A DNA stretch of 43,407 nt from Oxalobacteraceae bacterium (GTDB lineage Bacteria; Pseudomonadota; Gammaproteobacteria; Burkholderiales; Burkholderiaceae_D). Each line of letters begins with the position of its first letter. Positions within the stretch are counted from its first letter, which is position 1. Location: contig JAHFQV010000025.1 of NCBI GenBank assembly GCA_023259175.1, positions 1 through 43,407 of the forward strand, in the 5' to 3' direction. Position numbers and translations under genes: made by a program. Below the pieces are notes generated by a model. That model was not told where the DNA came from. It did not search any database and worked only from the letters and a program-made list of their open reading frames with translations. Below, piece after piece: positions 1 to 43,407 of the stretch.

Positions 1-63
1 AGACTTGGCTATCAAAATGCCTGGCATCTAGGCGGCGGCTTAGCCTTATGGCAGTTCAAATAA
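1..63 (+). CDS. C-terminal end of a truncated protein, rhodanese-like
   Basis: The window opens inside a reading frame in phase with base 1. It runs 20 codons and stops at TAA (61-63). The residues include LGYQNAWHLGGGLALWQ, which resembles the last strand and helix of rhodanese-type sulfurtransferase domains, where LGY, a H-L-x-GG turn and an A-W pair are common. Only the tail is visible, so the catalytic cysteine loop cannot be checked and the assignment rests on a short similarity. The stop codon lies inside the A-run that, on the other strand, is the T-tract of the terminator at 61-103. Confidence 0.5.
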   Translation, partial: RLGYQNAWHLGGGLALWQFK

Positions 64-103
64 AAAAGCGCTACCACCATCATCTGCATGAGGCTGGTAG
101 CGC
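61..103 (-). terminator. Rho-independent terminator (minus strand)
   Basis: A perfect 9-bp stem (68-76 with 95-103, GCGCTACCA/TGGTAGCGC) extends inward through CC/GG and TCAT/ATGA pairs to a CTGC loop, with single-base bulges at 79 and 94. On the minus strand it is followed directly by TTTTTTA. It would end transcripts from the lipoprotein gene that stops at 283. I see no convincing gene in the 180 bases between them. On the plus strand the hairpin is followed by AAAAC, so it is not a good terminator in that direction. Confidence 0.8.
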
Positions 104-282
104 AAAACACCACTACTGGAAAAATCGTCTTTTGTTCGCCAGTTTTTTCGGCGTTACTATGAGTGTCGACACGCCCATGTCGATCTCGAAAGCAAAAGTG
201 AGCGAGGCGAGACGGCATCAGCCTTTTTTCTAAGCAAAGATGCATGGTCCGCATCGCACACTGGAGGTGTCATGGGAGTGAA

Positions 283-528
283 CTATCGACCGCCTAAGGG
301 GTCGGTAGGTGTAATGGCCCGTGGCATGGTATTGATGTCGTCACCCGAAACGGTTTTTACATCATTTGATTTGCGTGGTTTTTTTTGCGGAATCATACTT
401 CCAGTTGTATAGCGTTGTTCAACAGCCACCTTGGGTTCGTTACTATCAGCAACTTCAATGCTGCTACAGGCACTCAATAGTGAAGTTAAAAAGAGAGCGG
501 CTAGGACACTAATTTGTTTTATTCTCAT
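283..528 (-). CDS. Small lipoprotein, function unknown
   Basis: An 81-residue protein with a type II signal peptide: short MRIK n-region, hydrophobic core, and lipobox LLSAC with the lipidated cysteine at residue 21. The mature part is short, polar and proline-rich (GSMIPQKKPRK, then MPRAITPTDPLGGR) and probably disordered. I chose ATG 528 because it gives a compact signal peptide and has AGAGA about seven bases upstream. A longer frame reaches 582 but would bury the signal. It stands alone with its own terminator at 61-103. A strong promoter overlapped by BlaI/MecI-like dyads lies 70-120 bases upstream. I do not recognise a function. Confidence 0.75.
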   Translation of the reverse strand: MRIKQISVLAALFLTSLLSACSSIEVADSNEPKVAVEQRYTTGSMIPQKKPRKSNDVKTVSGDDINTMPRAITPTDPLGGR

Positions 529-597
529 GATGTATTCTCTGTCGTAAGTAGGGTTAACAACTACAGGCAACAAAGAGCGCAAATCCCGCGCAAGTTG

Positions 598-647
598 TTT
601 TACACATGTAGTACGACAACTGTAGTATCAAGTGAGATGCTTGTCAA
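598..647 (-). promoter_or_regulatory. Promoter with overlapping BlaI/MecI-type tandem operator
   Basis: On the minus strand TTGACA (642-647) is separated by 17 bases from TACAGT (619-624), a near-consensus sigma-70 promoter reading toward the lipoprotein gene at 528. Two related 16-bp boxes, 598-613 and 612-627, cover the -10 and start-site region with a 14-bp offset, each ending TGTAGTA. The first has the perfect TACAnnTGTA core (601-610). The second has GACAnnTGTA (615-624). TACA/TGTA dyads over the -10 and start site are the known architecture of BlaI/MecI/CopY repressor operators. The regulator itself is not in the window. Confidence 0.55.
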
Positions 648-827
648 TACGCTTAGGCAAAAAATTTACGAATTGGTGCTTTCACCCTAGAAAAGGCGGT
701 CGGATGGATGTGAGTGTGCGGACATGTTCTTAGCACGCACACCAAACGGTGAAAAGATTTCAAATGGAAAATTCTAATCGATCAAACACTTAAAAAGGAC
801 TTTAGCGGTCAACTGCCGCTTCTCGGC

Positions 828-2714
828 TTATTTCCATTCACCTCGCAAAACCTGCACATAGTCGCGTAAGCTCTCGGGACTGACGGTATCTGGCGTTTGA
901 GGTGTTCCTACCGCAAGCTCTAGCCGGGAGAATGGCCCGCGCTTAAATGAGCGATGAAAAGGGTTTGTAATATCGCGTGAGAGCAAACTACCCCATAGAC
1001 CACGTAAAGCCATAGGAATGACGGGTACTGGAGAGCGTTCGAGGATTTTCATGATCCCGCCTTTAAATTCATTGATTTCACCGTCTCGGGTTAACCGCCC
1101 TTCTGGAAAAATACAGACCAAATCGCCTTCATGCAAAGCTTGCGCAATATCGACGAAAGCTTTTTCCATGAGCCAAGGATCCTCTTTTGCCGAGGCGATA
1201 GGAATTGCTTTCGCAGTCCTAAATATCCAAGAAAGGAAAGGAATCTTAAAAATACGATGATCCATGACAAAACGTATCGGGCGTGGACTCATCCCCATAA
1301 TGACAATCGCATCCATGTAACTCACATGATTACACACTAAAACGGCAGCGCCTTCTTTGGGGATATTGCCGAGCTCAATACCGCGTACTCGATACACCGT
1401 GTGTATCAATAGCCAAGCAATAAAGCGCATTAAAAACTCGGGCACCACACTGAAAATGTATAAGGCGACGATGGCATTCATGATCGCGGTCGCCATAAAA
1501 ATTTGCGGGATCGTAAATTTAAAATGCAGCATCACGACCCCGACCATCGTTGCGAGCACCATGAACAAAGCGTTCATGATATTCATGCCTGCAATGGTGC
1601 GTGATAAATGTTGTGGGTCGCTACGCGTTTGAATCAAAGCGAACAGCGGCACGATGTAGAGTCCACCAAAAATACCGATCATAAAAATATCAAACAAGAT
1701 TTTATAGCTGCCGACTTGGTCGATAAAACCCATCGCCGCGACCTGGTTGAGGTTGGTGTACGTTAAGCTAGACAGATAGAGATCAAAGCCAAAAATCGAC
1801 AAGCCAATGGCACCAAACGGCACCAATCCAATTTCAACTTTGTGGCCAGATAGGCGTTCACACAATAAGGAACCGGCCCCGATGCCGAAAGAAAAAACTG
1901 TTAGGAGCAAAACAAAAACACTATGATCGCCATGCAAATAAACTTTAGCGTATTGTGGAAACTGCGCCAATAAAATCGCACCGAAAAACCAAAACCAGGA
2001 GTTGGCCAACAGAGATAAGAAGACGGGCCGGTTTTTTTTGCTAAAACTGATATTGCGCACCGTCTCGCTAGCGGCATTCCAGTTAATCACCAGATCAGGG
2101 GCAGGCGCAGGCGAATACGGCACACGCAGCGTAAATAACCAGCCCAGCAAAGCGATTAAAATCGTGCCGACCGCAATGAGTTCCACGCCCCAAGGCTTGT
2201 GTACGACTAGCATTGCGCCTAGGATTTCACCCAATAAAATTCCAACAAAGGTCCCCATTTCAATGACACCATTGCCACCCACCAGTTCATCTGAATTAAG
2301 GTGCTGCGGCAAATATGCATACTTAACAGGCCCGAACAAAGTTGAGTGAATCCCCATCCCAGCCACTGCTGCGACTAAGAGCCAGAGATGATGGCCTAAC
2401 CAACCAATCGCAGCAACGCACATAATCGCAATTTCTAGCAATTTGACATAGCGGGCAACTCGCCCTTTTTCAAATTTATCCGCCAATTGACCCGAGGTCG
2501 CGGAAAACAAAACATAGGGCAAAATAAAAAGCCCAGGAATTAAATTATTGAGTAAGTCAATGTTGATGGTGGTCCACGACAGCGCGTCGTAAGTCAGTAC
2601 GGTAAGTAGCGCGGTCTTAAATACATTGTCATTGAATGCGCCTAAAAATTGCGCCCAAAAAAATGGCGCAAAGCGACGTTCTTTTAATAGAGAAAATTGG
2701 CTATGCTGACTCAT
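828..2714 (-). CDS. LplT-like MFS transporter fused to PlsC-type acyltransferase
   Basis: A 628-residue inner-membrane protein. Residues about 10-430 form a major-facilitator domain (GAFNDNVFKTALLTV near residue 25, many helices) like LplT, the lysophospholipid flippase. Residues about 440-625 are a PlsC acyltransferase with the catalytic NHVSYMD block (462-468) and FPEGR (536-540). The expected role is to flip lysophospholipid inward and reacylate it. E. coli Aas also has an acyl-ACP synthetase domain, which is absent here. It lies 74 bases downstream of lolD on the same strand. A weak hairpin (804-820) follows the stop, with a T-run nine bases later on the minus strand. Confidence 0.85.
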   Translation of the reverse strand: MSQHSQFSLLKERRFAPFFWAQFLGAFNDNVFKTALLTVLTYDALSWTTINIDLLNNLIPGLFILPYVLFSATSGQLADKFEKGRVARYVKLLEIAIMCVAAIGWLGHHLWLLVAAVAGMGIHSTLFGPVKYAYLPQHLNSDELVGGNGVIEMGTFVGILLGEILGAMLVVHKPWGVELIAVGTILIALLGWLFTLRVPYSPAPAPDLVINWNAASETVRNISFSKKNRPVFLSLLANSWFWFFGAILLAQFPQYAKVYLHGDHSVFVLLLTVFSFGIGAGSLLCERLSGHKVEIGLVPFGAIGLSIFGFDLYLSSLTYTNLNQVAAMGFIDQVGSYKILFDIFMIGIFGGLYIVPLFALIQTRSDPQHLSRTIAGMNIMNALFMVLATMVGVVMLHFKFTIPQIFMATAIMNAIVALYIFSVVPEFLMRFIAWLLIHTVYRVRGIELGNIPKEGAAVLVCNHVSYMDAIVIMGMSPRPIRFVMDHRIFKIPFLSWIFRTAKAIPIASAKEDPWLMEKAFVDIAQALHEGDLVCIFPEGRLTRDGEINEFKGGIMKILERSPVPVIPMALRGLWGSLLSRDITNPFHRSFKRGPFSRLELAVGTPQTPDTVSPESLRDYVQVLRGEWK

Positions 2715-2788
2715 GGTTTAATTTTTTCCTTCCATTTCAATCATATGGATATTCATGCGCGAACGAATTAGTTTGCCGTCCTTCGTTC

Positions 2789-3499
2789 TTAGACAGTAGA
2801 CTCGGCAACCAAACCTTTTTCAGTTAAGCGCAGCACGCGATCACAACGTTTCGCGAGTGCTGCATCATGGGTGACGATGACAAACGCAGTTTTCGAGGTC
2901 TTAGCCAATTCCAGCATCAAGGCAAAAATTTGATCAGCAATACCGCGGTCGAGGTTGCCCGTCGGTTCGTCAGCCAGAACACAGGCAGGATTTGTCACCA
3001 AAGCACGCGCCAAAGCGACCCGTTGTCTTTCACCGCCCGATAGCTCGCCCGGCACATGACTGATGCGATGTTCCATGCCGACCTTGGTCAGCATTTCGCG
3101 CGCCAAGCTCTGTGCTTCACTACGCTTCATACGACGAATCAGCAGCGGCATAGCGACATTGTCGAGCGCAGAAAATTCGGGTAGGAGATGATGAAATTGG
3201 TAAACGAAACCCAGGGATTGGTTACGTAAATCCCCTCTCGCCCGCTCGCCTAGATCAGCAAAATCCTTGCTCAGCAATTGAACCTCACCATTGGTTGGTG
3301 TATCGAGCCCACCCAAAAGATGTAGTAAGGTCGATTTACCGGAGCCTGAAGCGCCCACGATGGCAATGCGCTCGCCAGCGGAAATCGAAAAATTAATACT
3401 ATGGAGGACACGCACTGCAGTCTCGCCAAGGCCAAAAGTTTTGGATAGATTTTTACAGCTTAAAACTCTTTGCATGGATTTTTCTTGAAAATTATTCAT
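2789..3499 (-). CDS. lolD: Lipoprotein-releasing system ATPase LolD
   Basis: ATPase of the LolCDE-type transporter, which extracts outer-membrane lipoproteins from the inner membrane and passes them to LolA. The 236 residues carry Walker [10 protein letters not shown] (49-57), signature LSGGERQ (153-159) and Walker B with [11 protein letters not shown] (174-184), followed by an H-loop in IVTHD. ATG 3499 overlaps the end of lolC (ATGAATAA) and has GGAGG about ten bases upstream. A second ATG at 3475 would remove eight residues and is nearer the family's usual start, but its Shine-Dalgarno is weaker. Translation is coupled to lolC. Confidence 0.95.
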
Positions 3500-4751
3500 A
3501 ACGTAAAGCCTCCGCGGGATTTACGCGAGCCGCACGCAAGCTAGGATAGATCGTCGATAAAAATGCCATGATCAATGCGATTCCACCAATACTATAGACA
3601 TCATCCCAATGCAAGTCAGAAGGGACGGTACTGATCACGTACACTTCCTTTGCTAAAAATTGAATTCCTAATGCCCTCTCAATAAGTGGAACAATCACGT
3701 CAATATTAAGTGCCGTCACTGTGCCAAAAAATACGCCGAGCGCCGTTCCCATAAATGCGACGATTCCACCTTGAACTAAAAATATTTTCATTATCGATAG
3801 CGGAGATGCGCCCAAGGTTCTTAAAATCGCGATGTCCGCTTGCTTTTCTGAAACCGTCACAATCAAACTCGAAATTAGGTTGAAAGAAGCGACCAAAATA
3901 ATTAAAGCCAAAATAATAAACATCATGATTTTTTCAGTTTTTACTGCAGCAAAATAACTATTGTTTTGCTGCGACCAATCGCGTGAAATTAAATTGCCCC
4001 CCAAAGTACGGCTCAATTCATACGCCACTTGCGGCGCTTGCAGCATGTCTTTGACTTTGAGTCGTATCCCAGTCGGTGCGTCTTGGCGGAAGAATTTTTC
4101 AGCGTCACTTAGATGAATAAACGCCATCGCAGAATCAAATTCATAGTGTCCCGCTTCAAATACAGCGACAACCGTAAACGCTTTTAAGCGTGGCAAGGTT
4201 CCTGCTGGGGTGATCTGCCCCTCCGCAGCGGCAAGCGTGACTTTGTCACCAATGCCTATATGCATCGCCCGCGCCAAATCAATGCCCAAAATAATATTGA
4301 AAGCCCCTGCTTTCAAATCATCTAAATGCCCCGCTTTGACCTTGGTCGCGACGATGGAAACTTTGGGCTCTTCTTCAGGCAAAATACCGCGCAAAATCGC
4401 ACCACGCATGATGCCGTCGTTAATTATCATGGCTTGCGCATCGACATAGGGCGCCGCACCCAGAACTGCGGAATGTTTTTGCACTTCCTTTGCGGTCGCT
4501 TGCCAGTCGGGAATTTGACCGCTGGCATCAAAGACCTCTATGTGCGGCAATACCGACAACATACGATCACGCACCTCCTTCTGAAAGCCATTCATGACCG
4601 ATAAAACGATAATTAAGGTAGCCACCCCTAAGGCGATACCCGCCATCGAAATAAGTGAAATAAAAGAGATGAAACTATTACGGCCACTACGTCGTCCCGC
4701 GCGGGTGTAGCGCAAACCAACGAGCCATTCAAACGAAATATTTTTCAGCAA
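3492..4751 (-). CDS. lolC: Lipoprotein-releasing system permease LolC/LolE
   Basis: A 419-residue permease with one N-terminal membrane helix (about 30-55), a large periplasmic MacB-like region, and three C-terminal helices (about 275-400) ending in [16 protein letters not shown], typical of LolC/E. Only one permease gene is present, as in organisms where a single LolF-like protein forms a homodimer with LolD. The start is TTG at 4751 with AGGG upstream. No ATG precedes the conserved [13 protein letters not shown] segment, so the non-ATG start seems real. It is divergent from the 4902 gene across 150 bases. Confidence 0.92.
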
Positions 4752-4901
4752 AGGAGTTTTCCCTAAATTAAATTAACCGAGCATATCAATGCGGATTCGC
4801 AAGACCATTTTGCCTACATCATCGCCGCCTGCGCTTAATGAAAACCTCGGAAAAGTGTAAGTCTTGTCAATCAGTGCGCTAGTTTGCCATACAATAGCGA
4901 G

Positions 4902-5891
4902 ATGAGCTATTTAGAATTAATAATCCCATTCGCGATTCCCCCTGCAGCACATGCGAAAGACTTGCTGCGCCAATTGCATATGCCCGCTTTCGAGCGCCTT
5001 TGCGGTTTTTCACGCTTGCGCGAACAGAAGAAATTTGAGGACTGGGATGCCGCTTTACCGCACGAGCGCTGGTTATTTCCAAGCGCTGCTGCGCAAAGCC
5101 CTGCCAATACGCATAATCGTATGCATACTTTGGGGCTCGTGTTTGAAGAAGGTTATTGGCTGAGCCTGCATCCGGTACATATCCACATCGCACGCGACCA
5201 TTTAGTGCTCACCGATTTTCGCAGACTCGCAATCAAAGAAGAGGAAGCGCGAGCCTTGTTCGATGTCGCGCAAGATTGCTGTGCCGAATTTGGGAAAACT
5301 TTGCTTTGGGGTGACAACAACAACTGGTTTTTGCGCGCCGATACTTGGCAAGACCTGCAGACGGCCAGCCAAGATGCCGCTTGTGGTCATGCGATTGATA
5401 TTTGGATGCCTAAAGGCGAATCGGCGCGAGAATGGCGCAAGCTTCAAAATGAAATTCAGATGCTCTGGCACGGACATCCTTTGAATCATGCCCGTGAAGA
5501 ACAGGGTTTAAGGACCATCAACTCTTTGTGGATAGACTCGGGAAGTACGCAAGTGCTTGACTCCACGGCAGCGAGACCAGCACTTGATGCAAGCGAAGGT
5601 TTTGCCGCCCTAGCGTCACGACTGCAAGACCATAACGGTGTTAAGCCAAAGCGTATTTACTTTCCGCAATTGATAGAATCGGCGCTCAATAATGACTGGG
5701 GATTGTGGCTGCAAGAGATGCAAAAACTTGAAACCAATACTTTCGCGGTCATAGAACGAATTATGCTGAGTAAAGAAGTCAAACACGTCGATTTAATTTT
5801 GAGTGATGCGCAGCAAATTATTACCCTCGAACTTCAAGCTAAAAAATTCTGGTCGTTCTGGCGAAAACCTTCTCTGCAAAAAATATTATGA
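4902..5891 (+). CDS. Conserved hypothetical protein upstream of recJ
   Basis: A 329-residue soluble protein without signal peptide or membrane helices, beginning MSYLELIIPFAIPP. I recall relatives next to recJ in Burkholderiales that databases label phosphoglycerate-mutase-like, but I see no metal-binding or phospho-acceptor motifs of that superfamily and would not transfer the name. It is rich in tryptophan and in charged residues. ATG 4902 is preferred over an upstream in-frame TTG at 4884. Its stop overlaps the recJ start as ATGA, so the two are translationally coupled and a link to RecJ is possible. A TACAAT (4890-4895) sits just before the start but has no well-spaced -35. Confidence 0.8.
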   Translation: MSYLELIIPFAIPPAAHAKDLLRQLHMPAFERLCGFSRLREQKKFEDWDAALPHERWLFPSAAAQSPANTHNRMHTLGLVFEEGYWLSLHPVHIHIARDHLVLTDFRRLAIKEEEARALFDVAQDCCAEFGKTLLWGDNNNWFLRADTWQDLQTASQDAACGHAIDIWMPKGESAREWRKLQNEIQMLWHGHPLNHAREEQGLRTINSLWIDSGSTQVLDSTAARPALDASEGFAALASRLQDHNGVKPKRIYFPQLIESALNNDWGLWLQEMQKLETNTFAVIERIMLSKEVKHVDLILSDAQQIITLELQAKKFWSFWRKPSLQKIL

Positions 5892-7591
5892 CCCAAATTC
5901 GTGTCCGCCCTTACTCATTTCGCCACGCAGAAATGCTGCGTCAATCGGGACTGCACCCAGTACTGGCGCGCATCTTCGCAGCCCGCGGCATTCAGGATGC
6001 AGGGCAATTGAGTACCGAATTAAAGGCGCTCATACCACCACAGAACTTGCTCAATATTGATAAGGCCGCGCAATTCTTGGCCGATGCGATTGCAAGCAAA
6101 AAGAAAATTGTGATCGTCGCCGATTACGATTGTGATGGCGCGACTGCCTGCGCGGTGGGCTTACGCGGCTTGCGCATGCTAGGTGCGAACGTCGATTTTA
6201 TCGTGCCGAATCGATTTGAATATGGCTATGGTTTAACGCCGGAAATTGTCGAATTAACCGTGCGTGAAAAATCCCCCGACATTATTCTCACGGTGGACAA
6301 CGGTATCGCCAGTATTGAAGGGGTCGCTTGCGCCAATACTTTGGGCGTACAAGTACTTATCACTGACCATCATTTGCCCGCCGCGAGTTTGCCCAATGCG
6401 GCAGTCATCGTGAATCCAAACCAAGTGAACTGCCCCTTTCCCAGCAAAAATTTAGCAGGCGTGGGCGTGATGTTTTACGTATTATTGGCCTTGCGTGCGG
6501 AACAAAGACTACGCGGTCTTTTTGCAGCAAACGAGCAACCCAAATTAGACGTATTGTTAGACTTAGTTGCGCTAGGTACGGTTGCCGATGTGGTTAAGTT
6601 GGACGAAAACAATCGCATTTTGGTGGCTCAAGGTCTCAAGCGTATGCGTGCGGGGCGCATGCATGTGGGCTTGGCTGCACTGTTTCGTGTCGCAGGTCGC
6701 GAACCGAAACAGGCCAGTCCCTTCGATTTAGGATTTGCCTTGGGGCCGCGTTTAAATGCTGCGGGTCGCTTGGCCGACATGGCTTTGGGGATAGAATGTT
6801 TGATGAGCGATGATGAGGGGCGTGCCTGGCAGATCGCACAAGAACTCAATAGCATCAATGCAGAACGTAAGGATATCGAACGTGAAATGCAAGATGTAGC
6901 GCTACTCCACCTCGATCAATTTAAAGCCGACGATACCCATACCATTACCGTATTCGATGAGACCTGGCATCAAGGTGTCATTGGTATCGTCGCGTCGCGA
7001 CTTAAAGATAAATTTTTCCGCCCGACCATCACCTTTGCACCGGGCGATGAAGGTATCATCAAAGGATCGGGACGGTCAATTCCAGGTTTTCATTTGCGCG
7101 ATGCCCTCGACCTTGTTTCTAAGCGCGCGCCACAACTTATTTTAAAATTTGGCGGTCACGCGATGGCGGCAGGTTTAAGCATACGTGCCAGCGATTTTCA
7201 GACGTTTCAAATGCATTTCGAAGAAGTCGCAAAAGAATGGCTCAACACAGATCAGCTCGAACGTGTCATTGAAACCGATGGTGCGCTTGAAGAGGCTTAT
7301 TGTACGACCGATTTTATTGCACTCATCGACAGTCAAGTTTGGGGGCAAGGTTTTGCACCGCCGCTTTTTTGCGATGAATTTCGTTTGATTTCACAACGTA
7401 TTCTTAAAGAGCGTCATTTGAAAATGGTGCTCGAAAAAAATGGCCAACGCTACGACGCAATTTGGTTCGGCCATACCGATCAATTTGGCGAAAAAATCCG
7501 CGTTGCTTTTCGTTTAGACGCGAATGAATATCAAGGGGTCACCAAAGTACAATTAATGGTCGAGCACGTTGAAGCATTGGGATCAACTTAG
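5888..7591 (+). CDS. recJ: Single-stranded-DNA exonuclease RecJ
   Basis: 5'-to-3' ssDNA exonuclease for RecF-pathway recombination, mismatch repair and base-excision repair. The 567 residues carry the DHH-family motifs in order: VADYDCDGATA (about 75-85), TVDNGIAS, TDHHLPAA and VNPNQ, followed by the linker, the DHHA1 domain with FGGHAMAAGLS, and the C-terminal OB-fold. The length is normal. The start overlaps the preceding gene by ATGA. The stop lies inside a short tandem repeat shared with the 3' end of the convergent membrane-protein gene. Confidence 0.96.
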   Translation: MTQIRVRPYSFRHAEMLRQSGLHPVLARIFAARGIQDAGQLSTELKALIPPQNLLNIDKAAQFLADAIASKKKIVIVADYDCDGATACAVGLRGLRMLGANVDFIVPNRFEYGYGLTPEIVELTVREKSPDIILTVDNGIASIEGVACANTLGVQVLITDHHLPAASLPNAAVIVNPNQVNCPFPSKNLAGVGVMFYVLLALRAEQRLRGLFAANEQPKLDVLLDLVALGTVADVVKLDENNRILVAQGLKRMRAGRMHVGLAALFRVAGREPKQASPFDLGFALGPRLNAAGRLADMALGIECLMSDDEGRAWQIAQELNSINAERKDIEREMQDVALLHLDQFKADDTHTITVFDETWHQGVIGIVASRLKDKFFRPTITFAPGDEGIIKGSGRSIPGFHLRDALDLVSKRAPQLILKFGGHAMAAGLSIRASDFQTFQMHFEEVAKEWLNTDQLERVIETDGALEEAYCTTDFIALIDSQVWGQGFAPPLFCDEFRLISQRILKERHLKMVLEKNGQRYDAIWFGHTDQFGEKIRVAFRLDANEYQGVTKVQLMVEHVEALGST

Positions 7592-7620
7592 TTGAGCGAT
7601 CTTAGTTGAGCGAACTTAGT
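7587..7620. repeat. 14-bp tandem repeat between convergent gene ends
   Basis: CTTAGTTGAGCGA occurs at 7587-7599 and 7601-7613, with a third partial copy (CTTAGT) at 7615-7620. The first copy holds the recJ stop codon and the third holds the stop of the minus-strand gene ending at 7616. It looks like slippage or duplication in the 24-base convergent junction. I see no hairpin terminator there. Confidence 0.7.
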
Positions 7621-8101
7621 CGGATTTCGCAGCTAAACCTTCATCGAGTGCTGCGCAATTTTTCCCAACCAATTTCAGCACGCTGCCGATTAAGCCGATG
7701 ACAACGGGTTCGATTGCCCACTCAAGCTTAAAACCACGCCCTCCCAAATTAATCCACGATTCTAGGGTCGGCACCAAAAATAAGGCGGCGATAGCGGCGT
7801 AGACCAGATAATTTCCGATTGGTACCAAGCCTTTAAAAGCATCGCTCAAATTGGGCAAAGTGTGGTCTAGATTTTTTAGCCAATTGGAGGTCGCCCATAA
7901 GGCCGCTAGGTAACAAAGGGGCACTAATAATCCAGTCCAAAACCTAGGAAGATGGCGCGACATTCCGAGTGCATCGCTCAGGCTCAGGGAGTCAACCACC
8001 GCGTTAACCTGACTTAATTGAACGATGTGGTCGCTAATTAAATTAATCGTAAAAAGCACCACTAAGGCTTTAAGTAGAGGTGCGTAGCGTGCTATTTTCA
8101 T
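7616..8101 (-). CDS. Four-helix membrane protein coupled to Deg-like protease
   Basis: A 161-residue inner-membrane protein with four predicted helices (about 6-29, 54-75, 91-116 and 128-147) and a short charged C-terminus. Size and topology resemble DUF2975-type proteins, but I cannot identify a diagnostic motif. Its ATG overlaps the stop of the protease gene (ATGA), so the two are almost certainly co-translated and may act together at the envelope. No independent promoter is visible. Confidence 0.75.
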   Translation of the reverse strand: MKIARYAPLLKALVVLFTINLISDHIVQLSQVNAVVDSLSLSDALGMSRHLPRFWTGLLVPLCYLAALWATSNWLKNLDHTLPNLSDAFKGLVPIGNYLVYAAIAALFLVPTLESWINLGGRGFKLEWAIEPVVIGLIGSVLKLVGKNCAALDEGLAAKSD

Positions 8102-9690
8102 TGTGCTTGTTGAGATGTCTTATTCCAAATCGCCATCATATCGTTCGATCCCTGTGAACGAATACCATTATCCGACAAAACATTTTCGGTTTCCGCCAGC
8201 ATTTGTTTGCGTGGTAGGACGATCGTTTCGCCGTACCGCTGATCGAAATGAATCACAATTAAATCGTCCTTGAGATCACGTAAAGTTTGTACCAGATGTG
8301 CGAGGCTTTTAATTTTGGTTTCGTTGATTGAATAAATAACTGCACCAAAACGATTGCTGTAACCCGTGACGAGTTTGTGCGGGAAAAACGGCGAACTGAC
8401 TACGACCAATTCTTCCCTATCCTTGCTCGGCATGTCACCTCTTTGCGTCACGAGCGGATTGGCATTGTAGGCATTGCCGTTGAGCGCCGCCGCGTTATTG
8501 CTGATCAAACTTAGAAATTCGACCGTTGCACGGGAAAACACGATGGGGCCAAAAATAAAATATGAAGGGTAACCGCCCTGTAAATCCGAAATCAGATGCG
8601 GTCGTCCGGTATAAACTGGGGCATTAACTCTTAAGGCTTTTCCCGCACGTAAAATACTTAAAGCGACGTAGCCATTTTTTGCAGCTTTTTGCACCTGATA
8701 CTTGAACATTACCCGTACATTGGGTCGCAGCTTAACCATACACTGATTATCAATCGGAATTTCACCGATGTGGGTGACAACATCCCACTCTTGCAAAGCG
8801 TAGTCGGGCGTTTCTTTGTACGGCCGATGTATGATGCATCCCTCAACTGATTTGTCGAGATGCAAATAGTCGCGTAACACCGGGTTTTCCAAAGTCTGGG
8901 TTATATCCAAGAGTATCGGTTTGCCTTCCATTTTTTTGTCCGCCACATCCTTTAGAAATAATTCGATTTCTTCATTTGGAATGATGTAGCCGATATTCTG
9001 CGCATTGAGTAGACCTGAAAAAGCTAAACCTATCATTTTATCGTCTGCAATAACCGGGCCGCCACTATTGCCGGGATTGATGGCCGCATCAACTTGGATA
9101 CGTAAGCCTGAGACACTACCATCGTAGTCGACAAACTCGATACGCGAGACGATTCCTTTGGTAATCGACAAAGAATTGCCCCCAGTAGGGTAGCCGTAGG
9201 CATACACCGCGTCGGTGATTTCGGGGAGCTTATTACTGCGAACCACTGCAGCATGATTGGTAAAAAACTGCTTATCATCTAACTGCAACAAAGCTAAATC
9301 CATGCTGCGTGAAATTGCCACCACAGTCGCCGGCAATTTATCACCATCTTGTCCGGTTTGAATTTGCACTTGGCTTGCGTACTCCACGACATGCGCATTG
9401 GTCAGTATGCGTTGGCCTTCAATAACGACACCAGAACCGGTTACCTCTTGGGGTGACGCTTTGCCCCAAGGTTTGAACGGATCAGGTCCACGCAGAGTCG
9501 AGAAAACTTTGACGACCGATTTTTCGAGTAGCCCAGTGTGCACCGCCCGGCCCGAATCTTGAGTGGCCGCTTTGGGCGATTGTGCAAACACGAGAGCGGA
9601 ATAAGTTGTTGCAGAAAGCGCTGTAGCTAATATAAATAAAGTGCTAAAAATACGTTTAAAAATCGTGTGGCATCGTAAATTAGAATGCAT
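8098..9690 (-). CDS. Deg/HtrA-like trypsin-fold serine protease
   Basis: A 530-residue exported S1C-type serine protease. A Sec signal peptide covers about residues 1-36, with cleavage after VFA. The catalytic triad is His100 (TNAHVVEY), Asp131 (SMDLALL) and Ser209 (NPGNSGGPV). The C-terminal half (about 250-510) has two PDZ-like segments with sequence features (GCIIHRP, AVIYSINE) closer to plant Deg9-type proteins than to E. coli DegP. The role is probably periplasmic protein quality control or regulated proteolysis. It is followed by a coupled membrane protein, and a direct repeat lies upstream at 9746-9771. No clear Shine-Dalgarno supports the start. Confidence 0.85.
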   Translation of the reverse strand: MHSNLRCHTIFKRIFSTLFILATALSATTYSALVFAQSPKAATQDSGRAVHTGLLEKSVVKVFSTLRGPDPFKPWGKASPQEVTGSGVVIEGQRILTNAHVVEYASQVQIQTGQDGDKLPATVVAISRSMDLALLQLDDKQFFTNHAAVVRSNKLPEITDAVYAYGYPTGGNSLSITKGIVSRIEFVDYDGSVSGLRIQVDAAINPGNSGGPVIADDKMIGLAFSGLLNAQNIGYIIPNEEIELFLKDVADKKMEGKPILLDITQTLENPVLRDYLHLDKSVEGCIIHRPYKETPDYALQEWDVVTHIGEIPIDNQCMVKLRPNVRVMFKYQVQKAAKNGYVALSILRAGKALRVNAPVYTGRPHLISDLQGGYPSYFIFGPIVFSRATVEFLSLISNNAAALNGNAYNANPLVTQRGDMPSKDREELVVVSSPFFPHKLVTGYSNRFGAVIYSINETKIKSLAHLVQTLRDLKDDLIVIHFDQRYGETIVLPRKQMLAETENVLSDNGIRSQGSNDMMAIWNKTSQQAQ

Positions 9691-9745
9691 AGTTTGAATT
9701 CGAAAAATAAAGTGGGCGCGCTATTCTAGTTATCGCGCTGAACAG

Positions 9746-9771
9746 GAGAAAAGTTAAGCAAGAGAAAAGTT
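9746..9771. repeat. Direct repeat upstream of the protease gene
   Basis: GAGAAAAGTT occurs at 9746-9755 and 9762-9771, a 16-base period. It sits in the 97-base gap between the protease start (9690) and the end of the lipoprotein gene (9788). It could be a tandem regulator site for the minus-strand protease gene or chance. Confidence 0.4.
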
Positions 9772-9787
9772 GAGAAAATATGCCATG

Positions 9788-10441
9788 CTAAGGCGACGCA
9801 TGACAAGCATGTTCATGTGCAACGCCTTTCAAAAATGCCCGCCTCACGATGCCCGCGACACCCGCAGAGGCGACATCCTTGGCATGCCTATCTGCACCAG
9901 TCAAGCGTCGCACCCAGGAGCGAAATGGAATAAAACCCTCTGCAAATCCCTGTAGCGCACCGACGGCGGCATCGCCCAATTGTTCAGAACCACGTTCGAT
10001 CACATTGCCCTGCGCGTCGACTTTGACGGTATCGACATCCGGACCTAAGATTGCGTCGAGTTGTTGAATTTGATCCTGCAACCATTCGCATTTAATTTCA
10101 CTAGGCATCAGATAAGGCGCTTTGCGTGCCTCAATCAAGATAGCCGGAATTTCAGTTTTGACGACATTGAGATCGCTCAAGGGCGAAGTAATCGCACCGC
10201 CCATTTTAGTATCGAAATTGGCCGGTTTTTTTGAGATGGGTGTATCGACCGACTGGGTATTTTCCTGAGTATTTTTGTGTGCGACATCCTGCTGCGGAGT
10301 TGGCACGCTAGCGCAGCCACTCAAATTGAATAGCGCGAAGCCAGAAAAAAGAAAAATAGTCCAGCGCATTGCAAGGCGATTACGTGTGCTTGTGATGGAC
10401 TTGCTTGAACGCGCTAAGCGCAAATACTTGACATATTTCAT
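9788..10441 (-). CDS. Lipoprotein of unknown function
   Basis: 217 residues with a hydrophobic core at about 27-40 and lipobox NLSGC, lipidated cysteine 43. The n-region is unusually long and basic. An internal ATG at 10369 would give a standard 19-residue signal peptide but has no Shine-Dalgarno, whereas ATG 10441 has AAGGA at good spacing, so I keep the long form with doubt. The mature protein has a conserved-looking block EIKCEWLQDQIQQLDAILG and a glycine/alanine-rich C-terminal part. It lies upstream of the protease on the same strand. Function not recognised. Confidence 0.7.
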   Translation of the reverse strand: MKYVKYLRLARSSKSITSTRNRLAMRWTIFLFSGFALFNLSGCASVPTPQQDVAHKNTQENTQSVDTPISKKPANFDTKMGGAITSPLSDLNVVKTEIPAILIEARKAPYLMPSEIKCEWLQDQIQQLDAILGPDVDTVKVDAQGNVIERGSEQLGDAAVGALQGFAEGFIPFRSWVRRLTGADRHAKDVASAGVAGIVRRAFLKGVAHEHACHASP

Positions 10442-10779
10442 GCGGGTCCTTTAATTTTTTCGAGAAAACGAATACGAGTTGGCCTCACTATCATACATTG
10501 AAATCCAATGAACATCGCAAAATCAATAGCGCGAAACGAATAAAAATGCGTCTAGCTTTTTTGCAGTAGCGATTTCATTCTAGCTTGATTCATTCAGTAT
10601 CCAAAAATGGCGTTTAAAGCTGCCAATTTTGCATTTGGTCGCAACAGGCTTTGTTTTTTAATCGTCAATCTCTACATTGAGCACATCGGCCGACTTCAAA
10701 TTAATTACGCGATACGAAGTACCGATCTCAGTAATCCAAACAGTGCTTAAATTTAATTCTCATATTTTAGGAGTTCATC
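10442..10779. other. Gene-free divergent region
   Basis: These 338 bases separate the minus-strand lipoprotein gene (10441) from the plus-strand secreted protein (10780). On the minus strand TATGAT with an upstream TTGCGA (19-base spacing) could serve the lipoprotein. I see no operator dyad. The minus strand also holds a 33-codon frame ending at TAA (10658-10660) with coding-like residues (ITEIGTSYRVINLKSADV) but no start codon, possibly a remnant. Confidence 0.4.
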
Positions 10780-11151
10780 ATGAAAACAAGTCGCATAATT
10801 CTCGCTTTAAGCTTAGTCGCATTGACTTCAATTGCCTCAGCAAAAACACCCGACACAGAATCCAGCGTGCTAATCAAGGGTAGCGCAAATGTCCAAAAAT
10901 CCTATGTCAGTCCAGAGGAATTTAGAGATTTGCAAGGCAGTTATGCGCTCGATAACGGGCAAACTCTGCGTGTATCGCAAATCCAAAATCGCTATTTCGC
11001 TCAAATTGGCACGCAAGAAAAATTAGAAGTAATTCCAACCTCAAGCGAAGTTTTTGTTGCAAAAGACAATTCGGTCAAATTGCAATTTAAGGCCTCAACA
11101 CTTGGCGCGCCCACTACTGTCAAAGCGAGCTATCTCGACAATAGCAAATAA
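10780..11151 (+). CDS. Small secreted protein, function unknown
   Basis: 123 residues with a Sec signal peptide (about 1-21, cleavage after ASA). The mature domain contains FRDLQGSYALDNGQTLRVSQ, a short beta-rich segment resembling small periplasmic proteins annotated as hypothetical in related Burkholderiales. The start is supported by TAGGAG eight bases upstream of ATG 10780. It has no same-strand neighbour within 170 bases and appears monocistronic. A hairpin lies downstream at 11191-11223. Confidence 0.75.
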   Translation: MKTSRIILALSLVALTSIASAKTPDTESSVLIKGSANVQKSYVSPEEFRDLQGSYALDNGQTLRVSQIQNRYFAQIGTQEKLEVIPTSSEVFVAKDNSVKLQFKASTLGAPTTVKASYLDNSK

Positions 11152-11190
11152 AAATCGCGTCAGGGAGGGTCAGATGCGAACAAGAAAAAT

Positions 11191-11223
11191 GCGCAAGGCT
11201 AGGCCTCGTTCTAGCCTGAGCGC
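11191..11223 (+). terminator. Weak hairpin after the secreted-protein gene
   Basis: AGGCTAG (11196-11202) pairs with CTAGCCT (11211-11217) around an 8-base loop, and GCGC at 11191-11194 can pair with 11220-11223. No T-run follows, so it is at best an atypical terminator or an RNA 3'-end stabiliser. Confidence 0.35.
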
Positions 11224-11325
11224 ACCACAGGATTTTTGAATAAACGACTTATTTTTCAAAGACATAAGCGCTAAATTTAGCAAGAACGCAGGCGTGATTC
11301 AGGCATTTCCGGTACAATCGCGGAC

Positions 11326-13626
11326 ATGAATCCATCGCCCAATAATCTGTTCTCCGCCACGCCTTACCGCCCCGAAGTTGGCGGCAAAAATGCAGCCCCT
11401 TTTCTCCCTATGTCGCGCGCCGAAATGGATGTGCTGGGCTGGGATCGTTGCGATGTGATTTTAATTACCGGCGATGCTTACATCGATCATCCTAGTTTTG
11501 GCATGGCATTGATTGGCCGCCTGCTTGAGCAACAAGGATTTAGGGTCGGTATTATCAGCCAACCAGATTGGCATTCGGCGAACGATTTTCGTGCATTAGG
11601 CCGCCCCAATCTTTACTTCGGCATCACTGCAGGGAATATGGATTCCATGGTCAATCGCTATACCGCTGACCGGAAAATTCGCTCTGAGGATGCTTACACG
11701 CCCGATGGTGATCCCAACAAGCGCCCTGATCGCGCTGTCGTTGTGTATGCGCAGCGCGCTCGCGAAGCCTTTCCTGAAGTGAATGTCGTCATCGGTAGTA
11801 TCGAGGCGAGCTTGCGCCGAATCGCACACTATGATTATTGGTCGGATAAAGTAAAACGTTCCGTACTTCCAGACTCCAAGGCAGACTTGCTTGTCTTTGG
11901 CAATGCCGAACGGGCAATCGTCGATTTAACCCATCGATTGGCCGCAGGTGAAGCGATCAAATCTATCCGCGATTTACGCGGAACTGCATTCATGGTGCCT
12001 TCCAACTGGTTACCTGATCCTGAATGGACGGAAATTTCCTCGATTAAAATAGACACGCCGGGCAAGCTTGAAGCGCATACCAATCCTTACGAGATGATCC
12101 CCGAAACGGGGGCAAAATGCGCCACCTCAAAGAGCGATTCCACGATAGAAAATAGTACAGCCCAAGGCACAGCGCCAGTAAAAGATGTCGTGCAAGCGCA
12201 AGTGATGCGCATCATGAGTCGGGAAGAACGACAGGCACTTCTACGCGACAAGCACAATAAGAGCGTGATTCGCCTACCCTCTTTTGATGCGGTGAAAGAC
12301 GACCCTGTCATGTATGCCCACGCCTCGCGCATTTTTCATTTGGAAGCTAATCCTGGTAATGCAAAAGCACTGTCACAAGCCCATGGCGAACGCGATGTCT
12401 GGATTAATCCACCGCCCTTACCATTGGCAATGAATGAGATGGACGGCGTGTATGATCGCGCTTATGCGCGCGCGCCGCACCCCAGTTATGGCAAAGCCCG
12501 CATTCCTGCTTGGGAGATGATTCGTTTTTCCGTTAACATCATGCGTGGCTGTTTTGGCGGATGTACCTTTTGTTCGATTACCGAACACGAAGGTCGAATT
12601 ATTCAAAGCCGTTCCGAGCCTTCTATCCTGCGCGAAATTGAAGAAATTCGCGACAAAACCAAGGGCTTTACTGGCACGATTTCCGACCTCGGCGGACCGA
12701 CCGCGAATATGTATCGACTCGCCTGTAAAGATAAAAAAATCGAAGAATCCTGCCGCCGTTTATCCTGTGTTTATCCTAGTATTTGCAGCAACCTCAACAC
12801 AGATCACAGCAAGCTGATCTCGCTCTATCGCAAAGCGCGCGCCATACCAGGCGTGAAGAAAATTTTGATTAGCTCGGGTTTGCGTTATGACTTGGCGGTA
12901 CGTTCACCTGAATATGTCAAGGAACTCGTAACTCACCATGTCGGTGGCCTCTTAAAGATTGCACCTGAACACACCGAGAGCAATACGCTGTCGAAAATGA
13001 TGAAACCCGGTATCGGTGCTTATGATGAATTCAAAGCCATGTTTCACAAGTACTCGAAAGAGGCAGGCAAAGAGCAATACCTAATTCCTTACTTCATTGC
13101 GGCACACCCTGGCACCACCGACGAGGATATGGTTAACCTTGCGCTCTGGCTCAAGAAGAATAATTTCAAACTCGATCAAGTGCAAACCTTTATGCCTACG
13201 CCGATGGCGTTGGCAACGACCATGTACCACACCCGTAAAAACCCGCTGAAGAAAGTCACCGCGGATTCGGAGGTGGTCGAAACCGCGCGTTCAGGAAAAA
13301 TCCGTAAATTCCATAAAGCGCTGCTGCGTTATCACGCGCCGGAAAACTACGAGCTCGTCAAAGAAGGCTTACTGCGCATGGGGCGTAGCGACCTTATCGG
13401 CAGCGGCGAGCGTCATCTAATACCGGCACGCCCACCTTTGGCAAATCATGTTAGCAAACTTAAGGAAGCGCAAACAGCGCAACTGGGCGCGCCAACACTC
13501 AATACCTACGGAAAGAAGTCGGTTAGCCGTTTGCTGAATAAGCCCGCAGCAGATGCGAAAAAATCTGGACTTTCTTACAATAGCGCCAACAAATCCAAGC
13601 CGCAACGGAGCGCACGCGCCAAATAG
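11326..13626 (+). CDS. ygiQ: YgiQ-family radical SAM protein
   Basis: A 766-residue member of the YgiQ/UPF0313 radical SAM family. An N-terminal cobalamin-binding-like domain (about 35-240) has [17 protein letters not shown]. The radical SAM cluster motif is [11 protein letters not shown], with Cys409, Cys413 and Cys416. The lysine-rich C-terminal tail is typical of the longer proteobacterial versions. The substrate is not established for the family. TACAAT lies about 15 bases before the ATG and there is no evident Shine-Dalgarno, so the leader may be very short. Confidence 0.92.
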
Positions 13627-13767
13627 CGTTAAAACCTAATCAAGTAAGCTTCATGTTTCGCACAAATTTAAGGTAAAAGAAGGTTTTTCTCTTCGTTTTG
13701 ACTACACTGGATGTACAATTTCCGAGTGGAAATTCCCCGCCTCGCAATTTTTGAGATGGAGTCCGTC

Positions 13768-14058
13768 ATGAAGCACATGAAAACCGTGTTAATTCTCGAG
13801 CATACCGAAGAGATTTTCGACAAACTCACTTGCGATGTGTGTGGTGCCGAGTCGAAGTGGGATCAGAATTGGTCGACCGTCGAGCATGAAAAACGCACGA
13901 CTACGATCTCACTTGAAGAGGAAGATTCCTTTCCCCATGGCGGCAAGTCCAAATTAATCCAATATCACATCTGCCCCACCTGCTTTAAAGAACACCTCAG
14001 CAAATGGTTTGAATCCCATCGGCAAGCCAAGGCAAGCATTTCCAAATCTGTATGGTAG
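13768..14058 (+). CDS. Small zinc-ribbon-like protein, unknown function
   Basis: A 96-residue protein with two cysteine pairs, CDVC and CPTC about 50 residues apart, suggesting one zinc site. The centre is acidic and the C-terminus basic. The start at ATG 13768 is chosen for GGAG at proper spacing. The open frame extends to 13711 but lacks a ribosome site. A perfect 7-bp hairpin (13717-13723 with 13728-13734, GAGT loop) lies in its leader. prfB follows 62 bases downstream on the same strand. Function not recognised. Confidence 0.65.
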   Translation: MKHMKTVLILEHTEEIFDKLTCDVCGAESKWDQNWSTVEHEKRTTTISLEEEDSFPHGGKSKLIQYHICPTCFKEHLSKWFESHRQAKASISKSVW

Positions 14059-14120
14059 TGCGAAATCTCGGTGATGCTCGGGTATAATGTCGGGTTTGAT
14101 TACCCTACTGATAAAAGCCC

Positions 14121-15225
14121 ATGGAAGCCGAACGCCTCAATAGTATTGCCAACTTACTGCTCGACTTGACTAGTCGTGAAGCCGAACTTCGGAGGTATCT
14201 TTGACTTCGATGTCAAGTCAGAGAAACTCGAACAAGTTAATGGTGAATTAGAAGACCCTAAAGTTTGGGAAGAGCCTAAGCGCGCCCAAGAACTTGGTAA
14301 AGAAAAAAAATCGCTGGAAGCGATTGTTCACACACTCATCAAAATCGATAACGATCTAAAAGATGCCAACGAGATTTTTGCGATGGCACGCGAAGAAAAC
14401 GACGAAGACACCCTAGAGGCGATTGAGACCGATGCGCAAACGCTGAAAGAATTAGTCGAGGGTATGGAGTTCCGTCGGATGTTTAATAATCCTATGGACC
14501 CAAACAACTGTTTCATCGATATTCAAGCCGGTGCCGGTGGTACCGAAGCGCAAGATTGGGCTTCGATGCTGTTGCGTCAGTACTTACGCTATTGCGAGCG
14601 CAAAGGATTTAAAGTCGATATTCTTGAGCAATCCGACGGCGAGGTTGCGGGCATCAAAACGGCTACGCTCAAGGTTGAAGGCGAATATGCTTATGGTTTC
14701 TTGCGTACCGAAACCGGAGTACATCGCTTGGTGCGTAAGTCGCCATTTGATTCTGCCAATGGCCGCCATACCTCCTTCTCCAGTTTATTTGTCTACCCCG
14801 AAGTAGATGAATCCTTTGAGATAGACATTAATCCTGCCGATGTGCGCGTTGACACCTATCGTGCTTCTGGCGCGGGCGGGCAGCACATCAACAAAACAGA
14901 TTCTGCGGTTCGCCTCACGCACGGCCCGTCCGGCATCGTGGTGCAATGTCAAAATGATCGCAGCCAGCATCGTAATCGCGCCGAAGCATGGGAAATGTTG
15001 AAAGCAAAATTATTTGAGCTGGAATTACGCAAGCGCATGAGCGAAAAACAAAATCTGGAAGATACCAAAACCGATGTCGGTTGGGGTCATCAAATTCGCT
15101 CCTACGTGTTAGATCAATCTCGCATCAAGGATTTGCGTACCAACTATGAAATGGGCAATACCAAAGCCGTGTTAGATGGCGATCTTGACGGCTTTATCGC
15201 AGCATCCCTCAAACAAGGCGTTTAA
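14121..15225 (+). CDS. prfB: Peptide chain release factor 2 (programmed +1 frameshift)
   Basis: RF2 reads UAA and UGA stop codons and triggers peptide release. The gene is split over two frames: 27 codons from ATG 14121, an in-frame TGA at 14202-14204, then the +1 frame from GAC 14203. Together they give 367 residues, the usual RF2 length. The GGQ hydrolysis motif is at about residues 252-254 ([16 protein letters not shown]), and the stop-recognition SPF is in [15 protein letters not shown]. Low RF2 activity favours shifting at its own UGA, the known autoregulation. lysS follows 69 bases later, the classical prfB-lysS order. Confidence 0.97.
14191..14205 (+). promoter_or_regulatory. prfB programmed frameshift site
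   Basis: An internal Shine-Dalgarno GGAGG (14191-14195) is followed by TAT, then CTT TGA C (14199-14205). This matches the conserved RF2 frameshift cassette: SD-like element, slippery CTT, slow UGA stop followed by C. The ribosome slips +1 from CUU to UUU and continues in the frame encoding DFDVKSEK. Confidence 0.95.
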
Positions 15226-15294
15226 AAAATAAGCACCGAATAAACCCTCTCTCAGCAGAGGCCTTAGCCATTATTTTTATTCAAGAGAGTCATC

Positions 15295-16827
15295 ATGTCC
15301 GACCAAGCAAGCATGCCAGCCGAACTGCCACAAGACGAAAATTCTATCATTGCAGAACGCCGTGCCAAGCTCGATGCAATTCGCGCCAAAGGTATCGCCT
15401 TCCCGAACGATTTTCGGCCCCAGCACAAAGCCGCTGATTTGCAGGCGCAATACGGCGAAGTCACGCGTGAGGATTTAGAGGCACTGAATGTGGAAGTGTG
15501 TGTTGCGGGTCGCATGATGCTCAAACGCGAGGCAGGTAAGAAAGCAGCCTTCGCGACCTTGCAAGATGCCTCTGGTTTGAAAGCGGATGGACGGATTCAG
15601 CTTTACGTCACCACCGACAAAACAGGCGAGGCCGAAATGGAAGCCTTTCGTCATTATGACTTAGGCGATATTTTGGGCATCGAAGGTCTGCTCTTTAAAA
15701 CAAAAACCGACGAGTTGACCGTTAAAGTAACAGGCCTGCGTTTACTCACAAAATCGCTACGACCATTACCGGATAAATTCCATGGCCTCTCCAATCAAGA
15801 GACTAAATATCGTCAGCGCTATGTCGATTTAATCATGAGCGAAGAAACTCGTCGCACTTTCAAAGCGCGCACGGCAGCCATGAATTCCATTCGTAGTTTC
15901 ATGAACAGCCATGAATTTATGGAAGTCGAAACACCGATGTTGCATGTCATCCCCGGTGGCGCAGCGGCCAAACCATTCATTACGCATCACAATGCTTTGG
16001 ATATGGAAATGTACTTGCGTATCGCGCCAGAACTGTATTTGAAACGCTTGGTCGTGGGTGGCTTTGATCGCGTGTTTGAGGTCAATCGCAACTTCCGTAA
16101 CGAAGGTGTATCCCCCCGTCATAATCCAGAATTCACGATGATGGAATTCTATGCGGCCTATGTCGACTACAAATGGCTGATGGATTTTACCGAAGAAGTT
16201 ATTCGCAAAGCTGCTATTGATGCGCACGGTACGGCCGTGCTGACTTATCAAGGTAAAGAGTTGGACTTGTCCAAGCCTTTCAATCGTTTAACCATCGTTG
16301 GTGCGATCAATCAATATGCGCCGCATTACAGCGCAGAACAATTAAGCGATGCCGAATTTATTAAAGCCGAATTGAAAAAAATGGGGGTTAAACCATTTGC
16401 CACTGCCGGTTTGGGGGCCTTGCAACTGGCCTTGTTTGAAGAAACTGCTGAAGCCCAATTGTGGGAGCCAACCTATATCATCGACTATCCCGCCGAGGTA
16501 TCACCCTTGGCACGCGCCTCCGATACCGTTCCGGGTATTACTGAACGCTTTGAACTCTTCATGACAGGGCGCGAGATCGCCAATGGTTTTTCAGAATTGA
16601 ACGATGCCGAAGACCAAGCTGCACGCTTTCAAGCTCAAGTCGCAGCCAAAGATGCGGGCGACGAAGAGGCCATGTATTACGATGCCGACTATATCCGTGC
16701 ATTGGAATACGGCCTGCCACCGACGGGGGGGTGCGGCATCGGCATTGATCGTTTAATGATGCTCATCACCGACTCGCCGAATATTCGCGACGTGATTTTA
16801 TTTCCGCATTTGCGTCGGGAAGATTAA
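15295..16827 (+). CDS. lysS: Lysyl-tRNA synthetase, class II
   Basis: Charges tRNA-Lys. 510 residues with an N-terminal OB-fold anticodon-binding domain (about 60-170) and a class II catalytic core: motif 2 [17 protein letters not shown] and motif 3 [12 protein letters not shown] near the C-terminus. Length and motifs are normal. The start has AGAG upstream and is conserved in position. It is probably co-transcribed with prfB. It converges on the metC-like gene, with a nested hairpin between them. Confidence 0.97.
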
Positions 16828-16843
16828 GGGTCATTCATCTTGT

Positions 16844-16880
16844 AGACTCCGACGCATACGTTTAATTTGCGCCAGAGTCT
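16844..16880. other. Nested hairpin between convergent lysS and metC
   Basis: AGACTC (16844-16849) pairs with GAGTCT (16875-16880), and CGCA (16853-16856) with TGCG (16868-16871), giving a two-tier stem with symmetric 3-base internal loops. No T-run follows on either strand. It may help termination or protect 3' ends in the 62-base convergent gap. Confidence 0.35.
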
Positions 16881-16889
16881 GCTGATCGT

Positions 16890-18068
16890 TTAGCGAGGAT
16901 GCATGAGCGCCAATGCTTGGGCAATATCGGCGATTAAGTCCTGTGCATCTTCCAGCCCGATATTAAATCGCACTAAAATACCCTCGCCTTTCCAATGGTT
17001 GCGCATGGTTTCGATTCTATAGGGGACACATAAACTGTGTGAGCCTCCCCAACTAAATCCGATTTTAAATAACTTCAAACTTTCGACAAATCGGTCTGTT
17101 TGCGCTTCGCTCAATTTTGCATCGAATAGCACAGAAAAAAGACCACCCGCCCCAGAAAAATCACGTTTCCAATGGGCGTGACCAGGGCAATCTTCCCACG
17201 CCGGATGCAAAACTTGTGCAATTTCAGGGCGGGTCTTAAGCCAAGTTGCAACTTCGCGCGCCGCCTTGTCGTGCGCATCAAAACGCATCTTCAAAGTCGG
17301 CAGTCCACGCAGTACCAAATACACGTCATCCATGCCCACGCCAAAACCGATGCGCATGTGTGCGTCCAGAATTTTCGAATTAAGCTCAGCATCCTTGGTG
17401 ATCACCGCGCCCATTAACACGTCCGAACCACCGCTTTGATACTTGGTCAAAGCTTGAATTGAAATATCGATACCATGTTCAAAGGCTTTAAATGCCAGTC
17501 CAGCGGACCAAGTATTATCCAAGGCAACCAGTACCGCCTTCGCATGTGCGGCGCGCACGATCGCTGGAATATCGGGCACTTCCATCGTGACGGAACCAGG
17601 TGCTTCGGCCCAAATGAGGCGGGTATTGGCTTGAATTAAATCGCTGATACCCGCGCCTATCAGGGGATCATAAAAACGCACTTGTATTCCAAAACTGCGC
17701 TGTAACCAAGCGCCCTGCTCCTTATTCGGACCATAGGCATTATCGGGTACCAGGATATCGTCACCGCTTTTAAGAAACGCCATATTCACCAAGCTAATTG
17801 CGGCCAAACCACTCGGTGTTAACACGCAGTGCTTCCCGCCTTCGATCGCGGCCACCTGCGCTTCCAAAGAAAAACTGGTGGGCGTTCCATGCAAGCCGTA
17901 AGTATAAGCATCCTTGTTCTGCCAACTGCGGGCGCGCATGCTGGCGAGATCTTTAAACACGACAGTTGAAGCATGATGAATTGCGTCTGGAAATGCGACG
18001 AAACCCGCCGGTGCCTCGTAGTCGGTATGAATTAAACTGGTATTTTGTCCGAATACATCATTTTTCAT
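16890..18068 (-). CDS. metC: Cystathionine beta-lyase, PLP-dependent
   Basis: A 392-residue fold-type I PLP enzyme of the Cys/Met metabolism family. The Schiff-base lysine is Lys209 (ALTKYQSGGSDV), with Asp184 (LDNTWSAG) binding the pyridine nitrogen. The overall pattern, including SRIGF-like MRIGFGVGMDD and the late SWGG block, fits cystathionine beta-lyase, which cleaves cystathionine to homocysteine, pyruvate and ammonia. A cystathionine gamma-synthase-like activity cannot be excluded. It stands alone, with the rimO terminator between it and rimO. Confidence 0.85.
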   Translation of the reverse strand: MKNDVFGQNTSLIHTDYEAPAGFVAFPDAIHHASTVVFKDLASMRARSWQNKDAYTYGLHGTPTSFSLEAQVAAIEGGKHCVLTPSGLAAISLVNMAFLKSGDDILVPDNAYGPNKEQGAWLQRSFGIQVRFYDPLIGAGISDLIQANTRLIWAEAPGSVTMEVPDIPAIVRAAHAKAVLVALDNTWSAGLAFKAFEHGIDISIQALTKYQSGGSDVLMGAVITKDAELNSKILDAHMRIGFGVGMDDVYLVLRGLPTLKMRFDAHDKAAREVATWLKTRPEIAQVLHPAWEDCPGHAHWKRDFSGAGGLFSVLFDAKLSEAQTDRFVESLKLFKIGFSWGGSHSLCVPYRIETMRNHWKGEGILVRFNIGLEDAQDLIADIAQALALMHPR

Positions 18069-18091
18069 TTTCTACCATCGCCTTAGGTGTA

Positions 18092-18122
18092 AAAAAAGTG
18101 ACCACCTTCGTGTCACTTTTTT
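18092..18122 (-). terminator. Rho-independent terminator after rimO
   Basis: AAAAAAGTGA (18092-18101) pairs with TCACTTTTTT (18113-18122), with an inner CAC/GTG pair and a CTTC-type loop. On the minus strand it is followed by a T-run and ends rimO transcripts. The plus strand also has a T-run, so it may act in both directions. Confidence 0.85.
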
Positions 18123-18148
18123 GTTTTTACGCGCTCGCTGCAAGCTAT

Positions 18149-19546
18149 TTAGACCGCTTCGCCCCACAAATCATGTGCGTCCGAGGCGGTGATCAAGACA
18201 TCGATAAATTCACCGACCTTCAACTTGCGATGCGGTTCAAAGGGTGGTTTGACATAGACCACGCCGTCAATTTCGGGCGCATCGGCAGTGCTGCGTCCGA
18301 CCCCACCACTGCGATCTAGACTATCGATCAAAATGCGCATCGTTTGGCCAACTTTTGCTTTCAAACGCTTTTTAGAAATACCTTCTTGTAGTTCCATGAC
18401 GCGACGACGACGGTCTTCACGCACTTCATCAGGCACAGGGTTAGCCAGTGCATTGGCGGTCGCGCCTTCAACGGGTGAATAAGCAAAGCAACCCAAACGA
18501 TCTATTTCGGCTTCTTCTAGAAATGCGAGCAGATATTCAAATTCTTCTTCTGTTTCTCCGGGAAATCCCGCAATGAAAGTAGACCGTATCGTAATTTCGG
18601 GACACATCGCACGCCAGGCTTTGATGCGTTCACTATTTTTTTCGCCGCTTGCGGGGCGCTTCATGCGTTTGAGTACGTCTGGGTGCGCATGCTGTAATGG
18701 CACGTCCAAATAAGGCAATACGTGGCCATTATTCATGAAGGGGATGATTTGGTCGACATGCGGATATGGGTAAACATAATGCAGGCGCACCCAAGCATCA
18801 TACTGCTTAGCCAATTCACCTAAAGCTTCCACCAGTTGCGTCATATGAGTTTTGATCGGCTTGCCATTCCAAAAGCCCGTTCTGAATTTCACATCAACCC
18901 CATAGGCGCTGGTGTCTTGTGAAATAACAAGTAACTCTTTCACTCCAGCTTTAAACAAATTTTCCGCTTCGATCAGCACATCCCCGATAGGACGGGACAC
19001 CAAATCGCCACGCATGGAAGGAATGATGCAGAAACTACAGCGATGATTGCACCCTTCAGAAATTTTCAGATACGCAAAATGCTTGGGTGTTAATTTCACC
19101 CCTTGCGGTGGCACCAAATCGATGAAAGGTTCATGCGGTTTGGGTAGGTGTAGATGAATTGCACTCATCACTTCGGTGACTGCATGAGGTCCGGTCACGG
19201 CGAGGACTTTAGGATGAATACTGGTGATCAGATCATTGCCATTCGCATCTTTTTTAGCGCCAAGGCAGCCAGTCACAATCACTTTACCGTTTTCATTGAG
19301 CGCTTCAGAAATGGCGTCTAAGGATTCCTGCACGGCCGCATCAATAAATCCACAGGTATTGACCACCACCAAGTCAGCACCATCATAGGATTTTGCGGTC
19401 TCGTAGCCCTCGGCACGCAGTTGCGTCAAAATTTGTTCGGAATCGACCAAGGCTTTGGGGCAACCTAGCGAGACAAAGCCCACCTTAGGAGGATTGAGTG
19501 CGCCTGCGGCCAGGGTTTGCGGTGAGGTAGATGTTTCAGTAGACAT
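18149..19546 (-). CDS. rimO: Ribosomal protein S12 methylthiotransferase RimO
   Basis: Radical SAM enzyme that methylthiolates an aspartate of ribosomal protein S12. 465 residues from ATG 19546. The longer frame needs a TTG and adds an atypical hydrophobic leader. An N-terminal UPF0004 domain binds the auxiliary cluster through Cys29, Cys65 and Cys94. The radical SAM motif CNHRCSFC provides Cys166, Cys170 and Cys173. A TRAM domain ends the protein. It lies downstream of the pha genes and has a strong terminator at 18092-18122. Confidence 0.95.
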
Positions 19547-19652
19547 AATAAAAAAAGGGAACAAAAGCAATGCGCTATTGTACCCTTTCCTTAGCCCATC
19601 TTTGCGCGATGTAGAAATTATTAAAATCTAGCTTTCAGCGCTCAGCAGGCAT

Positions 19653-20204
19653 CTACTTTTTCTTTTCATCCCCAGCAAACGGAAAACCAAACATATTTTT
19701 CGATTGACTTTGCAATTGCTCTTGCATTTGCACAAAAAGATTTTTGCTTTGATCGATATAATTTCCCATCATGCCTTGCATTAATGGGCCTTGCACATTC
19801 ATGAACTGTGTCCACATTTCTGGGCTCAGCGCTTTGCCATCAAAATTACCGCTGGCACCTTCAGTTAATTTATTTTGAATATCGATAAATGTTTGGACAT
19901 TTTTTTCGAGATAGGTGCCCATCATGCCTTGCATCGCATGGCCGTAGTAACGAATGATCTGCGCCAGAACCACGCTAGAAAACATGGGAGCGCCGCCAGC
20001 TTCCTCTTCCAAAATAATTTGCAGCAAGATACTGCGTGTCAGGTCCTCCCCTGTTTTTGCGTCTACCACTGCAAAATCATCGCTCTCCATCACGAATTGT
20101 TTCACATCGACCAGCGTAATATAGCTACTGGTTTGCGTATCATACAAGCGACGATTTGGATATTTCTTGATTAAATGCTTGTTTATTTTTTTTGTGCTAG
20201 TCAT
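19653..20204 (-). CDS. phaR: Polyhydroxyalkanoate synthesis regulator PhaR
   Basis: A DNA- and PHB-binding repressor that controls phasin genes and itself. 183 residues. The N-terminal DNA-binding domain has HLIKKYPNRRLYDTQTSSYITL, the family hallmark. The middle is the PHB accumulation regulatory domain with a repeated QGMMGTYL / QGMMGNYI element, and the C-terminus is glutamine-rich. ATG 20204 matches the usual family start and has GAGA upstream. An in-frame ATG at 20258 would add a hydrophobic leader encoded by a 15-bp repeat. It lies 195 bases downstream of phaB. Confidence 0.93.
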   Translation of the reverse strand: MTSTKKINKHLIKKYPNRRLYDTQTSSYITLVDVKQFVMESDDFAVVDAKTGEDLTRSILLQIILEEEAGGAPMFSSVVLAQIIRYYGHAMQGMMGTYLEKNVQTFIDIQNKLTEGASGNFDGKALSPEMWTQFMNVQGPLMQGMMGNYIDQSKNLFVQMQEQLQSQSKNMFGFPFAGDEKKK

Positions 20205-20217
20205 TGCATTCTCGATG

Positions 20218-20258
20218 ATGGACGACAATAAGATGGACAACAATAAAATGGACGACAT
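20218..20258 (-). repeat. 15-bp tandem repeat in the phaR leader
   Basis: A 15-base unit, ATGGACGACAATAAG-like on the plus strand, occurs at 20218-20232 and 20233-20247, with a partial third copy at 20248-20258. Because it is in frame with phaR and free of stops, copy-number change would not shift the frame. On the minus strand it reads SSILLLSILLSS if translated from the upstream ATG. Confidence 0.7.
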
Positions 20259-20278
20259 TCCCCAAATTAAGTACAAGC

Positions 20279-20316
20279 CTCAGTCTAAAAAAGAGTCTCC
20301 CTCAATTTAGACTGAG
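20279..20316. promoter_or_regulatory. 11-bp inverted repeat upstream of phaR
   Basis: CTCAGTCTAAA (20279-20289) and TTTAGACTGAG (20306-20316) are perfect complements separated by 16 bases. The repeat lies between the phaB terminator and phaR, so it is a candidate operator for phaR, perhaps for its own autoregulation, or an RNA hairpin in the leader. No T-run follows the hairpin on the minus strand. Confidence 0.45.
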
Positions 20317-20360
20317 CTTGAACTTGCAGGCATTGTACTACTGCTTCCCCAACTATGAAA

Positions 20361-20379
20361 ATAAAGTAGGGCTGCCTAC
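20361..20379 (-). terminator. Rho-independent terminator after phaB
   Basis: GTAGG (20366-20370) pairs with CCTAC (20375-20379) around a GCTG loop. On the minus strand it is followed by TTTATTTT. It lies about 20 bases past the phaB stop and would partly separate phaCB from phaR. Confidence 0.55.
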
Positions 20380-20399
20380 AATATTTTTTTAGGGCTCAC

Positions 20400-21140
20400 T
20401 TAGCCCATATGAAGACCACCATTAATAGAAAAATCGGAACCAGTTGCATAGCCACCTTCTTCCGATGCAATCCACGCAACGATAGAAGCAATTTCTTCCG
20501 GTTCGGCTAAACGCTTAACAGGGATTCCAGAGACGATTTTTTCCAAAACATCGGGGCGAATTGCACGCACCATATCAGTACCCACATAACCAGGCGACAC
20601 GGTATTAACCGTTACGCCTTTGGTCGCAACTTCTTGCGCCAAGGCCATGGTGAAGCCGTGAATACCGGCTTTGGCCGTCGAGTAATTGGTTTGTCCAAAC
20701 TGACCTTTTTGCCCGTTAACGGAAGAGATATTAATTATCCGCCCCCAACCACGATCCACCATACTTTCAATGACTTGCTTGGTTACGTTAAAAAGAGAAT
20801 TAAGGTTAGTGTCGATCACCGCATCCCAATCGGCCTTACTCATTTTACGGAATTGTCCATCACGCGTAATGCCCGCATTATTGACCAAAATATCGACTGA
20901 GCCGATTTCTGCATGTACTTTATCAAACGCCGCTTTGGTCGATTCCCAGTCTGAAACATTGCCCTCGGAAGCATGCACATCAAAACCTAGTTCGCGCATA
21001 TCGGCCAGCCATTTATCTTTGCGCGGCGAATTCGGACCACATCCCGCTACAACAATATAACCCTCTTGACATAGACGCTTACAAATTGGTGTCCCAATTC
21101 CACCCATACCACCAGTTACATAAGCAATTCGTTTTGACAT
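20400..21140 (-). CDS. phaB: Acetoacetyl-CoA reductase
   Basis: NADPH-dependent reduction of acetoacetyl-CoA to (R)-3-hydroxybutyryl-CoA, the monomer for PHB. A 246-residue short-chain dehydrogenase. The cofactor loop is GGMGGIG (10-16), NNAG is at 87-90, and the catalytic residues are Ser140, Tyr153 and Lys157. The C-terminal SINGGLHMG is typical of PhaB. GGAG lies nine bases before the ATG. It starts 14 bases after phaC, so the two form an operon. Confidence 0.95.
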   Translation of the reverse strand: MSKRIAYVTGGMGGIGTPICKRLCQEGYIVVAGCGPNSPRKDKWLADMRELGFDVHASEGNVSDWESTKAAFDKVHAEIGSVDILVNNAGITRDGQFRKMSKADWDAVIDTNLNSLFNVTKQVIESMVDRGWGRIINISSVNGQKGQFGQTNYSTAKAGIHGFTMALAQEVATKGVTVNTVSPGYVGTDMVRAIRPDVLEKIVSGIPVKRLAEPEEIASIVAWIASEEGGYATGSDFSINGGLHMG

Positions 21141-21154
21141 TCTTCATCTCCAAT

Positions 21155-22888
21155 TTAAGTTGCACGCACTTTGACATAGCGCCCTGGTGCTGGCTCTATT
21201 TCACTAAAAAATTCATCCCCTAATTGACTAGGCGGCTTAAGCATTTTGCCGCCATGCTCTGCCAAAAATTGCGACCATTGCGGCCACCAACTGCCAGCGC
21301 ATTCAGTCGCGCTATCAAACCATGCCTGCGCCTCGTTTTTATTGGACTCATTAATCCAATAGCTGCGCTTATTTTTTGAGGCTGGATTAATGACTCCCGC
21401 AATATGGCCAGAGGCACCTAGCACAAAACGATTATTTTTCTTTTTCTTTGGGTTTAAAATCTGAGTCGAAGCAAAAGCAGATTTCCATGGAACGATATGA
21501 TCTTCACGCGAACCAAAAATAAAGGCAGGTGCATCGATTTTGGATAAATCAAGCGCGCTGCCAGCGACGTTCAACTTGCCTTTTTCTTTCAAACTATTTT
21601 CCAAATAGGTATTGCGCAGATACCAGCAAAACATAGGTCCAGGCAGATTCGTGCTATCTGAATTCCAGTACAGCAAATCAAAGGCTGCAGGTTTTTGACC
21701 TTTCAGATAATTCGACTGCACATAATTCCATACCAAATCATTGGGACGCAAACTTGAAAACGTGCTCGCCAATTCCCGTGCTGGTAACAAGCCGCCACTG
21801 GCCAAACTTTGTTCGCGCAAGCTCACTTGCGCTTCATCAACGAAGACATCAAGCACACCGGTATCGCTGAAATCAAGTAGGGTCGTCAACAAGGTCACAC
21901 TACTCGCAGGGGCAAGACCGCGATCAGCAAGTACCGCTAAAGCAGTCGATAAAATCGTCCCGCCCACGCAAAATCCAAAGGTATTAATTTGGGGCTGGCG
22001 CGAAATTTCTTGGACTACTTCTATCGCTTTAATCGCGCCTTGTTCGATATAGTCATCCCAAGTGACATCAGCGAGCGCTTCGCTGGGATTGGCCCAAGAA
22101 ACTAAGAATACATTATTGCCCTGCTCTAAGGCATAACGCACTAAGGAATTTTCAGGCTGTAGATCAAGGATGTAAAATTTATTGATACAAGGCGGTATCA
22201 TTAACAGTGGCCGCTGATGCACCGCTTTGGCGATAGGGCGATAATGTATGAGCTGAAACAAGCGGTTCTCAAAAACCACGGCACCTGGTGTAGTGGCGAC
22301 ATTCTTGCCGACCTCAAATGCAGACTCATCGGTCAGAGAAATACGCCCTTTTTGCAAATCGCCTAGCATCTGATTCATACCTTGAACCAGACTTTCCCCA
22401 CGAGTTTCAATTATTTTTGCTTGCGCTTCAGGATTGCTGACGAGGAAATTTGCGGGCGACATCGCGTCAACCACTTGTTGTACAGCGAAACGGATTTGTT
22501 GGCGTTTCTTTTCGGGAGCTTGAACTGATTCAGCGATCAAACTTAAGAAACGCGCATTGAGTAGATAAACAGCGACGTTGTAAGCGTAGCTCGTTTGGGA
22601 ATGCCAGTCGGGCGAAGAAAAACGCTTATCGTCGAATTGCGGGAGTTTCGAATTAAGGAAATTTTGCCACAACTGGCCCAATTCCAAAAAATATTCCGAC
22701 TGCAAACGACCTAAAACTTGGGGGTCAATTTCCGCACCAAAATCCTGCAATAATTTAAAAATCGACGTATCGCTATGACTACCCCCTGCCGCATTGCCGC
22801 CTAATTGTTGCGCCCAATTTTGTAGTGGATGTTGCTGCATCATTTCTTGTAACCAAGTGACGTATTGCGCCTGCGGATTCTCACTCAT
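21155..22888 (-). CDS. phaC: Class I polyhydroxyalkanoate synthase
   Basis: Polymerises (R)-3-hydroxyacyl-CoA into PHB at the granule surface. 577 residues, the class I size. An N-terminal PhaC_N domain is followed by an alpha/beta-hydrolase domain with lipase-like box GFCVGG. The catalytic triad is Cys307, Asp463 (FGSREDHIVPW) and His495 (GASGHIAGV). First gene of phaC-phaB, with phaR beyond. phaA (beta-ketothiolase) is absent here. Three dyads occupy the upstream gap (22917-22965). GAGG lies about 11 bases before the ATG. Confidence 0.95.
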   Translation of the reverse strand: MSENPQAQYVTWLQEMMQQHPLQNWAQQLGGNAAGGSHSDTSIFKLLQDFGAEIDPQVLGRLQSEYFLELGQLWQNFLNSKLPQFDDKRFSSPDWHSQTSYAYNVAVYLLNARFLSLIAESVQAPEKKRQQIRFAVQQVVDAMSPANFLVSNPEAQAKIIETRGESLVQGMNQMLGDLQKGRISLTDESAFEVGKNVATTPGAVVFENRLFQLIHYRPIAKAVHQRPLLMIPPCINKFYILDLQPENSLVRYALEQGNNVFLVSWANPSEALADVTWDDYIEQGAIKAIEVVQEISRQPQINTFGFCVGGTILSTALAVLADRGLAPASSVTLLTTLLDFSDTGVLDVFVDEAQVSLREQSLASGGLLPARELASTFSSLRPNDLVWNYVQSNYLKGQKPAAFDLLYWNSDSTNLPGPMFCWYLRNTYLENSLKEKGKLNVAGSALDLSKIDAPAFIFGSREDHIVPWKSAFASTQILNPKKKKNNRFVLGASGHIAGVINPASKNKRSYWINESNKNEAQAWFDSATECAGSWWPQWSQFLAEHGGKMLKPPSQLGDEFFSEIEPAPGRYVKVRAT

Positions 22889-22916
22889 TCTGGACTTTTC
22901 CTCAATTTAGCGTATC

Positions 22917-22965
22917 TTTGCACACTTCTCGGTGCAAACTATCTTTGATAGATTTTGATCAAAAT
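22917..22965. promoter_or_regulatory. Three consecutive dyads between phaC and the divergent membrane-protein gene
   Basis: TTTGCAC/GTGCAAA (22917-22923 and 22932-22938), CTATC/GATAG (22939-22943 and 22947-22951) and the 14-bp perfect palindrome ATTTTGATCAAAAT (22952-22965) fill most of the 78-base divergent gap. They sit where phaC control elements are expected. The last contains TTGATCAA, related to but lacking the 4-base spacer of an FNR/ANR box. No strong -35/-10 pair is evident. Confidence 0.5.
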
Positions 22966-22966
22966 T

Positions 22967-23185
22967 ATGGCGTTCTTGTATCTTATCTCAATCGCGTGGA
23001 TTTATGTCGTTTTGCTGATGTCGATTTCAGAAAGTTCTGTTGTTGCAGGCATCATGACTTTCCTTTTTTATTGCCTAATCCCTTTGGGGCTGGTTTTGTA
23101 TATCTTAAGCTCCTCAGCACGAAAAAGGCAAAAAATGCGCAAGGCGCATCCAGACCAAGCTAAGCCTCCCGCCAAATCAGACTAG
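22967..23185 (+). CDS. Small two-helix membrane protein
   Basis: 72 residues with two hydrophobic helices (about 2-20 and 27-50) joined by a short polar turn (SISESSVV), then a basic, lysine/proline-rich tail. The even hydrophobic pattern and positive cytoplasmic tail look like a real small membrane protein. ATG 22967 follows a 14-bp palindrome with no Shine-Dalgarno, so translation may be leaderless. It is divergent from phaC, and its end overlaps the 3' end of pgeF by 26 bases. Function unknown. Confidence 0.6.
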   Translation: MAFLYLISIAWIYVVLLMSISESSVVAGIMTFLFYCLIPLGLVLYILSSSARKRQKMRKAHPDQAKPPAKSD

Positions 23186-23981
23186 CCATGCGCCCAGTGC
23201 TGTGCTCACGCCGGAAGGAATAGAAATTTTCAGGGTCGTTATAGGTACAAAAATCGCCGCCATAGACCCGCTGCACATCCAGTTGCGCTAGCATGACGCG
23301 CGCCAAGCCAAAGATATCGGCAAAATATTTTTGCCGACTTGATTCGTAGCGGAAGCAAGCCTGTGTTCCAGGAATATTGTCCGTGAACGCATGAAAAACA
23401 TCATCGCCCACTTCAAACGCCGCCTGAGAAATAGCGGGCCCTAGCCACACCGTCAATTCACCTGCGCCCGCAGTGCGCAAGGCCTGTACAGCCGATGCGA
23501 CCACGCCAGCGGCAAGTCCGCGCCAGCCAGCGTGGACTGCCGCCATATATTGGCCATCAAGTGAGCAGATCAAGAGTGGCAAACAATCGGCCGTTAACAC
23601 ACCGCAAACGGTGGCGGGCTGATTTGTCCAGACCGCATCGGCTTGGGTTTTTTCTTCTAGACCAAGCGTGGAAACGCAAAGTATGCCGTGGCATTGTGTC
23701 GGGAAGATGACAGGCTGAGGTAAGACACCATTTAACTTTGCGCGGTTGGCCTGTACATCGCTCAACACGTCGCCAACATGTGCGCCCAAATTCAAACCTA
23801 GCTGCCCATGCCACCCACCATAAGGCGCTTCACTACAGCCCATATTGCGCGTGCTTACATAGGCTCTGATTTTTTCGGGGCGATCCGGCCAATCTGCTGC
23901 GATGAGTCCCAATTCCGACGCAAGACGAGCGCGTGCCGAGTCGGTCGCAGCACTTGCCTTGGTATTTGAACCTATGCTCAT
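23160..23981 (-). CDS. pgeF: Peptidoglycan editing factor PgeF (YfiH, laccase-domain protein)
   Basis: 273 residues of the YfiH/DUF152 family. E. coli PgeF removes wrong amino acids from UDP-MurNAc precursors; older annotations call it polyphenol oxidase. Presumed metal ligands are His98 (TQCHG), Cys133 (TADCLPLL) and His150 (VHAGWRGL), in the usual order. It overlaps rluD by ATGA, and this rluD-pgeF pairing is common in proteobacteria. Confidence 0.92.
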   Translation of the reverse strand: MSIGSNTKASAATDSARARLASELGLIAADWPDRPEKIRAYVSTRNMGCSEAPYGGWHGQLGLNLGAHVGDVLSDVQANRAKLNGVLPQPVIFPTQCHGILCVSTLGLEEKTQADAVWTNQPATVCGVLTADCLPLLICSLDGQYMAAVHAGWRGLAAGVVASAVQALRTAGAGELTVWLGPAISQAAFEVGDDVFHAFTDNIPGTQACFRYESSRQKYFADIFGLARVMLAQLDVQRVYGGDFCTYNDPENFYSFRREHSTGRMASLIWREA

Positions 23982-25024
23982 AAACTAGGCATGCCAGCCT
24001 GTTCTAACAAAGCCGCAAAATCTTCCGCAAGCGGTATCCGCCATTGCATCGATTCACCAGTTTCCGGATGGATCAAGCCGAGTTGACGTGCCTGCAAAGC
24101 TTGACGTGGAAAGAAACGCGCAAGATGCTGTTTGCCATACAGCGTATCACCCACCAAGGGAAAACCTAAGGACAACATATGAACGCGAATTTGATGGGTG
24201 CGCCCAGTTTCAAGTTGGCAAGCCATCATACTCACCGGAAAACGCTCCAACATGCCTGTGGCAATTCGTTGGTAATGGGTGATTGCCGTCTTCGCCAAGA
24301 CACTGTGTGACACCGCCATCTTGAGGCGATCACGATGATGACGCGCCATCGGGGCATCGACGATTCCTGTGCTATTCGGCGTTCCCCAGACCAATGCGGC
24401 ATATTCCCGCTTGACGGTGCGCGCCTGTAATTGCCGCACCAATTCCGTTTGCGCCAGCAGCGTCTTTGCAACCACCATTAAACCGGACGTATCCTTATCT
24501 AAACGATGTACAATGCCCGCGCGAGGCACCTGTGCCAATGCGGGTCGATGAAACAATAAGCCATTGAGCACCGTGCCTGACCAATTGCCCGCCGCTGGAT
24601 GGACTACCAAACCGGCAGGTTTATTAATTACCAAAATACTCGCATCTTCATACACAATATCAAGCGCGATATCTTCGGGAGAAAAAGCATTTTCGTCGGG
24701 CGCTGCTTGTGGTGTGATTTCGATCTTTTCATCGCCTAGCATGGTGGTTTTAATTTTGGAGGTTTTGCCATCAACGGTAACAAAACCGGCCTCTATCCAT
24801 TGCTGAATCCGGCTACGCGAATATTGCGGCACTAATTTTGACAGCACCTTATCTAAGCGCTCGCCACAAATATCGGAGGGTAAAATTAAAGAAATTACAT
24901 CGGGAGTGCCGTCGTTTTCACCGTCATCAAGACTTTCGTCTAATTCAAAGGTATCATCCGGCTGTGCTTCGAGATGAAGGTCACATACTTTCTTTGTTTC
25001 AGTTGGTATCACATTAATTGCCAT
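23978..25024 (-). CDS. rluD: 23S rRNA pseudouridine synthase RluD
   Basis: Converts uridines to pseudouridine in helix 69 of 23S rRNA. 348 residues: an acidic N-terminal extension (about 1-45), an S4 RNA-binding domain (about 53-100) and an RluA-type catalytic domain with HRLDKDTSG, catalytic Asp176. The start at ATG 25024 sits next to the divergent bamD promoter. The 3' end is coupled to pgeF. Confidence 0.93.
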   Translation of the reverse strand: MAINVIPTETKKVCDLHLEAQPDDTFELDESLDDGENDGTPDVISLILPSDICGERLDKVLSKLVPQYSRSRIQQWIEAGFVTVDGKTSKIKTTMLGDEKIEITPQAAPDENAFSPEDIALDIVYEDASILVINKPAGLVVHPAAGNWSGTVLNGLLFHRPALAQVPRAGIVHRLDKDTSGLMVVAKTLLAQTELVRQLQARTVKREYAALVWGTPNSTGIVDAPMARHHRDRLKMAVSHSVLAKTAITHYQRIATGMLERFPVSMMACQLETGRTHQIRVHMLSLGFPLVGDTLYGKQHLARFFPRQALQARQLGLIHPETGESMQWRIPLAEDFAALLEQAGMPSL

Positions 25025-25028
25025 CGGC

Positions 25029-25034
25029 TATAAT
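25029..25034 (+). promoter_or_regulatory. Probable -10 element for bamD
   Basis: TATAAT at 25029-25034, about 32 bases before bamD. The best -35 is TTGGTA (25003-25008) with a long 20-base spacer, so the promoter may depend on an activator or on flanking bases. It overlaps the rluD 5' end on the opposite strand. Confidence 0.5.
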
Positions 25035-25065
25035 CCTAAATTATTTTCATGCACACCTAAAGCAT

Positions 25066-25863
25066 ATGCAAATCAAAATCCTCAAGTTGTTCATCATCTC
25101 CATTCCATTTTTCCTTGCTGGTTGCGGCATTTTTGGCGACAAAGTTGAAGACAGTAAAAACTGGACCGCTGAAAAATTATACGCTGAAGCCAAGGATGAA
25201 TTAGCCTCAGGCGGTTACGATCGTGCGGTACAACTTTTCGAAAAACTCGAGTCACGCTTTCCATTTGGCACTTATGCTCAACAAGCCCAACTTGAAATCG
25301 CCTATGCGCATTACAAACAAGCCGATCCGGCACAGGCTTTAGCTGCGGTCGATCGCTTCATCAAATTGCACCCGAATCACCCCAACGTCGATTACATGTA
25401 TTACTTGCGTGGATTAATTAATTTCAATGATGATTTGGGCATTTTAAATTTCATCGCTAATCAAGACATCACCGAGCGTGACCCAAAAGCGACCCGCGAT
25501 TCATTTGATGCGTTTAAAGAATTGGCGACAAAATTCCCAAACAGCAAGTATACGCCGGATGCGATCCTGCGTATGAAATATTTGGTCAATGCCTTGGCGC
25601 AATACGATCTTCACGTTGCGAAATACTACTTACGCCGCAAAGCGTTTTTAGCGGCCGCGAACCGTGCGCAATCAGCTATCAAAGAATATCCAGATGCACC
25701 CGCAATTGAAGAAGCGCTGGTAGTACTCATCAAATCCTACGATGCCTTAGGCATGAATGATTTGCGCGATGACGCGAAACGTGTGTACTCCAAAAATTTC
25801 CCGACCAGTAGCATGTTAGCCGATGGCGGAAGTAAAAAAGCGTGGTGGAAGTTCTGGCACTAA
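25066..25863 (+). CDS. bamD: Outer membrane protein assembly factor BamD
   Basis: Essential lipoprotein of the BAM complex that inserts beta-barrels in the outer membrane (also called ComL). 265 residues from ATG 25066, giving lipobox FLAGC with Cys20. The body consists of TPR-like helical repeats (AEAKDELASGGYDRAVQLFEKL, YAQQAQLEIAYAHYKQ and so on) ending at WWKFWH. The longer frame begins at a TTG inside the rluD promoter region and would hide the signal peptide. Length is as expected. Confidence 0.94.
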   Translation: MQIKILKLFIISIPFFLAGCGIFGDKVEDSKNWTAEKLYAEAKDELASGGYDRAVQLFEKLESRFPFGTYAQQAQLEIAYAHYKQADPAQALAAVDRFIKLHPNHPNVDYMYYLRGLINFNDDLGILNFIANQDITERDPKATRDSFDAFKELATKFPNSKYTPDAILRMKYLVNALAQYDLHVAKYYLRRKAFLAAANRAQSAIKEYPDAPAIEEALVVLIKSYDALGMNDLRDDAKRVYSKNFPTSSMLADGGSKKAWWKFWH

Positions 25864-25906
25864 ACCAAGCGCTGATAGAAACTTATGTCGAAATAGACGC
25901 AATATC

Positions 25907-25936
25907 CTCACACGCAAGAAGATGCTTGCGTGTGGG
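25907..25936. terminator. 12-bp hairpin between bamD and the PIN-domain gene
   Basis: CACACGCAAG (25909-25918) pairs perfectly with CTTGCGTGTG (25925-25934) around a 6-base loop, extended by one wobble and one further pair. It lies 44 bases past the bamD stop. No T-run follows, so it is a partial or Rho-assisted terminator, or a leader structure for the downstream gene. An in-frame ATG (25922) falls in the loop. Confidence 0.4.
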
Positions 25937-25954
25937 CACCCCTCAAGGAATGCT

Positions 25955-26440
25955 GTGCTCCCCTCAAGCTCCCCCATCAAAGTTATCCTCGATACTAATG
26001 TTTGCCTGGACCTTTTCGTTTTTCACGATCAGCGTTGGGAAAAGATCACAAAAGCGCTGGCATCAGGCGAGATAATTGCGCTCACTCGAAAAGATTGCCG
26101 TGAAGAATGGTTGGCGGTGCTACACTACCCTCATCTACCCGTGAATGAGGGCAATCGCGCGCAAATAGAACGCGATTTTGATCATCATATTCAATGCTTA
26201 ACGTTGGCGAGTACAGGCATGAAACTACCACTCTGTAGTGACAAGGACGATCAAAAATTCCTTGAAATAGCTCGAGATTCAAATGCGCATTTCTTAATAA
26301 CAAAAGATAAAGCCTTACTTAAACTCAGGAAGAAAATTAAGCGCTTAAATCTGTTCTTAATCGAAACACCCGAATCATTTGTCGCCAACTTAGTTGCAAA
26401 TCCGCATTTGGAAGAAATAAAAACGCCGAATTCACACTAA
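25955..26440 (+). CDS. PIN-domain protein (putative toxin-like RNase)
   Basis: 161 residues from GTG 25955, chosen because AAGGA lies five bases upstream and the PIN fold then begins at the usual distance. In-frame ATG 25922 lies in a hairpin loop and lacks an SD. The fold shows VILDTNVCLDLF with Asp13, then SDKDDQKFLEIARDSNAHFLITKDKALL, which supplies the late acidic residues. These are signs of a PIN_3-type ribonuclease (COG1569-like). No antitoxin gene flanks it, since bamD ends 91 bases upstream and cheZ begins 195 bases downstream. It may be a housekeeping nuclease rather than a toxin. Confidence 0.8.
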   Translation: MLPSSSPIKVILDTNVCLDLFVFHDQRWEKITKALASGEIIALTRKDCREEWLAVLHYPHLPVNEGNRAQIERDFDHHIQCLTLASTGMKLPLCSDKDDQKFLEIARDSNAHFLITKDKALLKLRKKIKRLNLFLIETPESFVANLVANPHLEEIKTPNSH

Positions 26441-26474
26441 GTTGTTGGCAAATTTTGTTGCTCCGGATTATGCT

Positions 26475-26505
26475 TATAATGCACGCACCCTATTACTGTC
26501 AGTAA
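26475..26505 (+). promoter_or_regulatory. Putative cheZ-cheA promoter with operator-like dyad
   Basis: TATAAT (26475-26480) is followed 12 bases later by the perfect palindrome TTACTG-T-CAGTAA (26493-26505), which would cover roughly +7 to +19. No good -35 is seen. A leader of about 150 bases, with two TCGGAAT copies, runs to cheZ at 26636. The dyad is a candidate repressor site. Confidence 0.4.
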
Positions 26506-26635
26506 AGTTTCTAAGAACGACTGGGCTTTAGATTGCACAACATCATGTCGGAATTTATTTCGGAATCCTGATTCGTGGATCACCTCTAAAATAAATTCGC
26601 AGATGAAGATTAGCGATTATGGAGAATAGAGGATT

Positions 26636-27376
26636 ATGGCCGACTCAACTGATGACTTGGATGCCTTGTTTGAAGAAATGTCCACCCAGCGTAGCGACAC
26701 ACCCGCCACGATATCTGCGCCAACGGCGCCAGAAGTAAGCCCGCCTGTCGCAGCTCCCGCCAAACTTTCAATCAGTAAATCAGAAGACGCGGACAAGCCT
26801 ATTTTTGACCGTCTGGGCGGTCTTGTCAGAATGATGCATGATTCCATGCGCGAGTTAGGCTATGACCGCTCTTTGTCGGATGTCGCCTCGCAAATTTCCG
26901 ATGCCCAAGGTCGCTTAGAATACGTTGCCTCACTGACCGAGCAGGCAGCGAACAAGGTGCTCAATGCGACCGATGTTGGCATACCCGAACAGGATGCCTT
27001 AGCAAAGACCGCCAAGGATATTGATACGCGCTGGGAGCATCTATTTTCCGGAAAAATGAGCGTTGAAGATTTTAAATTGCTGGCGTCGGACTCGAAACAT
27101 TTTGCAAATAAGGTCTATGCCTCGACCGATGCAGAAAAAGCGCGCTTACTCGACATCATGATGGCGCAGGATTTTCAAGATTTAACCGGTCAATTGATTA
27201 AGAAAGTGCTGATCATCACCCAAGCGGTAGAGCGAGAACTCGCTCAAATTTTACTTGATAATGCGCCCGTTGAGCTCAAGGAGAAAGCGATAGAATTGAT
27301 GGAAGGGCCGTCTGTTCCGAACGCTGCATTGGAACAAAACGATGTCGATAACCTTCTTGATAGTTTGGGCTTCTAA
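26636..27376 (+). CDS. cheZ: Chemotaxis phosphatase CheZ
   Basis: Dephosphorylates CheY-P. 246 residues: an acidic N-terminus, a long helical hairpin, and the catalytic block MAQDFQDLTGQ with Asp182 and Gln186 aligned to E. coli Asp143 and Gln147. The C-terminal tail NDVDNLLDSLGF is the CheY-binding helix. The first residues (DLDALFEEMS) also look like a short acidic docking helix. AGAGGATT before the ATG is a good ribosome site. cheA starts immediately after the stop. Confidence 0.92.
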   Translation: MADSTDDLDALFEEMSTQRSDTPATISAPTAPEVSPPVAAPAKLSISKSEDADKPIFDRLGGLVRMMHDSMRELGYDRSLSDVASQISDAQGRLEYVASLTEQAANKVLNATDVGIPEQDALAKTAKDIDTRWEHLFSGKMSVEDFKLLASDSKHFANKVYASTDAEKARLLDIMMAQDFQDLTGQLIKKVLIITQAVERELAQILLDNAPVELKEKAIELMEGPSVPNAALEQNDVDNLLDSLGF

Positions 27377-29188
27377 ATGGATGACATGCTCAAAGAATTT
27401 GTCGTTGAGGCATTGGACTTGGCGATCAATGTAGAAGAACACCTTCTTTCTCTTCAGCGCAACCCTGAAGATATGAATACCCTCAATGCGGTATTTCGAT
27501 CTTTTCACACGATCAAAGGTGGCGCTGGCTTTATGAATTTGAGCGCAATGGTGTCCGCCTGCCATCTCACCGAAAATCTTTTCGACGCGCTGCGCACCGG
27601 AAAATCTCCAGTAACGCCTTTTGCATTGGAAGCGGCCCTAGAAGCGAGTGGCTTTGTTTCCGACCAATTAACCGCGCTCAATAATGGCACTGACCCGAGC
27701 CAACTTTCGACGATGCCCGCTGCGCTCGAACAATTGCTCAACGATGCAATCGACGGCAAAGGGGGTGGTTCCGGCCCAAAAATGGATAAAAAGCTTGCCG
27801 CCGAACTCGATAACGCCTCACAGCATGCATATGTGCATGATCAAACTGAAGGCGCAAAAGATGTAGAGTGGGAAAAATATTTTCGTGCAGTGACACCCGA
27901 AGGAACCTTACCTTCGACGGAAGCCTTTAATCCGGCCGTCAAACAAGAACAAGAAGCGGTTAAAACTTCGCTGGCGACCAATGAAGTCAAACAGACTGCG
28001 CCCGCCAAAGAAGAAAGCATACGTATTGATGCCGTCAAACTCGATGTTTTACTCGAAGTTGCGGGCGAATCTGTGCAGGCCGCGAATCAAGCGGCGGTTT
28101 TACTTGAAAAGTTGGCGGCGTTCGGTTTTGATGGGGAAGCCGCTCCTTTGATGTCAGCACTCACCGAAACACTCAATCGCGCCTCACGCTATTCCACTGA
28201 ATTACAGCGCGCGACCTTGGCAACACGGATGCAACCGGTAGGTCGTTTATTTCAAAAATTCCCGCGCCTAATCCGCGAACTTGCCAAGGATTTGGGCAAA
28301 GACGTTGACCTTGAAATTTCAGGTGCGGAAACCGAGGTTGATCGCGTCGTGGTGGATAGTCTTTACGATCCCTTAGTTCACATGCTCAGAAATTCCCTAG
28401 ACCACGGCATCGAAACGGCAGAAGAACGTGCCGCAACCAATAAATCAAGTCGCGCAAAAATTTTACTTAAAGCATGGCAAGAATCGAGCAGCGTCATGAT
28501 CGAAGTCACCGACGATGGCAAAGGCATGGATGCCAATCGCTTGCGCGAAAAAGCGATTTCCAAAGGTCTCATCGGCATTCACGAAGCACGCTCGGATGAT
28601 GAAGCCTTCCAACTGGTATTTTTACCGGGATTTTCCACTAAAGAAGTCGCCTCCAGCGTGTCGGGACGCGGTGTCGGTATGGATGTCGTTAAAACGGCAG
28701 TCGAACGGCATCGCGGCGCAATACGTATCAATTCAGTGCTGGGAAAAGGAACGACCTTCGTGATTCGTTTGCCGATTGAATTATCCATCGTCCCCACCAT
28801 GTTAGTCCGCACCGCCGGTGCCTCGCTTGCCCTACCAATGGCAACCGTACAGCGGGTCGTTGAACTACCCGAGAAGTTTGAAAGCGTTGGTGGACAACCG
28901 GTTTTGCGTGATTTGGGACGACCACTTCCTATCCGATCTTTGGGACAGGTATTAGGCTACGAAAAAAGCTCGGAACGGGTCGGTATTGTGATCGCAGCAC
29001 CGAGCCCGTATATTATTTCCGTTGATTCTGTCGATGGCACCTCAGATCTTGTCATCAAACCCTTAACTTGCATCTCCACCCCAGGCATTACCGGAACCGC
29101 ACGTTCGGCCGAAGGTGAGTTGGTTTTGGTGATTAGTCTCTCTTTCTTACTTGATGGCTGCAAAGTAGTGGAAAGACTGTCCGCCTAA
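27377..29188 (+). CDS. cheA: Chemotaxis histidine kinase CheA (lacks P2)
   Basis: 603 residues. The P1/HPt domain carries phospho-acceptor His44 (FHTIKGGAGF). A linker of about 80 residues replaces the P2 CheY-docking domain. The dimerisation domain is at about 215-280. The HATPase has an N-box with HMLRNSLDHGIE (335-346) and DDGKGMD. A C-terminal CheW-like domain (about 455-595) completes it. Autophosphorylates and passes phosphate to a CheY. No cheY, cheW or receptor gene is in the window, so this is a satellite locus. Translation is coupled to cheZ (stop and start adjacent). Confidence 0.92.
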   Translation: MDDMLKEFVVEALDLAINVEEHLLSLQRNPEDMNTLNAVFRSFHTIKGGAGFMNLSAMVSACHLTENLFDALRTGKSPVTPFALEAALEASGFVSDQLTALNNGTDPSQLSTMPAALEQLLNDAIDGKGGGSGPKMDKKLAAELDNASQHAYVHDQTEGAKDVEWEKYFRAVTPEGTLPSTEAFNPAVKQEQEAVKTSLATNEVKQTAPAKEESIRIDAVKLDVLLEVAGESVQAANQAAVLLEKLAAFGFDGEAAPLMSALTETLNRASRYSTELQRATLATRMQPVGRLFQKFPRLIRELAKDLGKDVDLEISGAETEVDRVVVDSLYDPLVHMLRNSLDHGIETAEERAATNKSSRAKILLKAWQESSSVMIEVTDDGKGMDANRLREKAISKGLIGIHEARSDDEAFQLVFLPGFSTKEVASSVSGRGVGMDVVKTAVERHRGAIRINSVLGKGTTFVIRLPIELSIVPTMLVRTAGASLALPMATVQRVVELPEKFESVGGQPVLRDLGRPLPIRSLGQVLGYEKSSERVGIVIAAPSPYIISVDSVDGTSDLVIKPLTCISTPGITGTARSAEGELVLVISLSFLLDGCKVVERLSA

Positions 29189-29296
29189 AACACTCCCAAG
29201 TCCATTCCTGAGCAGCACCTCAGCATCTCTGGCACAATGCGTTTGTTCGTCGAATGCGACTCTTTACGCAACGCGATGTCAAACTCATAGTCTACA

Positions 29297-30772
29297 ATGC
29301 CGCTAACCATGCCCCAACTTCATTTTCAAAATCGCTTTGCCAGCCTAGGTGAAACTTTCTTTGCGCAGGTAAGGCCAAGCGCCTTATCACAAGCTTACTT
29401 CGTCGCGCATAGCGAAAGCGCCGCACAGCTGTTAGGGCTCGAAGGCAGTGATTGGAGCGCAGCCGAATTCGCTAATATCTTTAACGGCAATCAAGTTCAC
29501 GCGACGAGTCTATCATTAGCTGCCGTTTATTCTGGACATCAATTTGGTGTTTGGGCAGGACAATTAGGCGATGGGCGCGCCCTGTTACTGGGTGATTTGG
29601 CGCAGGCAAATGGCCAAGAAATGCTGGAAGTTCAACTCAAAGGTTCAGGCTCAACCCCTTTTTCGCGCATGGGAGACGGTCGCGCTGTGTTGCGTTCATC
29701 GATACGCGAATTTTTATGCTCAGAAGCGATGGCCGCTTTGGGTATTCCAACATCAAGGGCATTGTGTTTGTATGGCTCGGACCAATATGTCATGCGTGAA
29801 CAGCCGGAAAAAACCGCTATCTTGACGCGGCTAGCACCAAGCTTCATACGTTTCGGTTCATTCGAACATTGGTACTACTCTGGTCAAATTGAACCACTGA
29901 AATCCTTAGCGGATTTCCTTATTGCCCATTATTTTCCAGACTGTTCCGTATCATCGAATCCCTATCAAGCCCTGCTAAAGATAATCATAGAACGTACTGC
30001 AGATTTATTCGCACATTGGCAGGCAGTTGGCTTCATGCATGGCGTGCTCAACACTGACAATATGTCGGTACTCGGGATCACCCTCGACTATGGACCATTT
30101 GGTTTTATGGAAGCCTATGACCCGCAGCACATCTGCAATCATAGCGACACGGCGGGACGTTATTCGTTCGAAAATCAGCCCGAAATTGGGCATTGGAATT
30201 GTCATGCCTTAGCACAAGCACTGATGCCTCTACTTGACGATGTCGAATCAACGCAAGCGATTTTAGCCATTTATCCAGAGCGATTTGAGGCCAGCTACCG
30301 CAAACTTTTGCAGGCAAAATTTGGTTTGCAACGGGTTGAAAGTGGTGACGAAAAACGCTTTGCTGAGTTTTTCGAACTCATGCATTTAGGGCAGGCGGAT
30401 TATAGTTTTAGTTTTAGGCAGCTCGCCAAAATTAGCCGCACAAACGCAGCACAAGACCATCACATCAGCGATTGGTTTATCAATCGAGAGCAAGTCAATG
30501 CATGGCTGGATCAGTATCGCCAGCGTCTACAAAGAGAACACCTAGGCGACACTGAAAGAGCGGCGGGCATGAATAAAGTTAATCCCAAATTCATACTGCG
30601 TAATTATTTAGCCCAGCAAGCCATCGAGAAGGCAGAACAAAAAGATTTCAGTGAAATTACTCGTCTATTGAAAGTTTTAGCGTCACCGTTCGACGAACAA
30701 GAAGAATTTGAACAATACGCGGCGTTACCGCCTGACTGGGCGCAACAAATTGCCGTGAGTTGCTCTTCTTAA
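29297..30772 (+). CDS. selO: Protein adenylyltransferase SelO
   Basis: A pseudokinase-fold enzyme that transfers AMP from ATP to proteins, linked to redox stress. 491 residues. The glycine-rich segment [13 protein letters not shown] is near 88-100, Lys115 is in [20 protein letters not shown], and catalytic residues lie in [10 protein letters not shown] (Asp254) and the DFG-like LDYGPFGF (Asp264). The C-terminus ends SCSS, the bacterial counterpart of the conserved redox cysteine motif. Start taken at ATG 29297. A second ATG at 29309 is equally possible. msrB follows, so the two probably form an oxidative-stress operon. Confidence 0.93.
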
Positions 30773-30795
30773 GGAAAATCAAAAACGGAAAAAAT

Positions 30796-31203
30796 ATGAA
30801 TAAAATCATCAAAACAGACGCAGAATGGCAAGCTCAATTGAGCCCGCTCGACTACCAAGTCACGCGCCACGCCGCCACCGAACGCGCATTTACAGGGCGA
30901 TTTTGGGATCATCACGAGATCGGCACCTACACCTGCGTTTGCTGCGACACAGAATTATTTGAATCAGATGCCAAATTTGATTCAGGTTGTGGTTGGCCGA
31001 GTTATTTCAAACCAGTCAATCCAGCGCATGTGCGCGAAATATCCGATCACTCGCATGGCATGACGCGCATCGAAATTGTGTGTAATATCTGCGACGCGCA
31101 TTTAGGCCATGTTTTTCCAGATGGTCCACCACCAACACGATTACGGTATTGTATTAATTCCGCATCGCTACGATTTGTAGCAAAGACGAAAGCGAAAGAA
31201 TAG
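30796..31203 (+). CDS. msrB: Peptide-methionine (R)-S-oxide reductase MsrB
   Basis: Repairs methionine-R-sulfoxide in proteins. 135 residues. Zinc ligands are Cys47/Cys50 and Cys96/Cys99. The catalytic cysteine is Cys119 in [11 protein letters not shown], and GCGWPSY and HLGHVFPDG are family blocks. ATG 30796 is used because the upstream frame starts inside selO. It lies 23 bases after selO and six before yciB. Confidence 0.96.
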
Positions 31204-31209
31204 ACATCC

Positions 31210-31830
31210 ATGCTTAAACTGTTTTTTGATATTTTCCCAATAATTTTATTTTTCTTGGCCTACAACCGAGCCGAAAAATATCCCACGGCTTCCGAGCAAC
31301 TCGCCAATCAATTACTAGGCCAATTCACCTCGGGCAATCATGTGGCCAGCGCAATGGCACCCATACTGCTAGCGACCGCACTCGCCATTGTTGCTTCCTT
31401 GGTGCAAATGGCTTATCTCTTGGTACGACGAAAAAAAATCGACTTGATGGTTTGGCTGACCTTTGGCATCGTAGCTGTGTTTGGCAGCTTAACGATTTAC
31501 TTTCAAAACGATATCTTCGTCAAACTCAAAGTGACCATTATTTGTTGGAGCTCTCTGCTGGCACTTTTATTTTCCCAGTACATCCTTAAGAAAAACTTTT
31601 TTAAAGTGGTCATCGACGGAGGAGTAAAAATGCCAGATCATGCGTGGGAGAAGTTTAATCTAGCTTGGGTTGCCTATTTCTTTGTCATGGGTGCACTTAA
31701 TCTCTACGTCGCATTCAGTTTTTCGCAAAGCACTTGGGTTAGCTATAAGCTCTATTCGATTGCAGCCGCACCTATTTTCATGATCTTGATGAGTTTGATT
31801 TTTGCCAAATACATCGAAGAACAGCCATGA
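31210..31830 (+). CDS. yciB: Inner membrane protein YciB (septation protein A)
   Basis: A 206-residue membrane protein with five or six helices. It begins with the family signature FFDIFPIILFFLAYNRAEKY and ends within IFAKYIEEQP. YciB (IspZ) is involved in cell-envelope integrity and division. The stop overlaps the bolA start (ATGA). The msrB-yciB-bolA order is typical of Burkholderiales. Confidence 0.93.
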   Translation: MLKLFFDIFPIILFFLAYNRAEKYPTASEQLANQLLGQFTSGNHVASAMAPILLATALAIVASLVQMAYLLVRRKKIDLMVWLTFGIVAVFGSLTIYFQNDIFVKLKVTIICWSSLLALLFSQYILKKNFFKVVIDGGVKMPDHAWEKFNLAWVAYFFVMGALNLYVAFSFSQSTWVSYKLYSIAAAPIFMILMSLIFAKYIEEQP

Positions 31831-32102
31831 ATCAACGCCTTGCACAAATCCAAGAACGCCTAGAACAGGCGCTCGCTCCCAGCTTATGTGAACTACAGGA
31901 CGATTCCGCAGCGCACAAAGGTCACGCCGGAGCCGCCTCTGGTGCTGGACACTACAGTCTCACCATCGTTAGTCAAAAATTTGAGGGTTTAAATCGTATT
32001 TCTCGCCATCGACTGGTGTATGATGCCGTTGGTGATATGATGCACAGCGAAATTCACGCCTTGGTAATTCGTGCGTTTTGTCCTTCGGAAACTCCAACTT
32101 AA
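31827..32102 (+). CDS. bolA: BolA-family protein
   Basis: 91 residues. The single BolA domain has HYSLTIVSQKFEGLNRISRHRLVYDAVGDMM and ends with HALVIRAF. BolA proteins work with monothiol glutaredoxins on iron-sulfur handling and stress response. It contains the usual HGAA-like block HAGAASGAGHY. Translation is coupled to yciB. The parvulin gene follows 41 bases later. Confidence 0.92.
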   Translation: MNQRLAQIQERLEQALAPSLCELQDDSAAHKGHAGAASGAGHYSLTIVSQKFEGLNRISRHRLVYDAVGDMMHSEIHALVIRAFCPSETPT

Positions 32103-32143
32103 CCGTTTTTGTTTGATTTACTTTGTTATTTTAGGAACAGATA

Positions 32144-32923
32144 ATGACTTTTAAACCTGCTCAATTGCTGGTTGTACTCCTCGTAACCGCACTCCCCGCC
32201 TTCGCTGCCGAAACTCCTCTGGCGACCGTCAACGGAAAAATGATCCCAGCATCGAAAGTGGAGCCATTCTTAAAGCAAGCCTTGGCTCAAGGACAAAAAG
32301 ATTCCCCTGAATTACGCGCGATGATCAAAGACCGTTTGGTCGGTACTGAAGTGCTGTTGCAGGCCGCAGAAAAAGCGGGCATCAGTAAGTCAGACGATGT
32401 AAAATTTCAAGCGGATATGGCGCGACAAAACATCATCATTCAATTACTGATGCGCGCTTATGTTGAAAAAAATCCCATCTCCGAACCCGATGTGAAGGCC
32501 GCTTACGAGCGCGCAAAAACCCAAGCGGGCGATAAAGAATTTCATCCTTACCACATCTTATTTGAAAAAGAAGATGACGCTAAGGCCGCGATTTCCAAAC
32601 TCAAAGCGGGCGCAAAATTTGACGAACTGGCCAAGCAATCCAAAGACCCAGGCTCTGCTGGCCGTGGTGGCGATCTAGATTGGGTTGCGATTGGAAGCTT
32701 GCCACCCGCATTCGCGACGGCATTGAACGCGCTGCAAAAGGGGCAATTCACAGAAACGCCAGTCAAATCTTCAGCCGGTTACCATGTGATTCGCTTAGAA
32801 GATACGCGTCCAACTAAAATCCCTGCCTATGACGAAGTGAAGCAACAATTGGCCGAAGAATTGATTCAAGAAAAAGTACGCGCTTATCAACAAGAATTGA
32901 TCAAAAAAGCGACGATTAAATAA
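32144..32923 (+). CDS. Periplasmic parvulin-type peptidyl-prolyl isomerase
   Basis: 259 residues: a Sec signal peptide (about 1-21), a SurA/PrsA-like N-terminal helical chaperone region (about 22-125) and one parvulin domain (about 130-225) with HPYHILFEKEDDAKAAI, GGDLDWVAIGSLPPAFATAL and SSAGYHVIRLED. Likely folds periplasmic or outer-membrane proteins. Unlike SurA there is only one isomerase domain. AGGAACAG precedes the ATG. A strong terminator follows at 32964-32998. Confidence 0.9.
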   Translation: MTFKPAQLLVVLLVTALPAFAAETPLATVNGKMIPASKVEPFLKQALAQGQKDSPELRAMIKDRLVGTEVLLQAAEKAGISKSDDVKFQADMARQNIIIQLLMRAYVEKNPISEPDVKAAYERAKTQAGDKEFHPYHILFEKEDDAKAAISKLKAGAKFDELAKQSKDPGSAGRGGDLDWVAIGSLPPAFATALNALQKGQFTETPVKSSAGYHVIRLEDTRPTKIPAYDEVKQQLAEELIQEKVRAYQQELIKKATIK

Positions 32924-32963
32924 ATTAAATCGTTTGCGCTAGGTGTCAATAGCGGTATCAATC

Positions 32964-32998
32964 AATGGCGTTTTCTCAGTTGGGAAACGCCATTTTTT
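32964..32998 (+). terminator. Rho-independent terminator after the parvulin gene
   Basis: AATGGCGTTT (32964-32973) pairs with AAACGCCATT (32985-32994), with an 11-base loop and a following TTTT. It ends the msrB-yciB-bolA-parvulin transcript. The opposite strand lacks a T-run. Confidence 0.85.
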
Positions 32999-33029
32999 AT
33001 GATGCGGGAGATCTTGTGAAAAAACTCGA

Positions 33030-33302
33030 CTAAACCCCCATGCCATCGAGTATCGCGACCAGCTCGCGCAAGGCAGGCTCTATTTTGGGGTGTTTGCTAG
33101 CAAAACGTGCGTATAGTTCTTTACTACGTTCATTCAAAGCAGCATAAATTGGATCGTCTGGCGCGTCTTTTTTTTGCAATACAGTCTCGATATCTCGATT
33201 AATCGTTTGCAATAAGCGTCTCGTTTCCTGGTCTAAATCATCCGACTTTTGCAAGCCCTCATGCAATTGCACCAGTAAGCCTTTGAGCATCTCTTTTTTC
33301 AT
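33030..33302 (-). CDS. DUF4404-family protein
   Basis: 90 residues, wholly helical and charged, starting [19 protein letters not shown] and ending with [12 protein letters not shown], which matches the DUF4404 pattern (helix-turn-helix-like coil with an ARFxxxHP segment, here [12 protein letters not shown]). Function unknown. The ATG overlaps the ispF stop (ATGA), so it is the last gene of the ispD-ispF operon. Confidence 0.75.
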
Positions 33303-33826
33303 AAGCCCTCCCTAGTATCCGGCAACATCACTAATAGCACCACCGCCTCAGCGGCAATCCCCTCTTCGCGCCCCAGATAACCCAAACCTTCATTCGTTTT
33401 GGCTTTTACGTTGACCTGAGCCAAATCGACCTGCAGATCCTGCGCTAAATTCTGGCGCATTTGGGGTATATGCGGTGCCATTTTCGGTTGTTGAGCAATT
33501 ATTGTCGCATCGAGATTATTCAGTACATAGCCAAGATCACGCACGCGTTGCATTGCAACGCGCAGTAAAACCCTTGAATCAGCACCTGCAAATTGTTGAT
33601 CGGTATCGGGAAACAATTGTCCAATATCTCCCAAGGCCGCTGCACCAAGTAAAGCATCGGTTATCGCATGCAATAATACATCGGCATCAGAATGCCCAAG
33701 CAATCCCATTTTATGCGCTATTTCAACCCCACCGATAATTAACTTTCGACCTTCAACTAAGGCATGACAATCATAACCTTGACCAATGCGAAAGGGACTT
33801 GGGAATAGTGTGTTTGAATGGGTCAT
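33299..33826 (-). CDS. ispF: 2-C-methyl-D-erythritol 2,4-cyclodiphosphate synthase IspF
   Basis: Fifth MEP-pathway step of isoprenoid synthesis. 175 residues. Zinc and substrate motifs are [20 protein letters not shown] and [21 protein letters not shown]. Overlaps ispD by ATGA, and the ispD-ispF pair is the standard arrangement. Confidence 0.97.
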
Positions 33827-34572
33827 TTACTGTTTCTAGGTTTAAATAAATTATCGAAATAAATCAAGTCTTCGGGAAGCGTCAATTTGCGATTGCTAGC
33901 ATGTCCTTCCACCAATGTGGGGACATCTCCCAAGAGCTCAATTGCGCTCGCTTCATCAGTCACTTCCAATGCGTTTGCCAATGCACTCTCCAATGCCTCG
34001 GATAAGCGCCCTAAGCGAAACATTTGCGGCGTTTGCGCCAACCACAGCCCTTCCCGCGAAATCGTCTCCAAGCGCCCTTGATGCACGCGCTTGACCGTAT
34101 CCACTACGGGCAATGCTAACAAGCCACCGACTGGGTCGGTTTTGAGCGTTTGTATTAAATGCGCAAGCAAGTCGCTACTAATGCCTGGTCTTGCAGCATC
34201 GTGCACGAGCACCCAATCTTGGTTTTTTGCGTTAGGCAAGCTCGCCAAATACGCCAAACCATTACTCACAGTCTCGCGCCGCGTCGCGCCACCGCAATGC
34301 AATACCGTCAAATTCGGTGCTGCATGCAAGGCATCTTGAACATAAGCATCCTCAGGGCTAACGAGTACAAAAGTATGGGAAATTTGCGCGCAGGCCAGAA
34401 AGCGATCCACGGTCAGTTGCAAAACGGATTTCCCCGCCAGATTCAGATATTGCTTTGGGGTGCTGCCGCCCATGCGGGCACCGACCCCGGCCGCCGGAAT
34501 TAAAGCAAAATAAGCGACTTCATCCTGATTTGGAAAATAATGCGCCGTAGGTGTAGTTGCAAAAGAAGTCAT
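33823..34572 (-). CDS. ispD: 2-C-methyl-D-erythritol 4-phosphate cytidylyltransferase IspD
   Basis: Third MEP-pathway step, forming CDP-methylerythritol. 249 residues. The CTP-binding N-terminus is [21 protein letters not shown], followed by [12 protein letters not shown] and the C-terminal [10 protein letters not shown]. First gene of ispD-ispF-DUF4404, divergent from mfd across 235 bases rich in inverted repeats. Confidence 0.96.
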
Positions 34573-34597
34573 TGTTGATCATAGCGGCGTTCCAAGC

Positions 34598-34739
34598 AGA
34601 TTTTCTAATCGAAAATCTCGCTTGAACGCGCATCGTTTATAATTGAGCCTCATTTTAACCGCCAAACTTCCTTAAGTGCTAAGTGAAAGCAGCTCACTTA
34701 ACACATCGCACCATAATGAACATTTTGTTGCTTCATTAT
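34598..34739. promoter_or_regulatory. Three inverted repeats in the ispD-mfd divergent region
   Basis: Dyads: AGATTTTC/GAAAATCT (34598-34605, 34611-34618), flanked by AAGC/GCTT; TAAGTGA/TCACTTA (34680-34686, 34694-34700); ATAATGAA/TTCATTAT (34713-34720, 34732-34739). A TATAAT at 34638-34643 lies after the first dyad with no good -35. The latter two would be hairpins in a roughly 150-base mfd leader. Together they suggest either operators or a structured leader RNA. Confidence 0.45.
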
Positions 34740-34807
34740 TGCGCAGTACCTGCATAAGTTTAAGCAGAAAATAAGGAATTTGTTGCGATCTACCCTTCTT
34801 CTACCCA

Positions 34808-37800
34808 ATGTCCTTTGATTTCGTTAAAGCGCTACCTAGGCAAAATAGTCGCTTCGTCCTACCTTCCACTCATGGTTCTGCCGATGCTTACGCCATCGCG
34901 CAAGCGGCGATTGCACTCAAGGCGCAAAAACGCTTGCTAACACTGTTTGTAGCCAATCCAGCCGACGCGCAACGCCTACTCAATGAGCTACCGTGGTTTG
35001 CGGCAGAGTTACGCTGCCACTTATTACCGGACTGGGAGACCTTGCCGTATGACGCGTTTTCACCACATCAAGACTTAATTTCTGAACGACTATCAACGCT
35101 ATATGAAATTAATGCGGGCAATTGTGATGTTTTGCTGGTGCCGGCCACCACGGCGTTGGTGCGTATGGCACCGCCTGCCTTTCTTGCGGCCTATACCTTC
35201 TTTTTCAAGCAAGGCGAAACCCTCAATGAAGCTAAACTCAAAAACCAACTAACGCTGGCAGGCTATACCCACGTTTCACAGGTGATGTCGCCTGGCGAAT
35301 ATTCGGTCCGTGGCGGACTGATTGATTTGTTTCCTATGGGTTCGGTGCTGCCTTACCGAATAGACTTGTTTGGCGATAGCATAGAAACGATACGTACCTT
35401 TGATGCTGACACCCAACGTTCGCTGTATCCAGTCAAAGAAGTTCGCCTACTTCCTGGGCGCGAATTTCCAATGGACGAGACCGGGCGCAGTGCATTTAGA
35501 AATCGTTGGCGCGAACAATTCGAAGGCGACCCTTCTCGCGCGAGCATCTACAAAGACATCGGCAATGGCATTGCATCGGCGGGGATCGAATACTATTTGC
35601 CTTTATTTTTCGAGGAGACAGCGACGCTCTTTGACTATTTGCCGACAGAGACGCACTTTGTACTACTCGGTGACATTGAAGAAGCGATACGCAGTTTTTG
35701 GCTCGACACGCGATCACGACATCAATTCTTAAAATCGGACCGAGAACGCCCCGTACTCGCGCCCGAAACACTGTTTTTACGTGACGAAGATTTTTTTTCT
35801 GCACTCAAAACCGAAGCGCGTTGGATACTACAAAAAGGTGGTGCCCCATCTGAAATTTCAAGTTTCCTACCCGACATTGCGGTGAATCGACGGGCAGATG
35901 ATCCCTTAAACAATCTACGCTCTTTCTTACTTCAGACCGATAAACGTGTTTTCATCTGTGCTGAAACGGCTGGCCGTAAGGAAACGCTACAACAATATTT
36001 CAAAGATTTTGATCTCAGCCTAGCGCTGTGTGAAGGACTCACTGATTTTCTAAGCTGCAAGGACAAAATTGTACTCGGCGTTGCGCCACTCCATGCGGGC
36101 TTTCAACTGAGTGAAATTGCGTTTATCACCGAAACCGAGCTCTACGCCGGTTCAGGCAAACGAATAGGCCGAAAAAAACAAGAAGCCGTGACCCAAGTCG
36201 AGCACATGGTGCGCGATTTGTCCGAACTCAAAATTGGCGATCCAGTCGTGCACAGCAACCACGGCATTGGTCGCTATATGGGATTAATTAGTATGGATTT
36301 GGGTGAAGGTGAAACAGAATTTTTACACCTAGAATACGCCAAAGAAACCAAGCTCTACGTTCCAGTCGCCCAATTGCATGTGATCTCCCGTTACTCTGGC
36401 GCTTCACCGGACGATGCGCCCTTGCATAGTTTGGGCTCAGGTCAATGGGAAAAGGCGAAACGTAAAGCGGCACAGCAAATTCGCGACACCGCAGCAGAAT
36501 TACTCAATCTTTACGCACGACGAGCCCTACGACAAGGTCATGCATTTGAATATTCAGCCCACGACTACCTCGCTTTTTCCGAGAGTTTTGGCTTTGAAGA
36601 AACGCCCGATCAAGCCGCCGCAATTACGGCTGTTATTGGTGATATGACTTCTGGCAAACCGATGGATAGGTTAATTTGCGGCGATGTTGGATTCGGCAAA
36701 ACAGAAGTCGCTTTGCGTGCTGCATTTGTCGCTGTGATGGGCGGCAAACAAGTGGCCATCCTTGCCCCCACAACTTTGCTTGCCGAACAGCATGCGCAAA
36801 CCTTTGCCGACCGCTTCGCTAACTGGCCTGTACGCATCGCCGAGCTTTCACGCTTTCGAAGTGGAAAAGAAATCACATTAGCGATGAAGGGAATGAACGA
36901 TGGCACCATCGACATCGTCATCGGCACCCATAAATTATTGTCGGATGATGTTAAATTCTCGCGCCTTGGGCTGGTCATTATCGACGAAGAACATCGTTTT
37001 GGCGTGCGCCAAAAAGAAGCACTAAAAGCGCTACGCGCCGAGGTCGATGTACTCACCCTTACCGCGACCCCCATTCCACGAACCTTGGGCATGGCACTGG
37101 AAGGATTGCGCGACTTCTCCATCATCGCGACTGCACCACAAAAACGTTTGGCGATCAAAACCTTTGTGCGCAGCGAAGACGATTCGGTGATACGCGAAGC
37201 CTGCTTGCGCGAATTAAAACGCGGTGGCCAAGTTTATTTTCTACACAATGAAGTGGAAACCATCGAAAATCGCAAAGCCATGTTAGAAGCCTTATTGCCC
37301 GAAGCCCGTATCGCGGTCGGACATGGACAAATGAATGAACGCGAACTTGAAAAAGTCATGCGCGATTTCGTCGCACAACGCTACAACATTTTACTTTGCA
37401 CCACGATTATCGAGACCGGTATCGATGTCCCGAGTGCCAACACCATCATCATGCATAGAGCCGATAAATTTGGCTTGGCGCAGCTACACCAATTACGTGG
37501 TCGGGTTGGACGCTCACATCATCAGGCCTATGCATATCTGCTGGTACACGACGTACAAGGTTTAACAAAGCAAGCCAATCGCCGCCTTGAAGCCATTCAA
37601 CAAATGGAAGAATTGGGAAGTGGTTTTTATCTGGCGATGCACGATTTAGAAATACGTGGTGCGGGCGAAGTATTGGGTGACAATCAATCTGGTGAAATGC
37701 ACGAGATCGGTTTTCAAATGTATTCCGATATGCTTAACGAAGCCGTGCGTTCGCTCAAGGCAGGTAAGGAACCCGATCTTGCGGCACCGCTCATCAGCAC

Positions 37801-38233
37801 AACGGAAATTAATCTGCACATCCCTGCCCTATTGCCGAATGAATTCTGCGGCGATGTTCACGAGCGCTTATCGATCTACAAGCGATTAGCGAATAGCAAA
37901 ACCGCAGAAGCCATTGATGACCTGCAAGAAGAAATGATTGATCGATTCGGAAAACTACCCGAACCGGTGAAGACCCTACTGGAAACACACCGTTTACGCG
38001 TTGCGGCAAAACCACTGGGCATTATCAAAATCGATGCTCACGGCGAAGCCGCCACGCTGCAATTTGAAGCACACCCCCCGATTGATGGCATGCGCATCAT
38101 CGAACTCATCCAAAAAAATAAACACATCAAACTCAATGGGCAAGACAAGCTACGCATTACCGCCAACATGCCCGACCTAAACGCACGCGTCACCCAAATC
38201 AAGTTCACCCTGAAAGCCCTCAATTCGAAATGA
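34808..38233 (+). CDS. mfd: Transcription-repair coupling factor Mfd
   Basis: Removes stalled RNA polymerase and recruits UvrA. 1141 residues, normal length: UvrB-homology region at the N-terminus, CarD-like RNAP-interacting domain (GDPVVHSNHGIGRYMG, near 480), RecG-type helicase with Walker A GDVGFGKTE (about 625-633) and DEEHRFG, then TRCF domain at the C-terminus. The start has no strong Shine-Dalgarno. Its TGA overlaps the serB ATG, so serB is coupled. Confidence 0.97.
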   Translation: MSFDFVKALPRQNSRFVLPSTHGSADAYAIAQAAIALKAQKRLLTLFVANPADAQRLLNELPWFAAELRCHLLPDWETLPYDAFSPHQDLISERLSTLYEINAGNCDVLLVPATTALVRMAPPAFLAAYTFFFKQGETLNEAKLKNQLTLAGYTHVSQVMSPGEYSVRGGLIDLFPMGSVLPYRIDLFGDSIETIRTFDADTQRSLYPVKEVRLLPGREFPMDETGRSAFRNRWREQFEGDPSRASIYKDIGNGIASAGIEYYLPLFFEETATLFDYLPTETHFVLLGDIEEAIRSFWLDTRSRHQFLKSDRERPVLAPETLFLRDEDFFSALKTEARWILQKGGAPSEISSFLPDIAVNRRADDPLNNLRSFLLQTDKRVFICAETAGRKETLQQYFKDFDLSLALCEGLTDFLSCKDKIVLGVAPLHAGFQLSEIAFITETELYAGSGKRIGRKKQEAVTQVEHMVRDLSELKIGDPVVHSNHGIGRYMGLISMDLGEGETEFLHLEYAKETKLYVPVAQLHVISRYSGASPDDAPLHSLGSGQWEKAKRKAAQQIRDTAAELLNLYARRALRQGHAFEYSAHDYLAFSESFGFEETPDQAAAITAVIGDMTSGKPMDRLICGDVGFGKTEVALRAAFVAVMGGKQVAILAPTTLLAEQHAQTFADRFANWPVRIAELSRFRSGKEITLAMKGMNDGTIDIVIGTHKLLSDDVKFSRLGLVIIDEEHRFGVRQKEALKALRAEVDVLTLTATPIPRTLGMALEGLRDFSIIATAPQKRLAIKTFVRSEDDSVIREACLRELKRGGQVYFLHNEVETIENRKAMLEALLPEARIAVGHGQMNERELEKVMRDFVAQRYNILLCTTIIETGIDVPSANTIIMHRADKFGLAQLHQLRGRVGRSHHQAYAYLLVHDVQGLTKQANRRLEAIQQMEELGSGFYLAMHDLEIRGAGEVLGDNQSGEMHEIGFQMYSDMLNEAVRSLKAGKEPDLAAPLISTTEINLHIPALLPNEFCGDVHERLSIYKRLANSKTAEAIDDLQEEMIDRFGKLPEPVKTLLETHRLRVAAKPLGIIKIDAHGEAATLQFEAHPPIDGMRIIELIQKNKHIKLNGQDKLRITANMPDLNARVTQIKFTLKALNSK

Positions 38234-39111
38234 ACGCCACAGAATTTCAACATAAGCTGGTCATCCAAGCCCAACAGGATTTTAACGCCGCGCAGATCGG
38301 TTTTATCGAAGAAATCAGTAGCGCCATCAATGCGAAGCATAAGCATGCCATTGCCCCAAATGCCGTATCGCTCGAAGGCATCGCGGATAAGCAAGTCGGC
38401 ACTCAGGTAAACCACGAATTGAAAGCCCGGGCTTTTGCGCTACAACTAGACCTGAATATCCTCGCGAGCGAACGTAAGTTAAGTGATTTCAAACTCGTCG
38501 CAATGGATATGGATTCCACGCTCATCACCATCGAATGCATCGATGAAATCGCCGACATGCAAGGACTCAAGCCACAAGTGGCCGAAATCACCGAAGCGGC
38601 CATGCGCGGCGAAATTGAATTTCAAGAAAGCTTAATTCTCCGCGTCGCCCTACTCAAAGGACTTGATGCCAGCGCATTGCAACGGGTCTATGATCAACGC
38701 TTGCAGCTTTCCCTAGGCGCAGAAAAAATGCTGCAAGGAGTTCGTGACGCGGGGCTTAAAACTCTACTGGTCTCAGGCGGCTTTACTTTTTTTACCAATC
38801 ACCTCAAAAGCCGACTCAAACTCGACACCACTCATGCAAACACTTTAGAAATTATCGACGACAAACTCACAGGGCGTATCACAGGCACCATAGTCGATGC
38901 CCAAGAAAAACAAGCCACAGTCGAACGGGTATGCCAAGCAATGGGCATCACAGCACAACAAGCCATCGTCATGGGCGATGGCGCAAACGATCTCAAGATG
39001 ATGTCCATCGCCGGACTCTCACTCGCCTTCAGAGCCAAACCAGTGGTGCGAACACAAGCGAATGTGGCATTTAATTTCGTGGGTTTGGATGGCTTGTTGA
39101 ATTTGTTTTAA
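38230..39111 (+). CDS. serB: Phosphoserine phosphatase SerB
   Basis: Last step of serine synthesis. A 293-residue HAD phosphatase. Nucleophile Asp93 and acid/base Asp95 lie in MDMDSTLITIE. Motif II is LLVSGGFTFF, and the metal-binding motif is GDGANDLKMM. The N-terminal region of about 85 residues is typical of the longer SerB form. ATGA overlap with mfd. The mfd-serB pairing occurs in other Burkholderiales. Confidence 0.94.
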   Translation: MNATEFQHKLVIQAQQDFNAAQIGFIEEISSAINAKHKHAIAPNAVSLEGIADKQVGTQVNHELKARAFALQLDLNILASERKLSDFKLVAMDMDSTLITIECIDEIADMQGLKPQVAEITEAAMRGEIEFQESLILRVALLKGLDASALQRVYDQRLQLSLGAEKMLQGVRDAGLKTLLVSGGFTFFTNHLKSRLKLDTTHANTLEIIDDKLTGRITGTIVDAQEKQATVERVCQAMGITAQQAIVMGDGANDLKMMSIAGLSLAFRAKPVVRTQANVAFNFVGLDGLLNLF

Positions 39112-39147
39112 TGGACATAGCCATGAGTGAAGCGCGGAATTTCCGAT

Positions 39148-39182
39148 TCAAACTCATGCTCTCAAACTCAATTTCAAACTCA
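39148..39182. repeat. Triplicated 9-base motif between serB and bluB
   Basis: TCAAACTCA occurs at 39148-39156, 39162-39170 and 39174-39182, the last reaching the bluB stop. Periods of 14 and 12 bases. Lies in the short convergent gap where no terminator hairpin is seen. Confidence 0.5.
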
Positions 39183-39839
39183 AAACAAATCGCTCGCCTG
39201 CGACCAAGCATCTTGGTACACGATTGTTTGCAAGGCGCGTCGCTCATCCCAGGCGGCCATTTCCAGTAGCGGCTTTGGCGTGAATTCATCGACATGACCC
39301 ACGCACAGTATGGCGATCGGACGGCTGCCGGGTGGCATTTTACAAATTTCCCGTATTTTTTCTGGATCGAACATCGATACCCAGCCGACACCTATGCCTT
39401 CAGCACGGGCGGCCAGCCAAAAATTTTGAATGGCGCATGAGGCCGATGCCAAATCCATTTCGGGCATGGTACGTCGCCCGAAGATATAGTCTTCACGTTT
39501 ATCGATCAAACCGACAAGCAAGACTTCGGCGCAATTTAGAATGCCCTCGACTTTCAGCTTCATGAATTCTGCACTGCGCTCACCGAGCGCATGCGCTGTC
39601 AATTGTCGCTCTTCGTTGACATGTTGATAGAGTGCTTCTTTGAGTGCCGCGTCACGAATATGTACGAAACGCCAAGGCTGCATAAAACCGACACTGGGCC
39701 CGCGATGGGCAGCTTCAATAAAACGCTTTAATTGTTCGGATTCGACAGGTTTAGAATTGAAATGTCGAACATCGCGTCGCTCGAAGATGACGCGATAAAC
39801 TGCTTGAATTTCCTGCTCCGAAAAAGCCTGTTTTGTCAT
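39180..39839 (-). CDS. bluB: 5,6-dimethylbenzimidazole synthase BluB
   Basis: Nitroreductase-fold enzyme that turns reduced FMN into DMB, the lower ligand of vitamin B12. 219 residues with ERRDVRHF, GPSVGFMQPWRF, GRRTMPEMDLASASCAIQNF and GVGWVSMFDP, which are BluB rather than general nitroreductase signatures. No other cobalamin gene is near. It converges with serB and is followed upstream by the DUF4124-like gene on the same strand. Confidence 0.9.
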   Translation of the reverse strand: MTKQAFSEQEIQAVYRVIFERRDVRHFNSKPVESEQLKRFIEAAHRGPSVGFMQPWRFVHIRDAALKEALYQHVNEERQLTAHALGERSAEFMKLKVEGILNCAEVLLVGLIDKREDYIFGRRTMPEMDLASASCAIQNFWLAARAEGIGVGWVSMFDPEKIREICKMPPGSRPIAILCVGHVDEFTPKPLLEMAAWDERRALQTIVYQDAWSQASDLF

Positions 39840-39860
39840 AGCGTAGGACTTCTGGCGAGT

Positions 39861-40253
39861 CTAATCGATGGAGAGTTTGGTATGGTAGGCGCGGTAAAAC
39901 AAAAAGAAAATCAAACAAAATAGCCCGGCGATCCCAACAAACATGAACATGAAAAATATTTCTACTGGTTTATCGAGGTAAAGGACACGTTTATCACTAA
40001 GTTCGGCTGCTTTCGCATCGTAGGGTTTGGGAGTGGTCACGACAACGGCATTCATGACCTGACCAGAGCGCACAGGAAAATCGGCCGTTGAGGCTTTCAT
40101 TCCCCGTTTTGCACAGGGCTCGCTGGAAAAAATTTTCTTGCCTTGCGCGTCAGCACAAACATAGGCATCGGCAAAGGCTTCATGTGCCAGAAAACAAAAT
40201 GTGAGAAAAACAAATAAACGGGCGAAGGAAGTTTTCAAAGAGATCATCATCAT
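39861..40253 (-). CDS. DUF4124-like exported protein with C-terminal membrane anchor
   Basis: 130 residues from the first of three consecutive ATGs (40253, 40250, 40247). A signal peptide (about 1-27) leads to DAYVCADAQGKKIFSSEPC, the DUF4124 pattern with two cysteines that may pair. A hydrophobic segment near residues 95-120 and a short basic tail suggest a membrane anchor. The frame extends to 40394 but the extension lacks an SD and hides the signal. Role unknown. Confidence 0.6.
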   Translation of the reverse strand: MMMISLKTSFARLFVFLTFCFLAHEAFADAYVCADAQGKKIFSSEPCAKRGMKASTADFPVRSGQVMNAVVVTTPKPYDAKAAELSDKRVLYLDKPVEIFFMFMFVGIAGLFCLIFFLFYRAYHTKLSID

Positions 40254-40549
40254 GGGAAAGCTAAAAAACGAGCAAGTCGCGATGTTAGCAGAGCTTGTCA
40301 AACTTAGGGAGAGTTCAGGGACAAATCGCGGTATCTGGGCGTTCAAGAAAAAACAAAGTTCGAGTTTTATGTGGCTTTGAAAAGAATTTGACACACGAAA
40401 CTGTGCTCAGGCAACAAAAATCTAAGAAATAATTCCAAAATCACATGTAAAATGCTTGTAAGCACGATAGAATGGAAGTGCACCTAGCTCGCATTTCGCG
40501 TGAAATTGCTGTGAATGATGGGTAAGCAACTCAATATGGGATAGGCTTC
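40254..40549. other. Divergent gap of 296 bases
   Basis: Lies between the DUF4124-like gene and the 40550 gene. A perfect TTGACA is at 40388-40393 on the plus strand but has no good -10 at 16-18 bases. A TAGAAT lies at 40468-40473. No terminator, RNA gene or strong dyad seen. Confidence 0.35.
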
Positions 40550-41215
40550 ATGCAACAGGCAATTTACGATAAGACCGATAAAGGGCGGGACGAAATCGCG
40601 ACACGCAAGTATCAATTGCAATCGCGCTTACGTTCTTTATTGGTATTGATCGACGGAAAAAAAACCGAACCTGAATTGATACAAAAAATCGGTGGCTTAG
40701 GTTTAGATCAAAATAGCCTGAACGAGCTTTTAAATCAAAACTTTATTCAACGCGTCTCACTTGAAACAAAAGATGCACCACCTACAGTAGCGCCTATGAC
40801 TCCCAGTGAAACGATGACTGCAACCTTGACCGACGAAGTTCCGGACACCATCAGCAACGCAATTGAGGATGAGCCACAAACGATTTTTGAGCCTGTCGCA
40901 GACGATGAAAATTGGAATTTCAATCTCGACGTGCTGCTAGTGGAAGAGGAAGAAAACCGCGAGAGTCGGGTGGATATGATGAAGCGTTTCTTGACCGAAA
41001 CCATTAAAGAATGTCTGGGTATTAAAGGCTTCTTTCTGCAGCGCAAGGTTCAGAAAGCAAAAACCTTAAATGATATTCATCTCATTCGCCAGCCTTATGT
41101 CTCTGCGATTTTGTACGCAAAAGGGAAAGACAAGGCGATCGACATGCGCGATCAATTTGATCAACGCATGTATATTCGATTTTCTTTGGAAGATCCTGAA
41201 TTTCTCGAAAATTAG
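40550..41215 (+). CDS. Conserved hypothetical protein with winged-helix-like N-terminus
   Basis: A 221-residue soluble protein. The N-terminal 75 residues ([20 protein letters not shown], then [20 protein letters not shown]) look like a small winged-helix or DprA-like segment. An acidic, threonine-rich linker (75-130) follows, then a helical C-terminal domain (about 135-221). No signal peptide. Similar proteins appear in related Burkholderiales without a known role. Its stop overlaps the ybiT stop by three bases (convergent). Confidence 0.65.
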
Positions 41216-42813
41216 GCGATGCCTTGACTCTCCAAATAGGCTTCGTAACTTCCTTGGAAGTCGATGATTTGACCTTCTTTGATTTCAATGACACGGGTCG
41301 CCAGAGACGAGACAAATTCACGGTCATGGGAAACAAAAATCAAAGTTCCAGCATATTTTTCCAGCGCTATATTGAGGGATTCAATCGATTCCATGTCCAT
41401 ATGATTGGTGGGTTCATCCATCAATAAAATATTGTGTCGACCCAACATTAACTTACCGTAAGTCATGCGGCCTTTTTCTCCGCCTGAGAGTACGCGTACC
41501 GATTTTTTCACGTCGTCACCACTAAATAACAAGCGTCCCAATATCGAACGCACAGCTTGGTCATCGTCGCCTTCTTGCGTAAAAGCACCCATCCAGTCGG
41601 TTAAGGATTTATCACTGGCAAATTCCTCGGTAGGGTCTTGTGGCATATAGCCTAGGTTGGCATTTTCTGCCCATTTAACTTGTCCACGATCAGCGCTCAA
41701 CTGACAGACATCCTGCCCACCTATGCAGCGTAACAAAGTCGTCTTACCCGCGCCATTGGCACCAATAATCGCAATTTTTTCACCGGCTTCAACCATGATG
41801 TCAAAATTCTTGAACAGAGTTTTGTCATACGCCTTAACCAATCCCGACACTTCCACCGCAAGTCTATGCAATTTTTTCTCGCCATCAAAACGAATAAAAG
41901 GATTTTGACGGCTCGAGGGTTTGAGATCCTCGATTTTAATTTTTTCAATCTGCTTCGCACGCGAAGTTGCTTGGCGCGCTTTGGATTTATTGGCTGAAAA
42001 TCGGCGCACAAAATCCTGCAATTCCAAGACTTTGTCTTTTGCCTTAGCGTTATTGGCTAATTGCTGCGCACGGGCTTGCGACGAGGCCAGCATATAGTCA
42101 TCGTAATTGCCCGGATAAACCTTTAAGGTGCCATAGTCCATATCAGCCATATGGGTACACACTTGATTGAGAAAGTGACGATCATGCGAAATGATGATCA
42201 TCGTCGAATTACGTTGATTCAAAATATCTTCGAGCCAGCGTATCGTATTGATGTCGAGGTTATTGGTCGGTTCATCGAGCAATAAAATATCGGGATTTGA
42301 AAACAGAGCCTGCGCCAACAAAACCCGCAGCTTCCAGCCGGGGGCGACGGCATTCATCAGGCCTTGATGCTGGTCGATAGCAATACCGACACCAAGCAAC
42401 AACTCACCCGCGCGCGCTTCAGCGGTATAGCCATCGAACTCGGCAAACTTCGCTTCGAGATCAGCCGCTTTCATATAATCTTCGTCGCTGGCTTCGGGGT
42501 TAGCATAAATCGCATCACGCTCTTCCATTGCCGCCCACATTTCAACATGCCCCATCATCACCACGTCGAGCACTCGCCTATCTTCGTAGGCAAATTGATC
42601 CTGACGTAATTTACCCAAACGTTCATTTTGATCGAGCATGACCACGCCCGAAGAGGCTTCTAAGTCGCCACCCAGAATTTTAATAAAAGTCGATTTTCCG
42701 CAGCCGTTGGCACCAATCAAACCATAACGATTCCCCTCCCCAAATTTTACGGAAATGTTTTCAAACAATGGCTTGGGGCCAAATTGCATAGTGATATTTG
42801 CGGTAGATAACAC
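41212..42813 (-). CDS. ybiT: ABC-F family ATPase YbiT
   Basis: A soluble ABC-F protein, translation factor type, with no transmembrane partner. 533 residues. Two ATPase domains: Walker [10 protein letters not shown] (34-42) and GANGAGKTT, signatures APGWK (degenerate in domain 1) and LSGGEKGRM, and Walker [12 protein letters not shown] and [11 protein letters not shown]. Near-identical to E. coli YbiT in layout, including [15 protein letters not shown] and [11 protein letters not shown]. The start is GTG 42813 with AAAGG eight bases upstream. Confidence 0.93.
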
Positions 42814-43044
42814 GGAACAGCCTTTATGGAAATAAATACAATAAAATTACTAATAATTCGAATGGAATTGCAGACCAAACTAAAAGCCGCACATTATCCC
42901 AGATTTTATCGTCTTCTTCGAGTATTGCTTAAACCCAGCATCGCCTAGGAAAAGCCGCCCTCATCAAGCTTGTTAATAAAACCCAACAGAATTCCAAGAA
43001 TTTTGAGTTTTTGCATGAACGTGGGTGGCAATTAAAATTCAAAA

Positions 43045-43123
43045 ATAAGTGCTTAAAATGGAATAATATTTTAATTTTATAAATTTCCCAAAATTGAATT
43101 CGGACTTCAAGCACTTATCCACA
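43045..43123. promoter_or_regulatory. Inverted repeat with consensus DnaA box
   Basis: ATAAGTGCTT (43045-43054) is repeated in inverse at 43109-43118, flanking an AT-rich stretch. TTATCCACA (43115-43123) is a perfect consensus DnaA box and overlaps the second arm. A weaker TTATCC sits at 42894. One perfect box does not make an origin, and no dnaA, dnaN or rpmH gene is near. Confidence 0.45.
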
Positions 43124-43208
43124 ATTCGCATCGAAATCGCCAGAAAATTAAAGAAAGAATTTTTATTTAGAAAATCCAATTTCTGATGTTTTAATTTAAA
43201 ATTGCGCT

Positions 43209-43255
43209 ACCTGCCAAACAGTGAACACGTCAAAAACGAGTCACAGAAGGCAGGT
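43209..43255 (+). promoter_or_regulatory. Three-tier hairpin in the leader of the 43301 gene
   Basis: ACCTGCC (43209-43215) pairs with GGCAGGT (43249-43255), GTGA (43221-43224) with TCAC (43241-43244), and a central CGT/ACG closes a CAAAA loop, with small internal loops between tiers. It ends 45 bases before the ATG. It does not match a riboswitch consensus I know and could be an RNA leader or a DNA dyad. Confidence 0.35.
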
Positions 43256-43300
43256 CATTTATTCAGCTACACGCGAAATTTCAACAGTAAGGAAAACGAA

Positions 43301-43407
43301 ATGAAGAAATCTAAATTGCTACTAGTTTTTGGATTGGCCGCTGCAATTAGCGCCATGACAGCCAGTATGAGCGTCACCGCAGCACCACGCACGATGGTAG
43401 AAACAAC
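43301..43407 (+). CDS. Start of a secreted protein, cut by the window end
   Basis: The frame starts at ATG 43301 with AAGGA eight bases upstream and is open to the last base. The first 28 residues are a Sec signal peptide (KKSKLLLVFGLAAAISAM, then a likely cleavage after VTA), followed by APRTMVET. The end resembles the mature start of short DUF6289-type exported peptides, a weak guess from eight residues. Confidence 0.7.
   Translation, partial: MKKSKLLLVFGLAAAISAMTASMSVTAAPRTMVET

Follow-up and report, generated by a model that had tools for sequence, protein, structure and literature searches.

A pair of TACAnnTGTA-type boxes on the promoter of a small lipoprotein gene is very likely the operator of a BlaI/MecI-family repressor, here called C92 BlaI, which would control both its own blaI-M56 operon and this unlinked lipoprotein. 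The boxes lie in a 43,407-nucleotide stretch of DNA from an Oxalobacteraceae bacterium, referred to throughout, at its full length, as the window. Judged from sequence, the same promoter-operator layout is common to blaI-like genes and the lipoprotein gene in several species. As both promoters share one double repressor site, the lipoprotein and the C92 membrane-sensor system are very probably induced together.

The genome that contains the window has four BlaI-M56 pairs, and here one operator points to an unlinked target. We know of no account of what BlaI-M56 pairs outside the classical resistance systems sense, or of which genes they control. A precise operator names an unlinked target, and the question of the signal therefore becomes testable for a defined lipoprotein. 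No title on this system was found in the literature, where it may nonetheless have been published, and the accessible portions of PMC12578637 and PMC10754441 hold no passage bearing on it.

Results

Promoter and boxes in the window

The preliminary description reported a TTGACA-17-TACAGT promoter directed toward an 81-residue lipoprotein and overlaid by two boxes 14 bp apart, and the sequence confirms it (Table 1). On the minus strand TTGACA (647-642) is followed by a 17-bp spacer and by TACAGT (624-619), and the promoter points into the 81-codon gene. A TACAnnTGTA dyad on the promoter is a trait of BlaI/MecI-type operators and is present here, as two boxes of that type in tandem; the core of box 1, TACAGTTGTC (624-615, minus strand), has one mismatch to TACAnnTGTA. 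The single TACANNTGTA word is not unusual: at up to one mismatch the window has 5, fewer than the 8.92 expected, and 91 of 100 shuffles reach 5. It is the two boxes in tandem, at their fixed spacing, that rise above chance.

Table 1. Features of the lipoprotein promoter and its surroundings in the window
Feature	Position	Strand	Remarks
-35 element TTGACA	642..647	-	From sequence; recurs at 17-bp spacing in 3 operator-bearing lipoprotein promoters
-10 element TACAGT	619..624	-	Within predicted operator box 1
Predicted operator box 1, ACTACAGTTGTCG	614..626	-	Overlaps the -10 element; 0 mismatches to ACTACANNTGTNG
Predicted operator box 2, TACATGTGTA	601..610	-	Perfect; around the predicted start site
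Predicted tandem operator, 27 bp	601..627	-	0 mismatches to the tandem pattern
TGSxIP-type lipoprotein gene	283..528	-	CDS 528-283; 81 residues, lipobox LSAC
Presumed LplT/Aas-like fusion	828..2714	-	MFS transporter and acyltransferase domains; conserved upstream neighbour of the lipoprotein

Conservation of the boxes at lipoprotein promoters

Matches to the lipoprotein occur in 10 of the 43 genus genomes. Close lipoproteins (58-61% identity) are present in five genomes besides the window's own, namely G307, G132, G209, G165 and G176; four weaker matches (G309, G085, G218 and G198; 38-49%, partial length, E 4e-4 to 8e-4) were excluded from the counts. The preliminary description had looked to conservation of the boxes upstream of orthologues, and this was seen in part. 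The lipoprotein promoters of three species, G000 (the window's genome), G307 and G176, read TACTACAGTTGTCGTACTACANNTGTA, and any two of them agree at 25-26 of the operator's 27 positions. The other half of the six close lipoproteins, those of G132, G209 and G165, keep TTGACA and lack the boxes.

This division follows gene position. The boxes are found in 3/3 lipoprotein genes beside lplT/aas (the window's own included) and in 0/3 close homologues sited elsewhere; the boxless proteins are ~60% identical and occupy a different chromosomal position, and the LplT/Aas-like fusion adjoins the lipoprotein in all three operator-bearing genomes. Small TGSxIP lipoproteins occur more widely in this bacterial family, other genera having homologues whose motifs are of the TGSx(I/L)P type. 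When ~500 bp upstream of 22 lipoprotein loci were scanned, boxes appeared only at L043, L047 and L064 (the last, of 35,611 bases, is the G307 locus and was counted once); among the loci scanned, the boxes are confined to the G000, G176 and G307 copies, beside lplT/aas.

Outside the operator, gapped alignment gives the flanks 40-52% identity, no higher than in their shuffled versions (means of 45-47%); ungapped flank identities (20-33%) understate the similarity and were replaced by this gapped test, which left the conclusion unchanged. The spacer is mostly intermediate (33-60% identical over 15 positions, ungapped), and the distance from operator to start codon varies among the three promoters (98, 185 and 136 bp). 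An inverted repeat at 593-603/611-621 of the window was considered and set aside; by eye, the promoters of G307 and G176 lack it.

BlaI-family repressors of the genome

A search of the genome (4.03 Mb, 233 contigs) for BlaI-family regulators and M56 peptidases, as the preliminary description had proposed, found four of each, with an M56 gene adjoining every BlaI-family gene; the four repressors are named here after their contigs, C92, C216, C88 and C50. C92 BlaI matches PF03965 (Penicillinase_R) with 103.6 bits and MecI (1sd6) over its full length (E 1.3e-14). Its promoter, TTGACA-17-TACATTCTTAATACTACAGATGTAG, carries a double box like that of the lipoprotein promoter, with a degenerate first box (3 mismatches). 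The BlaI/MecI-type layout originally proposed for the window is thus matched at the promoter of a probable cognate repressor. Among the matches listed, ACTACANNTGTNG occurs at 0 mismatches in two places of the genome, one in the window and the other at the C92 blaI promoter. At up to one mismatch the genome has 110 matches to it, fewer than the 288 to the reversed control, and single boxes with a mismatch are therefore not enriched.

The remaining blaI promoters differ. That of C216 carries another box pair, ATTACAnnTGTAAT, 23 bp apart, and a search of the 600 bp preceding the C88 and the C50 blaI gene found no box at up to one mismatch. Directly upstream of the C216 blaI start near 11229 (L010) are two perfect 14-bp palindromes, ATTACACGTGTAAT and ATTACAGGTGTAAT; with these palindromes, the C216 blaI-M56 pair probably forms a BlaI regulon of its own in this genome. 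By eye, repeats of a GATCTAGATC-like word take the place of TACA/TGTA boxes in the C88 blaI promoter (L003), and the DNA specificity of C88 BlaI is perhaps different. Near C92 blaI, two single GCTACATTTGT(T/A)G boxes lie between MATE and amylase genes (L009 9656-9741); we do not claim them as further targets, as by rough arithmetic ~4 such 12-mers are expected.

In a repressor tree of 14 rows, drawn without C88 and C50 BlaI, a 12-member group separates from MecI and C216 BlaI (96/92). Since 8/11 inner branches are open, the tree does not settle orthology inside this group.

The tandem operator in related genomes

The box was also sought elsewhere, as had been suggested at the outset, and in addition to the C92 blaI promoter the scans recovered the tandem arrangement in relatives. 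Across 392 family genomes, 17 rows at 14 distinct places matched the tandem pattern with no more than 2 mismatches, with 0 control hits; these places are 11 blaI-like promoters and 3 lipoprotein promoters, window included. Across the 43 genus genomes, a related tandem pattern at up to 3 mismatches gave 24 rows at 13 distinct places in 7 genomes, with 6 control hits; at 12 of these 13 the match lies on a promoter of the C92 repressor group or of the lipoprotein. A match in G282 (3 mismatches), between two unrelated ORFs that by eye we take to be a GTPase and truB, was regarded as chance. Recovery of known sites was expected, because these same sites had served to build the patterns; the informative part is that no other place matched and that the sole match outside the genus, in G177, is a blaI-M56 promoter. 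At the G307 C19 blaI promoter the tandem is weaker, with 4 mismatches.

The geometry TTGAC[AT]-17-TACA[GT]T, scanned with at least five of the six letters of TTGACA required, was found at 13 of 17 loci; it is missing at the three lipoproteins without boxes and at G176c, where the blaI promoter has an 18-bp spacer. Under the same letter requirement, the -35 element of 10 blaI promoters is TTGACA in 6 and TTGACT in 4.

Repressors of the C92 group (48-78%) are present in G307 (2), G176 (3), G295 (2), G209 (2) and G165 (1), the next best matches being at most 30%. Close lipoproteins occur in 6 of the 43 genus genomes, the C92 BlaI group in 6 and both in 5 (Fisher p 3.7e-5, in a test that ignores relatedness and leaves out the four weaker lipoprotein matches). 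G132 has the lipoprotein without a C92-group repressor; its other BlaI-family matches reach 26% identity at best, and the tandem-pattern scan of the genus genomes found no operator match in it. G295, a genome 73% complete, has the repressor and no lipoprotein match.

M56 partners and a third operon gene

Each of the 12 members of the repressor group has an adjoining M56 gene (10 by Pfam, two by alignment). The C92 partner matches PF05569 with an intact HExxH motif (HEIAH), and alignment shows the motif kept in the M56 partners. The proposal in the preliminary description that the operator responds to cell-wall stress through a BlaR1-type sensor is unsupported: Pfam found no penicillin-binding or transpeptidase domain in 10 M56 partners, that of C92 and 9 relatives (E limits of 0.1, 0.01 and 0.001). 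Sel1 repeats were found in 6 of these 10, above the Pfam cut-off in G307 C7, G307 C19 and G176c and below it in G176 at 921 kb, G176b and G209b; Pfam found none in the C92 protein, G209a, G295a and G177.

In the accessible part of PMC3305447 the BlaI cleavage site is given as an Asn-Phe pair, N101-F102. The pair is not kept here, aligning with His-Leu in 11 of the 12 group members and with Tyr-Leu in G177, and repressor cleavage at that bond is therefore not assured.

In four of six operons examined, the product of the third gene is similar to the periplasmic region of M56 proteins (E 5.9e-47 to 3.7e-5, the best decoy reaching 0.021; E 8.5e-16 for the copy in the window's genome). The protein has a hydrophobic N-terminus by eye, and the gene at L009 4806-5579 and its equivalents in L097, L098 and L099 encode two conserved cysteines. 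The G209 and G295 operons have at this place a gene for another small, lipoprotein-like protein.

Discussion

From what is established for BlaI/MecI systems, BlaI dimers, probably one per box, would cover the -10 element and the start site, and bound BlaI would block RNA polymerase at both promoters. An envelope signal would activate the M56 membrane protein, leading to inactivation of the repressor, and the blaI-M56 operon and the lipoprotein would then be turned on together. The lipoprotein may be an effector or a feedback part of that envelope response.

Assignment of the operator to C92 BlaI has to be weighed against the three of six close lipoproteins without an operator, two of which come from genomes (G209 and G165) that have a C92-group repressor. 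There is a small chance that the operator is served by a BlaI-family repressor of this genome other than C92 BlaI, or by several of the four in cross-talk, given that all four are of one family, that the TACA/TGTA core is also found in the C216 boxes, and that cross-species binding is reported within the CopY family in the section of PMC7253601 consulted. The same section describes the 10-base core as necessary but insufficient for CopY, and here the surrounding features discriminate: the window flanks (ACTACA...TGTAG, as opposed to ATTACA...TGTAAT) and the spacing of 14 rather than 23 bp fit the C92 promoter, not that of C216. Moreover, G132 has other BlaI-family matches, yet neither a C92-group repressor nor an operator match.

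Two further explanations are much less probable than a different BlaI. In one, a CopY-like repressor of the same superfamily would place the lipoprotein under metal-type control, not that of a membrane sensor. According to the available text of PMC7253601, boxes of the CopY/CopR copper repressors have the TACANNTGTA core, often as two operators per promoter, and CopY binds metal at a C-terminal Cys-X-Cys motif. Here, unlike CopY/CopR, an M56 gene adjoins all 12 group members examined and the alignment of these members shows no C-terminal Cys-X-Cys in any of them, which makes metal control very unlikely. In the other, least credible of all, a -10 region would contain TACA and TGTA words by coincidence and the lipoprotein would be free of BlaI control. 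The commonness of the single word in the window and the boxless lipoproteins lend this some support, but a chance match was rejected on the 14 tandem places, all of them blaI or lipoprotein promoters, against 0 control hits, and the 27-bp footprint is conserved amid flanks no more similar than shuffled DNA.

With C92 BlaI as the preferred repressor, the system would be a variant of known BlaI/MecI-type control. It resembles BlaI-BlaR1 and MecI-MecR1 of Staphylococcus and Bacillus licheniformis in a repressor homologous to MecI over its full length, an adjoining M56 gene with HExxH, an operator on the repressor's own promoter and the TACA/TGTA core. It differs from them in that the boxes are only 14 bp apart, the Asn-Phe cleavage pair is absent and the host is Gram-negative. 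It differs also in the target, a small lipoprotein in place of a beta-lactamase or PBP, and in the sensor, no transpeptidase-type domain having been detected by Pfam in the 10 M56 partners. This points to an M56 protease module that can be paired with sensors other than a penicillin-binding one. More speculatively, we may be dealing with a Gram-negative, non-beta-lactam branch of BlaI-BlaR systems, consisting of a two-cysteine (in many relatives, Sel1-repeat) M56 sensor, a probably exported operon paralogue of its periplasmic part and an unlinked co-regulated lipoprotein; these could close a loop that senses the envelope, with either the paralogue or the lipoprotein setting or resetting the sensor, a tentative picture that we consider possible rather than probable.

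Searches of Pfam, NCBIfam and PDB gave no function for the lipoprotein, the best PDB match (E 0.0011) being to the signal-peptide region of TrwH. A resemblance of TGSxIP to the start of TonB-receptor plugs (TGSxI) was rejected, with a best E of 0.084 that is not significant, in a test (29 receptors, 290 shuffles, 128 decoys) whose top three matches were receptors at the TGSxI place. Besides the fusion at 828..2714, which we take to be LplT/Aas, the neighbours in the window are presumably a LolCE-like permease (3492-4751) and a LolD-like ATPase (2789-3499), named from the domains found. LolCE and LolD act in lipoprotein sorting and LplT/Aas in lysophospholipid recycling, so an envelope role for the lipoprotein is plausible. 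The window has no PF00144-like gene at a place where G176 has a beta-lactamase-family serine hydrolase of that family (L111 1786-3435), between lolD and lplT/aas and two genes before the lipoprotein; by eye, G307 has an ORF of similar appearance ahead of aas (L107 8563-9570).
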